This document shows, piece after piece, positions 1 to 64,000 of a DNA stretch of 64,000 nucleotides. The stretch comes from Pyxidicoccus sp. MSG2 (lineage in GTDB: Bacteria; Myxococcota; Myxococcia; Myxococcales; Myxococcaceae). Each line of letters opens with the position of its first letter. Position 1 is the first letter of the stretch. Position numbers and translations under genes: made by a program. The stretch lies in the NCBI RefSeq assembly GCF_026626705.1, contig NZ_JAPNKC010000001.1, forward strand, positions 6,342,001 to 6,406,000, read 5' to 3'. The notes beneath the pieces were generated by a model. That model was not told the DNA's origin and did no database searches. It was given only the letters and a program-made list of their open reading frames with translations.

Positions 1-456
1 GTTGTCCGCCAGCCCGAGCAACTGTCCGCCCGCGCTGTGCCCCACCAGCAGGATGCGGCGGCCCGGGAAGCGCTCGCGCACGGTGTCGATGGCGCCCGCC
101 AGGTCCAGCGCTCCCCAGTCCTCCATCCGCGCCCCGAAGCCCGCGAGCGACGCCGGCCGCGAGCCGCCGATGCCCCGGTTGTCATAGGTGACGGTGGGCA
201 GGCCCCGCCCGGCGAGGTACGCGGCGAAGCGCGAGTAGTACCGCTGCCGCACCCCCATGGCGGAGCCGATGAGCACCACGGCCCCCAGCTCCGCGCCCGC
301 GTGGGGGAAACACGTCCCGGAGAGCGCGTAACCGTCGCGCGCCCGGATGGGGAAGGGAACTCCCGGGCCGGTGTCCAGCGTGAGGCCTGCCTCGTCCTCC
401 GCCGTGTTCCGCACTGCCGGGCCCACCGACTGCTCCAGCGTCGCCGCGTGAGACAT
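1..456 (-). CDS. alpha/beta hydrolase, C-terminus outside window
   Basis: The gene starts at an ATG at 456 and runs off the left edge, so only about 152 N-terminal residues are visible. They show the first half of an alpha/beta-hydrolase fold: a strand followed by GSAMGV near the oxyanion-hole region, then YDNRGIGGS, and the nucleophile elbow GHSAGG near residue 142. The catalytic acid and histidine would lie beyond the window. It is transcribed away from a LysR gene across about 100 bp containing a perfect dyad, the usual layout for a LysR regulator and its target. The substrate cannot be read from the sequence; esterase, lipase or haloperoxidase-like activity are all possible. Confidence 0.85.
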   Translation of the reverse strand, partial: MSHAATLEQSVGPAVRNTAEDEAGLTLDTGPGVPFPIRARDGYALSGTCFPHAGAELGAVVLIGSAMGVRQRYYSRFAAYLAGRGLPTVTYDNRGIGGSRPASLAGFGARMEDWGALDLAGAIDTVRERFPGRRILLVGHSAGGQLLGLADN

Positions 457-530
457 GTCCGTCCTCCTGTCCGCGTGGGGCCGCCGTGCGTGCCCCCGCA
501 TCGCGGGGATAACTCCGGCAGGGCTGCATG

Positions 531-551
531 GATGCAGCACTTTGCTGCATC
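531..551. promoter_or_regulatory. perfect inverted repeat, likely LysR operator
   Basis: GATGCAGCA-ctt-TGCTGCATC is a perfect 9-bp dyad with a 3-bp centre, flanked by further CTGCAT/TGCAG half-sites at 524-528 and 554-558. It lies between divergent hydrolase and lysR starts and ends 9 bp before the chosen lysR ATG. LysR proteins normally bind such sites to repress their own gene and control the neighbour. The position against the start codon would suit autorepression. The functional role is inferred. Confidence 0.6.
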
Positions 552-560
552 ATTGCAGGC

Positions 561-1463
561 ATGGATTTGCGATGGGATGACCTGCGGTACCTGCTGGCGG
601 TGGCGCGCCAGGGCTCGCTCGCGGGCGCGGCGCGCGAGCTTCGCGTGGACGCCACCACGGTGGGGCGGCGGCTGGACGCGCTGGAGAAGTCGCTGGGCAC
701 GCGGCTGGTGCTGCGCGGCGCCCGGGCGCTCGCCCTCACGGAGGCCGCGGAGGCGGTGGTGGTCCGGGCGCGGGAGATGGAGGACGGGCTGCGCCTCCTG
801 CACGATGCGGTGGCCACGGAGGCCCGCGCCGTGGGCACCGTGCGCCTCACCGCCACCGAATACCTTGCCCAGGCCCTGCTTGCTCCGCGCCTGGGAGAGT
901 TGCACACGCTGCACCCCGGGTTGGATTTGGAGCTGGTGTCGGGCAGCGAGCTGGTGGACCTCCAGCGCGGCGACGCGGACCTCGCGCTGCGACTGGCGCC
1001 GCCCCGAGGAGATGCGCTGGTGGTGCGCAAGGTAGGGGAGGTGGCCTTCGCCATGTATGCGGCGCGCGGCTATCTGCGCCGCCACGGCGCGCCCCGGCCC
1101 GGGGACTTCCACGGGCACTGCGTGCTCGTCTACCGCGCCTCCCTCACCTCCGGTGCCGAGTCCGAGGAGCTGAAGCGACTGACGGCGGGCGCGCGACGGC
1201 TGCTCCAGAGCAACAGCTCGGTCGTCCTGCGCGAGGCAGCCGCGGCAGGGCTCGGCGTGGCGCTGTTGCCATGCCTCAGTGGGGAGCGGGACTCACGGCT
1301 GACGCGCGTGGGCGCGGGAGTCCTGGCGAAGCGGCCGCTGTGGCTGGTGTTCCACAAGGACTTGCAGAAGAGCCCCCGCGTGCGCGCCGCCTCCGACTGG
1401 GTGGTGGAGCTGTGCCGGAAGGAGCGGGCGGGGCTCGCGGGCCAGGAGTCCGGCGCGCGGTAG
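561..1463 (+). CDS. LysR-family transcriptional regulator
   Basis: This 300-residue protein has the LysR layout. An N-terminal winged helix-turn-helix (about residues 1-60) contains DDLRYLLAVARQGS and TTVGRRLDALE, and a substrate-binding-like effector domain follows. An upstream in-frame ATG at 528 would add 11 residues, but that start lies beside and partly upstream of the perfect dyad at 531-551, so the ATG at 561, giving the normal MDLRWDD start, is preferred. It is divergent from the alpha/beta hydrolase gene and probably regulates it and itself through the dyad. The effector is unknown. Confidence 0.9.
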   Translation: MDLRWDDLRYLLAVARQGSLAGAARELRVDATTVGRRLDALEKSLGTRLVLRGARALALTEAAEAVVVRAREMEDGLRLLHDAVATEARAVGTVRLTATEYLAQALLAPRLGELHTLHPGLDLELVSGSELVDLQRGDADLALRLAPPRGDALVVRKVGEVAFAMYAARGYLRRHGAPRPGDFHGHCVLVYRASLTSGAESEELKRLTAGARRLLQSNSSVVLREAAAAGLGVALLPCLSGERDSRLTRVGAGVLAKRPLWLVFHKDLQKSPRVRAASDWVVELCRKERAGLAGQESGAR

Positions 1464-1509
1464 TCCGAGGGCGGCGTGGGCTCCCGCGCACGGACGGGCC
1501 CTTCCCGAA

Positions 1510-1639
1510 GCCGCGAGCCCTCGGGAACGGGCGGGCTTGCGGGGACGGAGGGCGGGGCCTGGGGCGCCCGAGGACGCGGGCCCCCTCACTTCGCGGAGCC
1601 GCGAGCCCTCGGGAACAGGCGGGCTCGCGGGGACGGAGG
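1510..1639. repeat. two-copy 42-bp intergenic hairpin repeat
   Basis: Two 42-bp copies (1510-1551 and 1598-1639, differing at two positions) lie between the convergent lysR and pgi genes. Each holds a 9-bp stem, CGCGAGCCC ... GGGCTCGCG, around a 12-nt loop (1512-1541 with one G:T pair, 1600-1629 perfect). The loops are TCGGGAACGGGC and TCGGGAACAGGC. They could act as terminators for both genes or belong to a dispersed extragenic palindromic family. No T-run follows either stem, so intrinsic termination is not certain. Confidence 0.6.
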
Positions 1640-1669
1640 ACGCCCGGGGGGACCCGGGCTCCCCTCACT

Positions 1670-3259
1670 TCACTTCACGCGGAACCGTGCCTCCGCCGGG
1701 CTCGCTCCGCCGGAGCGCTGCACGCCCCGGTCCGGATTGGCGGCCAGGTGCTCCAACACCTTGAACACCGTCTCCACCTCGTTCGGCATGCCGATGTCGG
1801 CGGCGAGCTGCTCGGCGGAGCGGGCCTCCGCGCGGGCCTCGCCCAGACGGGCCGTCAGCTTGCGCTGCAGCTCCAGCACCACACCCGCGGCCTTCTTGCC
1901 CGCCTCCACGCCCGGCTGGTGGTAGGCATTGATGTGCACGAGGCTGGCGTAGAAGCCCACCGCGCGCTCATACAGCGCAATCAGCGCGCCCACCGTGCGC
2001 GGGCTCACGTCCGGCACGGTGAGGGTGAGCGACTCGCGGCCCTTCTCGAACAGCGCGCGGCGCGTGCCCAGCAGGAAGCCCAGCAGGTAGTCCCCGCTGG
2101 TGACGCCGGGCTCCACCTCGAAGGTGGGCCCCTGGCGGTCCTTCAGCACCTCGATGAAGGTGGCGAAGAAGTTGTGCACGCCCTCGCGCAGTTGCTGCAC
2201 GTACGCGTGCTGGTCCGTGGAGCCCTTGTTCCCGTAGACGGCGATGCCCTGGTTCACCACCTTGCCGTCCAGGTCCAGCTCCTTGCCCAGCGACTCCATG
2301 ACGAGCTGCTGGAGGTAGCGCGACATCAGGAGCAGCCGGTCCTTGTACGGCAGGATGACCATGTCCTTCGCGCCGCGCCCTTCGCCCGCCTGGTGCCACA
2401 TCAATGCCAGCAGCGCGGCCGGGTTCTTCTGCACGTCCCGCTGCCGCGTCGCCGTGTCCATCTCCCGCGCGCCCGCGAGCATCCCGTCGATGTCCAGCCC
2501 CTGCAGCCTTGCCGGCAACAGGCCCACCGCCGACAGCACCGACGTGCGCCCGCCAACCCAGTCCCACATGGGGAAGGTGCGCAGCCAGCCCTGCTTCTTC
2601 GCGGTGCCGTCCAGCTCGCTGCCCGCGCCCGTGACGGCCACCGCGTGCTTGCTGAAGTCGAGCCCCTTCGCCTGGTACGCGTGCCCGGCCTCCAGCATGC
2701 CGTTGCGCGTCTCCTTGGTGCCGCCCGACTTGCTGACGACCAGCGTCAGCGTCTCGGCCAGTCCGTCACCGAGCTGCGCCACCACCCGGTCCATGCCGTC
2801 CGGGTCCGTGTTGTCGAAGAAGGACACCTTCATCGTGTCCCGCGCCGTGCCCAGCGCGTCCGCCACCAGCTGCGGCCCCAGCGCCGAGCCGCCGATGCCC
2901 ACCACCAGCAGGTGCGTGAAGCGCTGCGCCTTCTGCGGCTTCACCGTGCCGGCGTGCACGTCGCGCGCGAAGGCGTGGATGGCCGCCACCGTGTCGGTGA
3001 TTTCCTTCTTCAGCCCCGCATCCGGCGCCAGTTCCGGCGCGCGCAGCCAGTAGTGGCCCACCTTGCGCTTCTCGTCCGGGTTGGCAATGGCGCCCTTCTC
3101 CAGCGCCTCCATCTCCGTGAAGGCCTCTTCCATGCGCGGGCGCATCCGCTCCAGGAAGTCCGCGGGGAACTGCATGCGCGAGATGTCGAGCGAGAACCCC
3201 ACGGACGGCACGACGCACAGGTAACGCTGGTACCGCTCCCACAGCTCTCGCTCGGTCAT
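1670..3259 (-). CDS. pgi: glucose-6-phosphate isomerase
   Basis: The 529-residue enzyme interconverts glucose-6-phosphate and fructose-6-phosphate in the cytoplasm. Visible family motifs are [12 protein letters not shown] in the first sugar-isomerase domain, [11 protein letters not shown] for phosphate binding, [27 protein letters not shown] with the catalytic histidine region, and a C-terminal catalytic lysine region around [12 protein letters not shown]. The start at 3259 is preceded by AGAGGAG; longer readings add a low-complexity tail not typical of the family. Length is normal. It is convergent with lysR and stands alone. Confidence 0.96.
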
Positions 3260-3416
3260 GACTCCTCTTTCGCGCGCAAAGGTGCCACGTGGCTTAGCGC
3301 CTCCGCATGCGGGTGGGAAGCCGCTCGCGGGGGCAGCGAGACTCGAGGGCACCCCCGGAAGGCCAGTGCTCAACACCTCATGGTGGCATGGGGGGCAACG
3401 CCCCCAGCGCGACGGC

Positions 3417-4319
3417 CTACGCTGACGGGGGGGCGGCCTCCGGTGACGGGCGGGCGGCCTCCGGTGGCGGCACGGACGCCGCCGGCTTCCAGGCGGGGTT
3501 GCGGAAGATGTAGCCCAGCCGCTGGCTCAGCGGGCCGGGCTTCTTCGCGTCGCGGATGATGGCCGCCACCTCGTGGGTGGCGATGCGCAGCGGGTTGTAT
3601 GTCTCGAGGTTCTTCGTCAGCCCGTACACCGGCTTCTCCGTCTCCGGCTCGAAGGTGCCGAAGAGCCTGTCCCACAGCATCAGGATGCCCGCGTAGTTCT
3701 TGTCGAGGTAGCGCGGGTTGGAGCCGTGGTGCACGCGGTGGTGCGAGGGCGTGTTGAAGAGCCACTCGAACGGACGCGGCAGCTTCACGATGGCCTCGGT
3801 GTGAATCCAGTACTGGTAGAGCAGGTTGAGCCCCTGCTGGATGAAGATCATCGCCGGGTGGAAGCCCAGCAGCGCGAGTGGTGCCCAGAACGGCCAGCTC
3901 GTGGGGACCAGCCACGGCTGCCGCAGCGCAGTGGAGAGGTTGTAGTGCTCGCTGGAGTGGTGCACCACGTGCGACGCCCAGAAGAAGCGGCTCTCGTGGT
4001 GGATGCGGTGGTACCAGTAGTAGCAGAGGTCCTCCGCGAAGAAGAGCAGCACCCAGGCCACCACGCCCGAGCCCATGCGCAAGGGCGTCCACTCGTAGAG
4101 CGCGAGGTAGCCGGCGAAGGCGACGAACTTCCACCCCAGCGACAGGGCCGAGTAGCCCAGGCCCATGGTGAGGCTGGCAATGGTGTCCTTCCAGGTGTGG
4201 CCCACCACGGGGCGGCCCGCGTCCTTCAGCTTCTTCACCCAGAACGCCTCGGCGATGACCGTGAGGACGAAGACGGGGATGACGGGGGTGAGCACATCGG
4301 GGATGTGAGCCGCGTCCAT
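3417..4319 (-). CDS. sterol desaturase / fatty acid hydroxylase family protein
   Basis: This 300-residue integral membrane di-iron oxygenase carries the histidine boxes of the family: HRIHH at 104-108, HVVHHSSEH at 117-125 and HHRVHH at 193-198, with several hydrophobic helices before and between them. Such enzymes insert oxygen into, or desaturate, sterols, fatty acids or other lipids. The C-terminus is a short duplicated Pro/Glu/Ala tail. The gene begins 10 bp after the tetR stop, so the two form one transcript. A sulfotransferase is divergent from tetR, which suggests a hydroxylated lipid later sulfated; that link is inferred and the substrate is unknown. Confidence 0.9.
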
Positions 4320-4329
4320 GACGGGCCTC

Positions 4330-4995
4330 CTATGGACGGGAGCGGCGGCGAGGCCGCTCCGGGGTGGGTGAGAACGCGGCGCGCAGGAAGCGCGTCAGGG
4401 TGTCCAGCATGCGGCGGTGCGCCGGGTCATTCGGGCGCGCGCTGCCGCCGACGACGGCGCCCTGCACCGCGTCCAGCGCCAGCTCCACCACGTCGTCGAA
4501 CTCCGGCTGTGTGGCGGCCACCTCGGGGAACAGCTCGCGCGCCACGCGGTGCAGGTTCTCCCGGTGCGGCCCGTCCACCGCCTCCAGCGCCGAGCGCAGC
4601 TCCGGGTCCGTGCGCGCCGCCACGTACAGCTCCACCGCCGCCTGCAGCTCCGGCCGCTGGTACGCGGCCCACAACATGTCTACCGCCGACGCGACGCGGT
4701 CTCTTCCCGCCGGCCGCGCCCCCACGCCCGCCAGGTAGTCCTGGATGATGCGCGGGAAGAGGTGCTCCACCGCCGCGGCGAGCAGCTCCTCCTTGGTGTC
4801 GAAGTGCGTGAAGAGCGCCCCCTGCGACAGGCCCGCCCGCTTCGCCACCTCCACCGTCGTCAGCCGCGCATGCCCCAGCTCCACCAGCGCGGAGATGGTG
4901 GCGTCCAGCAGCTTGCGCCGCGTCGTCTCGCGGCGCTCCTGCTGTGTGCGGCGAGGTGGACGCGGCATCTCCGGCGCGGAGTTCTTCGAAGCCAT
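4330..4995 (-). CDS. TetR-family transcriptional regulator
   Basis: The 221-residue protein has a typical TetR N-terminus, with the helix-turn-helix at about 46-66 (TTVEVAKRAGLSQGALFTHF), and a helical ligand-binding C-terminal domain. The extreme C-terminus is Arg/Pro-rich. It is the first gene of a two-gene unit with the downstream desaturase-family enzyme. A 14-bp perfect dyad lies 30 bp upstream of its start and between it and the divergent sulfotransferase, so one operator may control both transcripts. The ligand may be a lipid, by analogy with TetR proteins next to lipid-modifying enzymes; this is inference. Confidence 0.92.
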   Translation of the reverse strand: MASKNSAPEMPRPPRRTQQERRETTRRKLLDATISALVELGHARLTTVEVAKRAGLSQGALFTHFDTKEELLAAAVEHLFPRIIQDYLAGVGARPAGRDRVASAVDMLWAAYQRPELQAAVELYVAARTDPELRSALEAVDGPHRENLHRVARELFPEVAATQPEFDDVVELALDAVQGAVVGGSARPNDPAHRRMLDTLTRFLRAAFSPTPERPRRRSRP

Positions 4996-5025
4996 TTCAC
5001 GGAGAGGATAACTCCGAACTTAACG

Positions 5026-5039
5026 AGTGACCAGTCACT
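5026..5039. promoter_or_regulatory. inverted repeat AGTGAC-CA-GTCACT, likely TetR operator
   Basis: A perfect 6-bp dyad with a 2-bp centre lies in the intergenic space between tetR and the divergent sulfotransferase gene. Its size and symmetry fit known TetR-family operators. Being the only strong dyad between the two starts, it is the most likely site for tetR autorepression and co-control of the sulfotransferase. Confidence 0.6.
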
Positions 5040-5136
5040 AAGTGCGATGCAGGCGAGGGAGCCAGGGCCGCGCCGGTTGGGTGTACGCTCCGGCTTCCCC
5101 CCCTTCTTCCGTGATTACAGGACTGAGACCCTGCTC

Positions 5137-6000
5137 ATGCGGTGGCTGACAAAACCCTTCCTGATGTGTCTGTCCGTGGTGGTGGTCATCTCCGGCTTCG
5201 TCCTCAACACGAGCCGCAAGCTGCGTGAGATGATCCGCTTCCATACGGGGTTCCGCCCCCGGCCCGACGACATCTTCATCGCGACCTTCCCGAAGTCAGG
5301 CACCACCTGGATGCAGATGATCCTGGTGCAATTGCTCTCCAGCGGTGACGCGGAGTTCGACCACATCCTCCAGAAGTCGCCGTACCTCGAGGAGCTCATC
5401 CGCCACGAGAACTTCGGCTACATGGAGAAGATGCCGTCGCCGCGCATGTTCAAGACCCACCTGCCGTACAAGGAGCTGCGGCCGTCGAAGGACTCGCGCA
5501 TCATCTTCGTCACCCGCGACGCTCGGGACACCTTCGTCTCCTGCTACCACCACTACGAGATGCTGCGCCGATTCCGCTCGCCGTTCGACCGCTTCATGAA
5601 GGGCATGGTGAGCGGGCGCGGCTTCTTCGGAAGCTGGTTCGGCTACATGCGCTCGTGGATGCCCCACCGGAACGACGCCAACGTGCTGTGGATCCGCTAC
5701 GAGGACCTGAGCGCGGACCTGGAGGGGCAGGTGCGGCGCATCGCCGCCTTCCTCAAGGTCTCCGTGCCGGAGGAGCGCATGGCGGACCTCCTGCGGAAGT
5801 GCAGCTTCGAGTACATGAAGCAGCACAACCACAAATTCGACTTCCGCATGGGGCTGTACGAGGAGAACCCGGGCACCTTCATCCGCCAGGGTGGCACGAA
5901 GTCCCGCCAGCCCATCCGTGAGGAGCACGTCGCCGAGCTGGAGGCGAACCTGTCGAAGCTCCGCGGCGAGCTGAAGCTGAAGGAGACGGAGACCTTCTAG
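5137..6000 (+). CDS. membrane-anchored PAPS-dependent sulfotransferase
   Basis: The 287-residue protein starts with one hydrophobic segment (about residues 7-24) and continues as a sulfotransferase domain. The 5'-phosphosulfate loop is PKSGTTW at 52-58 and the 3'-phosphate region is RDARDTFVSCYHHY at 127-140. The C-terminal RKGxxGDWK-like motif is present only in loose form (FIRQGGTKSR). An in-frame ATG at 5047 would add 30 residues; I chose 5137 because it puts the membrane segment at the N-terminus. Family members transfer sulfate from PAPS to alcohols, sterols or glycans. Location suggests a lipid acceptor made by the neighbouring desaturase-family enzyme. Confidence 0.85.
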   Translation: MRWLTKPFLMCLSVVVVISGFVLNTSRKLREMIRFHTGFRPRPDDIFIATFPKSGTTWMQMILVQLLSSGDAEFDHILQKSPYLEELIRHENFGYMEKMPSPRMFKTHLPYKELRPSKDSRIIFVTRDARDTFVSCYHHYEMLRRFRSPFDRFMKGMVSGRGFFGSWFGYMRSWMPHRNDANVLWIRYEDLSADLEGQVRRIAAFLKVSVPEERMADLLRKCSFEYMKQHNHKFDFRMGLYEENPGTFIRQGGTKSRQPIREEHVAELEANLSKLRGELKLKETETF

Positions 6001-6103
6001 GCGCGCCGGATGGAGTGGGGCGGTCCTCCCCTGACGGCGGCCGCTCACCGGGGGTTTCCGACTGTTCAGCCATGGAGGCGCCGCCCGGCCCGCGCGGGCC
6101 GGC

Positions 6104-7201
6104 ATGCTCGGCGCCATGGCTTCTTCTTCCTCCCTTTCCGTGACGCACGCCGCGGCGCCGCGGCGCGGGGGCGGGCTCGCTTTCCTTCCGGGGCTCGTCG
6201 TCGCGCCGGTGGCCGTGTTGCTGATGGCCGCCGCGGCCTTCATCGGCGCCTCGCCTTCGGGCTGGGGCTACGCCGTGGGCTTCGCGCTCGTGTCCGTCGG
6301 ACTGCTCGCTCCACCCGGGCGGCGGGGGCTGGCGCGGGCGGGGCTCGGGCTCATGGTGCTCGTGGCGCTGGGGCGGCTGGTCTTCGCGGGGGGCACGCAG
6401 GTGGAGACCCTGCGGCTGCCGGACGCCGGCCACCGGTGGGTGAACCGGCTCGTCGCCGAGCGGGATGGGACGCTGTTCGCGGGGCACGTGCTGGTGCGCT
6501 CCGGCCGCCTGCCGCGCTCGGACGCGCGCGACTTCATCCCCGCGCTGGAGTCGGCGTTCGACCGGATGGACGCCGCCGAGGGCGAGCTCGCCACGCCCGC
6601 CATCGCCACGTACCTGGGCCTCCAGTCGCCGGAGTCCTTCGACACGCTGGTCATTCCTCCGAAGGGTGACGCCACGCCGCGCACGGCCGTCGTCTTCCTC
6701 CACGGCTTCGCTGGCAACTTCGCGGTGTACTGCTGGGAGATGGCGCGGTCCGTCCAGGCCATCTCCGCGCTCACCGTCTGCCCGTCGGTGGGGCCCGCCG
6801 GGGACTGGTGGTCCCCCCGGGGCGAGCGCACGTTGAAGGCGACGCTCGAGTGGCTCGCGGGCCGGGGCGTCCGCCGCGTCTACCTGGGCGGGCTCTCGAA
6901 TGGAGGCGTGGGCGCCAGCATCCTCGCGGGCCGTGTCTCCCATCCGCGCCTCGAGCTGCGCGGCCTGGTGCTGGTGTCCGGTGCCGACTCGCGGGCTCCC
7001 GCGCCGTCCGTGCCCACGTTGATGGTGCAGGGGCGGCATGACTCCATGATGCCCACCCGCTCCATGCGCGCCTACGCCGAGCGCCTGGGCCGGCGCGCGA
7101 CGTACGTGGAGGTGGACAGCGGGCACTTCGCCTTCCTCGACCGCCATGAAGAGTGCGAGCGCGCCATCTCCACGTGGCTCGTCCAGCGCGAGCGGGAGTG
7201 A
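6104..7201 (+). CDS. membrane-anchored alpha/beta hydrolase
   Basis: The 365-residue protein has two or three hydrophobic segments in its first 85 residues, a spacer of about 110 residues, and then an alpha/beta-hydrolase domain. The oxyanion region VFLHGFAGN is visible, the nucleophile elbow is GLSNGG near residue 265, the acid region is GRHDSMMP near 310 and the histidine is in SGHFAFL near 340. The catalytic part probably lies on one face of the membrane. A second ATG at 6116 is equally possible as start. It ends 12 bp from a convergent amidohydrolase gene. The substrate is unknown; the catalytic triad looks complete. Confidence 0.85.
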   Translation: MLGAMASSSSLSVTHAAAPRRGGGLAFLPGLVVAPVAVLLMAAAAFIGASPSGWGYAVGFALVSVGLLAPPGRRGLARAGLGLMVLVALGRLVFAGGTQVETLRLPDAGHRWVNRLVAERDGTLFAGHVLVRSGRLPRSDARDFIPALESAFDRMDAAEGELATPAIATYLGLQSPESFDTLVIPPKGDATPRTAVVFLHGFAGNFAVYCWEMARSVQAISALTVCPSVGPAGDWWSPRGERTLKATLEWLAGRGVRRVYLGGLSNGGVGASILAGRVSHPRLELRGLVLVSGADSRAPAPSVPTLMVQGRHDSMMPTRSMRAYAERLGRRATYVEVDSGHFAFLDRHEECERAISTWLVQRERE

Positions 7202-7213
7202 GCGGCGCGGGGG

Positions 7214-8644
7214 CTACGGCGCCGGCACCTTCACCGCCGCCTCCACCTCTGCCAGCATCGCGTCCAGCTCCGCGCGCGGCAGCCACCGGCCGCGCAGCAC
7301 CACGCCGTGCGGCGCTCGAGTGTGGCGCACGTCCTCACGTGGGTCCGCGTCCAGCAGCAGCAGGTCCGCGCGCTGGCCGACCGCCACCGTGCCCCATTCG
7401 GCGGACTCGCCCAGGTACTCCGCCGCGTTGCGCGTGGCGGCCTCCAGCACCGTGCGCGTCGGCAGGCCCGCCGCGGCCAGGGCCTCCATCTCCCGGTGCA
7501 CCGCGAAGCCCGTCACCATGAAGAACTGCGGCGAGTCCGAGCCCACCAGCAGCCCCGCTCCCGCCGCGTGCAGCCCGCGCACCACCTGCCGCCGCAGCTC
7601 CACGAAGCGCTGCCTCCGCGCGGCGGGAGCGCCCGCCAGCTCCGGGTCCGACAGGTCCTTCGTCCACGCCTCCACCGCGGCGGAGGGTACGTAGCGCAGC
7701 TCCGGCCTCGCGCGCAGCGTGTCCACCTGGTCCGCGTTGGAGAGCAGCTCGAAGAGCTCCATCGTGGGCGAGCTCCACACGCCCGCCTTGCGCGTCGCCT
7801 CCGCCAGCGCGGGGATGCGCGCCGCGTCCATCCGCTCCACCGCGTCGGTGAAGTCGAGCTGGTCCACGACGGCCTTGTCGCCCGGCGGGAGCAGCGCGGA
7901 CAGCCAGCCGTCGAGGTGCTCCACCTGCTGTCCCGACTCCAGCGCGTGCGCGAGCCCCACGTCCTGCGTCACATGGCCGCTCACGGGCAGCCCCTGGGCC
8001 TTCGCCTCGGCCATCATCGCGTCGTACGTCTCGCGCCCCAGCCCGCCGTGCGTCTTGAGCAAATCGAAGCCGGCGGCCTTCTGCTCGCGCACGCGCTGCC
8101 GGGCCTGCTCCGGTCCCTGCACGGACTTGCCATGGAAGGACGGGCCGGCCACCAGCAGCCGGGGCCCGAGCACCTCGCCCTTCGTCACCCGGGCCCGCAG
8201 CTCCAGTCCCGTCGGCGCGGCTCCCAGCGCCCGCGCGGTGGTGATGCCATTGGCGAGCAGCAGCCGCAGTTGCCGGCCCGCCGCGTCTTGCGCCTGCCCG
8301 GTGCCCGGCTGGAGGTGCAGGTGCATGTCCACCAGCCCGGGCATGAGCCAGCGCCCGCGCCCGTCCACCCGCGTCGCGCCTTCCGGCACCGGCGTGTGGG
8401 CCGAGGGGCCCACCGCGACGATGCGCTCGCCGTCCATGAGCACCGTCTGCTCTCGCAGCGCGTCAGTACCGGTGGTCATCGGGAGCACCGTCACCCCCAC
8501 CACGGCCAGGGTGGCGTTCGGTGCGGCTGACGTCCCTTCCGGCGCGGAAGTCCCCCGCGTTTCCGGCCCGCCACGGCAGGCTGCCAGGCAGACGAGCAGA
8601 CAGAGGCTCCAACCCCACCGCTGTGATTTTCCCTCGGAAGCCAT
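7214..8644 (-). CDS. amidohydrolase-family lipoprotein (imidazolonepropionase-like)
   Basis: The 476-residue protein begins with a lipoprotein signal whose lipobox is LAAC at 20-23. The body is an amidohydrolase barrel: MPGLVDMHLHL gives the first metal histidines at 108 and 110, a lysine in DLLKTHGG may be the bridging residue, histidines occur in SGHVTQD and VEHLDG, and the catalytic aspartate is in GSDSP. It therefore looks like an envelope metal-dependent hydrolase related to Xaa-Pro dipeptidase/imidazolonepropionase-type enzymes. The start at 8644 has GGAGG about 9 nt upstream. It is divergent from the M23 peptidase gene. The substrate cannot be named. Confidence 0.88.
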   Translation of the reverse strand: MASEGKSQRWGWSLCLLVCLAACRGGPETRGTSAPEGTSAAPNATLAVVGVTVLPMTTGTDALREQTVLMDGERIVAVGPSAHTPVPEGATRVDGRGRWLMPGLVDMHLHLQPGTGQAQDAAGRQLRLLLANGITTARALGAAPTGLELRARVTKGEVLGPRLLVAGPSFHGKSVQGPEQARQRVREQKAAGFDLLKTHGGLGRETYDAMMAEAKAQGLPVSGHVTQDVGLAHALESGQQVEHLDGWLSALLPPGDKAVVDQLDFTDAVERMDAARIPALAEATRKAGVWSSPTMELFELLSNADQVDTLRARPELRYVPSAAVEAWTKDLSDPELAGAPAARRQRFVELRRQVVRGLHAAGAGLLVGSDSPQFFMVTGFAVHREMEALAAAGLPTRTVLEAATRNAAEYLGESAEWGTVAVGQRADLLLLDADPREDVRHTRAPHGVVLRGRWLPRAELDAMLAEVEAAVKVPAP

Positions 8645-8767
8645 GCGCGCAGCCCTCCATGGAGGAGAACGGAGCATAGGCCCCCCGGTCGCGAAGCACG
8701 CGGGCTTCTGGGAAAATGCACCAGGAAATATCGGGGGCACTTGCCTCCGTTTCCAGCCCGCCCCGAT

Positions 8768-9559
8768 ATGAACCTTTCCGCCCTCCTCCTTGGTTCTCTC
8801 CTGGCTTCGGCCCCCGCGGTTCCCCCCTCGACTGCTTCCCTGCAGGGCGACATGCCCGAGGTCGGCGTCCCCTTCGCCTGTGGTCGCATCTACACGGTGA
8901 GCCAGGGTCACGACACCGGTAGCCACCAGCACAACGACACCTACGCCTGGGACTTCCGCATGCCGGACGGCACCCCCATCGTCGCCGCGCGCGACGGGGT
9001 GGTGCGGCTGGCGCGTGGTGACAGCTCCACGGGTGGCTGCGACGAGAAGTTCGCGCCGCAGGCGAACTACGTCGTCATCTCCCACGGGGATGGCCTGGAG
9101 ACGCAGTACCTCCACTTCAGCGCGGTGGTGGTGAAGCCTGGAGAGCGCGTGCGCGAGGGCCAGCTCATCGGCTTCTCCGGTTCCACCGGCTGGGCCTGCG
9201 GTGCGCACCTGCACTTCAAGGTGGCGCGCGAGGTGGGCAAGGGCTGGAACAACCCGTCCGTCCCGGCGCGCCTCGCGGGCTTTGGCGACCCGGTGCGCGA
9301 CACGCGCGTCTCCGCGCCCATCTGCAAGGACGCGGGCCAGCAGACGCTCATGGCCCACAACGAGGGCACGCACGCGCCGGGCCAGGCCGTGGACTCGATG
9401 TCACCTGAGCGCCAGCAGGCGCTTCGCGGCCTCCCGCCCGGGGCGCAGTCCATCATCGACGGCCTCAATCAGCCTCCCGCCCAGGGCGGCCAGGGCCTCG
9501 ACGAAGCGGGCGCGGCCCGCCGCACCCGCACGGCGAGCGGCCCCAGCGAGACTCGCTGA
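8768..9559 (+). CDS. secreted M23-family peptidase (LytM-like)
   Basis: The 263-residue protein has a signal peptide (about 1-17) and an M23 domain at about 50-160. Metal ligands are readable as HQHNDTYAWDF (53-63), in the spaced form of the first motif, and HLHF (147-150). Such enzymes cut peptidoglycan cross-bridges or other peptides in the periplasm. The last 55 residues are Pro/Gly/Arg-rich, look non-domain, and overlap the end of the convergent GTPase gene by 159 bp, so the true C-terminus may have extended by stop-codon loss. It is divergent from the amidohydrolase gene. Confidence 0.87.
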   Translation: MNLSALLLGSLLASAPAVPPSTASLQGDMPEVGVPFACGRIYTVSQGHDTGSHQHNDTYAWDFRMPDGTPIVAARDGVVRLARGDSSTGGCDEKFAPQANYVVISHGDGLETQYLHFSAVVVKPGERVREGQLIGFSGSTGWACGAHLHFKVAREVGKGWNNPSVPARLAGFGDPVRDTRVSAPICKDAGQQTLMAHNEGTHAPGQAVDSMSPERQQALRGLPPGAQSIIDGLNQPPAQGGQGLDEAGAARRTRTASGPSETR

Positions 9560-11098
9560 CGCCAGCAGCGCGCCTGCTCCAGAGAGCAGCGCGAAGAAGG
9601 CCCCCGCGTTGATGAAGTAATCCAACGGCAGCAGGGGGCCTTCCACGTAGGCCCGCACCACGCGGTAGCCCACGTGTCCCAGCAGGCCGAGCAGCGGCAG
9701 GTTGATGAGGGGCAGCACCAGCCAGCGCGCGGTGCGCCACCAGCCTGCCACCGCCTCGCCCACGCCGGTGGTCGCCGTGTAGCGCCACGCTCCGGCGCGT
9801 GCCGCGCGCACGGCGTCCAGCAGGGCGTCCACGTCCGGCACGCCCAGCAGCGCCGGCTCCAGGCCTCCGGCCCGCACCACGCTGCGCGCCTCCGCCAGCG
9901 CCGTGCGCGCGGCGGACTCCACGCCGAAGTCGTCCTCGAAGGGCTCCACCACCGCCGTCTCCGCGGCACGGGCGCGCGTGCGTCCGCGCACCGCGTCCAG
10001 CGCGGTGGAGGCGGCCGCGACGGCCAGGCCCGCGGGCAGGCTGGCCCGTCCCACGAGGGCCGCCGCGCCCAGCCCGCTCGCTCCCCACAGTGACAGCCGC
10101 AGCCCCCAGGCCGCGGGTCCCCAGAAACGGCCTCCCGCCTGACGCCGCACCTCCGCCGCGAGGTGTCCGTGGGCGAGCCGCAGCCGCGCGTCGAAGTCCG
10201 CGCGCAGGCCCTCTGAGGCCTTCTCCAGGCCAGAGCCCAGCGCGTCGCGGGTGCGTGCGAGCAGCGCGTCCGTCTCCTTCAGCGCGGCCTCCACGCGCGT
10301 GTGTACCTCTTCCAGGGCGCCCATGGCGTTGGTGCGCCGCACGCGCGCGGCCACGGCCTGGGTGGCGAGCCCGCGCAGGTGGAAGAGGAGGGCTCCGAAT
10401 TCTCCGGACACGTCGCGGCCGTCCTTCGCGGCGAGCGCGCTGATGGCGAAGATGGGCACGTCCTGCTGCGGCAGGCCGTACTGCTCGGAGGCCACTCGGC
10501 GGACCTGGGCCTTGAGGGACTCTCGCGACTCGGGGGACAGCTCGTCCGCGAAGTTGAGGATGAAGACGAGCGCGCGGCGGTGGGCGAACTCCGCGAGGAA
10601 CTCCACCTGTGACGCTTCGGCCACGCTGCCACGATGCATGACGACGAGTGCGACGTCCGCGCGCTCGAGCGCGGCGCGTGCGACGTCGCGGTGGGTGGTG
10701 GCCACGCTGTTGAGGTCCGGCGTGTCGATGAACACCTGGCCGCCCCAGAGGCCCTGCGGCCCGGGCGAATAGCGCACCACGCGCGCGCCTGTCTGGGCCA
10801 GTGCGTCCGCGGCTGCGCCTTCCGGTGCGAACACGGTGGCGGCGGTGCTGGTGGGCCGGTCCACTCCTTCGCGCGACAGGGCCTGTCCGGCCAGCGCGTT
10901 GAGGAGGGTGGACTTGCCGGCGCCGGTGGCCCCGACGAGCGCCACGACGAGCGGTGCGTCCTTGCGGGCGACGCCGCGCGCGTAGTCGTCCACGAGCCGC
11001 TCCAGGCGTGCCGCGTGCGGTTGCAGCGCGGGCAGCTCCAGGGCGGCCTTCAAGAGGGGGCGAAGGGCTTCGGGGTCGGGGAGGCTCGTCTCGTCCAC
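9401..11098 (-). CDS. dynamin-like GTPase with C-terminal membrane segments
   Basis: The 565-residue protein has an N-terminal GTPase domain: P-loop GATGAGKST at 56-64, a likely switch I threonine in RPTSTAATVF, and DTPD at 125-128. The usual NKxD base motif is replaced by NFAD. Long helical stretches follow, and hydrophobic segments occur near 330-360 and 460-530, as in bacterial dynamin-like proteins that bind or remodel membranes. The start is GTG with no strong ribosome site. Downstream it overlaps the M23 gene tail to tail; upstream it faces the tandem-repeat block. A second GTPase of this style is at 34417-36159. Confidence 0.82.
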   Translation of the reverse strand: MDETSLPDPEALRPLLKAALELPALQPHAARLERLVDDYARGVARKDAPLVVALVGATGAGKSTLLNALAGQALSREGVDRPTSTAATVFAPEGAAADALAQTGARVVRYSPGPQGLWGGQVFIDTPDLNSVATTHRDVARAALERADVALVVMHRGSVAEASQVEFLAEFAHRRALVFILNFADELSPESRESLKAQVRRVASEQYGLPQQDVPIFAISALAAKDGRDVSGEFGALLFHLRGLATQAVAARVRRTNAMGALEEVHTRVEAALKETDALLARTRDALGSGLEKASEGLRADFDARLRLAHGHLAAEVRRQAGGRFWGPAAWGLRLSLWGASGLGAAALVGRASLPAGLAVAAASTALDAVRGRTRARAAETAVVEPFEDDFGVESAARTALAEARSVVRAGGLEPALLGVPDVDALLDAVRAARAGAWRYTATTGVGEAVAGWWRTARWLVLPLINLPLLGLLGHVGYRVVRAYVEGPLLPLDYFINAGAFFALLSGAGALLASASLAGAARRAGAAGRARFVEALAALGGRLIEAVDDGLRPGREAAKRLLALR

Positions 11099-11236
11099 GT
11101 GGGGTGGGAGCCTGTCCCGGCCACGCCCGGGTGACTACGAAGAAGATGCGCCGAGGGTGCGCCAGCGTGCACTTTGCCGGGCGGATTCAGGCGTGGGTGT
11201 GGCTTGCACGGAATCGGGTGACAGGGTCACCCGCCC

Positions 11237-11313
11237 GGCGGAAGGCGGAAGGCGGAAGGCGGAAGGCGGAAGGCGGAAGGCGGAAGGCGGAAGGCGGAAG
11301 GCGGAAGGCGGAA
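11237..11313. repeat. 11 perfect tandem copies of GGCGGAA
   Basis: Eleven uninterrupted 7-bp units lie 138 bp upstream of the GTPase start and run directly into the 46-bp array. The heptamer resembles the GCGGAAGG end of the larger unit, so it probably expanded from it by slippage. A perfect heptamer tract of this size is expected to change in length during replication. Confidence 0.95.
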
Positions 11314-11319
11314 GGAAGG

Positions 11320-12238
11320 TTCATTCCGCGAGCGCGCCGGCCGGAGGGGTGGAGCGGAAGGAAGGTTCATTCCGCGAGCGCGTCGCTCGGAAGGGTGGAG
11401 TGGAAGGAAGGTTCATTCCGCGAGCGCGTCGCTCGGAAGGGTGGAGTGGAAGGAAGGTTCATTCCGCGAGCGCGTCGCTCGGAAGGGTGGAGTGGAAGGA
11501 AGGTTCATTCCGCGAGCGCGCCGGCCGGAGGGGTGGAGCGGAAGGAAGGCTCATTCAGCGAGCCCGCCGCCCGGAGGGGTGGAGTGGAAGGAAGGTTCAT
11601 TCCGCGAGCGCGCCGCTCGGAAGGGTGGAGTGGAAGGAAGGTTCATTCCGCGAGCGCGCCGGCCGGAGGGGTGGAGCGGAAGGAAGGCTCATTCCGCGAG
11701 CGCGCCGGCCGGAGGGGTGGAGCGGAAGGAAGGCTCATTCAGCGAGCCCGCCGCCCGGAGGAGTGGGGCGGAAGGAAGGCTCATTCCGCGCGTCCGCCGC
11801 CTGGAGGAGTGGGGCGGAAGGAAGGTTCATTCCGCGCGTCCGCCGCCTTGAGGGGTGGAGCGGAAGGAAGGCTCATTCCGCGAGCCCGCCGCCCGGAGGA
11901 GTGGGGCGGAAGGAAGGCTCATTCCGCGCGTCCGCCGCCTGGAGGGGTGGAGTGGAAGGAAGGTTCATTCCGCGAGCGCGTCGCTCGGAGGAGTGGGGCG
12001 GAAGGAAGGCTCATTCCGCGCGTCCGCCGCCTGGAGGGGTGGAGTGGAAGGAAGGTTCATTCCGCGCGTCCTGCGCCCGCAAAGACGGAAGCGGAAGGAA
12101 GGTTCATTCCGCGCGTCCTCTGCTCGGAATGTGGAGCGGGGGAAGACTCATTCCGTGCGTCCGCCGCTCAGTGGAGTGGAGCGGAAGGAAGGTTCATTCC
12201 GCATGCAAGTCCGCCGCTCGGAGTGGGACGGATTCCTG
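11320..12238. repeat. 46-bp tandem repeat array, about 20 units
   Basis: The anchor TTCATTC or CTCATTC recurs at 11320, 11366, 11412 and then every 46 bp to 12056, with slightly irregular final steps (12103, 12147, 12193) and a decayed last copy. Each unit has a conserved edge TTCCGC ... GCGGAA (or GTGGAA) that can form a 6-bp stem, around a variable CCGGCCGG / TCGCTCGG / CGCCGCCTGG centre. There are no unique spacers. All three plus frames stay open only because 46 is not a multiple of 3 and the unit has no stops; I do not regard them as genes. It separates the small peptide gene from the GTPase gene. Confidence 0.93.
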
Positions 12239-12277
12239 GGAACTGTCGCGTCCTGAAGGGGGCCGGATGCAGATGGC

Positions 12278-12308
12278 CCGGCGGGAGCCGATGCGAGGCT
12301 CCCGCCGG
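12278..12308 (-). terminator. strong hairpin after the small peptide gene
   Basis: CCGGCGGGAGCC - gatgcga - GGCTCCCGCCGG is a perfect 12-bp stem with a 7-nt loop. It lies 17 bp beyond the stop of the minus-strand peptide gene. No T-run follows on that strand, but the stem is strong enough to stop or protect the transcript before the repeat array. Confidence 0.65.
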
Positions 12309-12325
12309 AGTGGAGGACTCAGCGC

Positions 12326-12490
12326 TCAGCAACCGGAGCAGCCATCGGGCTCCTCGCCGCAGGCGAGGGTGGTGAACTCCGGGCACTTCGGCGCCTTGTC
12401 CTTCTGCGGTTGGCCCGCGCCTCCGTGGATGCGGGCCAGGTCCTGCACGAACAGCTCCTTCACCTTCTTCACCTTCTTGTCGGTGCTCAT
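12326..12490 (-). CDS. RiPP-like precursor: double-glycine leader, Cys-rich core
   Basis: The 54-residue peptide has a Lys-rich start, a leader-like helix VKELFVQDLARIHGG ending at Gly24, and a 30-residue remainder with Cys at 36, 44, 51 and 54 and the end GCSGC. A double glycine preceded by a hydrophobic/acidic amphipathic segment is the usual mark of bacteriocin or RiPP leaders cut by C39-type peptidase/transporters. GGAGA stands about 9 nt before the ATG and a 12-bp hairpin follows the stop, so it looks like a complete single-gene unit. No obvious maturase or C39 transporter lies in the window. The divergent amidinotransferase-fold enzyme is not an obvious partner because the proposed core has no Arg. 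Confidence 0.75.
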   Translation of the reverse strand: MSTDKKVKKVKELFVQDLARIHGGAGQPQKDKAPKCPEFTTLACGEEPDGCSGC

Positions 12491-12736
12491 GCGGGTGCTC
12501 TCCGTGTTGTGGGGGCGCGTGGGGTGTCGGCCCGTGCGTGCGCCCCGTGTTGTCGCCTCGGGCCGCTTCGACACGAGGGAGAACGGTGGGCGTCCGCGAG
12601 CCTTTTCCGGCGGAAGCCTTTACAGGCCGGTGCGCCCGGGCAGGCGCCCTGCGTGGAGGGCTCGTTCGGAAGGCCGCTTCGGGGAATGCGCGCGGGTGGC
12701 GGTGCGCGAGGCGGCGGGAGTAGAAGCGAAAGCACC

Positions 12737-13633
12737 ATGGACCTCTTCCTCATGTCGCCCCCGGGGCGCGCGTGGGCCCTGCGCGGGCGCAACAACTTCC
12801 GCAGCCGCGAGGCTCCGCAGGTGGACGCGCGCCAGGCCCGGCTCGAGTGGCTGGCCCTCGCGCGAGAAATCGAAGCGCGCGGCGGCACGGTGGTGGCGCT
12901 GCCGTCGCCTTCCGAAGTGCTCACCGGCATGCCCTACGCCGCGGAGTGCGGGCAGGTGGTGCCGCGCGACGGTGCTCCGCCGTTGTTCCTGCTGCCGCGG
13001 ATGATGAGCGCGCACCGGCAGGCCGAGCGTGAGCACTGGGCCCCGCTGGCCCGCCGCATGGGCATGGAGGTGGTGGACCCGGGCGTGGGCATCTGGGAAG
13101 CACACGGCGACGTGGCCACGTTCGACGGCGTCACGCTGCTGTTCTGGGGCGGGCGCACCACGCTGGACGGGCTGGAGGCCGCGGCGTCGCACTTCCCCGG
13201 CGAGGTGCTGCGCGTGCAGGTCCGCGAGCCCGCCTTCCACGGCAACATGGCCGTGCTCCCGCTGTCCGCCGTGGACCGGCTGATGGTGTGCCCGGACGTC
13301 ATCGCCCCGGACTCGTACGCGCGCCTGCGTGAGCGGTTCGGTGCGCAGCGGCTGCTCGTGGTGACGGAGGACGAAATCAAGCACTACGCCACCAACGGGC
13401 TGCCGGTGGGGAGGGACCTGCTCGCGCCCTCGGTGGTGCAGGACGCGGTGCGCGCGCGGCTGGCCCTGCTGGGCATGCGCGTGGTGCCGCTCACCATGCG
13501 CGAATTGTGTGAGAAGGGCGGTGGCTCGTCGCGCTGCCTCGTGTCTCGCGCGGAGGTGGACGCGTCGGCGGTGCGCATTCCGGATGAGTACCGGCTGGCG
13601 GCAGTGGCGCGAGACATCGAAGCCGATGCGTGA
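12737..13633 (+). CDS. amidinotransferase/DDAH-fold enzyme
   Basis: The 298-residue protein matches the guanidine-modifying (arginine deiminase / dimethylargininase / amidinotransferase) fold. Active-site elements are EAHGD at 121-125, the histidine in FHGNMAVLPL at 168, ATNGLPVG around Asn220, and a C-terminal nucleophile Cys267 in GGGSSRCLVSR. The complete Glu/His/Cys set suggests an active enzyme on arginine or a related guanidine. It is followed 71 bp later by a gene of unknown function in the same direction, so the two may be co-transcribed. Citrulline-forming dimethylarginine hydrolysis and amidino transfer cannot be told apart here. Confidence 0.85.
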   Translation: MDLFLMSPPGRAWALRGRNNFRSREAPQVDARQARLEWLALAREIEARGGTVVALPSPSEVLTGMPYAAECGQVVPRDGAPPLFLLPRMMSAHRQAEREHWAPLARRMGMEVVDPGVGIWEAHGDVATFDGVTLLFWGGRTTLDGLEAAASHFPGEVLRVQVREPAFHGNMAVLPLSAVDRLMVCPDVIAPDSYARLRERFGAQRLLVVTEDEIKHYATNGLPVGRDLLAPSVVQDAVRARLALLGMRVVPLTMRELCEKGGGSSRCLVSRAEVDASAVRIPDEYRLAAVARDIEADA

Positions 13634-13704
13634 TTCGGGCGAACGGGTGGGGCAGGCGCAGGCGTCATGCCCACTGGCGGTACTGACAAAGGGCGAGGAA
13701 CCCG

Positions 13705-14502
13705 ATGCGTGACGCGAGCGCACTGACGAGGCAGGCGGAGGCGTTCTTCTCCCAGCACCCGGGCGTGTCGATGATGGCCCTGGGCTCGGGCGAGCACGCG
13801 GACTCGATGGACCTGTCACCCCTCGGCGTGCCCGTGCGGTACCTGCCCGCCGAGCGGAACCTGGACCTGGCGACGCAGTACCTCGCGCTGAACCAACTCG
13901 CCTTCGGTGGCATTGGCGTGCCGCGCTGGGTGCTGTCGGATTTGTACCTGCTGCCGGGAGCCATCGGCCTGCTGCGGTGCCCGGCGCGGATGGTGAAGCC
14001 CGAGGTGCGGGAGCGGCTGGGACTGGCCGACGAGGACCCGACCATCGGCGCGGCGTACTACGCGGCGCCCTCGGTGACGCCGGGCCTGTTCATCGGCGTG
14101 TCGCTGCTGAGCTTCCTGCCCGGCACCGGCGCCGCGCCGTGGGTGAAGGTGCTCACGCTGAGCATGCTGCGCGCGAAGCGGCTGCGCGGAGTGACCCAGT
14201 GGGACAACCCGAGCGTCCGCGCCCACGCGCGGCTCGGCCCGCTGCGCCTCGTGGGCCGCGTGCCCGGAGGCCATGAGTACGGCGAGCGCACCTTCGTCTA
14301 CGAGACGGACGTGTCCGACGGCGCGCGCGTGGCGGAGGCCATGGAGCGGAAGTCGTCCCTGTCTCCCACGCGGCGGGTGTCCGTCACAGACCTGCCCACC
14401 CTGAGCGGACTGCTGGACCGCGCGGAGGCGGGCGAGGTGCTGCACCTCGTCCCGCCCGGCCAGGACGCGGGGCACGTGCTGGTGCGCGAGGGCGCGCTCT
14501 GA
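13705..14502 (+). CDS. unrecognised 265-residue protein
   Basis: No family is recognised. The protein has no signal peptide or membrane helix, an N-terminal helix, a moderately hydrophobic centre with APSVTPGLFIGVSLLSFLPG, and a C-terminal part with a Pro-Gly-rich end. GGCGAGGA precedes the ATG. It follows the amidinotransferase-fold gene with a 71-bp gap and ends one base from the convergent metallo-beta-lactamase-fold gene. Codon use matches its neighbours, so it is a real gene. It may serve the same pathway as the preceding enzyme; that is only context. Confidence 0.8.
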   Translation: MRDASALTRQAEAFFSQHPGVSMMALGSGEHADSMDLSPLGVPVRYLPAERNLDLATQYLALNQLAFGGIGVPRWVLSDLYLLPGAIGLLRCPARMVKPEVRERLGLADEDPTIGAAYYAAPSVTPGLFIGVSLLSFLPGTGAAPWVKVLTLSMLRAKRLRGVTQWDNPSVRAHARLGPLRLVGRVPGGHEYGERTFVYETDVSDGARVAEAMERKSSLSPTRRVSVTDLPTLSGLLDRAEAGEVLHLVPPGQDAGHVLVREGAL

Positions 14503-14503
14503 C

Positions 14504-15157
14504 TCAGGGCGCCGGCGCGGTGGGGGACTCCGAGTCCTCCTCCAGCGCGCGGCGCAGCGCGGCGGCGCCCTCACCGACGATGGGTGCGCCGTGCGCGAAG
14601 CACACTGTCTGCACCGGCAGGTGGTCGAGGATGCGCCGCACGCTGTGCCGCGTGCGGACGGGGTCGTCCTGGTACTCGCCGGGAACGAACTCCGGCGTGC
14701 CCCGGCCCGCGTGCGACAGCAGGTCCGAGATGAAGGCCACGCTGCGCGGGTGCTGCTGAATCCACAGCGTGTACATGGCCTCCGTGGGCCCCGGCGTGTG
14801 GAAGGAGACGATGCCCGCCGGCAGCGTTTCGCCCGCCACGTAGAAGAAGTCCGGTGCCTCCTCCAGTCCCTGCGCGCCCTCCGGCGCCCACACCGGAGCG
14901 CCGAAGGCCTTGCGGAAGCGCCACGCCGAGCGCTGATGGTTGCCCGCCGTCAGGACGATGGCGGTCACCTTGCCCAGCCGGCGCAGCGGCTCCTCGTCGA
15001 TGGGCAGCGGGTCGATGAGGACGACGGCGCCGTCTTCATCCACCACCGCGTACGCGTCACTGCGCGCGCCGCCGATGCGCTCGTCGGAGAGGGTCCAGTG
15101 ATGGACTCCGGGGACCACCTCGACCAGTCGCTTTGCCTTCCCCTTGGGCTCGCTCAT
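14504..15157 (-). CDS. metallo-beta-lactamase-fold protein with altered metal motif
   Basis: The 217-residue protein has the fold's early strands (DAYAVVDEDGAVVLIDPLP) and later histidine positions such as FHTPGPT, SDLLSH and CFAHGAPIV. The signature HxHxDH is replaced by GNHQRSA, so two or more zinc ligands are missing or moved. It may have a single-metal site, another role, or no hydrolase activity. The ATG at 15157 is preferred over the upstream in-frame ATG at 15175 because it gives a more ordinary MSEPKGK start. It is convergent with the preceding gene, the stops being one base apart. Confidence 0.78.
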   Translation of the reverse strand: MSEPKGKAKRLVEVVPGVHHWTLSDERIGGARSDAYAVVDEDGAVVLIDPLPIDEEPLRRLGKVTAIVLTAGNHQRSAWRFRKAFGAPVWAPEGAQGLEEAPDFFYVAGETLPAGIVSFHTPGPTEAMYTLWIQQHPRSVAFISDLLSHAGRGTPEFVPGEYQDDPVRTRHSVRRILDHLPVQTVCFAHGAPIVGEGAAALRRALEEDSESPTAPAP

Positions 15158-15302
15158 GCCGAGAAACGTAGGCACCCCTGTCGTGTGTCACCTGGACCAA
15201 CGGACGGTGGGGCCGCGGGCTCGTCGGGCCTCCTGCTCCGGGGGCGGCCAGTCCGGGAGGGGAGGGGCAGCCATCGCCCCATCGTGCACACCACCTTTCC
15301 TC

Positions 15303-17207
15303 ATGGTGGAGCGACTCCCGCGTGGGACGGCCTCACGGCCGCTCGTACTCTTCGATGGGGACTGTGGCTTCTGCCGCCGCTGGGTGGCGCGGTGGCAATT
15401 GAGCACGCGGGGGCGCGTGCGCTTCGAGCCGGGCCACTGGTGGCTCCGCTGGCCGCTCGGCATCCCCAAGGCGAACCTGCGGCGGGCCATGCAGTTGGTG
15501 GAGCCGTCCGGCCGCGTGTCGCAGGGCGCCGAGGCGGTCTTCCGGATGCTCGCCTGGTCGCCCCGGAGGGGAACGCGCGCGGTGGCGAGGCTGGGGCTGC
15601 TGCCCGGCGTGCTGCACGCGGCGCGCGGCGTCTACGCCGTCATCTCCCGCAACCGGCGCACGGCCGCGAAGGTGGACTCCTGGCTCTTCGGCCGCACGGT
15701 GGTGCCGCATGAGTACCGGCTGGTGCGCTGGGCCTTCCTCCGGCTGATGGGCGGCACGTTCTTCATCGCTTTCACGTCGCTGGGGCGGCAGGTGCTCGGG
15801 CTCTACGGCGCGCGCGGCATCCGCCCGGTGCGCGAGCGATTGGACGCGCACCTGAAAGGAGAACCCGGCTGGCAGCGGTGGCGGCTGACGCCTTCCGTGT
15901 TCTGGCTGGACGCGTCCGATGAGGCGCTGGTGCGTGGGTGCCGCGCGGGACAGTTGTTGTCGCTGGCACTCACCTTCAACCTCGCGCCGAGGCGCAGCGC
16001 GATGCTGCTGTGGGCGCTGTACCTCTCCTACGTGGCCGTGGGCCGCGAGTTCCTCTCCTTCCAGTGGGACGTGCTGCTGCTGGAGATGGGCCTGCTCTCC
16101 GCGCTCACCGCGCCCGGTGGCCTGAGGCCGGGCCTGGGCCGCGACGCGCCCTCCGCGCTGGACGTGTTCCTCTTCCGGATGCTCGTGTTCCGCCTCTACT
16201 TCGGCTCCGGCGTCAGCAAGCTCCAGTCGGGAGACCGGACGTGGCGCGAGCTGACGGCGATGGACCACTATTACGAGACGGCGCCGCTGCCCACGCGCGG
16301 CGGCTGGTACGCGCACCACCTGCCGCAATGGTTCCACCGCGCCACCACGGCGGCCACGCTCGGTCTGGAGACGGGGCTGCCGTTCCTCACCTTCGCGCCC
16401 CGGAAGGTGCGGCAGCTCGCCTTCTGGGTCTTCGCCGGGCTGCAGGGCACCATCGCGGCCACGGGCAACTACGGCTTCTTCAACGTCCAGGCCCTGGCGC
16501 TGGGACTGTGGCTGCTGGACGACGCGGCACTGAAGCGCGTGCTGCCGCTCGAGGCCGACGCGCCCGCCCGGCCCCGCCGCTGGTGGCGCACGGCGTTGTC
16601 CGCGGTGGTGGCCGCGCCGGTGGTGGCGCTCGGCGCGTCCGAGGTGCTCCGCCGCTTCGACTGGTGGCCGCGCCGCTCGGAGCGCGTCCTGGGCGCGCTG
16701 GGGTGGCTGGAGTCCCAGGCACGTCCGCTGCGCTCCGTGAATCCGTATGGCCTGTTCAGCGTGATGACGGTGGAGCGGCCGGAAATCCTCATCGAGGGCT
16801 CCGACGACGGGGCGCACTGGAAGGAATATCCCTTCCGTTACAAGGTCAGCGACCTGGAGCGTCCGCCCCGGTGGGTGGCGCCCCATCAGCCACGGCTGGA
16901 CTGGCAGATGTGGTTCGCGGCGCTCGGCGCGCCGTCGGGTTGGTTCCTCGCATTGATGGGCCGGCTGCTGGAGGGCTCGCCCGAGGTGCTGAAGCTGCTC
17001 GAGGCCAATCCCTTCCCGGACACGCCGCCGCGCATGGTCCGCGCGGTGCTCTACGACTACAAGATGGCGGACCTGGAGGAGCGGCGCCGCACCGGCACGT
17101 GGTGGAAGCGCGAGCGGCTGGGCCTCTACGTCCCACCGCTGGCCCTGGCCCCGGGACCCCGTCCGACGGACCGCGTGCCCCGGTTGCAAAGGAATGCACA
17201 GGCGTAA
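15303..17207 (+). CDS. DCC-thioredoxin / lipase maturation factor fusion
   Basis: The 634-residue protein joins two families. Residues about 12-130 are a DCC1-like (DUF393) thiol-disulfide domain with LFDGDCGFC (Cys21, Cys24). Residues about 145-610 resemble lipase maturation factor 1: multiple membrane helices, YFGSGVSKLQSGD, MDHYYETAPLPT, and the late PHQPRLDWQMWFAALG block. LMF proteins sit in membranes and help lipases fold; the attached redox domain suggests disulfide handling during folding. This fusion order is known in bacterial members. An in-frame ATG at 15144 overlaps the divergent gene and is less likely. The lipase client is not identified here. Confidence 0.85.
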   Translation: MVERLPRGTASRPLVLFDGDCGFCRRWVARWQLSTRGRVRFEPGHWWLRWPLGIPKANLRRAMQLVEPSGRVSQGAEAVFRMLAWSPRRGTRAVARLGLLPGVLHAARGVYAVISRNRRTAAKVDSWLFGRTVVPHEYRLVRWAFLRLMGGTFFIAFTSLGRQVLGLYGARGIRPVRERLDAHLKGEPGWQRWRLTPSVFWLDASDEALVRGCRAGQLLSLALTFNLAPRRSAMLLWALYLSYVAVGREFLSFQWDVLLLEMGLLSALTAPGGLRPGLGRDAPSALDVFLFRMLVFRLYFGSGVSKLQSGDRTWRELTAMDHYYETAPLPTRGGWYAHHLPQWFHRATTAATLGLETGLPFLTFAPRKVRQLAFWVFAGLQGTIAATGNYGFFNVQALALGLWLLDDAALKRVLPLEADAPARPRRWWRTALSAVVAAPVVALGASEVLRRFDWWPRRSERVLGALGWLESQARPLRSVNPYGLFSVMTVERPEILIEGSDDGAHWKEYPFRYKVSDLERPPRWVAPHQPRLDWQMWFAALGAPSGWFLALMGRLLEGSPEVLKLLEANPFPDTPPRMVRAVLYDYKMADLEERRRTGTWWKRERLGLYVPPLALAPGPRPTDRVPRLQRNAQA

Positions 17208-17344
17208 TCGTGGTGCGATAGCAAGTCGCGCCGCGGTGGGATGTGCAATGCCTTACATGGCGCGGTGCTCCATGAAGGCCAGACGTGCTCTCTCCGGTGG
17301 TGGAGTGGCTTTCCGGGTGGGGCAGCTAATAGCGTGCACGCGCG

Positions 17345-20300
17345 ATGTCATCCGCGAGAGATTCCGCGTCGCTCATCTTTGGCAGATATGCCGTGCTGCG
17401 CCGGCTCGCCGTGGGCGGCATGGGGGAAATCTTCCTGGCCCGCCAGGTGGGGGTGAGCGGCTTCGAGCGCCCCGTCATCCTCAAGAGCCTGCTGCCGGAC
17501 ATGCTGGACCACGAGGGGTCGGTGGAGATGTTCCTCGACGAGGCGCGCGTGGCCGGCCGCCTCAACCACCCCAACGTGGTGTCTCTCTTCGAGGTGGGGG
17601 AGTGGCAGGGCACCTTCTACATCGCGATGGAATACATCGAAGGCGAGGACCTGGGCCGGCTGGCCCGTCATGCCCGCCGGGTGGGCACGCCCCTGTCGCC
17701 GCGCGTGTCCGCCGAAATCATCCGTGACGCCGCGCTGGGGCTGGACCACGCGCACCATGCGATGGATTCGCAGGGCGCCTTGTTGGAATTGGTCCACCGA
17801 GACATCAGCCCGCAGAACATCATGGTGCGGCTGGATGGGCTGACCAAGGTGGTGGACTTCGGCGTGGCGAAGGCGGCCAACCGCGCCACCCGCACGCGCA
17901 CCGGCGTGCTCAAGGGCAAGCTGCGCTACATGTCGCCCGAGCAGGTTCGCAACGAGCCGCTCGATGGCAGGAGCGACCAGTTCGCGCTGGGCGTGGTGCT
18001 GTGGGAGTTGTGCACGCAGCGGCCGCTCGTCGAGGCGGAGAACCCCGCGCAGGCCATGCAGCAGATTGTCCTGCGGTCGGCGCCCCGGCCCTCGTCCCTC
18101 GTGGAAGGCATCTCGCCGTTGCTGGACTCCATCATCCTGCGGATGCTGGCCCTGCCGAGGGAGCAGCGCTTCAACCGGTGTGCGGACGTGGCGCGCGCCC
18201 TCCAGGCCTACCTGGACGACGTGCCCGCGCCTCCCGCCGGTGAGGTCTCCGCGGTGGTGACGCGCCTGGTGGGGGAGACCGTGCGCGCGCGGATGCGCGA
18301 CGCCGCCGACGGCGTGGAGGCGCTGCTGGCGCGTGGCCCCGGCTCCAACGTCTCCTGCCCCAACTGCGGTCAGGCGACGAGCGGCATGGCGCGCTTCTGC
18401 CCTCACTGTGGCAGTGCGCTCTCTCCCCAGGCGGCGGCCGCCCGGCCCGAGGTTCCGGCCCCGCCCGAGCCACGCCTCCGCCCGCCTCCGCCTCCGTCCG
18501 AAGCCCTGGGCACCGACGTGCTGACCACGCCCGGTGGTGGCGCGCGCGCCACCGCGCTCGGTAATGGCGCGCGCGCCACCGCGCTCGGTAATGGCGCGCA
18601 CGCCACCGCGCTCGGTAATGGCGCGCGCGCCCTCCCGCCACCTCCCCCCGAAGCCCTGGGCGCCGACGCGCCGACCACGCCCGGTGGCGGCGCGCGCCTC
18701 CTCCCGCCTCCTCCGCCGCTCCAGGCCCAGGGGACTGCTCCACCTCGGGCCGCCACGCCTCCGCCCCTCGACGGAGCACGCACGGCTCCTCCCGCCGGAG
18801 CACGGGCCCTCACACCTCCCCCGCTGCTCGCCGTGGCCCCGCCCGAGCCGACGACGCTGCAGGTGCAGGCCTCGCGCACGCATCCGGCCGAGGTCTCTCC
18901 CACCGAGACGCTCACCCAGCCCCTGGAGGCCGCGAACCTGGAGCACTCCGCGCAGCGGCCCACCGTCAACCTGCGTCCCGTGCCGATGGAGGCTGGCGCC
19001 CTCAAGCGCAAGCTGACCGTGGTGGTGGTGGGCGTCGAGGGCGCGGAGGCCCTGCGCCGGAGCCTGGGCCCGGAGGAGGGACTGGAAGCCGTCGGGCGGC
19101 TGCTGGACACCGCCGCCGCCGCCGCGGAGCGCCACGAGGCCGAGGTGGTGCAGCTCACCGAGGAGCGCTGGTGCTTCGTCTTCGGCCTGCCCTCGGCGAG
19201 CCGGGATGACCCCCTGCGCGCCGTCAGGTGCGCGCTCGACGTGCAGCGAGAGGTGGCGGGCCTGGGGCTGTCGCCACCGCCCGTGCTCCGGGTGGGCATG
19301 GAGTTCGACGTCGCCCTGGTGAGCAGCGGCCGTGGCCGCATGCCGTGGCGGGTGACGGGCGCGAGCCTCGACAGGGCGGCCTCGCTCGCCACCACGGCCG
19401 AGCCGGGCGAGGTGCTCGCCACCACCGCCGTCAAGGCGCTCCTGGAAGAGGAGGTGCGCTTCTCTCCCGCCGCGCTGCTGGAGGACGGGCCGGTCTGGCG
19501 CGTCGAGGGGCTCGGCGGGATGGCGCGCGCCACGCCCTTCGTCGGGCGCGCGGAGGCGTTGGTGGAGGCCGCGCGTTCCATGACGGGAGGCGCAAGGCTC
19601 TTCACCGGGGCCTCCGGCATGGGGAAGAGCCGCTTCCTGGAGGCGGTGGCCGAGCGCGCCGCGAAGGCCGCGCCCCTGCGCGTCGTGCACGCCCGGGCCG
19701 CGGACCCCCGCGCCGCCGGAGCCATGGGGCTGGTGCGCGCGGTGCTCGTCGGCGTGGCCCGGGAGCTGGGGCCCTCGCCCGAGAAGTCGCCGCTCCAGCC
19801 GCTCACCGCGCTGGGCTTCACGGAGGCGGAGACCGCGGCCCTCTGGAAGCGCCTCTCCCAGGGCGGCCTCTCGGGGCAGGCGCAGGTGGGGGACGCGACG
19901 GTGGCGGAGGCCCTCCAGCGCGCCGCGCGCCCCGCCGGGTTGCTGCTCTTGCTGGACGACCTTCACCGCGCGGATGGGGCCTCGCTGGAGCTGCTGGCCT
20001 CCGCGGTGTCCGGGCCCGGCGCGCGCGTGGGCCTGGTGGGCACGTGCACTCCGGACGCCATCCCCGCGCCGCTCGCGCCGCTGCCCTCGACGACGCTGCC
20101 CGGCCTGTCCCGGGTGGAGCTGCGCGCGCTGCTCACCGGGGCCCTGGGCGCGGCCTGCGGGGCGGAGGTGGAGCGGCTCGTCTCCGAGCGCTCCCAGGGC
20201 AGTCCCTCCTTCGCACTGGAGCTCGTTCGCGCGCTCGTCGAGCGCGGCACGGTGCAGCGGCTCGGCGGCACCTGGCAGCTGGCCGTGTCCCTCTCGGAGA

Positions 20301-21592
20301 CGGTGCTGCCCGACAGCCTCGCGCTCGCGCTGGGCGCCAGGCTGGACCGGCTCCCGTCCGTGTCGCAGCGCTTCCTCACCCGCGCCGCCGTCGAGGGGAG
20401 CACCTTCTCCGTGGCCCTGGTCCACGCGTCGCTGAGGGCCGAGGACGGTGGCTTCGATGTCCTGGAGACGCTCGCCGCGGAGGGCTGGCTGGTGGCCGTC
20501 CCGGAGCGGCCCGGCACGTTCCGCTTCGCGCTGGAGCTGGGGCGGCAGGTGCTGCTGGAGCGGCTCACCCAGAGCGCGCTGCGCAAGGCGCACCAGGAGC
20601 TGGCCGACACCCTGGAGCGGGCGTCCTTCGCGTCGGAGCCCGCCCGGGAGGTGCGCATCGCGGAGCACCTGCTCGCCGCGGGCTCACCCGAGGCGGCCGC
20701 CGCATGCGAGCGGGCCGGTGAGTGGCTCTCCGCGCGCGGGGAGTGGCGCGCCGCCGCGGAGTACCTCCGGCGGGCCGTGGGAGAGGCACCCGGCGTCACC
20801 GCCTCCGTGCGTGCGTGGCAGCTCGGCGTGCTCGCGCGCGCGGCGGGGTGCCTGACGCACGTGGCCCCGGCCGCGGTGGAGGCCCTGGTGGCGCCGTGGC
20901 TGGAGCGCATCTCCCCCGACGAGGCGCCCGCGGCCTGGGCGGAGCTGGCGCGCCGTCAGGCCGTCGCGGAGTGCAAGCTGGGGCGGGTGGCGGACGCCGA
21001 GGTGCGCCTCACGCTGGCCCAGGGCCTGGCCTCCGTGGACCCGGAGGCCGAGGCCTGGGTGTTGGGCGACAGGGCCCGGGCGCGCGAGGTGCGCGGTGAT
21101 GCCACGGGCGCGGTGGAGTTGCTCTTCCAGGCCTTCCAGCGCATGGGCGCGCGTCCCGCCCGCGCGCCGGACTTCTACTGGGAGCACCTCAACATGCTGG
21201 GGCGGCTGCAGCACCGGCTGGGGCAGACGGACCGGGCGCGCACCGCCTTCTCCCGCGCCTGTGAGCAGGCGCGCGCGGTGGGCAGCACGGCGGGGCAGGC
21301 GCGGGCGCTCTCCAACCTCGCCGGGCTGCGCATGCTGGCGGGCGAGCCCGCCGCCGCGATGGTCGACCTGGAGCGCGCGCTCGTCCTCGCGGAGCAGGCC
21401 GGCGACATCCAGGAGGTGGCCCGCATCCACTACAACGTCGGCCGGTTGCTGGGGGCCGGAGGGCGCGCGCCCGAGGCCCGCGAGCGCCTGGAGCGGGCGC
21501 GAGAGCGCGCACGCGTCGCCGGGTGGCGCGAGGGCGAGGCGCTGACGGCCCAGGCCCTGGGCGTCCTGGAGCAGCGGGCCCCGCGCCGTTGA
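17345..21592 (+). CDS. Ser/Thr kinase / zinc ribbon / cyclase-like / ATPase / TPR protein
   Basis: This 1,415-residue protein has these parts in order. A kinase domain (about 14-290) has the Gly loop at 22-29, Lys47, HRDISPQN at 151-158 and DFG at 171-173. A zinc ribbon has Cys338, 341, 352 and 355. A long Pro/Ala linker carries three GARATALGN repeats. A degenerate nucleotide-cyclase-like domain (about 553-720) is followed by an AAA/STAND-type ATPase with P-loop GASGMGKS at 755-762, and a TPR-like helical end. Kinase residues look intact; the cyclase-like part lacks the usual paired metal aspartates. It is first in a unit with HEAT and HD-GYP-like genes, so it probably reads a signal and phosphorylates or scaffolds partners. 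Confidence 0.9.
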   Translation: MSSARDSASLIFGRYAVLRRLAVGGMGEIFLARQVGVSGFERPVILKSLLPDMLDHEGSVEMFLDEARVAGRLNHPNVVSLFEVGEWQGTFYIAMEYIEGEDLGRLARHARRVGTPLSPRVSAEIIRDAALGLDHAHHAMDSQGALLELVHRDISPQNIMVRLDGLTKVVDFGVAKAANRATRTRTGVLKGKLRYMSPEQVRNEPLDGRSDQFALGVVLWELCTQRPLVEAENPAQAMQQIVLRSAPRPSSLVEGISPLLDSIILRMLALPREQRFNRCADVARALQAYLDDVPAPPAGEVSAVVTRLVGETVRARMRDAADGVEALLARGPGSNVSCPNCGQATSGMARFCPHCGSALSPQAAAARPEVPAPPEPRLRPPPPPSEALGTDVLTTPGGGARATALGNGARATALGNGAHATALGNGARALPPPPPEALGADAPTTPGGGARLLPPPPPLQAQGTAPPRAATPPPLDGARTAPPAGARALTPPPLLAVAPPEPTTLQVQASRTHPAEVSPTETLTQPLEAANLEHSAQRPTVNLRPVPMEAGALKRKLTVVVVGVEGAEALRRSLGPEEGLEAVGRLLDTAAAAAERHEAEVVQLTEERWCFVFGLPSASRDDPLRAVRCALDVQREVAGLGLSPPPVLRVGMEFDVALVSSGRGRMPWRVTGASLDRAASLATTAEPGEVLATTAVKALLEEEVRFSPAALLEDGPVWRVEGLGGMARATPFVGRAEALVEAARSMTGGARLFTGASGMGKSRFLEAVAERAAKAAPLRVVHARAADPRAAGAMGLVRAVLVGVARELGPSPEKSPLQPLTALGFTEAETAALWKRLSQGGLSGQAQVGDATVAEALQRAARPAGLLLLLDDLHRADGASLELLASAVSGPGARVGLVGTCTPDAIPAPLAPLPSTTLPGLSRVELRALLTGALGAACGAEVERLVSERSQGSPSFALELVRALVERGTVQRLGGTWQLAVSLSETVLPDSLALALGARLDRLPSVSQRFLTRAAVEGSTFSVALVHASLRAEDGGFDVLETLAAEGWLVAVPERPGTFRFALELGRQVLLERLTQSALRKAHQELADTLERASFASEPAREVRIAEHLLAAGSPEAAAACERAGEWLSARGEWRAAAEYLRRAVGEAPGVTASVRAWQLGVLARAAGCLTHVAPAAVEALVAPWLERISPDEAPAAWAELARRQAVAECKLGRVADAEVRLTLAQGLASVDPEAEAWVLGDRARAREVRGDATGAVELLFQAFQRMGARPARAPDFYWEHLNMLGRLQHRLGQTDRARTAFSRACEQARAVGSTAGQARALSNLAGLRMLAGEPAAAMVDLERALVLAEQAGDIQEVARIHYNVGRLLGAGGRAPEARERLERARERARVAGWREGEALTAQALGVLEQRAPRR
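18539..18619 (+). repeat. three 27-bp in-frame repeats in the kinase linker
   Basis: Three tandem 27-bp units encode GARATALGN, the third with one residue changed (GAHATALGN). They lie in the disordered Pro-rich linker between zinc ribbon and cyclase-like domain, where unit gain or loss would keep the frame and alter only linker length. Confidence 0.9.
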
Positions 21593-21667
21593 GGGCCCAA
21601 CACCGCCATTGCCCACGGGGCTCCCGTGGTTTGCGGTGATGAAAGGGAAGGAAGTAACTCCGGACCC

Positions 21668-23371
21668 ATGGACTCCCCACGAACCCATCCACCTCACCGC
21701 CCGGCGGTGGGGAGTGAGCCTCCCGCCACGCCGGAGCAGGTGGCGGCGGCGGAAGTCGGGGTCGCCCTGCTGCGCGCGCTCAACGCGCACCGCTTCTACG
21801 CGGAGGGCAACGTCCGCGTCACCGAGTTCCAGCAGAAGCTGTGGGCCACGCTCCAGCACTACCACGGCGTGTCGGGCGGGGCGGCCGTGCTGCACGTGCG
21901 CTCCACCGGGTTGCTGGTGGGCGACGTCCCCGTCGCCGAGTTCGACTCGGCGCGCGACTCGCTCACCCGGCCCCTGTTCCTGGAGGGCGTGCGGGAGATT
22001 CTGCTCCAGCCCGGACTGGAGCAGGAGCCGCTGGGGGCCTTCGTCCTCATGTGGCACCGCGCCCTGCAGCGCTCGCTCCCGGACGAGCACGACTTCTATA
22101 CGAGCTTCTGGGAGTACGGCTTCGAGGACCTCGAGCTCGTCGTCGCGGAGGTGCCGCCCCCGCTGGAGGCGGGCGTGGACCTGGCGGGCCACGAGGAGCA
22201 GCTCTTCTCCCAGTTCACCCCGCGCCACGCCCCCAGCCTCGGCGCCCCGAGCAAGTCCCTCGGACGCGACGAGTGGCTGGCGCACCTGGAGGCCGAGGTG
22301 CTCGCGCCGGTGAGCATGCAGGACCTCGCGCGCTCCGCGGCCCCGTCCTTCACGGGCATTCCCGACGTGGAGCTCGCCGAGCTGCGCGTGGGGCTGGAGC
22401 GGCCCGAGGGCGGATTGCTGGGGCGCGGCCTGCGTGTGGTGTGGGATCTGCTCGCCGTGTGCCGCGAGGACGAGCGCATGGAGCTGCTCGGCTGGGCGGA
22501 GGAAGTCCTGTCCGCGCTCATCTCACGCGGCCTGTGGGTGGAGCTGCAGCAGGGGGTGCAGGAGATGATTCGCGACGCGCGCGCCACCAGCGCGCGCGCG
22601 CCGGACCTGTACGCGCTCATGCGCCTGTTCATGAAGCAGCAGGTCCGTGGCGCGCTCGCCGTGGCGGCGGCCCGGCCTGGAGAGCTGCCCCGCCTGCTGG
22701 GGCTGCTGGACTCGCTGCCGCGTGACGCGTTGCTGGAGGGCCCGGAGCTGCTCTTCGCGCTGTCCTCGCCAGAGGCCCGGGCCGCGCTCGCGAAGCTCCT
22801 CGCCCGCCGGGGCGTGCCGCTGGGCGCGCTGGTGGCGCGGGTGGCGTCGCTGGGCGAGGTGGACGTGGAGTGGCTGAGGGCCCTGCTCGACGCGCCACCG
22901 CTGACCGCGGCGCTGCTGGGCCACCCCCTGCCGGCGGTGCGCCTGGCCGTGCTGGGCAGACTGGGCGCGAGGGAGGTGGAGGTCCACCGCGTCATCCTGC
23001 TGAAGCTCCTGGGGGATGCGACGTTGCCGGTGCGCCAGGCGGCGCTCGGGTTGCTCGTGCAGCACCAGGTGGAGGCGGCGGTGGGGCCGCTGGTGAGCCG
23101 GCTCCAGGCGCCACTGGAGGCCGAGGAGCGCAAGGCCGTGTTGCGCGCGCTGGCGGAGCTGGGGGGCGCGGCCGCCGCCGCCGCGCTCCGGCAGGCCTTC
23201 GAGCGTGAGCAGGATTTGGAGCTGAAGGCGCACTGCGCGCGCTGCATCGGCCTGCTGGGAGACCCGCGCGCCCGGCCCCTGCTGGAGGCGGTGGCGCAGA
23301 AGCCCTTCGCTCCGAAGGTGCTGCGGGATGCCTGCCGCAGGGCGCTCACCCAGCTCGCGCCGGTGGGCTGA
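21668..23371 (+). CDS. HEAT-repeat protein
   Basis: The 567-residue cytoplasmic protein has an N-terminal region of about 200 residues without a clear family and a C-terminal superhelix of HEAT-like repeats. Typical units read LPAVRLAVLGRLGA, LPVRQAALGLLV and DLELKAHCARCIGLLGD. Such repeats form protein-binding scaffolds. The start ATG at 21668 precedes MDSPRTH; an upstream in-frame start at 21626 lacks support. It follows the large kinase by 75 bp and precedes the HD-GYP-like gene by 30 bp, so the three are likely one operon and the protein may be a kinase partner or substrate. Confidence 0.85.
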   Translation: MDSPRTHPPHRPAVGSEPPATPEQVAAAEVGVALLRALNAHRFYAEGNVRVTEFQQKLWATLQHYHGVSGGAAVLHVRSTGLLVGDVPVAEFDSARDSLTRPLFLEGVREILLQPGLEQEPLGAFVLMWHRALQRSLPDEHDFYTSFWEYGFEDLELVVAEVPPPLEAGVDLAGHEEQLFSQFTPRHAPSLGAPSKSLGRDEWLAHLEAEVLAPVSMQDLARSAAPSFTGIPDVELAELRVGLERPEGGLLGRGLRVVWDLLAVCREDERMELLGWAEEVLSALISRGLWVELQQGVQEMIRDARATSARAPDLYALMRLFMKQQVRGALAVAAARPGELPRLLGLLDSLPRDALLEGPELLFALSSPEARAALAKLLARRGVPLGALVARVASLGEVDVEWLRALLDAPPLTAALLGHPLPAVRLAVLGRLGAREVEVHRVILLKLLGDATLPVRQAALGLLVQHQVEAAVGPLVSRLQAPLEAEERKAVLRALAELGGAAAAAALRQAFEREQDLELKAHCARCIGLLGDPRARPLLEAVAQKPFAPKVLRDACRRALTQLAPVG

Positions 23372-23401
23372 AGCCGCTTCGAGGTTCCGGGGGGAACGGA
23401 C

Positions 23402-24730
23402 ATGACGACGACACAGGTGGGGCTCCGGCTCCTGGGCGCGCTGGTGCGGTGTCTGCACACGGTGACGCTGCACGAGGTGGACAACGCCGCGACGCGGGAG
23501 GCCATCGACGCGCTGGCGGTGCTCCTGGAAGGGGAGCTGCGCAACCGCATGGCGGTGGAGCTGCAGCTCGTGGGGGGCATTCCCTTCGTCGCCGGGGCCC
23601 GGCTGCGGCTGGGGGAGGAGCACCTGGAGACCGTCGTCGCGCTCCGCCGCTACCTGGAGCCGTTGCAGATACAGGAGCTCTCCTTCGGCGCCGGGGTGGG
23701 GCGCGAGGACCTGGGGCGCTTCCTGCACGCCTTCCAGAAACACCGCCGGAGCCGCAGGCCCCAGGCCATCCTCCAGGAGTCGTTGCACCCCATCCGCCTG
23801 GACTCCAAGGTCTCCACGCCGAGGATGGCGACGGCGCCGGAGGTGCTGGTGCGCTACTACGCGCGCCTGGTCGTCATGCTCAAGCACGTCATCACCTCCC
23901 AGGTGCCCGTGCGAATCGAGCGCTTCCGCCGCGTGCTGCAGCAACTGGCCGATGCCTCCGTGGGACAGGAAGCGCTGCTGGTCGGCCTCACCCGGTTCCG
24001 TCGCGCGGAGCTGGATGGAGGTCAGCACGGCGCCGCCGTGGCGGTGCTCACCCTGCTGATGGCGCGCCGGCTGGGCGTCGCACGCGCACCGCAGATGGAG
24101 CTGGCGCTGAATGGCCTGTTCCACGACCTGGGACGCGGGGCGGCGGTGCTCGGGCCCGAGCAGGAGCTGGACCGCGCCGCGCACGAGCTGCTGGCCCGCC
24201 GTGGCCCCTTGAAGACGGCGCTGCGGCTGCTCCAGCGTCCGCTCCTGCCCGGCCAGCTGGAGCGGATGGTGGCCGCGCATGACTGCATCCAGCACGTGAA
24301 GGGGGACGCCCACCAGCGGCCGGTGGGCATGGCGGGGAGGCTGCTGGCCGTGCCGTGCGCGTTCGACTTGCTGACCTTCCCCGCGGGCTCGCACCCGGGG
24401 CTTCCGCCAGACCAGGCGCTGCGGCTCATCACCCACCGCGCGGGGACGCGGTTCGACCCGCGGGTGGTGCGACTCTTCACCTCCGTGGCGGGCTTCTACC
24501 CGGTGGGGACGCTGGTGCGGCTGTCGGGAGGGCAGCTGGGCGTGGTGATGGACGTGCCCGCGTCTCCCGCCATGTCCGCCCGGCCCCGGATTCGCGTCAT
24601 CCAGGACGCGAACCGGCTGGAGGCGGACTACATGGTCGACCTCGCCGAACCGGGCCAGCGCCTGGCCATCCTCGCGTCGCTCGACTCCACCGAGCATGAC
24701 CTCAACGTGCCCCACTTCCTGTTCTCGTAG
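23402..24730 (+). CDS. degenerate HD-GYP-like protein
   Basis: The 442-residue protein contains an HD-type helical domain at about 200-390. LFHDLGR gives the HD pair at 241-242, and AAHD and RFDPRVVRLF stand where HD-GYP proteins have later metal and signature residues. The GYP element itself is not recognisable, so cyclic-di-GMP hydrolysis is doubtful. The N-terminal half is a helical region of unknown family. It is last in the kinase/HEAT operon. A role as a non-catalytic binding partner is as likely as phosphodiesterase activity. Confidence 0.78.
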   Translation: MTTTQVGLRLLGALVRCLHTVTLHEVDNAATREAIDALAVLLEGELRNRMAVELQLVGGIPFVAGARLRLGEEHLETVVALRRYLEPLQIQELSFGAGVGREDLGRFLHAFQKHRRSRRPQAILQESLHPIRLDSKVSTPRMATAPEVLVRYYARLVVMLKHVITSQVPVRIERFRRVLQQLADASVGQEALLVGLTRFRRAELDGGQHGAAVAVLTLLMARRLGVARAPQMELALNGLFHDLGRGAAVLGPEQELDRAAHELLARRGPLKTALRLLQRPLLPGQLERMVAAHDCIQHVKGDAHQRPVGMAGRLLAVPCAFDLLTFPAGSHPGLPPDQALRLITHRAGTRFDPRVVRLFTSVAGFYPVGTLVRLSGGQLGVVMDVPASPAMSARPRIRVIQDANRLEADYMVDLAEPGQRLAILASLDSTEHDLNVPHFLFS

Positions 24731-24843
24731 GGGACGCCTGCCCGGACGGTGGGGCTCCGGGCGGCACCCGGTGCGTGGAGCAGGCGTGCGGTCATGGACG
24801 GAGCGGGCCCCTTTTCCCACCGGGGTTCGCCCACGGCGTTAGG

Positions 24844-25704
24844 ATGGTCGCTGCTCTCCGTCCCCTTCGTGCCGTGAAGACGCGCCTTCCTCTCCCTTCC
24901 GTCCTCGTTCTCGTCCTCGGGCTCCTGAGTGCCTGCGGGCCGTCCCCCGCCTCCATCACCGTCGAGCCGCTGCCGTCGAAGTACCTGCGGACGCCAGGGC
25001 AGAATGTGAAGCTGGAGTACGTGGTCCTCGACACGGAGGGCCAGCGGATGTCCGAGCCGAAGCTGCGGTGGACGAGCTCCGCCACGGACGTGGCCCTCGT
25101 GCAGGAGGGCGTGGTGACGGTGCGCAAGTCCGGGAAGACGACCATCGGCGTCACCGGCGGCAAGATTCGCACGGCGATTCCGTTGGACCTCACCATCCTC
25201 AACTCGCTCGACGTGAAGGCGCCGGGCGCGGACTTCATGGAGGTGAGTCGCATCATCAAGCTGCGCGTGGTGGCGAGGAACGAGCAGGGTGAGTTGCTCG
25301 CCGACGCGGCGCCCGAGTTCCGCTCGTCCGACGAGACGGTGGTGCGCGTGGAGGACGGGCAGCTCGTGGCCGTGCGTCCGGGCACCGCCACCGTCACCGC
25401 GGCGCTGGGGCACCTGAACCGCGCCATCGCGGTGCAGGTGGTGCCCCCGGACTTCGCGCGCCTGGGCCTCAACCTCACGCACCACGCCTTCCAGCGGCCG
25501 GGCCAGTCCGTGATGCTCCAGGCCAAGGCCTACAACCGCAACGGCGCCGTGCTGGAGAGCGTGCCGCTGGAGTGGTTCACCTCGGACGCCGCGGTGGTGA
25601 CGGTGGCGCCCGATGGCCGCGTGACGGCGGTGGGGACCGGCCGCGCCGTCGTCTCCGTGGTCGCGGGCCGGCGGCGCTCGGCGGCGGAGTTCGTCGTCCC
25701 GTAG
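24844..25704 (+). CDS. Ig-like (Big2-type) lipoprotein
   Basis: The 286-residue precursor has a lipoprotein signal with lipobox LSAC followed by Gly at about residue 32. The mature part is built of three bacterial Ig-like strand-rich units ending in the Big2 signature style, for example VEDGQLVAVRPGTATVTA and APDGRVTAVGTGRAVVSVVAG. These modules usually mediate adhesion or act as spacers on the cell surface. It follows the HD-GYP-like gene by 113 bp and may have its own promoter. A bidirectional hairpin separates it from traB. Confidence 0.87.
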   Translation: MVAALRPLRAVKTRLPLPSVLVLVLGLLSACGPSPASITVEPLPSKYLRTPGQNVKLEYVVLDTEGQRMSEPKLRWTSSATDVALVQEGVVTVRKSGKTTIGVTGGKIRTAIPLDLTILNSLDVKAPGADFMEVSRIIKLRVVARNEQGELLADAAPEFRSSDETVVRVEDGQLVAVRPGTATVTAALGHLNRAIAVQVVPPDFARLGLNLTHHAFQRPGQSVMLQAKAYNRNGAVLESVPLEWFTSDAAVVTVAPDGRVTAVGTGRAVVSVVAGRRRSAAEFVVP

Positions 25705-25785
25705 CGGGCTGTCGTGACGGCGGAGCGCGCCGCGGCTTCCGCCGTGGAAGGAGCGCGGGCCACACGTCCACTTCACGCGTGAGAG

Positions 25786-25816
25786 GCGCCTCTCCTCCTC
25801 GCGAGAGGAGAGGCGC
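25786..25816. terminator. bidirectional 12-bp hairpin between lipoprotein gene and traB
   Basis: GCGCCTCTCCTC - ctcgcga - GAGGAGAGGCGC is a perfect 12-bp stem with a 7-nt loop, midway between two convergent stops (82 bp after one, 9 bp after the other). It should stop transcription from both sides, although T-runs are absent. Confidence 0.75.
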
Positions 25817-25824
25817 TCGCCCTG

Positions 25825-27462
25825 CTACTTCTTCGGCGCCGGGGCGGGAGCCTTCTCCTTGGGCGTCAGCAGCTTCGGACGGGAGCGCTTGAGCTTCTTG
25901 TCGAGCGCCTCGTCCGGGCACGGCGGGCGGGGCCCTTCGCTCGGCGGCTGAATCGTGAACTCGACGCGGCGGTTGAGCGCCATGCCCTCTTCCGTCGCGT
26001 TGTCCGCCAGCGGCTTGCTCCGGCCGAAGCCCTGCGAGCACAGGCGCTCCGCCGCCACGCCGCTCTCGATGAGGAAGCGCACGACGCTGGCCGCGCGGCG
26101 CTTGGACAGGTCCAGGTTGTACGCGTCGCTCGCGCGCGCGTCGGTGTGGCCTTCCACGAGGATGCGGTCCACCTCCGGGTTCTCGTTCATCACCCGGGCC
26201 ACCTCCTCCAGGATGGGGAAGGACTCGGAGAGGATGACGTCCTGGTCCGTGGCGAAGTTCACCTGCTCCAGGATGACAATCTTGTTCCCGTCGCGCCGGG
26301 CCAGCGGGCACCCGTCGCGTCCGCGGCTGCCGGCCGGCTGGTCCGGGCACTTGTCGAGCCGGTCCACCACGGCGTCGCCGTCCCTGTCCGTGTCCGGGCA
26401 GCCCGAGTTCCCCACGGGGCCGGCCACGTCAGGGCAGAGGTCTCCCCCGCCAATCACGGAGTCGCCATCCGGGTCCACCGGCGGCGGGGGCGGAGGCGTC
26501 GGCTCCGGCGGGTCCTTGAAGCGCTCCAGTGCCTCCCACTCGCGCGTCTTCGCCGGGACCCAGATGATGGACGTGAAGAGGCTGAGCGTGGGCGACGCGA
26601 GCGAGCACCCGCAGCCCGCACCGCCGCCGAACGTGAAGGTGAGGCCGGTGGAGCTGTACCAGCGCAGGCCGAGGAGCAGCTCCGCGGGCACCTGGCGGGG
26701 CTCGTCCGGCAGCTTCTCCAGGCCCACCGCGCCGTGCACCATGCCAACGGCGGTGATGCCGCTGCCGCGGAGCAGGGGCACCTCGGTGCCCACGCCGAAG
26801 GGCATCATGTCGCCCACCGACGCGCCGTTGAAGACATGGTCCGGCCGCTTCCAGAAGCCGCCGTTGAGCGCGAGGAGGATTCCGTTGCCGAAGCGGTAGT
26901 CGAGCACCAGGCCCGGCGCCCACGTCATCTCTCCGTCGCCGGCGAACGCGTCCTGCGCGCCGGTGGGGAAGCTCACGTTGAGCGTCAGCGCGGCGCCGAA
27001 GCCCTTGCCCTCGGCGGGCCGGCGCAGGCCGGGGATGGCCACCTTGCCGGTGAGTCGCAGGTCGCCGAGGACGAAGCTCTCCACGCTTCCCTCGGTGCCG
27101 ATGACCTCCAGGTTCTGCCCGCCCTGCGCGAGGATGAGCGGCATGTCCACGCCCACCTCGGCCCAGTCGAACAGGCCCACGCTGGCCATGGCGTCCAACT
27201 GGAGGCGGTTGCCGACGAGGGAAATCTTCCCCAGGTCGCCGCCCTCGGGGACGAGCGTCAGCGGGTTGAGCGAGTAGCTGAAGTACGGGCCACCGGCCAC
27301 GGACAGGTGCGACAGCGGGCGTGACTGCATCACGACCACCAGGTCCTGGGGAGCGCCGGAGGGGCGGAAGAGCTGGACGTTGAAGCGCGTGTCCGGCTGG
27401 GCGCTGGCGGTGGTGGACAGCCCCAGCGCCAGGAGGAGGAGCGGAAGGTGCGAGGGCTTCAT
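25825..27462 (-). CDS. traB: TraB, outer-membrane-exchange OmpA-domain protein
   Basis: The 545-residue precursor has a signal peptide (about 1-21), a beta-barrel-like region to about 330, Ca-binding TSP3-type repeats (DPDGDSVIGGGDLCP, DTDRDGDAVVDRLDKCPD), and a C-terminal OmpA peptidoglycan-binding domain with LVEGHTDARASDAYNLDLSKRR. This architecture and its position directly after traA match TraB of Myxococcus, which works with TraA in outer membrane fusion and exchange of lipids and lipoproteins between kin. Its ATG overlaps the traA stop (ATGA), so translation is coupled. The C-terminus is Lys/Pro-rich. Confidence 0.9.
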   Translation of the reverse strand: MKPSHLPLLLLALGLSTTASAQPDTRFNVQLFRPSGAPQDLVVVMQSRPLSHLSVAGGPYFSYSLNPLTLVPEGGDLGKISLVGNRLQLDAMASVGLFDWAEVGVDMPLILAQGGQNLEVIGTEGSVESFVLGDLRLTGKVAIPGLRRPAEGKGFGAALTLNVSFPTGAQDAFAGDGEMTWAPGLVLDYRFGNGILLALNGGFWKRPDHVFNGASVGDMMPFGVGTEVPLLRGSGITAVGMVHGAVGLEKLPDEPRQVPAELLLGLRWYSSTGLTFTFGGGAGCGCSLASPTLSLFTSIIWVPAKTREWEALERFKDPPEPTPPPPPPVDPDGDSVIGGGDLCPDVAGPVGNSGCPDTDRDGDAVVDRLDKCPDQPAGSRGRDGCPLARRDGNKIVILEQVNFATDQDVILSESFPILEEVARVMNENPEVDRILVEGHTDARASDAYNLDLSKRRAASVVRFLIESGVAAERLCSQGFGRSKPLADNATEEGMALNRRVEFTIQPPSEGPRPPCPDEALDKKLKRSRPKLLTPKEKAPAPAPKK

Positions 27463-29771
27463 CGGGCGCGGCGCTGGTTCCGGAGGAGCATGAAGCCCGC
27501 GGCGAGCAGCACCAGGAAGGTGGTGCTTCCCGCGGGAGTGGCGTCGGCGGTGGTGCCACAGCAGAAGGCGCCACCCTGGGGCTCGGTGCCGGGCTTGCGA
27601 CGCCCGCGCTCGCACTCCTGCGTCTTGGCCGAGCAGTACTCCATGCCGAGGCAGTCTCCGCTGTCCTCGCAGGAGGTGGAGCAGCTGTTGGTGGAAGTGT
27701 CGCAGGTGCCACCGCAGGGGCAGTGCGCGTCGGCGAAGCACTCCACGCAGGTGCTGCCGTTGCAGACGAGCCCCTGCTGGCACGTCACGGCGCAGGCGCC
27801 GGCGTTGTCACAGGTGCGGGTGGTGGGGTTGCACACGCCGCTGCCGCAGTCCGAGTCCTCGCGGCAGCCCACGCAGGCGCTGCCCTGCACGGAGCCGTCG
27901 GAGAGGCAGAAGGGCGTGTCACCCTCGCAGGCGCCGCAGCGCTCGCCGCAGTGCCGGTCGGTGGTGCAGGCGCTGCACTCGCCGCTGAGGCAGAAGCTGC
28001 CGTCGCCGCACTCCATGTCGTTGCGGCACTGGACGCAGACCTCTCCGTCCAGACAGAAGGGGCGCTCGCCGGGGCACTTCGCGCAGCCTGGGCCGCAGCT
28101 GTCGGCGGTGTTGCACTCGGGCACCGCGTCCACGCAGCGGCCGTTGAGCGCGTCGCACTGCTGGCCGGGGGAGCACTGGCTGTTGCTGGTGCACTCCACG
28201 CAGGACGGAGAGGCGCCGGGCGTCAGTGCCGCGCACTGGGTGCCGTTGGGGCAGCAGTTGCAGGAGTTGCCCGCGCACGAGTCATTGGTGGCGCAGGTGG
28301 AGCACTGGTGGTTGGAGCAGATCTCACCGCGCGGGCACTGCGAGTCGTCGTTGCACTCGTTGCACGTGTGGGTGTTGGGGTCGCAGACCTCGTCGCCGGG
28401 GCAGTGGTCGTCGGTGGTGCACTCCACGCAGGTGGAGTTCGGCACGTCGCATTTGGCGCCGGGGCAGTCGCTGTCGTCGTTGCAGCCGGTGCACTGGTTG
28501 GTCGCCGTATCGCAGCGGCCGTTGTCGGGGCAGTCCGCGTCGTCGTTGCAGCCCCGGCAGACGTTGTCGGACAGGTCGCAGCGGCCGTTGAGGGGACAGT
28601 CCGCGTCGTCGTTGCAGCCGCGACAGGTGTTGTCCGAAAGGTCGCAGCGGCCGTTTTCCGGACAGTCACCGTCATCGTTGCAGCCGCGGCAGGTGTTGTC
28701 CGTCAGGTCGCAGCGGCCGTTGGCGCACTGGCTGTCGTCCGTGCACTGCACGCACTGGGTTCGGCTGTTGAGGTTGGCGCAGTAGGGCGTGGACTGGCCG
28801 CAGGGAGAGCAGGAGTCGCCGCACCTGAGCGACGAGTTGCACGGTGCGCATAGCGCAGCGGCGTTGCAGTAGTAGAGCGAACCACAGCCGCCGTTATTGG
28901 GGGCGTTGGCGTTGGCGCGGCTGCACTGCTCGCAGCGGTCGAGATTCTCCGGGTAGGACGGAAGCCCGTTCTCGGTCTGGAAGAACTGCGCGGGCTGCAG
29001 CAGCTGGAATCCCGAGTCGAACAGGTTGACGATGGGAGGCTGGTTCGCGGCGCGCTCGAAGTCCGTGAACGCACCCGATCGCATGCCCATCTCCAGCGCG
29101 GCATGCTCCGTCACCTGGACATAGAGCATTTCCACGGCGTAGATGCCGGGCTGGGTGAACGTGACGGCGTTGGTCGTTCGCCAGGTCGCGGCGCCCAGCT
29201 GGGGCGGGCGGTTGATGACCGTATACGACTGGCCCCGGTCGTAGATGACGAGGCTGATGGCGTCGTCCGTGTAGAAGCTGAAGTGCAGTGCTTGGCCTTC
29301 GAGCCCAGCGGGGATGTTCAGGTAGCCGCGGAAGCGCGAGACGAACGAAGTGAACGCGTCGTTGTCGTTGATGATGTTGTAGCTGCAGCCGCCCGTGGAG
29401 CAGCGTGGCGCAGTGACCTGACCGACGAAGTCGCCGTAGCTCAGCGTGCGTCCGTCATTGAGGTTGTTCGACAAGTCGAACGGCGTGCGCATCACCGTGG
29501 TGACACGGCTCTGCTTGCTGGTGGGCTCCTCGATGTATCCGTTGATGCCATCGAGATACGTGCCGCGTGTCTGCGGGAACTCGTTCAGGGTCCGTGTCCA
29601 CACGTTGGACGCGACGCACAGGCCGTGGCCACTGCTGCTCAGCGCGGGCGCTATCGGAGGACCTTGAACAGTGATGTCCGGCAGCTTCTGGCCCAGAGCA
29701 GGGGAAGCCGTGAGACACACCGTCACCACTGCGAGCGCGAGACGCGCGATGCGGAACAGGGGGGATTTCAA
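27459..29771 (-). CDS. traA: TraA, polymorphic kin-recognition receptor for outer membrane exchange
   Basis: The 770-residue precursor has a signal peptide ending ALG at 27, an N-terminal variable region with a PA14-like lectin fold (about 115-235, including FSFYTDDAISLVIYD and FTQPGIYAVEMLY), and a long Cys-rich stalk of 22-residue repeats such as CRGCNDDADCPLNGRCDL. The tail is a MYXO-CTERM sorting signal: FCCG, a hydrophobic segment, RRAR. These are the parts of Myxococcus TraA, the cell-surface receptor whose variable domain selects partners for outer membrane exchange. The start is TTG; an in-frame TAG only three codons upstream excludes a longer form, and no clear ribosome site is seen. 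It is coupled to traB by a 4-nt overlap. Confidence 0.92.
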   Translation of the reverse strand: MKSPLFRIARLALAVVTVCLTASPALGQKLPDITVQGPPIAPALSSSGHGLCVASNVWTRTLNEFPQTRGTYLDGINGYIEEPTSKQSRVTTVMRTPFDLSNNLNDGRTLSYGDFVGQVTAPRCSTGGCSYNIINDNDAFTSFVSRFRGYLNIPAGLEGQALHFSFYTDDAISLVIYDRGQSYTVINRPPQLGAATWRTTNAVTFTQPGIYAVEMLYVQVTEHAALEMGMRSGAFTDFERAANQPPIVNLFDSGFQLLQPAQFFQTENGLPSYPENLDRCEQCSRANANAPNNGGCGSLYYCNAAALCAPCNSSLRCGDSCSPCGQSTPYCANLNSRTQCVQCTDDSQCANGRCDLTDNTCRGCNDDGDCPENGRCDLSDNTCRGCNDDADCPLNGRCDLSDNVCRGCNDDADCPDNGRCDTATNQCTGCNDDSDCPGAKCDVPNSTCVECTTDDHCPGDEVCDPNTHTCNECNDDSQCPRGEICSNHQCSTCATNDSCAGNSCNCCPNGTQCAALTPGASPSCVECTSNSQCSPGQQCDALNGRCVDAVPECNTADSCGPGCAKCPGERPFCLDGEVCVQCRNDMECGDGSFCLSGECSACTTDRHCGERCGACEGDTPFCLSDGSVQGSACVGCREDSDCGSGVCNPTTRTCDNAGACAVTCQQGLVCNGSTCVECFADAHCPCGGTCDTSTNSCSTSCEDSGDCLGMEYCSAKTQECERGRRKPGTEPQGGAFCCGTTADATPAGSTTFLVLLAAGFMLLRNQRRAR
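28511..28774 (-). repeat. four 66-bp repeats encoding the TraA Cys-rich stalk
   Basis: The block CGCAGCGGCC recurs at 28511, 28577, 28643 and 28709, giving an exact 66-bp period equal to one 22-residue Cys-rich unit. Neighbouring copies are nearly identical at DNA level, which allows in-frame gain or loss of stalk units by recombination. Confidence 0.9.
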
Positions 29772-29873
29772 AGCGGCGCTAGAATGCTGGATTCCTCTGA
29801 CAAGAGCAAATTCAAGCGCTTACTCCATGGGTGTGGGTGTGCCGGGCTGGTGACACAACGTAGCAGGTCTTCT

Positions 29874-30968
29874 TCAATTCTCACGACCTGGGGGTGTTCG
29901 AAGCAGGTCGATGAACTCCTCCACGATGCGTTCGGTGGAAAACCGCTCCCGGACGAAGCGCATCCCCGCCTCGCCCATGGCCCGTCGGCGCTCGGGGGGC
30001 ATGTCGGCGACGGTGACGAGCGCGTCACGCCACGCCGCCTCGTCCCCGGGTGGAAGCAGCAGTCCGGTTTCCCCTTCGAGGAGTGTCTCCGGCAGCCCAC
30101 CAATCCGGCTCGCGAGGACGGGGACTCCGCTGGCCTGGGCCTCGATCGAGACCCGTCCGAAGGGCTCCAGCCACTCCGAGGGGACGACCGCTACGTCCAT
30201 GGCTGCGTAGAGCGGCCGCATGTCCCCCGTCCAACCCTTCAGGACATGTCGCTCCTGGAGCTCGGGGGAAATCGCCTCTCGCAGCCTCGGGTGCGAGGCT
30301 TCTTCACCCACCCAGAGGGCACGGAGCCTCGGACTTCGAGGCATGGCCTGGTTGAAGGCCGCCGCCAGCCGGAAGACCCCCTTCTCGGGCTTCAACGCTC
30401 CGACGAAGCCGACGAGCAGTGCATCCTCATTCACGCCCAGTGCCCGGCGAGACGCGTCTCGGAGCCCGGCGTCCGGACGGAAGTACTCCACGTCCAGTGG
30501 GTTGTAGAGCAGGCTCACCCGCTCGGACGCAACCCCCTGCTCCGCCAGGTTGGAGCGCATGGACTCGGAGACGGCGATGAAGCGGTCCGCCCACCGGGGC
30601 AGCAGCGCGCGAGACATCGGCTTGAGCCGGCTGTTGAGGTGACGGAACAGCGCCACGGGCGTCCCGGTGAGCTTGCCCAGTGTGAGCAGTGGCCAGTACT
30701 CATGGCCGAAGCTGCCGACCAGCCAGTCCGCCTTCACCTTCCGGAGGGCGCGCAGGACGCCCCGGGCGCCGCGGACATCCGCCGCATTGCGGAAGATGCC
30801 GGGCTCGATGGCAAGGCCGCTCGCCGCCAGCTCGCGGGCGATGTAGCCCTCCGGGCGGGCCACGGTGAGCACCTCGTGCCCCGCGCGGGCCAGGGCTCGC
30901 ACCATGCACACGAGGTGGGTCTCCGTGCCTCGCGCGCCCAGGCTGGTGCCGACAAATACGAAGTTCAT
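29874..30968 (-). CDS. GT4-family glycosyltransferase
   Basis: The 364-residue protein has a GT-B glycosyltransferase fold. The N-terminal domain starts FVGTSLGARGTETH, the sugar-nucleotide side has VGFVGALKPEKGV, and the family signature E(x7)E is in SEWLEPFGRVSIEAQASG. It likely adds a sugar to a polysaccharide, lipid or protein at the cytoplasmic face. GGAGG precedes the ATG; the longer reading lacks a good start. It is on the traA strand, 102 bp upstream of traA, and could supply surface glycan, but a direct link to outer membrane exchange is inference. Confidence 0.88.
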   Translation of the reverse strand: MNFVFVGTSLGARGTETHLVCMVRALARAGHEVLTVARPEGYIARELAASGLAIEPGIFRNAADVRGARGVLRALRKVKADWLVGSFGHEYWPLLTLGKLTGTPVALFRHLNSRLKPMSRALLPRWADRFIAVSESMRSNLAEQGVASERVSLLYNPLDVEYFRPDAGLRDASRRALGVNEDALLVGFVGALKPEKGVFRLAAAFNQAMPRSPRLRALWVGEEASHPRLREAISPELQERHVLKGWTGDMRPLYAAMDVAVVPSEWLEPFGRVSIEAQASGVPVLASRIGGLPETLLEGETGLLLPPGDEAAWRDALVTVADMPPERRRAMGEAGMRFVRERFSTERIVEEFIDLLRTPPGREN

Positions 30969-31056
30969 GGCCTCCAACACACCATGGGTTCCCCTCGCGG
31001 ACGAGGGGAACCCGGCACTCCAGGCGGCGGATTTCACGCTCCGCCGCGCTCACGTC

Positions 31057-32520
31057 TCACTCGTTGATGTAGAGACGCGTGACCTGCATGCGGTGGTCCG
31101 ACAGGTACGGCGTCAGGTGAGGGAGCCTGTCGTAGGCCGTGTAGGAGTCCACGAACCCGAAGCCCGGCGTGCTCACCCAGACCCAGAGCTGGTCGAGATT
31201 GTAGCGCGGCGGCGTCTCCGGCGTGACATGGCAGCCGGTGCTCGGGGGCAGGCAGAAGTGCTTGTAGGGAGGCGTGTAATAGAAGAACTCGAATTCGTAG
31301 CGGACGTAGGTGAAGAGCGGGTCCATGTCCGTTCGGAAGACGTCCGCGTTCATGTCGCCGCCGATGATGGCCGGCATGCCGGGGTTGCGCATGTGGGCCA
31401 TCACCTCGTCCACTTCCTGTCGCCGATAGGGCACCTCGGGAATGCCGCGGTTTTCCGCCACGCTCCCCGCGATGAGGTGGAGGTTGGCCACCTTGACCGG
31501 GAAGCCCCCCAGGTCCAGGACGACGTAGTGCCACCGGTGGTTGTAGCCCTCGAGCGGCTGTGAGAACTGGACCGGCACGTTCTCGCTGATGGGGAACTTG
31601 CTCATGACGGTCAGGTCATCATTGCCCGAGAACCGGACCTGTCTGCTCAGCTCCTTGATGTACGGGCTCGCGGTGATGCCCCACACCGTGTTCTCGCGCG
31701 ACTCCTGGAGCATGACGACGTCGATGTCGTTCCTGTCATTCATGTGCTGGGCGAGGCGGTCGGCGCTGCCCACACCCGCGACGTCGACACCGTTGAGGAT
31801 GTTGAAGGTCGCCACCTTGAAGGACTGCACGAACACGTAGCGCTTCAGCGGCGTCTTCAGCACGCCACCGTTCCCATCCGTTGACTCGGCCACCAGGGAG
31901 AAGTCCTGCCGGTAGGGCAGGTAGTCGGTCGGGCACCGCGTCTCCTCGGCATACGACTTGAAGTTGATGGAGAGGGAGGTGGTGCGCGAGGAGGCCGTGG
32001 TCGTAGCGCTGTTCTGGTTGGAGAAGGTGAAGGTCTGGGTCGAGAAGCCCTCACGCAACAGCACGTCGCTTCGCCGTTGCATGCAGATGACGTTGAGCGT
32101 CCCCTGGAGCTTGACGGACGTGACGCCCCGGGCCGGGTCCGCCGCCGTCGCGGTGAAGGTGAGGGACTTCTGGGCCTGCCGGAAGAGGTAGGTCGGGAGG
32201 TTGTCCGTCGTGGGCGCGCCGGTGACGCCATCCACCTGGCGTTCACGGCCCGCGCCGATGCCGCTGGTCACATAGCGGAGCGTCATGGGAGGCGGCTCGT
32301 TGCAGGTGCTCGAGCCACCGCAGTCGCTCCAGTCGGAGCCGTCGCATACCGACGTTCCCGGGCAGCCCCATTCATTGGTGCACGCCTTCTTGGTGCCCGC
32401 GACGCATGCGGCGCTGGCGGCTCCCCCCACGAGTACGAGCATCAGCGCGGCCCAGGTCGCGAGGTTCTCCTTCAAAAAGGAGCGCGCGCGCCCGTGGAAT
32501 CCGTAGGTCGATGATGGCAT
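31057..32520 (-). CDS. secreted endonuclease/exonuclease/phosphatase-fold protein
   Basis: The 487-residue precursor has a long n-region, a hydrophobic segment ending ASA near residue 37, a small Cys-rich stretch, a strand-rich domain of about 150 residues, then an EEP catalytic domain from about 230. EEP motifs are VATFNILNG, DVVMLQES, VANLHLIAG, GGDMNAD and the final SDHRMQ, so metal and catalytic residues are present. It is expected to cut a phosphodiester or phosphomonoester outside the cell: DNA, sphingomyelin-type lipid or inositol phosphate. It lies 88 bp upstream of the glycosyltransferase gene on the same strand. Confidence 0.88.
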   Translation of the reverse strand: MPSSTYGFHGRARSFLKENLATWAALMLVLVGGAASAACVAGTKKACTNEWGCPGTSVCDGSDWSDCGGSSTCNEPPPMTLRYVTSGIGAGRERQVDGVTGAPTTDNLPTYLFRQAQKSLTFTATAADPARGVTSVKLQGTLNVICMQRRSDVLLREGFSTQTFTFSNQNSATTTASSRTTSLSINFKSYAEETRCPTDYLPYRQDFSLVAESTDGNGGVLKTPLKRYVFVQSFKVATFNILNGVDVAGVGSADRLAQHMNDRNDIDVVMLQESRENTVWGITASPYIKELSRQVRFSGNDDLTVMSKFPISENVPVQFSQPLEGYNHRWHYVVLDLGGFPVKVANLHLIAGSVAENRGIPEVPYRRQEVDEVMAHMRNPGMPAIIGGDMNADVFRTDMDPLFTYVRYEFEFFYYTPPYKHFCLPPSTGCHVTPETPPRYNLDQLWVWVSTPGFGFVDSYTAYDRLPHLTPYLSDHRMQVTRLYINE

Positions 32521-32686
32521 TGCAATCAAGTGCGGCAAGGTTCCCCCTCTTGTGTGTGGTCGTGCCACGCCCCAGGCCCGCGTGGCGGCTGCGTTCCGCC
32601 CGCGACGAGACGTTTGATGGGGATACGCGCTGACGGCGACGGGCTGGTTGCTCCACGTGGCCGGGCCCTTCAAGAAGGCCCGTCGC

Positions 32687-33760
32687 TCACGCCCTGCGGC
32701 AGCTCACGTCGCCATCCTGCGAGCGGATGAGCGCGGCGGTCAGCTCATGGCCCAGGGCCGCGCAGAGCACCTCGAAGGTCCTCCGCCTCGCGCCTCCGAC
32801 GACGACGGAGGGCTGGCTGGTGAGCGTCTCCGGGTGTCTCACGAAGATGTTGTAGCCGACGATGCACCCATCCGCGCGCAGCACCGTGATGCCGTCCGTG
32901 GCCATCATCCCCCGGAGCAGCTGCGCCGTGGCGCGCACCGCGGTGGCGGAGGCGTCGGTGGGGTCCGCGTGGTAGCGCTCCAGCAGGGCGACGATGTCCA
33001 GCGGGCGCGGCAGGATGATGCCGTCCACGAACAGCATCGAGCCCGCGCGCTCCCGGGGCAGCACGGCCACCAGCGTGCCGTGCGAGCCCTGCATCACCTC
33101 GAAGAGGACGCGGCGGAAGAAGCCCCGGGCGCGCTCGCGGCTGGTGGTGGCCACGCCGTCCGTGACGGCCTCGGCCAGCTCGTCCAGCACCTCCGGCGGG
33201 GACGCCGCCTCCACGCGCGCGCCTGACAGGTACACGTGCCGGCACAGCCCGCCGCACGCGCGCAGCTCCAGGATGTTGTCCGCGAGCTGGAGCACCCCCA
33301 CCACGCCCGAGGCTCCGTCGTCCGACCTGCGCAGCCGCTCCAGCGGCGTCTCCGCCAGGGGGAACGGGTCCGTGCGGAAGACGCCGTACGCGAAGCCCTC
33401 CGGCACCCGCAGCAGGTACAGCGCCCACCAGCGGCCCTGGCCCAGCGGCGCGCACTGCTTCAGCGCCCGCTGAATCGTGGCCCGCGAGCGGGGACCGATG
33501 CCGATACCGATGGGGTCGTGCCCGCCGAGCTGCGCCAGCATCTGCCCCAGGTCGTCACAGACGAAGGCCATGGGGAACAGCGGCGCGCCTTCCTCGCGGT
33601 AGCGCGACAGCGTGACGATGAGCTCGCCAATGGAGTCCGCCGTCTGCGGACACGTCATGCGGGCTTCGTCCAGGAACGTGCTGACCGCGTCGGTCAGCAG
33701 GTGGCGGAAGGAGAGGACGAGAGGTGGCGACCCCGGGGCGGCCGGGTCCGAGCCGTTCAT
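32687..33760 (-). CDS. DAC-like (DACNV-type) nucleotide sensor protein
   Basis: The 357-residue protein has a C-terminal half resembling a diadenylate cyclase domain in altered form: TDGITVL where DAC has DGA, GGARRRTFE where DAC has GTRHRAA, and IRSQDGDVS where DAC has VSEExGxIS. Loss of the RHR histidine and the acidic pair argues against c-di-AMP synthesis and for nucleotide sensing, as proposed for DACNV/DACND domains. The N-terminal half is unassigned, with a Cys/Gly patch LRACGGLCRHVYL. ATG 33760 is preferred over an upstream start. It is 77 bp downstream of an XRE regulator gene. No effector nuclease is next to it. Confidence 0.65.
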   Translation of the reverse strand: MNGSDPAAPGSPPLVLSFRHLLTDAVSTFLDEARMTCPQTADSIGELIVTLSRYREEGAPLFPMAFVCDDLGQMLAQLGGHDPIGIGIGPRSRATIQRALKQCAPLGQGRWWALYLLRVPEGFAYGVFRTDPFPLAETPLERLRRSDDGASGVVGVLQLADNILELRACGGLCRHVYLSGARVEAASPPEVLDELAEAVTDGVATTSRERARGFFRRVLFEVMQGSHGTLVAVLPRERAGSMLFVDGIILPRPLDIVALLERYHADPTDASATAVRATAQLLRGMMATDGITVLRADGCIVGYNIFVRHPETLTSQPSVVVGGARRRTFEVLCAALGHELTAALIRSQDGDVSCRRA

Positions 33761-33837
33761 GACGCCCCCAGCATGGCGCATTGCCGCCGCTCACGCACGG
33801 ACGGAGTGCGTCCGCGCCCGCCTGCCTGCCCCTCTCG

Positions 33838-34233
33838 TCAGCGCTCCTGCCGCTTGAGGCTCACCAGGAACTTGCGCAGGGCCCGCCACTCGTCGGGCTC
33901 GAAGCCCTGGAGGGTGCGGATGAGGCGGCGCAGCTCGGGCGGGTGCTCGGCGTGGGGCGGGGGCGGCTCGGCCACCTGCCAGGGGCCGGGAGGCAGCGTG
34001 CCCGCGGGGAGCCCCAGCATCCGGTCCGCGGACTCCTGAAGCACATGGCATAGCCGCCAGAAGGTGGGGATGCTGGGGAAGGCGCGCCCCCGCTCGATGC
34101 GGCCGTAGACCTCGGTGGCCAGGTCGATGCGCTCGGCCACGTCCGCCTGGGTGAGCTCCTGGCGCACGCGTGCCGCCTGAGCGTTCCTGCCCAGCGTCTT
34201 CTTCAGTGACGACTTCTCGCGCTCACCGAGCAT
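33838..34233 (-). CDS. XRE-family helix-turn-helix regulator
   Basis: The 131-residue protein has a Cro/CI-type DNA-binding domain at about 12-70, with LTQADVAERIDLATEVYGRIERGRAF written across helix 2 to helix 4 only in part here as LTQADVAERI and YGRIERG. A Pro-rich joint and a short helical C-terminus (WRALRKFLVSL) follow. ATG 34233 is chosen; a TTG three codons upstream is an alternative. It precedes the DAC-like gene by 77 bp on the same strand, so it may control it. The target is not known. Confidence 0.87.
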   Translation of the reverse strand: MLGEREKSSLKKTLGRNAQAARVRQELTQADVAERIDLATEVYGRIERGRAFPSIPTFWRLCHVLQESADRMLGLPAGTLPPGPWQVAEPPPPHAEHPPELRRLIRTLQGFEPDEWRALRKFLVSLKRQER

Positions 34234-34416
34234 ACCTGCCAACCCATCCTGTAAAGTCCTGGGCCGTAGATACGACTTAATGGATTGGGGGCACAGGACA
34301 TGCGGAGTGGGGCCGGCGGCAGGACCCGGCAGGTTGCGGTTCCGACCCGATTCCTCCCATCGGAATGCCAGACCCTACCCGTCCAGGAGGCCCGGCCCTG
34401 CGCGGGGATGGACCGC

Positions 34417-36159
34417 TCAGGCCAGCCCGGTCCGGGCCTCGTCCAGCTTCGCCGCCGTGCGCGTCCAGTCGTTGGACAGCCCGTCCAGGTGCGCCAGCAC
34501 GCCGGAGAAGAACCGCGCCTCCAGCGCCTTCGCCAGGGTGGCGCCGTGCGAGTCCGCCCACTTCCGGGTGACGCGGGCCCGCACCTGTGCGCCCAGCAGG
34601 TCCACGAAGCGCTCCATCAGCGGCGTGGACAGCAGCGTGCCCGCCCACACCACCGCGTCATGGCCGAAGCCGCCCGTGGCCACCGTCACCACCGCCGCCG
34701 CGCCCGACGGCACCGAGTACACCAGCGTCGTCAGCGTCTGGAGCATCTCCTCCCGCATGCCCCCCTGGAGCTCCATGGCCACCAGGTCGCGGCAGTAGGC
34801 GTACAGCGTGGCCCGGTCCGCCGCGTGCGCGTGCAGCGGCTCGAAGCCCAGCGGCTCCTCCAGCTTCGCCAGCGTCACCGGGCCGAAGGCCTCCGCCAGC
34901 TTCGCCTTCGTCTCCGCGTCCCCGTGCCACGCGGCCACCTCGGAGGCCAGGGCGTCCACCAGCCTGCGCACGCCGTCCTTCATGGACTCGTCCACCGCGT
35001 GCGTGGGCGTCTCCGCGCCTTCCGGCTCCGGGCCGGTGAAGGACTGGCGCACCTTGCGGCTGACGAAGGTGAGCGCCGTGGCCAGCCCGCGGAAGGGCAG
35101 CCGCACCCACTTGTGGAACTGGCTGCGCGCGTCCAGCTCGTCCCGGAAGGCGTCGATGAGCACGTCCGCCGGCACCGCCTTCAGCGCCGCGCTCGCGCCC
35201 ACGCCATTCAGCTCGTGCCGCAGTCGCTGCCGCAGCCGCTCGGGCTCCTGCGCCGCGCGTGACGCCGCGCGCGCCACCACGTCCAGTTCCGCGCGTGCGT
35301 CCGCGAGCGACGCCTCCAGCGCCCGGGCCTTCAGCTCGCGCGCGTGCTCGGCCTGGCCCAGCAGCGCGGACAGCGGCGGGCGCCCGTCCAGCGGCGCGGT
35401 GGCCAGCGGCTTCAGGCCCGCCTCCACCTCTGGCTGGTGCGGCGCCAGATAGCGCGCCATCGGCGGGTGGCCCACGTCCGCTGCCAGCTTGTCCATGTGT
35501 CCGCGCGCCACCTCCTCGCGCGTGGCCTCGTTGTAGACGAGGAGGTACGGCCGCCCATGCCCCACCGCCGCGCGCAGGAAGTCCACCAGCGCGGCGTTCT
35601 GGTACGTCTGCCGGCTCACCACGAAGACGAGCACGTCCACGGTGACGAGCAGCGCCTCCGCGCGCTCGCGGTTGTCGCGGTACACGCTGTCGAAGTCCGG
35701 CGTGTCCATGACGAGCAGTCCGCGCGGCACCGCGTCCGACAGCACCAGGTACAGCCGCCCCGCCGGGCCCGGCTGGTCCACCGGCGCCACGTCGCCCGAC
35801 GCCACCGGCACCGTGTCGTAGCGCCGGGTGAGGAAGTCCTTCAGTGCGCCCGTCCACGTCTCCGGGTGCGCCGCCGCGAGGCACTGCTTGGTGAGGCCGC
35901 CCTCGGGCCGCGCCGGGGACAGTGCCGCGCCGACCAGCGCGTTGAAGAGGGTGGACTTGCCCACGTTGTTGGGGCCGGCGATGGCCACGAGCAGCAGCGG
36001 CGCGTCCGCGGAGCCCAGCCGGGGGAGCAAATCCCGGCGCAGCCGCTCGGCGAGGCGGCGCGCGGCGTCCGCGTCCGGGGCCTCCGGGAAGCGCTCGGGG
36101 GCGGGCAGGGCGTCGAGTGCCGACGCGAGGAAGGTGCGCAGGGTGTACGGGTCTCTCAT
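34417..36159 (-). CDS. dynamin-like GTPase, second copy of the type
   Basis: The 580-residue protein has a GTPase domain with P-loop GPNNVGKST at 62-70, a likely switch I threonine in GGLTKQCL and DTPD at 152-155. The base-recognition NKxD is replaced by LVYNEAT. A long helical middle part carries hydrophobic stretches near 470-520 (VPSGAAAVVTVATGGFG). Like the protein at 9401-11098 it is a large helical GTPase likely to act at membranes. The two share DTPD and general layout but only weak similarity by eye. The gene stands alone, divergent from the thioredoxin lipoprotein. Confidence 0.8.
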   Translation of the reverse strand: MRDPYTLRTFLASALDALPAPERFPEAPDADAARRLAERLRRDLLPRLGSADAPLLLVAIAGPNNVGKSTLFNALVGAALSPARPEGGLTKQCLAAAHPETWTGALKDFLTRRYDTVPVASGDVAPVDQPGPAGRLYLVLSDAVPRGLLVMDTPDFDSVYRDNRERAEALLVTVDVLVFVVSRQTYQNAALVDFLRAAVGHGRPYLLVYNEATREEVARGHMDKLAADVGHPPMARYLAPHQPEVEAGLKPLATAPLDGRPPLSALLGQAEHARELKARALEASLADARAELDVVARAASRAAQEPERLRQRLRHELNGVGASAALKAVPADVLIDAFRDELDARSQFHKWVRLPFRGLATALTFVSRKVRQSFTGPEPEGAETPTHAVDESMKDGVRRLVDALASEVAAWHGDAETKAKLAEAFGPVTLAKLEEPLGFEPLHAHAADRATLYAYCRDLVAMELQGGMREEMLQTLTTLVYSVPSGAAAVVTVATGGFGHDAVVWAGTLLSTPLMERFVDLLGAQVRARVTRKWADSHGATLAKALEARFFSGVLAHLDGLSNDWTRTAAKLDEARTGLA

Positions 36160-36268
36160 CACCGGAAGTCCGCGCGCACCAGAGCATGCACACGGCGTCC
36201 TGCCCAGGAGACTGCACTCGAGGTGTCGGCCGAGGACAGAGGCTGCCATTGGCGCTAGGGTCGCCCCC

Positions 36269-37633
36269 ATGCGCCTTCCCGCCGCCTGCCTGCTCCTCAT
36301 GGGGCTCGTTGCCTGCACCGCCGCCAACACCAACGCGCCCGCGGACGAGTCCCATGCCGGCTCCCCGCTGCCCTTCATCGACGACGACTACGGCCGCGCG
36401 CTCGCCGAGGCGAAGGCGAAGGGGCTGCCCCTGTTCGTCGACGTCTGGGCGCCGTGGTGCCACACCTGTCGCTCCATGAAGGCGTACGTCATGTCCGACA
36501 AGGCGCTGGCGAAGCACTCCGGCCGCTACGTCTGGCTGGAGGTGAACACCGACCTGACGACGAACGCGGCCTTCCAGGAGAAGTACCCGGTGGAGTTCTG
36601 GCCCACGCTGTACGTCATCGACCCGCGCCAGGAGAAGCCGCTGCTGCGCTACGCCGGCAGCGCCACGGTGGACCAGTTGGTGAAGCTCTTCGACGACGGT
36701 GAGCGCGCATATAAAGGAGGCGTCACCGGCGCCGAGGCGCTGCTGGCGCGCGGCGACGCGCTGTACGCGGAGGGCCGCGCCGCGGAGTCGGCCGACACGC
36801 TGGCCGAGGCCCTGGCCGAGGCGCCCGCCGACTGGTCCCGCCGGGGCCGCGCGGTGGCGTCGATGCTGACGGCGAAGTACGGCGCGAAGCAGTACGAGTC
36901 GTGCGCGCGCACGGCGTTGGAGGAGCTGCCGAAGACGCCGCGCTCGCTGTTCTGGGCCAGCGGCGCGTCGCTGGGGCTGTCCTGCTCCCTGGCGCTGGAG
37001 GAGGGGTCCGCGGCGGCGAAGGAGCTGCGGCCCGCCCTGGAGGCGAAGGTGACCGAGGCCCTGGCGCCTCCGGCCATCGAGATGGCCGCGGATGACCGCT
37101 CCGACCTGTACGGCGTGCTCGTGGAGGCGCGCGAGGCGGCGAAGGACGAGGCCGGTGCGAAGGCCCTCGCCAGGGAGTGGCTGACGTACCTGGAGGGCGA
37201 GGCCGCGAAGGCGCCCAACCCCGAGGCGCGCACCGTCTTCGACTCGCACCGCATGGGGGCGGCGATGAAGCTGGGCGCGCCCGAGCGCGTGATTCCGGCG
37301 CTCGAGCAGAGCGAGAAGGACTTGCCCCAGGACTACAACCCGCCCGCGCGGCTGGCCACGCTGTACCGCATGCAGGGGCGGCTGGACGACGCGCTCGCCG
37401 CGAGCGACCGCGCGCTGGCCCGGGTGCAGGGCGCGCGCCGCCTCACGGTGCTCTCCAGCCGCGCGGACATCTTCGTCGCGCGCAAGGACCCGGCCGGCGC
37501 CGCGAAGACGCTGGAGGAGGCCATTGCCTTCGCGAAGACGCTGCCCGCCTCGCAGGTGTCTCCGCGCGCGGTGGCGGGCCTGGAGAAGAAGCTCGCCGGT
37601 CTCCAGCCGGCGGCCCAGCCGGCGCCGAAGTAG
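36269..37633 (+). CDS. thioredoxin-fold lipoprotein with TPR-like C-terminus
   Basis: The 454-residue precursor has a lipobox LVAC at 13-16. A thioredoxin domain (about 35-150) has the active site WCHTC (Cys64, Cys67) and the cis-Pro region EFWPTLYV. The rest is helical, with TPR-like units such as ALLARGDALYAEGRAAES and LATLYRMQGRLDDALAAS. It probably acts in the periplasm on disulfides of envelope proteins, the helical part binding partners. This genome region is rich in Cys-rich secreted proteins that could be clients. Its stop is 3 bp from the convergent metallophosphoesterase stop. Confidence 0.88.
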   Translation: MRLPAACLLLMGLVACTAANTNAPADESHAGSPLPFIDDDYGRALAEAKAKGLPLFVDVWAPWCHTCRSMKAYVMSDKALAKHSGRYVWLEVNTDLTTNAAFQEKYPVEFWPTLYVIDPRQEKPLLRYAGSATVDQLVKLFDDGERAYKGGVTGAEALLARGDALYAEGRAAESADTLAEALAEAPADWSRRGRAVASMLTAKYGAKQYESCARTALEELPKTPRSLFWASGASLGLSCSLALEEGSAAAKELRPALEAKVTEALAPPAIEMAADDRSDLYGVLVEAREAAKDEAGAKALAREWLTYLEGEAAKAPNPEARTVFDSHRMGAAMKLGAPERVIPALEQSEKDLPQDYNPPARLATLYRMQGRLDDALAASDRALARVQGARRLTVLSSRADIFVARKDPAGAAKTLEEAIAFAKTLPASQVSPRAVAGLEKKLAGLQPAAQPAPK

Positions 37634-37636
37634 CGC

Positions 37637-38800
37637 TCAGCGCGCGGCGGCGCGGGTGTCCAGGTCGAACAGCTCGTAGTCCCTGGGCGGGCACTCGCGC
37701 ATGCCGCCGTCGGTGAACACGAGCATCGCCGCCTCCGGCGTCGGTGGTGGCGGTGCGCCGTGCGCGTAGTCCACGCGCGTCCCATCCGTGACGAGGTGGC
37801 GCACCACGCCGTCGCGCGCCTGGGCGGTGGAGACGCCCAGCAGCTCGCGGTTGCGCTTGTCGCGCGTGTGCCCCACCACCTGTGTCAGTCCGGCGGGGAG
37901 CCGCCTCGGGTCGAAGCGCCGGCGAGGCGTCCCCCGCACGCGCTCGGCGTCCTCCGGCTTCAGGCTGGGGCGGTGGTAGAAGATGCCCACGCCCTCGCCG
38001 GTGGCCGCGTCGCCGGGATGGTGCAGGCCCGGCACGGACAGGGGCCCTCCCGTCCACGCCGCCACCGCCGCATCCACCGTCCCGTTCAGCGCGTCCGCCA
38101 CCGCGCCCGCGTCCGCCCGTCGCGCTTGCGGCAGGCCCGTCACGTCCAGGTCCTCGTGGGTGACGCCCGCGTGCAGCACCAGCAGTCCCGGCCCGGCCGC
38201 GTACGCCGTGCGGAAGCGCCGCACGCGCAGCAGGTGCTCCACCCACGCGCGCTGCGCCTCGCGGAAGTTGCCGAAGTCGCGAGCCACCAGTTCGGCCGTG
38301 GGCACTCGCGGCCAGCGGGCGAGGAACGCGCGCTCCGCCGTCTCGTCGGTGTGGCCGCCCTGGTAGGCCCGGTCCGCCTCCTCCTGCGCGGCGGCGAAGG
38401 TGGCGTCCGTGAAGCCCGCCAGCTCGCCCACGCGGCCGAGGTCATGGTTGCCCAGAATCATCACCGCCTGGTCCGCCGGGTGCGTGGCCAGCCACGCCAG
38501 CAGGGACAGGGCGCTGATGGCCCCTGCCTCGCGCTCATACGGCTTGCCCCAGTCGAAGTGGTCGCCCACCGACACGAGCAACACGTCGGGCCGCAGCCGG
38601 CCGTCGTCTCCCAGCACGTCGTGGTGCGCGAGGATGGCCAGCACGCGGTCCAGGTCCGCCTGCGGGTCCCCCATGACGAGCCTCCGCCTCCGGGGCCGTC
38701 CGTCCGCGGGAGTGGAGTGGGGGCCCTTCGCCACGGCCTCCGCGGCTCTGGCGAAGGCTGCGTGGATGCGGGCGTCGCGCGTGTCGTTCACGGCGCCCAT
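37637..38800 (-). CDS. calcineurin-like metallophosphoesterase
   Basis: The 387-residue protein has all metal-binding motifs of the family in order: GDPQAD, GDHFDWG, GNHD, LHAG and VGHT. It is cytoplasmic (no signal peptide). The closest general type is the Ser/Thr phosphatase or diadenosine-tetraphosphatase-like group. An insert of about 90 residues between GNHD and LHAG is helical and charged. Substrate is not readable. It is tail to tail with the thioredoxin lipoprotein gene and 22 bp upstream lies the LuxR-type gene end-to-start on the same strand, which may mean co-transcription. Confidence 0.9.
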   Translation of the reverse strand: MGAVNDTRDARIHAAFARAAEAVAKGPHSTPADGRPRRRRLVMGDPQADLDRVLAILAHHDVLGDDGRLRPDVLLVSVGDHFDWGKPYEREAGAISALSLLAWLATHPADQAVMILGNHDLGRVGELAGFTDATFAAAQEEADRAYQGGHTDETAERAFLARWPRVPTAELVARDFGNFREAQRAWVEHLLRVRRFRTAYAAGPGLLVLHAGVTHEDLDVTGLPQARRADAGAVADALNGTVDAAVAAWTGGPLSVPGLHHPGDAATGEGVGIFYHRPSLKPEDAERVRGTPRRRFDPRRLPAGLTQVVGHTRDKRNRELLGVSTAQARDGVVRHLVTDGTRVDYAHGAPPPPTPEAAMLVFTDGGMRECPPRDYELFDLDTRAAAR

Positions 38801-38822
38801 CCTACGGCATGGGGACGGCGAC

Positions 38823-39947
38823 TCAGGAGGACTGGAAGAAGCGGGCGATGAGCGCCGAACGGCTTTCCACCTGCGCCTTGCTCAGCAGGTGGGTGACGTG
38901 GACCTCCACCGTGCGCTCCGCGCAGCCCAGCCGCGCGGCGATGGACTTGTTCGTCTCGCCCTGGACGATGTGGGTGAGCACCTCCGACTCGCGCGCCGTG
39001 AGCGACCAGCGCGCGGACAGCGCATGCACGCGCGCGGCGGCGCTGGACGCGGTGCCGGTGTCGATGGCCAGGTAGTGCGACGGCAGGCCCGGAGTGCGCA
39101 GCGGGGTGAGCGTCAGCGGGCCGGAGCAGGGAACGCCCTGGGCGCCGTGCTTGAGCTGCTCCATCAACTCCGGCTCGCCGCGCTCCAGCCGGATGCGCCC
39201 GGCGGCGTTGGCGTGCACCACGCGGCCGCTGGAGCTGACCACCCAGGCCGCGCGCCCGAGCGCCTCCATCGCCACCTCCAGCGCGGTGGACATCAGCCCC
39301 GACTCGCGCAGCCGGGCCTCCATCGTCAGCCGCCGCTGCAGGGCCGGCGTCAGCGCCTGGAGCAGCCGCTGCTCGCGCTCCGTGAAGGGCTCCTCGCGGC
39401 CCAGGCCCACCCAGCCGAGCAGGGCCGGGCCCTCGCACACCAGCGTGCGCAGCCAGGCCATGTTCTCCACGCCGAGCTGCCGGAACACCGCGCCGGAGCG
39501 GGTGAGCGCGCGCTCACGCACCGCCTCCAGCTCGCCTTCGCTCAGGCCCAGCCGGCGCCCCACCTCACCCGCGGGCAGGTCGGGCAGCGGCATCCGCTGC
39601 GCCTCCGTCTGCGCCAGCGAGCGGAAGTGCAGCGCGCGGTTGCGCTGCGCCGGCTCGGGGCGGGCCGGATCGAACCAACCCCACGGGTCACCCACCGCGG
39701 AGATGGAGCCGTCGAGCAGCCCGTGGACGGTCGCCGCCGACAGGGAGAACCCCTGGCTGTGCGAGTAGCTGGCGTTGTTGCGGTCGGGGCCTACGTCCAC
39801 CCCGTACGCAATCGCGCGCTCGGCCTTCATCACCTCGCGCAGGGCTCCCAGCACCGACGGGAGAGACTCCGCGCTGGGTTCGGCCTCCGCGACCAGGACC
39901 TCAAGGTCCGCCAGCAGGCCCTGCTCCTCGGAATTCAAACGGATCAA
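38823..39947 (-). CDS. LuxR-type transcriptional regulator
   Basis: The 374-residue protein ends in a LuxR/GerE DNA-binding domain (about 310-370) with LTARESEVLTHIVQG and ERTVEVHVTHLLSK. The N-terminal 300 residues form a helical/strand sensor region that may be PAS- or GAF-like; there is no receiver domain. The only plausible upstream start is TTG at 39947 (no ATG or GTG before an in-frame stop), so the exact N-terminus is uncertain. The metallophosphoesterase gene follows after 22 bp, suggesting an operon. The signal is unknown. Confidence 0.87.
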   Translation of the reverse strand: MIRLNSEEQGLLADLEVLVAEAEPSAESLPSVLGALREVMKAERAIAYGVDVGPDRNNASYSHSQGFSLSAATVHGLLDGSISAVGDPWGWFDPARPEPAQRNRALHFRSLAQTEAQRMPLPDLPAGEVGRRLGLSEGELEAVRERALTRSGAVFRQLGVENMAWLRTLVCEGPALLGWVGLGREEPFTEREQRLLQALTPALQRRLTMEARLRESGLMSTALEVAMEALGRAAWVVSSSGRVVHANAAGRIRLERGEPELMEQLKHGAQGVPCSGPLTLTPLRTPGLPSHYLAIDTGTASSAAARVHALSARWSLTARESEVLTHIVQGETNKSIAARLGCAERTVEVHVTHLLSKAQVESRSALIARFFQSS

Positions 39948-40156
39948 GATTTGCGGAGTATACGCCCAAGGACAGGGTGGCCGTCACGGGCGACCCCGGC
40001 GGGCCCCCCAAGCGTCCGGGTCCTGACGTCTGATGGGCCCACACCCCGGGGTTGATTTCGACCCGACGGGTTTCCCTTATGGAACTGTGAACAGAATACC
40101 GTGACACTCATGGGGTCGGCTCCCGGGGGGGAGGGCCGGTACCGTGGTGCGTGAGC

Positions 40157-40193
40157 GCGCGCCGGGTGCTCGACCTCCGGGTGCCCGGCGCGC
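40157..40193 (-). terminator. 10-bp hairpin after small membrane protein gene
   Basis: GCGCGCCGGG (40157-40166) and CCCGGCGCGC (40184-40193) form a perfect 10-bp stem with a 17-nt loop. It lies 48 bp beyond the stop of the minus-strand membrane protein gene and before the LuxR-type gene. A GC-only stem without T-run makes intrinsic termination only likely. Confidence 0.5.
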
Positions 40194-40241
40194 TGTTCCG
40201 TGACTCCGCCGAGCAGTGGAGCGCCCTTCCGGTGAGCCGCG

Positions 40242-40592
40242 TCAGGCGACCGGACGCAGGAAGCGCGGAAGGCGCCCGGTTGGCACCACCCTCTGGAGGA
40301 AGTGCAGCGAGCCGAGCCCCAGGTACGCGAGGCCGAACACGAGCGTCGCCCAGCCAATCCACGCGCTGACGTCCCGGGTCCCCAGGCCGACCAGCCCCCA
40401 GATGCAGAGCGCCGCTCCGACGGCCCATGGCGCGGCGGTGCGCAGGTGGGGACGGCTGAAGGCGGCGCCGAGCGAGAAGAGGGCCGCCGCCAGCACCCCG
40501 AAGCCGAACCAGGCCGGCTCGTCGGGAGGGAAGAGCACGGCCAGGGCCAGCAGCGCGCTGAAGAGTCCGAGGATGGAGAGTCCCAGGGTCAT
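40242..40592 (-). CDS. small four-helix membrane protein
   Basis: The 116-residue protein consists of four hydrophobic segments (about 3-22, 27-46, 52-70 and 77-97) and an Arg-rich end. No family is recognised and no catalytic residue stands out. It has no close operon partner: the next gene on its strand is nearly 300 bp away with a hairpin between. The opposite gene starts 242 bp away. Function is unknown. Confidence 0.75.
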   Translation of the reverse strand: MTLGLSILGLFSALLALAVLFPPDEPAWFGFGVLAAALFSLGAAFSRPHLRTAAPWAVGAALCIWGLVGLGTRDVSAWIGWATLVFGLAYLGLGSLHFLQRVVPTGRLPRFLRPVA

Positions 40593-40834
40593 GACATGGC
40601 TCCACGAAGTACCTGGAGGAAGGGTGGAGGCGCACCCCCCGGAATCCAAGCCCCTGGCGCGTAGCCGGCAACGCACTTCCGGCAAGCGGGCTTCGCGCCT
40701 TGCCGCGCGGCGTCGTGGGCCAAGGCCGCGAAACCGCTCCTCCTCGGCCTCCGGCACGCGGCTGGCTACGGGAGGCGATCCGCAACGACTGAACAAACGC
40801 AATCAAGGAGGAAGTGCTTTCGAAGGGAGGCTGG

Positions 40835-41194
40835 ATGGGGAGTGATTGGAATTCCGCCGTCACCGGAGTGGCTCCCCACCTGGTTCGCGCCGCGCGTCTG
40901 TCGCATGAGTACCTGCGCATCCACCTCGGTCGGTTCCGCGAGGACGTGATGCGGGGCATGGGCCCCACGGTGGAGGCGCTGGCCTCGGTGGTGATGCTGC
41001 GTCGGGAGCACGTGCCGCTCTTCGGGATGCTGCTGCAATCCCATCGGCACGAGCTACTGGAGCTAGCGGATGCTCGCACGCTCACTCCCGCGCGCTCGCT
41101 GGAGTTGATACAGCGATTGGGCTCGCTGGTGCGCGAGGACCCGCTGCTGCGCAAGGACCTCGAGGCCGCGCTGGAGGCGCACGCGACGCATTGA
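40835..41194 (+). CDS. small protein with DUF3015-like C-terminal domain
   Basis: The 119-residue protein is almost entirely one domain: YLRIHLGRFREDVMRGMG, PTVEALASV, RREHVPLFGMLLQSHRHELL and ADARTLTPARSLELI. The same pattern is repeated in the next gene product. From memory it resembles the C-terminal half of DUF3015 proteins (D-IxxGxGET, then a long helix), and DUF3015 genes are often beside DUF4105 genes, as here. No signal peptide is seen, which is odd because the next protein is a lipoprotein. GGGAGG precedes the ATG. Confidence 0.75.
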   Translation: MGSDWNSAVTGVAPHLVRAARLSHEYLRIHLGRFREDVMRGMGPTVEALASVVMLRREHVPLFGMLLQSHRHELLELADARTLTPARSLELIQRLGSLVREDPLLRKDLEAALEAHATH

Positions 41195-41265
41195 GCACGC
41201 GCCAGGCATGACCGTGCGCCGGCCGGGCCGCGCGGAAACGAACGGACATCCAAAAGGGGTGCGGG

Positions 41266-42180
41266 ATGAAGACGAAGAGTTCCGCGAAGTGCGCGCTGTG
41301 CATGGCCGTGGTGATGGCGGTCTCCGGCTGCAGGACGCCCGCGGCCATGGGCTCACGGGGATTGAGCGCGTCGGACACGGGCGCCTCGGCTGCCGGCGAC
41401 TCCAGCCAGGGGTCGGACTCGGGCTCGGGGGACTCCAGCCAGGGGGACTCCAGCAAGTCGGGCTCGGGCGACTCCAGCCAGGGGGACTCCAGCAAGTCGG
41501 AGTCGGGAGACTCCAGCCAGGGCAACAGCTCGGAGGAGGGAGGCTCCAGCGACTCGGGCGGCAGCTCGGAGTCGAAGAGCTCGGAGTCGGATGGCTCCAG
41601 TGACAGTCACAGTGGCTCCAGTGAGCGGACCTCGCGCAGCTCCGAGGAGGGCGGCTCCAGCGAGGGCTCCAGCGGGACGGAGAAGGCGGAGGGCGAAGCG
41701 TCGCGCTCGAACTCCGACAACAGCAGCCACAGCAACAACGACAACGTGGTGTCGGCGGTGACGGTGGGCGTGGTGGTGGTGGGGCTCGGCGTGGTCATCT
41801 GGCAGGCGTACGCGGCGGTGGAGCGTCGTCGGGGCGTGGCGCCGAAGGAGCTGGGACGCTCGGCGCAGGTGTACCTGCGCTCGCGCACGCACCAGCTCCG
41901 CGAGGACCTGGCGCTGGGGGCGGGCCCGACGGTGGAGGACCTGGCGGCGGCGGCGCACATCCGCCGGGAGAACCTGGGGACCTTCGGCCGCGTGCTGCGG
42001 GCGCACCGGCAGGAGCTGCTGGCGATGGCGGACGCGCGCACCCTCACGCCCGCGCGAGCGCTCGCGTGGATGGAGCGCGTGGGCGAGCTGGCCAGCGCCG
42101 ACCCTCGCCTGGACGAGGACCGCCGTGCGTTCCTCCTCTCCGCGCCGGGAGGAGCGGAGACGGCGGAGGTGGCGCATTGA
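41266..42180 (+). CDS. Ser-rich repeat lipoprotein with DUF3015-like domain
   Basis: The 304-residue precursor has a lipoprotein signal with VSGC at 19-22. A Ser/Gly/Asp region of about 120 residues follows, built on repeats of GDSSQ and DSSKS from near-identical 42-bp DNA units; then a membrane helix (about 163-182) and a C-terminal domain homologous to the preceding protein, with GAGPTVEDLA, RRENLGTFGRVL, and ADARTLTPARAL. The Ser-rich part looks like a flexible surface stalk. The presence of both a lipid anchor and a hydrophobic helix is unusual. Its stop overlaps the next gene's TTG start. Confidence 0.8.
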   Translation: MKTKSSAKCALCMAVVMAVSGCRTPAAMGSRGLSASDTGASAAGDSSQGSDSGSGDSSQGDSSKSGSGDSSQGDSSKSESGDSSQGNSSEEGGSSDSGGSSESKSSESDGSSDSHSGSSERTSRSSEEGGSSEGSSGTEKAEGEASRSNSDNSSHSNNDNVVSAVTVGVVVVGLGVVIWQAYAAVERRRGVAPKELGRSAQVYLRSRTHQLREDLALGAGPTVEDLAAAAHIRRENLGTFGRVLRAHRQELLAMADARTLTPARALAWMERVGELASADPRLDEDRRAFLLSAPGGAETAEVAH

Positions 42181-45041
42181 GGCGCCATTCGGCCTGGGTG
42201 CTCGGCCTGGTCTGCGCGCTGCCGGTGACGGCGGTGGGCACGTCTTCCGGACGCCTGGAGCAGATGGACGGCTCCGGCATGGTCCTGGAGCGTCCGAGCC
42301 CGGTACCGCCGGAGCTGCCCGTCAATGCGGAGGAGAACCTCTCCACGCGGGTGCGCGCCCTGGAGCTCGCCGGCGTGGTGCTGCGAGGCGCGGCGGCGCG
42401 GGACGCGGCGCTGGTGGCCGAGGTGGAGGCGGGACTCCAGGCACTGCCGCCCGCGATGCGCCGGCTCCCCGGAGGCCCGTTGGAGTTGGTGCTGCACGAG
42501 CAGTCCGCACCGCTGGGGCTCGGTGACGGCACACCGGAGCGGCCCGACTGGACGGAGGGAAGGGCCCGCTTCCACCTCTACCGGTACGCACCGTCCAACG
42601 AGCACCGCGCCACGCTGCGACTGTCCCGGCTGACGGACGCGGAGTCGGAGCAACTGTGGCGCCGCCGCGCGGTGGTGCACGCGGTGGTGCAGCGCTGGGA
42701 CGACGAGCGCGGCTGGAGCGGCACGCCGCTGTGGCGCCGGCTGTCGGGCTGGCAGAAGCCCTTCGAGCGGCCGCTGGTGTGGAAGGAGGAGGCGCGCCTC
42801 ACCTACGCCGGAGCCTTCAGCCGCGCCCTGGGACAGCGGAGCGCCTCGCTGGACCTCGTCACCTTCGCGGAAGAGCTGCTCATCCCCGCCGAGTCGCTGC
42901 GCGCCGACGCGGTGCCGGTGGACGACCAGGTCCGCTGCCAGGAGTTCTCCAAGGCGCGCGCGCTGTCGGAGCTGGTGGAGTCCTCCGGCCTGGGCACGCT
43001 GACGCCGCGAGGAAGCTGCCCGGCCTTCGACGCCTGGGCGGAGCTGGAGTCCCTGTCCCACTTCGAGGTGCTGCTGGTGGCGTCCACCGGGCGCCAGCCG
43101 GAGTCCCTCTTCGGCCACATGTTGCTGCGCCCGGTGTGGCGCGAGGGCGCGGTACCGCGCGGCCCCAACTTCGAGCGCGTGGTGCAGTTGGTGGCGCTCA
43201 CCGGCATGGAGTCCAAGGGACTGGGCTACCTGGTGAAGGGGATGACGGGCGGCTACGACACCGTCTTCCTCACGGGGACGATGGGCGACCTGTCCCACGA
43301 GGCGCTGGAGTTGGAGCAGCGCTCCATCCGCCGCTTCCGCCTGCGCCTCACGCGCGGCGAGGAGGCGCGGATGTTGGAGCGCGTCTGGGAGCTCGAGCGC
43401 CGCGGCTACATGGGCTACTACTTCTTCACCGACAACTGTGCGAGCGCGCTCCTCTTCCTCCTCAACGGAGCGATGGAGGGCGGGCGGCAGGTGCGCGCGC
43501 CCGGCACGTTCTGGGTGCTGCCCACGGCCACGCTGGACGCCCTGGCCCGGGTCGAAGTGGTGGGCCAGGACGGACGCGCCGGGCCGCTGCTGGAGCACAT
43601 CCCGGACGCCTTCGAGTCCACGGGGGACCGTGCGGTACGCGCGCATGCGGCGCGCGAGGACGCCCTGTCCGCCCTGGCCGGGCACGTGGGCACCGCTGAG
43701 TACGCGAGGCTCCGGGAGCTTCACGCAAACCTCCAGTCGCCCGAGCCCGACGTGCGCCGCGCCGCGTACGACGCCCTGCCGGACGTGGTGCGCGCACTGC
43801 TCGCCTCGGCGCCGCCCCAGGAGCACGCGAAGGTGCGGGAGCAACTGCACGCCTACGTGGCCCACGCGGTGCGCGTGGAGCGCGCGGCCGTGGACCGCGC
43901 GGAGGGTGAGCGCCTGCGCATCGAGCGTGAGCAACTCCTCGCGGTGAGGGTGCCGGTGCCGGGCTCGGCGGCGGCGGGCGTGCGCGAGCGCCAGCGCATC
44001 TTCGAGAACGAGGACGCCCTGCAGCGCAAGCTGGCCGTGCTGGACCGCACCACGCTGTTGCAGGAGGCGCTCGCCACCGCGCCGCGCCGCCTGGCCACGC
44101 CGGAGGAGCTGCGCATCCTGGTCCGTGCCGAGCGCACCGAGGCCGCCTTCACCCGTGCCACGGAGGTGCAGGGCGCGCTCAACGACGGCGTGCTGGCGGA
44201 GGTGGACCCGGTGGCCTTCCTGGGCGAGGACCGCCGCCGCAAGGTGGAAGCGGAGACCGCCTGGGCGGACACTGCGCTGCGGGACTCGGGCGCGGGGCGC
44301 ACGGTGGTGAGCATGGGCGTGGACTTCCCGCGGGTCGGCGGCGCGAGGCCGGTGGTGAGCCTGCGCACCGCGGGCATGGCCGAGGCGCTCGGCGACGCGC
44401 GCCTCCACGGCTTCCAGCCGAGCAGCGAGCTGCGCGTACTGGACGGAGAGCTCTCACTGGAGCCGCGCTGGGGCGTGCCCCGGCTGGTGGCCTCGGAGCT
44501 GACGCTGGTGGGCTACCGCACGCTGCTGCGCGAGCTGCCGCAGTTCCGCGAGTCCGCGTGGGATTCGCTGGGCTGGGGCGCGGAGGCCCGCGTGACGTCG
44601 GACCCGGCGCGCTCGCTGCCGCACCGGGCCTCGGTGCAGGCGGAGGCGCTCATGGTGCTGGACGAGAGCGCGCGCTTCTCGAGCTTCACGGCGGTGGGCG
44701 TGGGGGGAATGGCCACGATGCACTGGAGCCAGGACGTGCTGACTCCGGCGGCGGGGCCGCGCCTCTCGGTGGCGCACCGCACGGGGCTGCCCGGCTCGGG
44801 GGCCAATGCGGTGCGGTTGGAGGCGGCGTATGCCCCCACCTGGCGCGTGGGCGACGCGCACGTCACGCACGAGGCGGGGGCGTCACTCCAGGTGGAGTGG
44901 TGGCTGGGGCGAGCGGGGCCCTTCGGTGTGCTGCTCACTCCTCGCGCACGGGTCCGGTGGGAGGGGACGTCACGGTCTCCGTCGACCTGGCTGGACGGCT
45001 TTTCGGAACGGCGCCTGGCACTGGGCCTGGAGATGCGCTGA
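42177..45041 (+). CDS. DUF4105-domain envelope protein
   Basis: The 954-residue precursor begins at TTG, overlapping the previous stop as TTGA, with an RR-containing signal peptide (about 1-21). The central part has the DUF4105 pattern: ESLFGHMLLR, MTGGYDTVF and FFTDNCASALLFLL, the last matching the conserved NC signature. The C-terminal 300 residues are strand-rich and may be barrel-like. DUF4105 proteins are predicted envelope hydrolases (papain-like fold). The two preceding genes share its transcript. The 3' end overlaps a convergent membrane protein gene by 107 bp. Confidence 0.82.
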   Translation: MRRHSAWVLGLVCALPVTAVGTSSGRLEQMDGSGMVLERPSPVPPELPVNAEENLSTRVRALELAGVVLRGAAARDAALVAEVEAGLQALPPAMRRLPGGPLELVLHEQSAPLGLGDGTPERPDWTEGRARFHLYRYAPSNEHRATLRLSRLTDAESEQLWRRRAVVHAVVQRWDDERGWSGTPLWRRLSGWQKPFERPLVWKEEARLTYAGAFSRALGQRSASLDLVTFAEELLIPAESLRADAVPVDDQVRCQEFSKARALSELVESSGLGTLTPRGSCPAFDAWAELESLSHFEVLLVASTGRQPESLFGHMLLRPVWREGAVPRGPNFERVVQLVALTGMESKGLGYLVKGMTGGYDTVFLTGTMGDLSHEALELEQRSIRRFRLRLTRGEEARMLERVWELERRGYMGYYFFTDNCASALLFLLNGAMEGGRQVRAPGTFWVLPTATLDALARVEVVGQDGRAGPLLEHIPDAFESTGDRAVRAHAAREDALSALAGHVGTAEYARLRELHANLQSPEPDVRRAAYDALPDVVRALLASAPPQEHAKVREQLHAYVAHAVRVERAAVDRAEGERLRIEREQLLAVRVPVPGSAAAGVRERQRIFENEDALQRKLAVLDRTTLLQEALATAPRRLATPEELRILVRAERTEAAFTRATEVQGALNDGVLAEVDPVAFLGEDRRRKVEAETAWADTALRDSGAGRTVVSMGVDFPRVGGARPVVSLRTAGMAEALGDARLHGFQPSSELRVLDGELSLEPRWGVPRLVASELTLVGYRTLLRELPQFRESAWDSLGWGAEARVTSDPARSLPHRASVQAEALMVLDESARFSSFTAVGVGGMATMHWSQDVLTPAAGPRLSVAHRTGLPGSGANAVRLEAAYAPTWRVGDAHVTHEAGASLQVEWWLGRAGPFGVLLTPRARVRWEGTSRSPSTWLDGFSERRLALGLEMR

Positions 45042-45501
45042 CGGCGAGGGGCTCGTTCCGCTGGAGCATGTCCCCGGTCGCCAGCGGGCGGCTGGCCGCG
45101 CCCGCCACCGCGCCGATGAAGGTGCCGATGACGTGGAGCAACACGAAGCCATGGAAGCCCAGCCCGTAGAAGAAGCGCGAGGAGTCCTGCTGGCTGAAGA
45201 AGTAGAGGAATCCGAGGACGCCCGGCACCGCGACGGAGTTGACCGCGGCCGCCGCGAGCGCGCGTTTCATGCGGCCCGCGTGGAAGCCACCGAAGGCACC
45301 TCCGAGGAGCCCGTTGAAGAGGGGAATCCAGAAGGTGACGAAGCTGGCGATGAACATCGTCAGGACGCTGCCGACGAAGATGCGCCGCTTGAGGACGACC
45401 TGCTCGGGTTTCATGGTGACGCCCGGAGGCAGCTCGGCGCGGATGAACTCGTATTGGGGGGGTGGCGCCGCGCTCGCGTCGGGCTTGATGAATTCAGGCA
45501 T
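44935..45501 (-). CDS. unrecognised small membrane protein
   Basis: The 188-residue protein has a Pro-rich start and three hydrophobic segments (about 43-63, 88-102 and 116-138), the first and last rich in Gly/Ala. No family is recognised. The end after residue 145 is hydrophilic and Pro/Ser-rich; its coding sequence overlaps the tail of the convergent DUF4105 gene by 107 bp. That tail may have grown by loss of an earlier stop. ATG 45501 is the most natural start. Confidence 0.72.
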   Translation of the reverse strand: MPEFIKPDASAAPPPQYEFIRAELPPGVTMKPEQVVLKRRIFVGSVLTMFIASFVTFWIPLFNGLLGGAFGGFHAGRMKRALAAAAVNSVAVPGVLGFLYFFSQQDSSRFFYGLGFHGFVLLHVIGTFIGAVAGAASRPLATGDMLQRNEPLAVSASPGPVPGAVPKSRPARSTETVTSPPTGPVREE

Positions 45502-45769
45502 GTGCGTCGAAGCTCCCAAGGGACAGGGTGAGGACAACGCTCGATGCCCTTGAGGTTGGGACGGTGGCGGGAACAAGGAAGGGCTGCCCGGCGCACTGCT
45601 GGGCGGGCCTCCCTGCGAGCCCTGGCGCACTCCCACCGGAATACGGGTGCGCTGCATGCCTCCCGACAGTGCAACGGGAAGATGGGCACGGACCTGGCGA
45701 TGCGGTGTGTTGCGGCTATGCTGCCGCGCCCGGCCGCACCCCCCTCTCCCATCCCGCACGGAAATTCCC

Positions 45770-46300
45770 ATGAGCCTTCGCCGCACGCTGCTGACCGCCG
45801 TCCTGGCCTCGACCGCCCTCCTGTCCGCCTGCACCCTGCGTCCCCGCTACAAGGACGTGGTGGCGCCGGGCCCCACCGCCAGCGTGGCCGGGCAGACGGT
45901 GGCGCTGCGCGTGGTGAACACGGAGACGAACCAGCCCGTGCCGGGCGCCCGGGTGCTGGCCGGCGACAGCCGCTCGCGCCTGTCGGCCGTCACCGACGCG
46001 GAAGGCCTGGTGACGCTCCAGGTGTCGCCGGAGCTGCTGAAGGAGAACCCGCTGTTCGAGGTGGTGCTGCCCGCGGGCGTGAAGAGCTACCGCCTCCAGG
46101 TCATGCCCTCGGGACAGTCGCCCGCGCCGGAGAGCATGCCCGCCACGCCGGAGACTCCCGCCGCGCCGGAGACTCCCGCCGCGCCTGTCTCGCCGGAGAC
46201 GCCCGCCACGCCTGAGTCGCCTGCCTCGCCCGCCACGCCTGAGTCGCCTGCCTCGCCCGCGACGCCCGCCACCCCGACCGGGCCCAGCGCCGGCATCTGA
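45770..46300 (+). CDS. lipoprotein with Pro-rich repeat tail
   Basis: The 176-residue precursor has lipobox LSAC at 18-21. One strand-rich domain follows (about 35-105, VALRVVNTETNQPVPGARVLAG) that looks like a carboxypeptidase-regulatory Ig-like fold. The last 55 residues are repeats of TPETPAAP and SPATPESPA. The tail is probably an extended spacer. The gene is monocistronic, divergent from the small membrane protein, and convergent with the dienelactone hydrolase gene. Confidence 0.82.
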   Translation: MSLRRTLLTAVLASTALLSACTLRPRYKDVVAPGPTASVAGQTVALRVVNTETNQPVPGARVLAGDSRSRLSAVTDAEGLVTLQVSPELLKENPLFEVVLPAGVKSYRLQVMPSGQSPAPESMPATPETPAAPETPAAPVSPETPATPESPASPATPESPASPATPATPTGPSAGI

Positions 46301-46329
46301 GCCGGCGCCGTCCTCCTCCACGCGTGCGC

Positions 46330-47004
46330 TCAGCCGAGCTTCGCGTGGAGGAAGTCCACGGTGCGCTTCCACGCCGTCTCGGCGTTGGCTCGTGAGTAGA
46401 CCTCCGGGCGCGTGTCGTTGAAGAAGGCGTGGTCGGCGTCATAGCGGTGGATTTCCACCGGGACGTTGGCGCCCTTCAGCTTCTTCTCCAGTGAATCCAC
46501 ACGCTCCGGCGTGCACCAGTCGTCATGCTGCGCGAAGTGGCCGAGCACGGACGCGCGGATGCGGGACACGTCCGCGCCCTGCTCGGGCGGAATGCCGTAG
46601 AAGGGCACGGCCGCGTCGAGCCCCGGGTCATTCGCGGCGGCAAGCAACGTCAGCGCGCCGCCCATGCAGAAGCCCATGATGGCCACCTTCGTGCCCGGAG
46701 CGCGCTGGCGCAGCGCCTCGGTGGCCGCGCGGAGCTCGGCGGTGGCCCTGCCCCAGTCCAGCGCGTTCATCAACTGCTCGGCCTCCGTCGCGTCCTTCGC
46801 CACGCGGCCGCCATAGAGGTCCGCGGCGAAGACGGTGAAGCCCTCGCTCGCCAGCCGGTCCGCGATACCGCGGATGTGCGCGTTGAGGCCCCACCACTCG
46901 TGGATGAGCACCACCGCGCCGCGCGACCTGCCACCGGGGGCCTCGCTGAGCTGGCCCGCCAACTCCTGGCCCTGCGTGCCGGTCAGCTTCGCCTGTCCTG
47001 CCAT
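46330..47004 (-). CDS. dienelactone hydrolase family protein
   Basis: The 224-residue cytoplasmic alpha/beta hydrolase has the DLH features: VVLIHEWWGLN in the oxyanion region, the Cys nucleophile in GFCMGG, the aspartate in HDDWCTP, and the histidine in DADHAFFND. Members open lactones or hydrolyse small esters. There is no catechol-pathway gene in the neighbourhood, so the substrate is likely another lactone. The catalytic Cys-Asp-His set is intact and length is normal. Confidence 0.93.
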   Translation of the reverse strand: MAGQAKLTGTQGQELAGQLSEAPGGRSRGAVVLIHEWWGLNAHIRGIADRLASEGFTVFAADLYGGRVAKDATEAEQLMNALDWGRATAELRAATEALRQRAPGTKVAIMGFCMGGALTLLAAANDPGLDAAVPFYGIPPEQGADVSRIRASVLGHFAQHDDWCTPERVDSLEKKLKGANVPVEIHRYDADHAFFNDTRPEVYSRANAETAWKRTVDFLHAKLG

Positions 47005-47081
47005 CGCGCACCTCTATGAAGAAGAAGAGAGGGCGCAGCGTAACCATGGGCTCCGGCGCGGAGCATGGGAGAAACGGCGGC

Positions 47082-47417
47082 TCAGGTGAACCAGCGCACG
47101 AGCCGCTTGCCCTGCATCTTCCGGTACTCCTGCAGGCGGCGGCGGAACTCCTCGGTGACGTGCGTGAAGCGCACGCCGTAGCGCCCCCGCACGCGCTCTC
47201 CCGCCGCGCGCCGCGTCCACACCACTTCACCCTGGAAGGGCAGCTCCGACTCGCCCACGGCGATGGAGCCTTCGATGGGCGTGCCCGGCTTCAGCGGCTG
47301 GAGCATGTCCGCGCAGAAGCCGCCCTCGGACACGTCATGCGTGTAGACAGGCAACATCCCGCGCAGCCGGACGGTGAGCCGGTGCGCGAATCGGGGGAGA
47401 TTGCGTGGCAGGGGCAT
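47082..47417 (-). CDS. single-domain PilZ protein
   Basis: The 111-residue protein fits a PilZ domain, with NLPRFAHRLTVRL where the RxxxR c-di-GMP loop would be (only loosely kept), DVSEGGFC for the D-SxxG motif, and WTRRAAGERVRGRYGVRF as the later strands. Proteins of this size bind cyclic-di-GMP and switch partners. The altered arginine loop makes binding less certain. ATG 47417 is preferred over a longer reading with a non-homologous start. It lies between the dienelactone hydrolase and the divergent GreB-like gene. Confidence 0.82.
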   Translation of the reverse strand: MPLPRNLPRFAHRLTVRLRGMLPVYTHDVSEGGFCADMLQPLKPGTPIEGSIAVGESELPFQGEVVWTRRAAGERVRGRYGVRFTHVTEEFRRRLQEYRKMQGKRLVRWFT

Positions 47418-47543
47418 GTCCGTGATTCTGCCATTTTTCACATTAGACAGAAAAGAGGGCCGCCCACTGGACGGGCAGGCGTCCACGGCGGGGGCTACAA
47501 ATCCCTGGAAGGACTGAAGAATCTCTCCAGGGCGGAGGCAGGC

Positions 47544-48047
47544 ATGTCGAAGGCATTCACCAAGGAGGACGCGGGCGGGGACGAGGGGCTCCTGCCCGCG
47601 CGGCCGCGCCCGGCGTCGGGGGAGAAGCGCTACATCACTCCGGAGGGCTACCGGGCCCTACAGGAGGAGTTGCTCGCCGTGCAGGGGCCGGACACCGGGG
47701 CGGCGGGGCTGACGCCGCTGGAACTGGGCACGCGGCGCAAGGAGCGCGAGCGGCGCGCGCGGGAGCTGGCGGCGGTGCTGGAGGAGGTGCGCGTCGTGGC
47801 GCCGGACGGGGCGCAGGAGGGCCGCGTCTTCTTCGGCGCGTGGGTGGAATTGGAGGACGAGGACGGAAGCCGCGTGCGCTACCGCGTCGTCGGGCCGGAC
47901 GAGGCGGACGTGAAGGCGGGGCGGCTGAGCGTGGAGTCGCCGCTGACGCGCGCGCTCCTGGGCAAGGAGGTGGGCGAGTCCGTGGTCGTGGAGCGGCCGC
48001 GCGGCGCGGTGGAGTACACGGTGACGCGGGTGGACTACGTGACGTGA
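47544..48047 (+). CDS. GreB-like transcription factor lacking the acidic tip
   Basis: The 167-residue protein has a good GreA/GreB C-terminal domain: GRVFFGAWVELEDEDG, RYRVVGPDEAD and ESPLTRALLGKEVG. The N-terminal coiled-coil arm (YITPEGYRALQEEL to ELAAVLEEVR) is about 15 residues shorter than usual, and the GDRSENADY tip that carries the catalytic acidic residues is replaced by LTPLELGTRR. It should bind RNA polymerase through the C-terminal domain but is unlikely to stimulate transcript cleavage; it may compete with real Gre factors. It stands alone, with GGAGG before the ATG. Confidence 0.85.
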   Translation: MSKAFTKEDAGGDEGLLPARPRPASGEKRYITPEGYRALQEELLAVQGPDTGAAGLTPLELGTRRKERERRARELAAVLEEVRVVAPDGAQEGRVFFGAWVELEDEDGSRVRYRVVGPDEADVKAGRLSVESPLTRALLGKEVGESVVVERPRGAVEYTVTRVDYVT

Positions 48048-48131
48048 GCGTGGCGTGCACAAAAGCAGGTGGGGCGACGTGCCTCCGGTTATGTTGCGCG
48101 ACCGTAAATTCCTGCTTCGTGGAGCCTATAA

Positions 48132-49040
48132 ATGAGAAGTCTCCTGGCCGTCCTGGTGGCGATTCCCTCGGTAGCGCTGGCGCAGCTCCCGGACCCGGCG
48201 AAGGGGAACGTGACGAGCGAGCCTGTCGCCGGCAACGTGCACATGCTGACGGGCGTGGGCGGCAACATCGGCGTGTCGGTGGGCCCGGACGGCCTGCTCA
48301 TCGTCGACGACCAGTTCGAGGTGCTGGCCCCGAAAATCAACAAGGCCATCGACAAGCTGAGCAAGGCGAAGATTTCGTACGTGCTGAACACGCACTACCA
48401 CTTCGACCACACGGGCGGTAACGGCGTGTTCGGTCGCGAGGGCCGCATCGTCGCGCAGCGCGAGGTGCGCACGCGCCTGGTGGCCGGCGTCGACATGGGC
48501 CCCATGGGCAAGATTCCTCCCGCGAAGAAGGAGGCCCTGCCGGTCATCACCTACGACACGGGCATGTCCCTCTACTTCAACGGCGAGGAGATTCGCCTGA
48601 CGCACCTGCCCGCGGGCCACACGGACGGCGACTCGATGGTGTACTTCGTGGGCTCCAACGTGCTGCACATGGGCGACCACTTCTTCGTGGGCGCGTTCCC
48701 GTTCATCGACCTGAATGGCGGCGGCTCGGTGGAGGGCTACCTGGCCAACGTCGAGAAGGTGCTGGCCACGCTGCCGCAGGGCGTGAAGATCATCCCCGGC
48801 CACGGTCCGCTGGCGGGCCGCGCGGAGCTGGAGAGCTTCGTGGCCGCCATCCGCGAGTCGGTGTCGCTGGTGCGCGCCCGGCGCGACGCGGGCAAGACGC
48901 TGGCGCAGGTGAAGGCCGAGGGCCTGCCGGAGAAGTTCAAGCCGTGGGGCGCCGGCTTCATCAACCAGGACACGTGGCTGGAGACGGTGTTCACCAGCCT
49001 GGAGAAGGGCGCGAAGAAGGTGAGCGCGCCCACGCCGTAG
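48132..49040 (+). CDS. secreted metallo-beta-lactamase-fold hydrolase
   Basis: The 302-residue precursor has a signal peptide (about 1-18) and an intact fold: HYHFDH for the two-zinc site, HTDGDSMVYF, the bridging aspartate in MGDHFF and the last histidine in PGHGP. It is expected to be an active periplasmic or secreted zinc hydrolase. Beta-lactam, lactone and other esters are possible; the sequence does not decide. Some relatives act on homoserine lactones. It is a single-gene unit. Confidence 0.87.
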   Translation: MRSLLAVLVAIPSVALAQLPDPAKGNVTSEPVAGNVHMLTGVGGNIGVSVGPDGLLIVDDQFEVLAPKINKAIDKLSKAKISYVLNTHYHFDHTGGNGVFGREGRIVAQREVRTRLVAGVDMGPMGKIPPAKKEALPVITYDTGMSLYFNGEEIRLTHLPAGHTDGDSMVYFVGSNVLHMGDHFFVGAFPFIDLNGGGSVEGYLANVEKVLATLPQGVKIIPGHGPLAGRAELESFVAAIRESVSLVRARRDAGKTLAQVKAEGLPEKFKPWGAGFINQDTWLETVFTSLEKGAKKVSAPTP

Positions 49041-49094
49041 TCGTCAGTCGAGCCACGGTGCCCGGGGCCCGGCCGCGATGCGGCGGGCCCCGTT

Positions 49095-49811
49095 TCATTT
49101 CCGCGTGGCGATGACGGTGCTGAGTGGCGTGAAGGGCTCGGGGAGGATGCCGTCGCGCACCTCGACGGTGAAGCCCTCCGCCTCCAGCAGGGCGCGGGCT
49201 CGCGGCACCAGGAACGTCAGGTAGTACATGACGAACGGCGGCCGCCAGAGTGCGTTGCGCACGCGCATGGCCGCGTTGAAGCTCTTGGCCACCCAGAAGC
49301 CCGGGTGGAGCTTCGAGGGCGGATGTGACGTGACGAAGACGAAGCGGCCGCCGGGACGCAGCGCCCGGGCGATGCCGCGCACCAGCCGGGGCTCGTCCTC
49401 CTCGAGGATGTGGCCGAAGGCGCCGAAGCTGGTGACGACGTCGAACTCGCCGTGGAACGGGAGCTCCAGTGCGTCGCCGCGAAGGAATTCGAAGCGTGCG
49501 TCGCCGGGAGCGCCGGAGAGGCGGCGGCTGGCCTCCTCGAGCATGCCCTGGCTGAGGTCGAAGCCGACGACGCGCTCGCGGGCGAGGGGCCGGAGGAAGC
49601 GCATCGCGGCGCCGGTGCCGCAGCACACGTCGAGCGCGCTGCCGACGGTACCGGGCGGCCCGAGCTGCTCAATCGCGACCTTGAGGACGGGGTCCGGGGT
49701 GCGGAAGGGCGTGTAGTCGAACTTGGGGGCGAGCAAATCGTACCCGCGCTCGACGGAGGAGAGCGCCTGTTCGGCCAGCTCCCGGAAGGTGGGCCCTTGG
49801 CGGTGGAACAT
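49095..49811 (-). CDS. class I SAM-dependent methyltransferase
   Basis: The 238-residue protein has motif I ALDVCCGTGAAM, an acidic residue after strand 2 in VVGFDLSQGM, GDALELPF, and a post-motif FDVVTSFGAFGHI. It follows the type-11 pattern used on small molecules or lipids. ATG 49811 starts MFHRQGP; a longer form adds a low-complexity leader. It faces the start of the five-lipoprotein operon across 122 bp. The substrate is unknown. Confidence 0.88.
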   Translation of the reverse strand: MFHRQGPTFRELAEQALSSVERGYDLLAPKFDYTPFRTPDPVLKVAIEQLGPPGTVGSALDVCCGTGAAMRFLRPLARERVVGFDLSQGMLEEASRRLSGAPGDARFEFLRGDALELPFHGEFDVVTSFGAFGHILEEDEPRLVRGIARALRPGGRFVFVTSHPPSKLHPGFWVAKSFNAAMRVRNALWRPPFVMYYLTFLVPRARALLEAEGFTVEVRDGILPEPFTPLSTVIATRK

Positions 49812-49933
49812 GGTGCCCTTGCATGTAGCGCATCTTCGGCCGGTGCAGGGGGCTCGGCGGTGGAAGTGGAAGGTGGACGACGCGAGCCCGGGCGGGGCGC
49901 GAGACGGGGAGGATGGGCTAGGCTGCACGCCCC

Positions 49934-51043
49934 ATGCGCCGTGCCGCCGCGGTCGCCTTCCTGGCGCTCCTCTCCGTGTCCTGCCGTGACGAGCGGCTCG
50001 TGCCTTCGCTGCCGCCGGGCTACCACGTGGACACGTACGCGCAGCGCTCCGCCTCGGCGGTGGACGTGCTGTGGGTGGTGGATGATTCGGGCTCCATGGC
50101 GCCGAGGCAGGAGGCGCTGGCGCGCAACTTCCAGGCGTTCATCGCGCTGTTCCGCGAGGGGCGCATCGACTTCCGGATGGGCGTGGCGACGACGGACATC
50201 TTCACGCGTCCGGGAGAGCTGGTGGGCGAGCCGCGCGTACTGGCCCCGGACACGCCGGAGCTGGAGCGGGCCTTCGGGGACAGCGTGAGGGTGGGCACGC
50301 AGGGCAGCGCGTACGAGGCGGGCCTGGAGGCGGCGAGCCGCGTGCTGGAGCGCCAGGCGCGGGAGAACGCGCCGGTGCTGGAGGCGCGCGCCGCATGTGA
50401 GTCGGGCTGTGCGTCGGAAGCCTGCCGCGAGGCATGCGCGACGGCTCACCCGGTAGCCTTCTTGCGCCCCGGGGCGTGGCTGTACCTGGCCTTCGTGACG
50501 GACGAGGACGACCGCTCGCCGCACGACGTGCGCACGTACTGGCGGATGTTCGAGCAGGCGAAGGGGATTGGGAATGATGGGACGGTGGTGGCGTCGGCCA
50601 TCATCGGAGACGTGCCGGCGAACGGGTGCGGCGCGGAGCCGGGGACGCGCTACGCGGAGTTGGTGACGCTCACCGGGGGAGAGGTGGGGAGCATCTGCGA
50701 CGCGGACTTCGCGGACACGCTGCGCACGCTGGCGACGAGCGCGGTGGGCCTGCGGCGCACGTTCGCGCTGGAGCAGGTACCGAAGGTGGACACGCTCCGG
50801 GTGCGCGTGCGCCATCCGTGTGGCACGTCACAGGAGTCACTCCAGGGTTGCGAGTCCGTGGACCGCGCGGCCTGCGAGGCGCAATCGGCGGAGGCGCTGG
50901 AGGCGGTGTGTACGCCGGTGCAGGGCGGGCCGGACGGCTGGACGTACGAGCCGGCGAGGCGGGTGGTGTTCTTCGCGGGTGGGTCCGTTCCGGGGCTCGG
51001 CACGCGGGTGGAGTTGGAGTACGTGGAGGAGGACGCGTCGTGA
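49934..51043 (+). CDS. von Willebrand A domain lipoprotein, operon gene 1 of 5
   Basis: The 369-residue precursor has lipobox SVSC at 14-17. The vWA domain (about 44-240) has a MIDAS site, DDSGS at 50-54, with the later threonine in GVATTDIFT. A Cys-rich insert (ESGCASEACREAC) lies in the middle. Such domains bind protein ligands through a metal ion. Its stop overlaps the next GTG start (GTGA). It is the first of five lipoprotein genes joined in this way, and may be the ligand-binding or adhesive part of a surface complex. Confidence 0.88.
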   Translation: MRRAAAVAFLALLSVSCRDERLVPSLPPGYHVDTYAQRSASAVDVLWVVDDSGSMAPRQEALARNFQAFIALFREGRIDFRMGVATTDIFTRPGELVGEPRVLAPDTPELERAFGDSVRVGTQGSAYEAGLEAASRVLERQARENAPVLEARAACESGCASEACREACATAHPVAFLRPGAWLYLAFVTDEDDRSPHDVRTYWRMFEQAKGIGNDGTVVASAIIGDVPANGCGAEPGTRYAELVTLTGGEVGSICDADFADTLRTLATSAVGLRRTFALEQVPKVDTLRVRVRHPCGTSQESLQGCESVDRAACEAQSAEALEAVCTPVQGGPDGWTYEPARRVVFFAGGSVPGLGTRVELEYVEEDAS

Positions 51044-52608
51044 GCCGTCGCCGCGACACGTCTCCGCTGGCGTCGTGCGCTCGCGTTCTCCACGAGTGGC
51101 TCACGCAGGCTGAGCGGCCTCATGCGAATGCGGCCCGGCCCTTGGTGTCGCGTGCCCGCCTTCTCCACAAGTTGTCCCTCCTGCTCCTCGCGCTCCTCTG
51201 CCTTCTCGGAACCGCGTGCGGTGGAGACGCGCCCGCGCGCCCCGTGCTGCCCCGCTGGGTTGCGCCGGAGCCGACGCTCGACTTCGGGCCAGTGCCCGCA
51301 CTGAACGAGCGCACGGTGACGCTGCCGCTGGTGAACGCAGGGCGCGCGTCGCTGCGAATCCTCGGCGTCACCGTGCGCGAAGCGGAGGCCCCCTTCCGCG
51401 TGGTCTCCGCGCCGCAAGAAGTCGCCGCGCAGAGCGAGGCCCCCGTGACGCTGGCCTTCGTCCCCCTACGCGAGGCGGCCTACACCGCGACGCTGGAGCT
51501 GCGCACGGACGACCCGGAGCAGGGCACGGTGGAGGTCTCACTCCGGGGAGAAGGTCGTACCGCAGCCGTCATCGAGCTGGACCCTCCGCGGCTCGACTTC
51601 GGCCGTGTTGCGGAGGGAAGCGCGGCGGTGCGGAGCTTCACCGTGCGCTCGCGAGGCAGTGCCCCTCTGGTGCTGGAGGAAGTCGGGCTCACGAGCGACA
51701 CCCCCTCCACCTTCGAGCTGGTCGGCTCGACGCGAACGCCCGCGATGCTGGACACCGGCACCGAGGCCCCCATCACCGTGCGCTACACCGCGCCCGTGGG
51801 GCCGATGTCCGAGCCCGCGAGCGGCACCCTGCGCCTGCACACCACGGACCCCGACCATCGCGAGGCCATGGTGTCGCTGCGCGGTGGAGTGAACCGCGCG
51901 CCCGTGCCTGTGATGGCTCCGCTAGAAGCCAGCGCACCGGGCCAGGAGGTGACGCTCGACGCGACGAGCTCGCAGGACCCGGACGGAGACACACCCCTCA
52001 CGTACCAGTGGGCCCTCCGCCAACGGCCCGTGGGAGCCCAGGCCGCCATTGCCCAGGCCGGAGCCGCAAGCACGGTGCTGCGGTTGGACCCGGTGATTCC
52101 AGGTGAGTACGAGGTGGAGCTGCACGTGACGGATGCGGCGGGGGCTCGGAGCCTCCGGCCCGCGACTACGCGGGTGGTGGCGGTGCCCGCGCAGCGGTTG
52201 CTGGTGGAGGTGTCCTGGAACAACGCGCTGACGGACCTGGACCTGCACGTGTTGCGCGGGACGGAAGCGGAGCCCGGCTCCGCACCGGATGACTGCCACT
52301 ACGCGAATCCGCGTCCGGACTGGGGCACTCCCGGTCCGCTGGACGACCCGGAGCTGCTGAGAGACCGGCTGACGGGCTACGGGCCGGAGGTGTTCGGCTA
52401 CGAGAGCCCCGTGTCCGGGACGTACCGCGTGGCGGTGGTGTTGGCTCGGGAGAACGGAGCCGTGGACCCGCGCAGCGAGGCCACGGTGCGGGTGTACGAC
52501 CGGGGCGTGCTCAAGGGCGAGTTCCGCCGCACGCTGGCGAAGCAGGGCGATGTGTGGACGGTGGCGGACGTGCAGTGGCCCGCGGGCCTCGTCACGGAGG
52601 TGCCGTGA
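51040..52608 (+). CDS. ASH/PKD/DUF2135-like lipoprotein, operon gene 2 of 5
   Basis: The 522-residue product begins at GTG 51040, with GGAGGAGG about 7 nt upstream and a 4-nt overlap with gene 1. The hydrophobic signal and lipobox GTAC lie only at residues 45-61, an unusually long n-region; GTG 51145 would give a normal lipoprotein signal. The mature part has two ASH-like domains (TLDFGPVP, RLDFGRVA), a PKD/REJ-like domain (RAPVPVMAPLE ... DPDGDTPLTYQW) and a C-terminal DUF2135-like module (LLVEVSWNNALTDLDLHVL). These modules act as binding or spacing parts. One-base overlap with gene 3. Confidence 0.87.
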   Translation: MSRRRDTSPLASCARVLHEWLTQAERPHANAARPLVSRARLLHKLSLLLLALLCLLGTACGGDAPARPVLPRWVAPEPTLDFGPVPALNERTVTLPLVNAGRASLRILGVTVREAEAPFRVVSAPQEVAAQSEAPVTLAFVPLREAAYTATLELRTDDPEQGTVEVSLRGEGRTAAVIELDPPRLDFGRVAEGSAAVRSFTVRSRGSAPLVLEEVGLTSDTPSTFELVGSTRTPAMLDTGTEAPITVRYTAPVGPMSEPASGTLRLHTTDPDHREAMVSLRGGVNRAPVPVMAPLEASAPGQEVTLDATSSQDPDGDTPLTYQWALRQRPVGAQAAIAQAGAASTVLRLDPVIPGEYEVELHVTDAAGARSLRPATTRVVAVPAQRLLVEVSWNNALTDLDLHVLRGTEAEPGSAPDDCHYANPRPDWGTPGPLDDPELLRDRLTGYGPEVFGYESPVSGTYRVAVVLARENGAVDPRSEATVRVYDRGVLKGEFRRTLAKQGDVWTVADVQWPAGLVTEVP

Positions 52609-54086
52609 TGGCGCGCGCTCTCGCCCGCGTCTCGTGGCTGTTCGCCCTGCTCCTCGCGGCCTGTTCCTCCGACCCGGCGAAGCCCGTGCCGGATGCGGGC
52701 CCGGAGCCCACGGCCTGCGAGCGCCGCGACGACTGCGAGGGAGGTCAGGTCTGCGGGATGCAGGGCTTCTGCGGCCCCTGCGAGTCCAGTGGCCAGTGCC
52801 GGCTGAAGGAGCGCTGCGAAGCGGACGCGCGGGTCTGCACCCTCCGCGAGGGCTGGGGCACCGACTGCACGGCCAGCGCGGACTGCGAGCTCGGGAGGTG
52901 GTGCCGTCAGGGACTCTGTCGCCAGCGAGCGGATGTGGTCCTCTGTCCATCGGGCCAGCGGGACGAGTGCCCGACAGGCCAGCGCTGCAACACGGCGGGC
53001 CTCGTGTGTGAAGAGGACCTGGGCTGCGTGGAGGACGCGGACTGCGGCCCGGAGGAGCGCTGCAACACGGGGCTGCACGCCTGCGTGCCCCGCTGCACCG
53101 AGGCTACAGCGTCCCGAATCTGTGCGTCCGAAGAGCGCTGCGCGGAAGGCCGGTGCGTCCAGTGCGAGGCGGATGGGGAGTGTGGCCCGGGCCTCCTCTG
53201 TGACGCCGCGGGACGCTGCACTGCGACACCGCGTTGCTACTCGGACCGGGACTGCATGGTGCCCCTCCAGTGCCACGTGCCGAGCGGAGCGTGCCTGCCC
53301 GAGCCCCCGCCCTGCACCTCGGATGACGGATGCGCGGCCGACCGGCGCTGTGAAATAGGAACCGGCACTTGCGTGCCAAGGGCCTGCGAGCCGGACACAT
53401 TGGAGCCCAACGACACCACCGTCGCTGCATACCCGGTGCGAGCGAGCCGATACCTCGGTCTCACGCTCTGTCCGGACGACGTGGACCACTTCTCCATCAC
53501 GCTGGAGCGAGGTGACCAGCTCGGAGTGAACGTGGAGGCGGAGGCCTTCGCGGAGCCGGCGTTCTCCACCACGCTCCAGGACGCGAGCGGACGCGTGCTC
53601 GCGTCGGGGCGCTTCCTGGCGACACACGTCGCGGCGGTGCCCGGCACGTACACGGTGCGCATCGCGGCGCGGGGCAGTGAGCCGCGAGCATACGACGTGG
53701 GCTTCTTCCTCTCGCGGGGAACACCGTGTGACGACGACTCCCACGAGCCCAATGACACACCCGCCACGGCGACAGCCCTGACGGCAGGCCTGCCGTTGGA
53801 AGGGATGCTGTGTCCGCAAGACCAGGACCACTTCCGTCTCACCGTGCCGGAGGGGCAGGGCGTGCGGGTGTCACTGTCGAACTACGTCGCCGCCGCCGGC
53901 CTGCTGCGCCTGTGCCTGCTCGGAGAAGAGGGCACCCAGGCGCCAGGCTGCTCCACCGAAGCCAACGGGGCGACAGTCTCGCTGCCCGCCTCCATCGCTG
54001 GAGGAAGGACGCTCACCGCGCGAATCACCGGAGAGGCTTCGCGCACCGCGAATGGCTACACCCTCCAAGCGGAGCTGCTGCCATGA
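52608..54086 (+). CDS. Cys-rich lipoprotein with two PPC domains, operon gene 3 of 5
   Basis: The 492-residue precursor has lipobox LAAC at 16-19. About 240 Cys-rich residues follow, in units such as CTASADCELGRWC and CEADGECGPGLLC. Two pre-peptidase C-terminal (PPC) domains are then marked by LEPNDTTVAAYPV and HEPNDTPATATAL. PPC domains often help secretion or bind surfaces. The Cys-rich units resemble those in TraA but there is no MYXO-CTERM tail. Start and stop overlap the neighbours (TGATG and ATGA). The many disulfides would need an oxidative folding system such as the thioredoxin-TPR lipoprotein. Confidence 0.88.
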   Translation: MARALARVSWLFALLLAACSSDPAKPVPDAGPEPTACERRDDCEGGQVCGMQGFCGPCESSGQCRLKERCEADARVCTLREGWGTDCTASADCELGRWCRQGLCRQRADVVLCPSGQRDECPTGQRCNTAGLVCEEDLGCVEDADCGPEERCNTGLHACVPRCTEATASRICASEERCAEGRCVQCEADGECGPGLLCDAAGRCTATPRCYSDRDCMVPLQCHVPSGACLPEPPPCTSDDGCAADRRCEIGTGTCVPRACEPDTLEPNDTTVAAYPVRASRYLGLTLCPDDVDHFSITLERGDQLGVNVEAEAFAEPAFSTTLQDASGRVLASGRFLATHVAAVPGTYTVRIAARGSEPRAYDVGFFLSRGTPCDDDSHEPNDTPATATALTAGLPLEGMLCPQDQDHFRLTVPEGQGVRVSLSNYVAAAGLLRLCLLGEEGTQAPGCSTEANGATVSLPASIAGGRTLTARITGEASRTANGYTLQAELLP

Positions 54087-57000
54087 GCCGTGGCCACCGC
54101 ATCCGGTGCCATGTCACCACCAGGGTGGGGCACCTGCGTCTGGCGGTGCTGTGCCTCCTGCTCGCCGCCTGTGGTGACAGCTCGCATCCGCCGGGAGTCA
54201 CCCCAGACGCCGGCCTCATCGACGCGGGAGCCGGAGCCGAAGATGCGGGCCCGGACGCGGGCTCCCAGTCAGACGCGGGCCCAGCACCCACGCTCCTGTC
54301 GCTCCTGCCAGTGCGGGGCGAAAGTGGAGGCGGCGCCTGGGTGCGACTGACGGGCAGCGGCTTCGTCCAGGGCGTGGCCGCGACTCCCACGGAAGCGGCC
54401 CGTCGCACGATGCTCAAGCTGGGCGAGCGTGAGGTGCGCGACTTCCAGCTCATTGACGACACCTCGCTCGACCTCCGCACGCCGCCGGGGGCTCCCGGGC
54501 CCGCGAGCCTCACACTGGAGAACCCGCGAGGCACGGCCCGCTGCGAAGCCTGCTTCACGTACTTCGAGTCCTTCGACCTGCGAGACCTCTCTCCGGCGGA
54601 AGGAGCGCTCTCCGGTGGCAACACGGTGACACTGGTGGGCACGGGCTTCCCCACGGAACTCCAGGTCCTCTTCGGGGGCACGGCGAGCCCCGCCGTCACA
54701 CGGGTCTCCTCCACCGAATTGCGAGTCGTCGTCCCCCGAGCCCTGAGCGAGGGGCCCGTGGACGTGAGGGTCCACGGGCAGGGAAGTGGAGGCGTGCTGC
54801 GGCGCGCGTATCGCTACATTCACGACCCGCGAATCACGGACCTTGCTCCGCTCACCGGCCCTCGGTCCGGAGGCACGCGGGTGGTGCTCACGGGGAAGGG
54901 CTTCGAGGGCACGACCTCCGTCCTCTTCGGAAGCACACCCGCTCCGCTGTTCCAGGTGGACTCACCGTCCCAGCTCACGGCGACCACGCCACCGGGCCCG
55001 AGCGCGGGCGCCCTGGACGTGACAGTCCTCACCCCGCGAGGCACCTGGAAGGTACGCAACGGCTTCACCTACGAGGAGGCCACCGCGGGCACCCTCACCC
55101 TGCGCGGAGTCTTCCCCCACGTCGGCACGAGGGCGGACGGCACGGTGACGCTCACGGGGAGCGGACTCGACACGCCCGGGCTCGCGGTGTCCTTCGGAGG
55201 CCAGTCCGTCCCGCTCGTCACGGCCACGTCGACCACGGCCACCGTCACCGTACCCGCGCAGTCCTCACTGCCACGCAGCGTCACCGTGAGCGCCATGTCC
55301 GGCACCGAGAGCGCCAGCCTCTCGAATGGCTACACCTTCCGGCTCTCGCTCTCCCAGGTGACGCCCGACACGGGGCCCACCGCAGGCGGGACGCAGGTCA
55401 CGGTGGAAGGAACGTTCATTCCACCGGACGCGGTGGCGCGGGTGGGGACGCTCGAAGCCACGGCGGCCTCGACACCCACGCAGGAGCAACTGCGCTTCAC
55501 GACACCACCAGGAGGCGCGGGCGCACAGTCCCTCCATGTCTTCTCCGCGAGTGACCCGGAGAACGAAGTCCTCCTACCAGCCACCTTCATCTACGAAGCG
55601 CCGCTCCTGCTCGCCCAGGTGGAGCCCTCCCGAGGCGCCATCGCCGGAGGCACCCGCGTGACGGTGAGAGGCGCGGGCCTGGGTGAAGGCACCACCGTTA
55701 CCTTCGGAGGCGAGCCCGCGACGGATGTGCAGGTGGTGGACGGCCACACGCTGACCTGTCGCACGCCGTCCTCGCGAGTGCAGGCCCCGGTGGAGGTGTC
55801 CATCACGCGAGGAACCACCCGCGCCGCGCTGTCTGAGGTCTTCACGTACTTCGACCCGAGGGGCCCAGGAGGACTCTCCGGTGGCCCGCTCACGGGGACG
55901 CTGAACGTCACGGTGCTCGACACCTCGTCCGGTGCCTACGGTCAGCCCGTCGCGGGAGCACGGGTGATGCTCGGCACGGACGCGGCGACACCGCTCCAGG
56001 GCGTCACGGATGCGAGGGGGCAGCTCACGCTCTCCGACACACGGATGGTGGGCGTACAGGTCGCCACGGTCTTCAAGGAGGGCTACGACGCGGTGACGGT
56101 GGCGGGCATCCGCGCGGAGAACCTGACGGTGTTCCTGCGCAAGCTCACGAGCGACGGCAACCCGGGCAATCCCCCCGAGCTTCCTCCTGCCGCCATCACC
56201 GGCCGGGTGCGAGGCTTCAAGCCACCGAGGCCCCTCGGTCCGAATGAGGTGTTGGAGGCCCGCATCTTCGTCGCGCAGCCGAGCCCCACCTCCGGCCCGC
56301 CCTTCGCGGGGCCGGGAGACCGGCGCGCGGACACCTGGCGCGTGCGAGAGGACGGAGGCGCATTCCAGGTCCACAGCCAGCCCGGCCTGCGCGCGGTGTA
56401 CGCGGTGCTGGGCGTGCTGAAGGACGAGGTGGACTTCGAGCCCTACCTGCTCGGAGTGCGGCGCGGCATCGCGGCCTCCTCCACGCGAGTCGCGCAAGGG
56501 CAGGACGTGGTGCTCGACATGCACCTGGACGTCACCGCGTCGCTCACGGTGGACGGCCCCATCAGCGTGTCGGGGCAGCCCGCGCTGCACCAGGTGTACG
56601 TCTGGCTGGACCTGGGCGCGGAGGGACTGGTGCCGCACCCGCACAACTGGGGCACGGGGACACGCTTCTTCTCCATCATCGAAGGCCCGGGGCCTCGGCT
56701 CACGTTCCCCGGCCTGCCACGGCTGGACGGAGCGAGCCTCCTGTTCCTCGACCTGCTGCGAGGCACCACCACGTATCCGCAGAGCCTGCTCTACCACCGC
56801 CAGCCGGGAGACCCCGCGCAGGGCATGACGCTCGGGCCCCTGCTACCGCTACCGACCTTCGCCGCTCCCCCGTCGGGCCAGTGCTTCACCGGCGAGGTGG
56901 CGTGGAGCTCGGCGCCGTCGTCCACGGAGCCAGACCTGCAGCGGCTCACCCTCACCGCGCTGGGCGAGGGAAGCGGCATCCGCTGGACGGCCATCCTCCC

Positions 57001-57202
57001 GGCGGGAGAGACCCACGTGACGCTGCCAGCCCCCGCGCTGGAGTTGCTCCGCGCGGGACTGTCCGAGGGCACGCGTCTGCGCGCGGACCTGTCCATGGCG
57101 CGAGTGCCGCGCTTCGAGTACGCGCAGTGGACGTACGACACCCTCTCGCCCGCGACGTGGACCGCCTACGTGCTGAGCCGCTCGGAGGTCTTCGACCCGT
57201 GA
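54083..57202 (+). CDS. lipoprotein with six IPT/TIG domains, operon gene 4 of 5
   Basis: The 1,039-residue precursor has lipobox LAAC at about 27-30. Six Ig-like IPT/TIG units follow, each opening with a Pro-Gly turn pattern such as SPAEGALSGGNTVTLVGTGF, LAPLTGPRSGGTRVVLTG, and VEPSRGAIAGGTRVTVRG. A carboxypeptidase-regulatory-like domain (PVAGARVMLGTDA ... GVTDARGQLTL) and a C-terminal region of about 350 residues with no known family complete it. The repeats form a rod-like surface structure. It is linked by ATGA and GTGA overlaps on both sides. It is the largest member and may be the scaffold of the proposed assembly. Confidence 0.87.
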   Translation: MSRGHRIRCHVTTRVGHLRLAVLCLLLAACGDSSHPPGVTPDAGLIDAGAGAEDAGPDAGSQSDAGPAPTLLSLLPVRGESGGGAWVRLTGSGFVQGVAATPTEAARRTMLKLGEREVRDFQLIDDTSLDLRTPPGAPGPASLTLENPRGTARCEACFTYFESFDLRDLSPAEGALSGGNTVTLVGTGFPTELQVLFGGTASPAVTRVSSTELRVVVPRALSEGPVDVRVHGQGSGGVLRRAYRYIHDPRITDLAPLTGPRSGGTRVVLTGKGFEGTTSVLFGSTPAPLFQVDSPSQLTATTPPGPSAGALDVTVLTPRGTWKVRNGFTYEEATAGTLTLRGVFPHVGTRADGTVTLTGSGLDTPGLAVSFGGQSVPLVTATSTTATVTVPAQSSLPRSVTVSAMSGTESASLSNGYTFRLSLSQVTPDTGPTAGGTQVTVEGTFIPPDAVARVGTLEATAASTPTQEQLRFTTPPGGAGAQSLHVFSASDPENEVLLPATFIYEAPLLLAQVEPSRGAIAGGTRVTVRGAGLGEGTTVTFGGEPATDVQVVDGHTLTCRTPSSRVQAPVEVSITRGTTRAALSEVFTYFDPRGPGGLSGGPLTGTLNVTVLDTSSGAYGQPVAGARVMLGTDAATPLQGVTDARGQLTLSDTRMVGVQVATVFKEGYDAVTVAGIRAENLTVFLRKLTSDGNPGNPPELPPAAITGRVRGFKPPRPLGPNEVLEARIFVAQPSPTSGPPFAGPGDRRADTWRVREDGGAFQVHSQPGLRAVYAVLGVLKDEVDFEPYLLGVRRGIAASSTRVAQGQDVVLDMHLDVTASLTVDGPISVSGQPALHQVYVWLDLGAEGLVPHPHNWGTGTRFFSIIEGPGPRLTFPGLPRLDGASLLFLDLLRGTTTYPQSLLYHRQPGDPAQGMTLGPLLPLPTFAAPPSGQCFTGEVAWSSAPSSTEPDLQRLTLTALGEGSGIRWTAILPAGETHVTLPAPALELLRAGLSEGTRLRADLSMARVPRFEYAQWTYDTLSPATWTAYVLSRSEVFDP

Positions 57203-58329
57203 ACAACCGTCGCCGTTCATGGCCCGCCGCGCTGCTGCTGCTCGTGCTCGCCGCCTGTCACGAGGATGCGCTGGAACCCGGCACGACCTGCCGCGCGGAC
57301 GCTGACTGTGGCACGCCCACGGAAGCGTACCGCTGCGACACGCAGGCCCACGTCTGTCGCTGCCGCACGGACACGGCCTGCGGCCCGAGCGAGACCTGCA
57401 ACGCGGCGGGCTTCTGCCAGGACCGCGCGGGCTGCGAGTCGAACGCGGACTGCGGTGATGCCTCGCTCTTCTGCGACACGGGCACCGGGACCTGCCTCAC
57501 CCGAGGCCGCTGCACCTCGGACCTGCACTGCCCGCTGGGCGAGGTCTGCGACGTCTCGCGCACCACCTGCGTGTCCGGCTGCCGGAGCGAAGGCGACTGT
57601 CCGGGCACGGCCTGCCGCTGCGGCGACGCCCCCTGTACCTGCGACGCCACCACGCCCGAGGGCCGCGCCGCCTGCGCGCTGGGCGTCTGCGACGCGACCT
57701 TCTGCGCGGAAGCCACGGACTGTGCCTTCGGCGAGCGCTGCGGCACCACCACCCACAGCTGCGACAGCGACTTCGACCCGACGCGCCGCCCCTACTGCGC
57801 GAGCTGCACCTACGGAGGCGGCCTCCAGGTCTGCGGTCGCGGCGCGAACTTCTGCCTGCGCGAGGCCTCGAGTCCGGGCACCGCCTTCTGCGGCGTGGAC
57901 TGCTCGCAGGGGCAGGGCTGTCCCCACGGCTACCAGTGCGCGGACGTGGTGGTGGCCGCGAGCCGTGCGCGCTGCCGCTCGGATGCGGAGTGCGCGCCGT
58001 CGCCTTCGCTCCCGTGTCGCGAGGACCCGGACTGCGGACACGGCGGTCGCTGCGTGAAGGCCCCGGGCCAGGACACGGGCGCATGCGCGGGCCGCTGTGC
58101 CATCGACGAGGGCGACGTGGAGGGCTTCTGCACCTGTCAGCAGGACGCGGACTGCGTGCAGGACGCATGCAGCCAGGGCGCGTGCACGGTGAGCCGCCGC
58201 TCCTGCACGGGGGATGCGGACTGCCGCCCCATCCGCTGCGTGGACCCTGGAGGCGTGGGTGGCTGCCTCGTGGGACAGAACTGCGCGCCCGAAGAGGGGC
58301 TGACCTGCGCGGAGGTCGCACCCCGCTAA
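57199..58329 (+). CDS. Cys-rich lipoprotein, operon gene 5 of 5
   Basis: The 376-residue product starts at GTG (GTGA overlap) with a lipobox LAAC at 17-20. The whole mature part is Cys-rich, with units such as CRADADCGTPTEAYRC, CTSDLHCPLGEVC and CTGDADCRPIRC; about one residue in nine is Cys. It belongs to the same general type as the Cys-rich half of gene 3. No enzyme motif is visible. It closes the operon; the next gene starts 135 bp later with its own ribosome site. Confidence 0.85.
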   Translation: MNNRRRSWPAALLLLVLAACHEDALEPGTTCRADADCGTPTEAYRCDTQAHVCRCRTDTACGPSETCNAAGFCQDRAGCESNADCGDASLFCDTGTGTCLTRGRCTSDLHCPLGEVCDVSRTTCVSGCRSEGDCPGTACRCGDAPCTCDATTPEGRAACALGVCDATFCAEATDCAFGERCGTTTHSCDSDFDPTRRPYCASCTYGGGLQVCGRGANFCLREASSPGTAFCGVDCSQGQGCPHGYQCADVVVAASRARCRSDAECAPSPSLPCREDPDCGHGGRCVKAPGQDTGACAGRCAIDEGDVEGFCTCQQDADCVQDACSQGACTVSRRSCTGDADCRPIRCVDPGGVGGCLVGQNCAPEEGLTCAEVAPR

Positions 58330-58464
58330 CCCCGCGTGCTCCCGGGCATTTTCGATGTAGGTCCAGGTGGCGCCCGCCCGGGGAAATGGCGGGGCCATGG
58401 GCATTGAATGAACCGCGGGGACCCCCGTCAGAAGGTGCAAGCAGGACGACGGAGGTTGAACGAC

Positions 58465-59007
58465 ATGGCTCTCAAGACTGGTATCGCGTCCCTGGTTCTC
58501 GGCACCCTTCTCTTCGGCTCCACGGCGGCTCTGGCGGAAGACGGCAACGTGCGTGACTGGGCCAACCAGGAGGCCTCGCGGCGGACGAACGGCGGCGACA
58601 ACAACTACCGCGATGACCGTCGCAACGACCGCAACGACGACCGCCGCAATGACCGCTACGACGACCGCAACCATGGTGGCGGCAACGGCTACGTCGAGGT
58701 CCACGTCCACGGCAGCGCATGCAACCACGGCCCGGCGCCGCTGCCCCCTCCGCGGGCCCGCGGCCGCTACGAGCTGCAGACGGTGAACCGCTACGTCGAC
58801 GGCCGCAACGACCGCGTGTGGGTCCCCGAGGTCTGCAAGGAGCGCTACACCCGGCGCGGGCACGTCACCAAGTGCACGGGCGGCTTCTACGAGAACCGCT
58901 GGGTCCCCGGCCACTACGAGGCCGTGCAGGAGTGGGTCTGGGTGTCCTACGGAAATGACGGCGGCTGGCGCAACAACCGCGCCCACGCGGCCAGCTACTA
59001 CCCGTAG
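58465..59007 (+). CDS. secreted Asn/Asp/Arg-rich protein
   Basis: The 180-residue precursor has a clear signal peptide ending ALA at 24. A low-complexity charged region of Asp/Arg/Asn repeats (YRDDRRNDRNDDRRNDR) follows, then a domain with WVPEVCKERYTRRGHVTKC and RWVPGHYEAVQEWVWV, which recalls the YxWxxGxW motif of small secreted proteins. Two Cys are spaced to form a disulfide. GGAGG precedes the ATG. Function is unknown; the charged region may bind metal ions or polysaccharide. Confidence 0.8.
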   Translation: MALKTGIASLVLGTLLFGSTAALAEDGNVRDWANQEASRRTNGGDNNYRDDRRNDRNDDRRNDRYDDRNHGGGNGYVEVHVHGSACNHGPAPLPPPRARGRYELQTVNRYVDGRNDRVWVPEVCKERYTRRGHVTKCTGGFYENRWVPGHYEAVQEWVWVSYGNDGGWRNNRAHAASYYP

Positions 59008-59160
59008 CGAAGACGGTTTCAAGCTTCAGGGGGAAGTACCGCAGTAGGGGAGAGCACTCAGTACGGAGTACCGCGGGGCGCGTCGGACTACGGGGGTAGT
59101 CCGGTGCGCCCCGCGCCTTTTCAGGCGCATGGTGCCTTTCCGCGAGCGGCCTGTTACTGA

Positions 59161-59895
59161 ATGCGGCCCATGGGTACCGCATTCGTCACGGGAGCCGGCA
59201 TCCGCATTGGCAGCGCGGTGGCCCGCGCCCTCGGTCGCGCCGGCTATGACCTGGCGCTCCACGCGAACCGCTCGCTCGACTCGCTGGAGTCGCTGGCGGA
59301 AGAGCTCCGGGCGCTCGGCCGCCGCGTCACCCTCCACGTGGGGGACTTGAGCGACCCCGACGCGGTGGATGCGCTCGGCGCCAGCGTGCGCGAGGCGTGC
59401 CCCGCGCTGGACGTGGTGGTCCACAACGCGGGCCTCTTCGAGCGGGTGGACTTCGCCGCCGTCTCCCGCGCGCAGTACCGCACGATGCTGGCGGTGAACC
59501 TGGACGCGCCCTTCTTCCTCACGCAGGCGCTGCTGCCGAGCCTGCGCGCCGGGAAGGATCCGCTGGTGGTTCACCTCACCGACGTCGGCGGCGAGCGGCC
59601 GGTGAGCCACTACTCGCACTACTCGGTGAGCAAGGCGGGCCTCATCATGCTCACCCGTGCGCTGGCGGTGGAGCTGGCCCCGCACGTGCGGGTCAACGCC
59701 GTGTCCCCGGGCACGGTGGCCTTCCCCGAGGACTTCGACGCGGCGGCGCGCGAGGCGGTGCTGAAGCGGATTCCCCTGGGACGCGAGGGCAGTGTCGAAG
59801 ACATCGCCCGCGTCGTCGTCTTCCTCGCCCGCGAGGCGCCGTACATCACCGGGCAGGTCATCGCCGTGGATGGCGGCAGGAGCGCACAGCTATGA
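59161..59895 (+). CDS. SDR oxidoreductase, FolM/pteridine-reductase-like
   Basis: The 244-residue protein is a short-chain dehydrogenase. It has a nucleotide loop TGAGIRIG, where the Arg-Ile-Gly ending is typical of pteridine reductase/FolM, HNAG, and the active site YSHYSVSKAG (Tyr and Lys). A second ATG at 59170 would give MGTAFVTG. The next gene overlaps by ATGA and encodes a FolB-type protein, which supports a role in reducing dihydropterins or dihydrofolate with NADPH. It is first of a four-gene operon. Confidence 0.85.
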   Translation: MRPMGTAFVTGAGIRIGSAVARALGRAGYDLALHANRSLDSLESLAEELRALGRRVTLHVGDLSDPDAVDALGASVREACPALDVVVHNAGLFERVDFAAVSRAQYRTMLAVNLDAPFFLTQALLPSLRAGKDPLVVHLTDVGGERPVSHYSHYSVSKAGLIMLTRALAVELAPHVRVNAVSPGTVAFPEDFDAAAREAVLKRIPLGREGSVEDIARVVVFLAREAPYITGQVIAVDGGRSAQL

Positions 59896-60731
59896 CTGGA
59901 GAGCCCCCCTTCCATCCCCCGGTGGTGACGTCCCCGCAGGGCCGGCCGCTGGACGTCATCGAGCTGCGGGGCCTCACGGTGGACTGCATCGTGGGTGTCT
60001 TCAACCGCGAGCGCTTCGCGGCCCAGCCGCTGCGGCTGGACGTGGCCCTCTTCCTGGACACGCGCAGCGCGGCGACGGGCGGGAGGCTGGCGAACACCGT
60101 GAACTACGGCCGGCTGACGGGAGAGCTCCGCTTCCTCCTGGAGGCGTGCCGCTTCGAGTTGCTGGAGTCCGCCGCCGAGGCCGTGTGCCGCTACGTGCTC
60201 GCGCCGCCCACGGGCGACGTGCCCCGCGCGCAGGTGTACGCGGCCACGGTGCGCGTCACCAAGCCGCAGGCGTTGGGTGGCATGGCGGTGCCTTCGCTCC
60301 AGATTCACCGCACCTCCGAGGAGATGGAGTACGCGCGCGAGGACAAACCCTTCGGCCGCGTGGACATCATCCACGAGGGCGCGGGCTACGGCGTCTACCG
60401 TCTGCGCGTGAGGCCGGGCGGCACCATCCCCACGCATGTGCACCAGCAGATGGAGGAGAGTGAATTGGTGCTCGGCCCGGGCTTGCTGCTGCAAGGCAAG
60501 CCGGTGGAGCGGGGCATGGCCTTCCACTGGCCGCGAGGCTTCCCGCACCGGTACGACAACCCGACGGCCACGGAGCAGACGGTGCTGTGTGTGGACCGGC
60601 CGCGCTTCATCCCCACGGACGAGGTGGAGACGGAGCCACCCGCCGAGGGACTGGCTCCCGCAACGGGCTTCTCCTACTACCCGCTCGAGGCACCCGTGGC
60701 CCCGGGCTCGCCGGCGGAGCGCAGCCCGTGA
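59892..60731 (+). CDS. folB: FolB (dihydroneopterin aldolase)-cupin fusion
   Basis: The 279-residue protein has two domains. Residues about 22-128 are FolB-like (LRGLTVDCIVGVFNRERF, NTVNYGRLT, RFELLESAAEAV and VRVTKPQA; the catalytic glutamate and lysine regions are kept). Residues about 150-240 form a cupin barrel with HVHQQMEESELVLGPG and FPHRYDN as metal ligands. FolB makes 6-hydroxymethyl-dihydropterin or epimerises dihydroneopterin. The cupin could bind metal and regulate or carry out another pterin step. Its ATG overlaps the preceding stop. The fusion is unusual to my knowledge. Confidence 0.85.
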   Translation: MTGEPPFHPPVVTSPQGRPLDVIELRGLTVDCIVGVFNRERFAAQPLRLDVALFLDTRSAATGGRLANTVNYGRLTGELRFLLEACRFELLESAAEAVCRYVLAPPTGDVPRAQVYAATVRVTKPQALGGMAVPSLQIHRTSEEMEYAREDKPFGRVDIIHEGAGYGVYRLRVRPGGTIPTHVHQQMEESELVLGPGLLLQGKPVERGMAFHWPRGFPHRYDNPTATEQTVLCVDRPRFIPTDEVETEPPAEGLAPATGFSYYPLEAPVAPGSPAERSP

Positions 60732-60781
60732 GCGCGACGGGCACCCATGACTCCGGACCCGCCACGGGAGCGCGACAGTGA
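60728..60781 (+). CDS. possible 17-codon coupling mini-ORF
   Basis: GTGAGCGCGACGGGCACCC occurs twice (60728-60746 and 60778-60796). The first copy starts a 17-codon reading frame whose GTG overlaps the folB stop (GTGA) and whose own stop overlaps the GTG of the next SDR gene (GTGA). It may be a relic of a duplicated start or a real coupling leader. The peptide (MSATGTHDSGPATGARQ) has no recognisable function. Confidence 0.35.
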   Translation: MSATGTHDSGPATGARQ

Positions 60782-61557
60782 GCGCGACGGGCACCCGGAA
60801 GGTGCTGGTCACCGGCGGCGGCACTGGCATCGGCCGCGCGGTGGCGGAGACGCTGCTGCGCGCGGGCGGCCAGGTGGTGGTGACAGGCCGGCGCGCGGAG
60901 GTGCTGGAGTCGCTCGTGCGCGAGTGGCCGGGCAAGGCCTTCGCCCTGCCGTGTGACCTGGCCTCTCCAGAGGCGCGCGAAGGGTTGCTGCGCCGAGCAT
61001 CCTCGCTGCTGGGCGGACTGGACGGCTTCGTCCACAGCGCGGGACAGGTGGTGCACCAGCCGCCGGGCCACATCGGCGAGGACGCCCTGCGCGCACAACT
61101 CGAGGTCAACCTGGTGGCGCCGCTGCGGCTGGGAGAGCAGGCGCTGGAGGTGCTGGAGCCGGGTGGGGCGCAGGTCTTCGTGGCGTCCACGCTGGCCACG
61201 CGGCCCGTCCTCACCAGCGCCGTGTACAGCGCTGCGAAGGCGGGGCTGCTCCAGGTGATGAAGGTGCTGGCACTGGCCGGCGCCGCACGGGGCGTACGAG
61301 CCAGCGCGGTGCTTCCGGGCGTGGTCGAGACGGACATGACCCGCGAGGTGCGGCTCGCACCCGGAGAAGGCCCGTTGTCACCCGCGGAGTACGCGCGCAG
61401 GCAGGAGGTCCAGCTTGCGGGCCTGCGGGCGCTGCACCCGCTCGGCCGCCTCGGAAAACCGGAAGAAGTGGGGGAAGCGGTGCGCTATCTCCTGGGTGCT
61501 TCCTGGCTCACCGGGTCGGAACTGGTGCTGGATGGGGGACTACTGCTGCGGGAGTGA
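60778..61557 (+). CDS. SDR oxidoreductase (FabG-like)
   Basis: The 259-residue protein has the SDR nucleotide loop TGGGTGIG, HSAG, and active-site YSAAKAG, and ends in the family's usual ITG/LTGSELVLDGG pattern. It starts at GTG as the second copy of a 19-bp direct repeat. It lacks the RIG signature of the first SDR in this operon, so it may act on a ketone or aldehyde rather than a pterin. The next gene is 22 bp away on the same strand. Substrate unknown. Confidence 0.88.
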   Translation: MSATGTRKVLVTGGGTGIGRAVAETLLRAGGQVVVTGRRAEVLESLVREWPGKAFALPCDLASPEAREGLLRRASSLLGGLDGFVHSAGQVVHQPPGHIGEDALRAQLEVNLVAPLRLGEQALEVLEPGGAQVFVASTLATRPVLTSAVYSAAKAGLLQVMKVLALAGAARGVRASAVLPGVVETDMTREVRLAPGEGPLSPAEYARRQEVQLAGLRALHPLGRLGKPEEVGEAVRYLLGASWLTGSELVLDGGLLLRE

Positions 61558-61579
61558 GGCGCGGTATAGACGCGGGGCG

Positions 61580-62332
61580 ATGGTACTCGACAGGCGGATT
61601 CAGCTCTTCGTGGTGCTGGCGGCGGTGTTCGTCATCTCGCTGGTGGTGGGCGACATCATCTCGGTGAAGCTGTTCGAGGTGAACCTGGGGCCCATCGTCG
61701 CGGTGATGTCCATCGGCATGCTGCCGTTCCCGGTGACCTTCCTCCTCACGGACATCCTCAACGAGTTCTACGGGAAGAAGTCCGCCCGCTTCATCACCTG
61801 GGTGGGCTTCTTCATGGCCATCTTCGCCTTCGTGGTGATTGCCATCGCGGTGCGGGTGCCCTGGGCCCCGCTCACGCGCGCGCCGGACTGGCAGGGCGCG
61901 GTGGAGACCACGTTCAACAACATCTTCGCCGGCTCGCAGCGCATCCTGATGGCGTCGATGGTGGCCTATCTCATCGGCCAGTTCTGCGACATCGCCCTCT
62001 TCAACCTGCTCAAGCGCGTCACGAAGAACCGCATGCTGTGGCTGCGCGCGACGGGCTCCACGCTGGTGTCGCAGCTCATCGACACGGTGGTGGTGCAGTT
62101 CGTCGCGTGGTCGGGCCTGCTGCCCACCGCGACCATCCTGAACATCATCTACACGTCCTACGTGGTGAAGCTGCTGGTGGCGGTGGGCCTCACGCCGTTC
62201 ATCTACCTGGGCCACGCCTTCGTCGAGCGCAAGCTGGGCATCAAGCCGGTGGTGCTCGGGGAGGACGGCGAGCCCGTGGAAGCCATGCCCGCGCAGGCCA
62301 CGCCCCCGGAAGCCACGTCTCGCGCCGCCTGA
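61580..62332 (+). CDS. VUT/YhhQ-family queuosine-precursor transporter
   Basis: The 250-residue membrane protein has about six hydrophobic segments and the features of the VUT family: IISVKLFEVNL near the start, FLLTDILNEFYGKK, and a late QLIDTVVVQFVAW segment. YhhQ-type proteins import queuine precursors such as preQ0/preQ1. It ends the operon with a FolM-like reductase, FolB-cupin and SDR; queuosine precursors and pterins both arise from GTP, so a shared pathway is plausible. The Pro/Glu/Ala tail is not conserved. Its stop is one base from the convergent lipoprotein gene. Confidence 0.9.
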   Translation: MVLDRRIQLFVVLAAVFVISLVVGDIISVKLFEVNLGPIVAVMSIGMLPFPVTFLLTDILNEFYGKKSARFITWVGFFMAIFAFVVIAIAVRVPWAPLTRAPDWQGAVETTFNNIFAGSQRILMASMVAYLIGQFCDIALFNLLKRVTKNRMLWLRATGSTLVSQLIDTVVVQFVAWSGLLPTATILNIIYTSYVVKLLVAVGLTPFIYLGHAFVERKLGIKPVVLGEDGEPVEAMPAQATPPEATSRAA

Positions 62333-62333
62333 A

Positions 62334-63638
62334 TCAGGGCACCAGTCGCTGGAGGAAGACGTCGGTGTCGTCCGCGGCGAAGGAGCGGCCGCCGAAGGTG
62401 CGGGTGCCGAAGAACATGCCCGCGCCCACCACGTCTCCGCCGGGCAGGAAGGTGACGTCGCGGAGCAGGGGCGTCGCGAAGCACGGCGTGGTGACGTAGA
62501 AGTCCTGCCACAGCACGTCGCCCCCGGCCGACAGGCGCGCCAGCTCCGAGCCACACCCGTGCCGCCACACCATCGCCGAGCTCCCGTCCGCATCCACCGC
62601 GAGCCGGGCTCCCTCCGAGCCGCTCACGTCCTCGCTGTCCAGCACGCGCCCCCAGAGCGGCTCTCCGTAGGCGTCCGCGGCCAGGGCGAACACGGTGCGG
62701 TAGCAGCCGCGCTCCGTGCAGGGCGTCTGCACGGTGGCGCGCCCCCACTCGAGGGTGCCGTTGAAGTCACCGGTGAAGAGGAAGCTGCCATCCGGACGGA
62801 AGGACACGTCCGTGAAGTTCGGCGCGCCGGGGCCCACCTCGCGCTCCCAGCGTAACTCGCCGTCGGGTGACAGGCGCACGATGAAGCCACGGCTCTCGAA
62901 GGGGCCCAGGGGCCGCTGTCCCGCCATGATGAGCCCGCCCTCCGCATCCAGCGCGGCGACGGTGGCCGAGCCCACCGCGGGCACGTCCCGCTTCCAGAGC
63001 GAGCCTCCCCGCGCGTCGTGGCGCTCCACCACCAGCCCGTGCGCCAGCACCAGCGCGCCGTCTCCATCCGGAAGCAGCGCCCTCACGGCGTCCGTGGCCC
63101 GGGCCCAGCGGGGACTCCCGTCCGGAGCCAGCTTCGCCACGAAGTGGCTGTCGGTGATGACGGTGTCGCCCACGCGGAGCTGTCCCTCCACCTTGCCGGC
63201 GACGAAGACGTCGCCCGAGGTGGAGACGGCGAGCATCGGAGCATCCACGTCCGCGAGGCCCCGCGCTCCCGGCTCGGGGGTGAAGCTCCGGCTCCAGAGT
63301 TGTTGCCCGTTGCCGTCATGGCGCGAGACGGTGAGTGTCGTGCCGTTGGGGTCCAGGGACGTGTAGCTGGGGGCGAGGGCCTCGCTCGTGCCGAGCAGGA
63401 CGACGCCGCCACTCCCATCCGAGGCGACGGCCGCAACGTCCTGTCTGCCGGCCACGGCGGTGTGCGCCGTCCAGCGGGCGTCTCCCGGGACGAGCTCGTG
63501 AGGCGCGCCCGGTGCGGGGAACGGCTCCTCGACGACGGGTTGCGGCGCGGGGCTCACCTTTCCCTGGTCGCAGCCACTGCCGAGCGCGGCCCACACGCCC
63601 AGCGCCAGACCCGCCGTGCCTGCTCGCCAATGCACCAT
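62334..63638 (-). CDS. beta-propeller-like lipoprotein
   Basis: The 434-residue precursor has lipobox GSGC at 20-23. The mature part is a set of strand-rich units resembling PQQ/SBBP-type propeller blades, recognised by the W-motif such as GNGQQLWSRSF, PDGSPRWARAT, and PDGELRWEREVG, plus DGSGGVVLLG and SGDVFVAG. Such lipoproteins are frequent in myxobacteria and probably bind proteins at the outer membrane. The start at 63638 gives a normal signal; a longer reading is unlikely. It may follow the ATP-grasp-like gene on the same strand (113-bp gap). Confidence 0.85.
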   Translation of the reverse strand: MVHWRAGTAGLALGVWAALGSGCDQGKVSPAPQPVVEEPFPAPGAPHELVPGDARWTAHTAVAGRQDVAAVASDGSGGVVLLGTSEALAPSYTSLDPNGTTLTVSRHDGNGQQLWSRSFTPEPGARGLADVDAPMLAVSTSGDVFVAGKVEGQLRVGDTVITDSHFVAKLAPDGSPRWARATDAVRALLPDGDGALVLAHGLVVERHDARGGSLWKRDVPAVGSATVAALDAEGGLIMAGQRPLGPFESRGFIVRLSPDGELRWEREVGPGAPNFTDVSFRPDGSFLFTGDFNGTLEWGRATVQTPCTERGCYRTVFALAADAYGEPLWGRVLDSEDVSGSEGARLAVDADGSSAMVWRHGCGSELARLSAGGDVLWQDFYVTTPCFATPLLRDVTFLPGGDVVGAGMFFGTRTFGGRSFAADDTDVFLQRLVP

Positions 63639-63751
63639 GCCCGTCCCCACTCCCGCCCCGGTTTCCGGCCGGTCGCGAAACTGTGCAGGCCCTCCCTCGG
63701 AGGCAAGGCCAGGGTCCGGTACTTCACGGAGCGCGGGCCGCGAAGCCAGCC

Positions 63752-64000
63752 TCAAGAGGCCGGAGGCCCACCCGGTGTCGAGCCGCTGACACCGGTCAGC
63801 TCGCACCAGCGGGCCACCGTCAACTCCAGGTAGGCGTCCCGCCCCAGGCCGTAGGAGCCCAGCGAGAAGCCGTCATTCCACTCCACCAGCGCCGTCTCCC
63901 CGGTGGAGAGCACGCCGAAGTCCACGCCATAGCCGGCGGTGGCTTCCCCGGAGGACTCCAGCAAGCGGACGGCCTCGCGCACGGTGCCCTCGTCCACGGA
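63752..64000 (-). CDS. ATP-grasp-like protein, N-terminus outside window
   Basis: The last 82 residues of a protein run from the right edge. The segment GYGVDFGVLSTGETALVEW followed by NDGFSLGSYGL resembles the metal-binding end of ATP-grasp domains (D and E-x-N positions) in the DUF4343-type group. Too little is visible to name a substrate; ATP-dependent ligation of a carboxylate to an amine or thiol is the family role. Confidence 0.65.
   Translation of the reverse strand, partial: SVDEGTVREAVRLLESSGEATAGYGVDFGVLSTGETALVEWNDGFSLGSYGLGRDAYLELTVARWCELTGVSGSTPGGPPAS

Follow-up and report, generated by a model that had tools for sequence, protein, structure and literature searches.

Five adjacent lipoprotein genes of Pyxidicoccus sp. 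MSG2, here called A to E, almost certainly form a joint functional unit, and our best guess from their sequences is that this unit specifies a surface contact or adhesion assembly. Coordinates are positions in the window, which is the whole 64,000-nucleotide stretch of contig NZ_JAPNKC010000001.1 that was analysed (6,342,001-6,406,000). The block occupies 49934-58329 and is bounded in the translated window by the ATG of A and the TAA of E.

Layout of the block and its lipoprotein signals

An earlier note on this DNA had described five genes in a row joined by four stop/start overlaps, and this description is correct to the base (Table 1). Overlaps of one to four bases also occur at 49 of the 83 junctions in orthologous loci. 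Genes in the compared loci were called with a simple codon-bias caller, so that start sites are approximate, and several large junction gaps in these loci are artefacts of wrongly called starts. Lipoprotein-like products are encoded by 6 of the 46 remaining called genes of the window. Because this background is combined with an order that is conserved over ten families, a chance run of lipoprotein genes is excluded. The note had also placed no enzyme or transporter inside the unit, which agrees with the lack of any such domain in A-E in searches of Pfam and NCBIfam. Its reading of the products as proteins made up of binding or spacer modules is likewise supported. Consensus scans for promoters and terminators give no signal above shuffles.

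The start of B may lie downstream of its overlap with A. Translation from GTG 51040 gives an unusually long stretch of 43 residues ahead of the signal peptide. This extra in-frame stretch is an insertion seen in close relatives only, and the B signal peptide of distant relatives begins directly at the overlapping GTG. In the window, GTG 51148 is the likelier start, and either codon may serve.

Table 1. Features of the five-gene block and its neighbours (window coordinates)
Feature	Position	Strand	Basis or remark
Left neighbour, methyltransferase-like, outside the unit	49095..49811	-	Abuts the 58456 gene in block-less genomes
Gene A, vWA lipoprotein, 369 aa	49934..51043	+	Translation; MIDAS adhesin profile; orthologues
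MIDAS motif DDSGS, A residues 50-54	50081..50095	+	Intact in 16/20 orthologues
Four-Cys insert of A, residues 143-177	50360..50464	+	Matches position of Bd0875 cap
A/B junction, GTGA overlap	51040-51043		
Gene B, lipoprotein: two ASH/HYDIN Ig-like domains, PKD, C-terminal beta domain	51040..52608	+	Translation; Pfam
Lipobox Cys codon of B	51217-51219		
B/C junction, TGATG overlap	52606-52610		
Gene C, lipoprotein: Cys-rich part (about 43 Cys) followed by two PPC-like beta domains	52608..54086	+	Translation; profiles
C/D junction, ATGA overlap	54083-54086		
Gene D, lipoprotein rod, 1039 aa: tether, six TIG, three more beta-sandwiches	54083..57202	+	Translation; Pfam; model
D C-terminal part, three beta-sandwiches, residues 592-1039	55856..57199	+	AlphaFold2 mean pLDDT 87.8
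D/E junction, GTGA overlap	57199-57202		
Gene E, lipoprotein, 55 Cys	57199..58329	+	Translation; AlphaFold2 model
Right neighbour, small secreted protein, no Pfam family, outside the unit	58456..59007	+	Right edge of precise loss

All five products have a lipobox, as had been claimed, and its cysteine is invariant in every family (20-23 orthologues per protein). In M. xanthus, lysine at position +2 directs a lipoprotein to the inner membrane and alanine at +7 directs it to the matrix (PMC3222651). None of the window's five mature N-termini has +2 Lys, and B carries +7 Ala, as matrix lipoproteins do. If the M. xanthus rules apply, then A, C, D and E would reside at the outer membrane and B would be matrix-like. 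Lysine at +2 is present in 4 of 22 E orthologues and in one C orthologue. Direct reading of the C-termini reveals no hydrophobic segment of the MYXO-CTERM type in A-E.

Conservation, loss and split homologues

The order A-B-C-D-E, with all genes co-directional, occurs in 25 loci from ten families (L002-L006, L045, L047-L052, L054-L056, L059-L064, L084 and L092-L094). In our numbering of families, f10 belongs to the window's class outside its order and f11 lies elsewhere in the phylum. A contig scan and an order-wide search also place D and A orthologues on shared contigs, about 3 kb apart. The earlier note had staked its proposal on finding the same order in other myxobacteria, and the proposal survives. 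Even the most distant loci, at 31-40% identity to the window protein, keep the architecture unchanged. Comparison with close relatives gives dN/dS values of 0.15-0.37 for all five genes. The gene trees agree moderately, with 8-14 of 16 splits common to them, which is consistent with joint inheritance and no proof of it. Two variant arrangements were also observed: A is inverted relative to B-C-D in G140, and a second D lies behind E in G144.

Within the order, presence of the genes is all-or-none. An identical set of 54 of 145 genomes carries C and full-length D (counted by hand from the search tables), and the set for B matches too, with only the fragmentary genome G008 in addition. Apparent absences of A or E (G050, G129 and G089) reflect a contig end inside the block or a fragmentary genome.

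About 90 of the 145 genomes lack the block, among them all of the ~9-10 Mb genomes searched from the window's own genus. Some genomes of ~3 Mb (G140, G141, G142 and G144) keep it, so its presence does not depend on a large genome. In four genomes of the window's genus (G120, G101, G102 and G118) and one of another genus (G059), the left and right neighbours are directly adjacent and the five genes are gone. A relative of the right neighbour is found 3' of E in more distant loci of the family (in L006 and, after two intervening genes, in L061), which makes loss likelier than recent insertion. Loss is precise and removes the entire block. Because a single genus holds both carriers and clean natural deletions, the five genes make a well-defined target for functional study of a conserved multi-lipoprotein surface unit. 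Pyxidicoccus caerfyrddinensis CA032A is one carrier.

In deeper families of the phylum, the homologues occur apart, as an A-E pair, a B-C pair and a solitary D. At least 14 deep loci have A next to E (L086-L091, L096-L098, L104 and L106-L109), and the two genes keep a four-base overlap in L096, L097 and L104. B and C are adjacent in nine (L123-L129, L131 and L136), and D stands alone in L118-L122, L130, L132, L134 and L135. We call these deep matches homologues, a term that stops short of tree-proven orthology. Among the 39 genomes of f12-f31, D occurs in 14 and C in 14, with 13 in common (Fisher test by genome, 2e-8; tallied by hand). By family, the co-occurrence is 8 of 9 (7e-5), a count that removes relatedness only partly. 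C and D are unlinked in these genomes, so position does not hold them together. Read most simply, these arrangements suggest a cassette that arose when B-C and D came to lie between the members of an A-E pair. If so, the split arrangements would be a readable case of a surface assembly built from older sub-operons.

Conserved order, whole-block loss and co-occurrence even when unlinked all favour the single unit that the earlier note had proposed. Conserved gene order would by itself indicate functional linkage, not physical contact. The genes might instead be co-regulated while their products act apart, for example as lipoproteins of the matrix or of outer-membrane vesicles, with co-expression selecting the order. 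The ability of A-E, B-C and D to occupy different loci fits such a situation. We consider it improbable given the all-or-none presence, the unlinked co-occurrence and the retention of overlaps at 30-40% identity.

The five proteins

Gene A had been read as a vWA protein with a MIDAS, and the DxSxS motif is indeed present even though the match to VWA_2 is weak (E 0.031, under the Pfam cut-off). Among A-E pairs from other parts of the phylum, most of those with a legible motif have it intact as well. It is degenerate in 4 of 20 A orthologues, which come from f2, f4 and f6, so metal-dependent adhesion is not a universal function of the protein. The four-Cys insert is confined to the orthologues of f1, f7 and f8. 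Searches with the A profile against PDB sequences and with A against plasmids returned no match.

Two curated profiles bring A close to characterized adhesins. The MIDAS adhesin profile NF052240 matches A with 40 bits (E 2.7e-10; curated cut-off 700 bits) and all 20 A orthologues (best 1.2e-18), each far under the cut-off. A has the lipobox and the vWA/DxSxS traits of MIDAS family adhesins, with the motif degenerate in the four orthologues mentioned above. The CglD profile NF033765, which has ~1124 positions, matches residues 35-209 only (33.9 bits; cut-off 400) and is found in 18 of 20 orthologues, again far below threshold. Because A falls short of both cut-offs, we do not file it under either name. 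It resembles MIDAS adhesins such as Bd0875 and CglD and belongs to neither curated family.

Bd0875 of Bdellovibrio bacteriovorus is a MIDAS-family adhesin of 378 amino acids with a cap at residues 143-176 (PMC11003981). A shares with it the lipobox, a similar length, the vWA domain with DxSxS, an insert near 143-176 and regions at the termini that lie beyond the vWA domain. However, A scores 40 bits where 700 are required, and some of its orthologues have neither the cap nor the MIDAS motif. A is also accompanied by a set of four lipoprotein partner genes, and none is described for Bd0875.

CglD and CglB of Myxococcus xanthus are likewise vWA lipoproteins, and they are tied to surface adhesion and gliding. 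They differ from A in that the CglD profile spans ~1100 positions and CglB acts together with the Glt complex, which spans the envelope. To our knowledge, neither is encoded with B-E. The frequent CglD profile matches among A orthologues, together with the precedent of CglB, a surface protein with a vWA domain that the Glt complex retains (PMC13104615), could suggest that the block is a gliding-motility accessory related to one of these proteins. This is very unlikely, since A reaches only 33.9 of the 400 bits and one third of the length of CglD, the window's genome has CglD-like genes of ~1020-1070 aa besides A, and block-less genomes of the genus retain CglD-like genes.

For B, the earlier assignment of ASH, PKD and DUF2135-like domains stands in its first two parts, as Pfam detects two HYDIN/ASH domains and a PKD domain. 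The DUF2135-like part is weakly supported: PF09906 matches the C-terminus of 4 of 20 orthologues (best E 0.0033) and does not match the window's B at 0.1. C proves to be Cys-rich as described, with 43 cysteines. The PPC domain (PF04151) at the C-terminus of the window's C is weak (15.7 bits versus a gathering score of 25.9; E 0.029), and it matches 11 of 21 orthologues (best 2.4e-8).

D contains exactly the six IPT/TIG domains that had been counted. Six stretches match TIG PF01833 above the gathering score (E 1.9e-58), and the domains are kept in all 23 D orthologues. The tether is rich in Asp, Ala and Gly. In the AlphaFold2 model of the C-terminal part, the first sandwich is transthyretin-like (Z 7.4, 1.6 A to 5aq0), and the remaining two have Z scores of ~6, which indicate a beta-sandwich and nothing more specific. 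Whole-length Foldseek hits to the C-terminal model are generic Ig-like strings. Together with the six TIG domains, the three sandwiches make D a rod of about nine beta-sandwiches.

Almost all of the cysteines of E are invariant, and its AlphaFold2 model (mean pLDDT 81) consists of small beta hairpins. E has no Pfam family, its profile matches no PDB sequence, and its model matches no PDB entry with E < 0.001. The model points to a disulfide-rich fold. The cysteine pattern is near-invariant across orthologues in both C and E. E is similar to the outer-membrane exchange receptor TraA in having Cys-rich repeats, and the Myxo_Cys_RPT model matches E orthologues too. However, TraA is sorted via MYXO-CTERM and E is a lipoprotein without it, and the TraA profile matches just one of 21 E orthologues (E 0.022).

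Possible assembly and function of the unit

We infer an outer-membrane location, a physical complex, surface exposure and adhesion for the five lipoproteins, which would assemble at the outer membrane, with the cell surface as the most likely site. A and E would form the core of this assembly; the first is a vWA/MIDAS lipoprotein and the second a disulfide-rich one, and their genes stand next to each other throughout the phylum. D, as a beta-sandwich rod on a flexible acidic tether, and B-C, with their Ig/PKD and Cys-rich/PPC domains, could serve as stalk and scaffold. They might position the vWA head of A toward a ligand outside the cell, whether another cell, the matrix or a surface, and binding by A would be metal-dependent in most lineages. 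We give about even chances to this reading, in which a co-translated unit builds a lipid-anchored outer-membrane assembly whose vWA head binds an outside ligand.

The main rival is a scaffold that has no outside ligand. The five proteins could form a structural element of the envelope or matrix that bridges the outer membrane, peptidoglycan or matrix, with the vWA domain acting in assembly inside the complex. Disulfide-rich parts and beta-sandwich rods predominate, all five genes are retained where four A orthologues have lost the MIDAS, and B has a matrix-type +7 Ala (PMC3222651). This explanation is possible though on the unlikely side, because the MIDAS is intact in 16 of 20 A orthologues and in most legible A-E pairs elsewhere.

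The adhesion reading is limited both by the degenerate MIDAS in 4 of 20 A proteins and by the absence of the block from about 90 of 145 genomes. The genus of the window is known for gliding, fruiting and predation. With its ~9-10 Mb genomes among those that lack the block, the five genes should be dispensable for gliding, fruiting and predation as such.

The domain types are all known and vWA surface lipoproteins are a known kind of protein; for the five-part unit, we found no description in the open-access papers searched. Almost everything established about myxobacterial contact biology comes from work on M. xanthus. Since none of the ~9-10 Mb genomes searched from the window's genus carries the block, it would probably have escaped discovery there. 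At slightly less than even chances, we suggest that the block represents an undescribed surface apparatus as old as the phylum, with a phylum-wide A-E core into which B-C and D were inserted in the window's class and in a single further lineage. This five-lipoprotein contact device would have been lost blockwise in much of Myxococcus and its relatives, and thus probably missed in the model organism.

A comparable layout occurs in Porphyromonas gingivalis, where Mfa1-5 is described as a five-protein fimbria with the vWA protein Mfa5 at its tip (PMC7835359). Both are five-protein surface operons with a vWA member, and the resemblance is one of layout only. Mfa1-5 is a polymerised fimbria, whereas no pilin or usher is recognisable in the cassette.

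Secretion had been raised as another possible role, and in seven loci, from f2, f4, f6, f8 and f10, E does face a convergent gene for a T2SSE-type ATPase. This neighbour could mean that the cassette assists a Tad or type II/IV secretion machine in prey killing, an explanation to which we attach almost no probability. No pilin, secretin, platform or ATPase of the Tad or type II-IV systems is found among A-E, and the ATPase gene never runs in the same direction as the unit. Its orthologue in the window's genome lies 2.2 Mb away, near gyrA and a gene for 251 amino acids and without the cassette, as a relic of position. The secretion role is without support, as the conserved ATPase stayed behind when the cassette changed position. 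We rejected the ATPase as a functional partner because its orthologue kept these old neighbours after the cassette had moved. Judging from gene order, the ATPase marks an ancestral position of the cassette.

Rearranged and duplicated cassette genes

Among the cassettes seen, that of G140, a 2.9 Mb genome, is the sole rearranged one: gene A is divergent from B-C-D (locus L057, contig C7), and E sits on a different contig. Immediately behind E, G144 carries a diverged second copy of D. Tandem duplication of E occurs in one genome of a family within the window's order, and two E-like genes lie behind D in genomes of a family outside the window's class. Several Myxococcaceae genomes also have a full-length second E paralogue (loci L111, L112, L113 and L114; also L099), in a conserved operon that is distinct from the cassette and includes genes for a CarD-like protein, an M54 (archaemetzincin-type) peptidase and a PMT-type glycosyltransferase.

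Gene B repeats and the right neighbour

In the window's close relatives, the 5' end of gene B contains imperfect tandem repeats, in frame and upstream of the signal peptide; at locus L064 the array has grown to several units. The right neighbour's product matches no Pfam family, and this protein is kept next to the cassette site across the whole family.

T2SSE-type ATPase and CglD-like genes

The lone T2SSE-type ATPase gene has constant neighbours across several families, gyrA and a gene for a 251-256 aa membrane protein, with no obvious secretion cluster around it there (L084, L147). The window's genome encodes three further CglD-like vWA proteins, all long (1020-1070 aa).

Coordinates of the features described
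Feature	Location	Description
Second D copy	L050 12254-15487	
E tandem duplication	G037:C81:16068-18268	
Gene B repeats	window 51040-51172; L064 6656-7055	unit ~30 codons, '..RARVLHKL..'
Right neighbour	window 58456-59007	small secreted protein, Arg/Asp-rich
T2SSE-type ATPase gene	L084 8083-9774; L147 8635-10446	
CglD-like vWA proteins	G000:C1:1387313-1388227, 919341-920156, 8154157-8155014	window's genome
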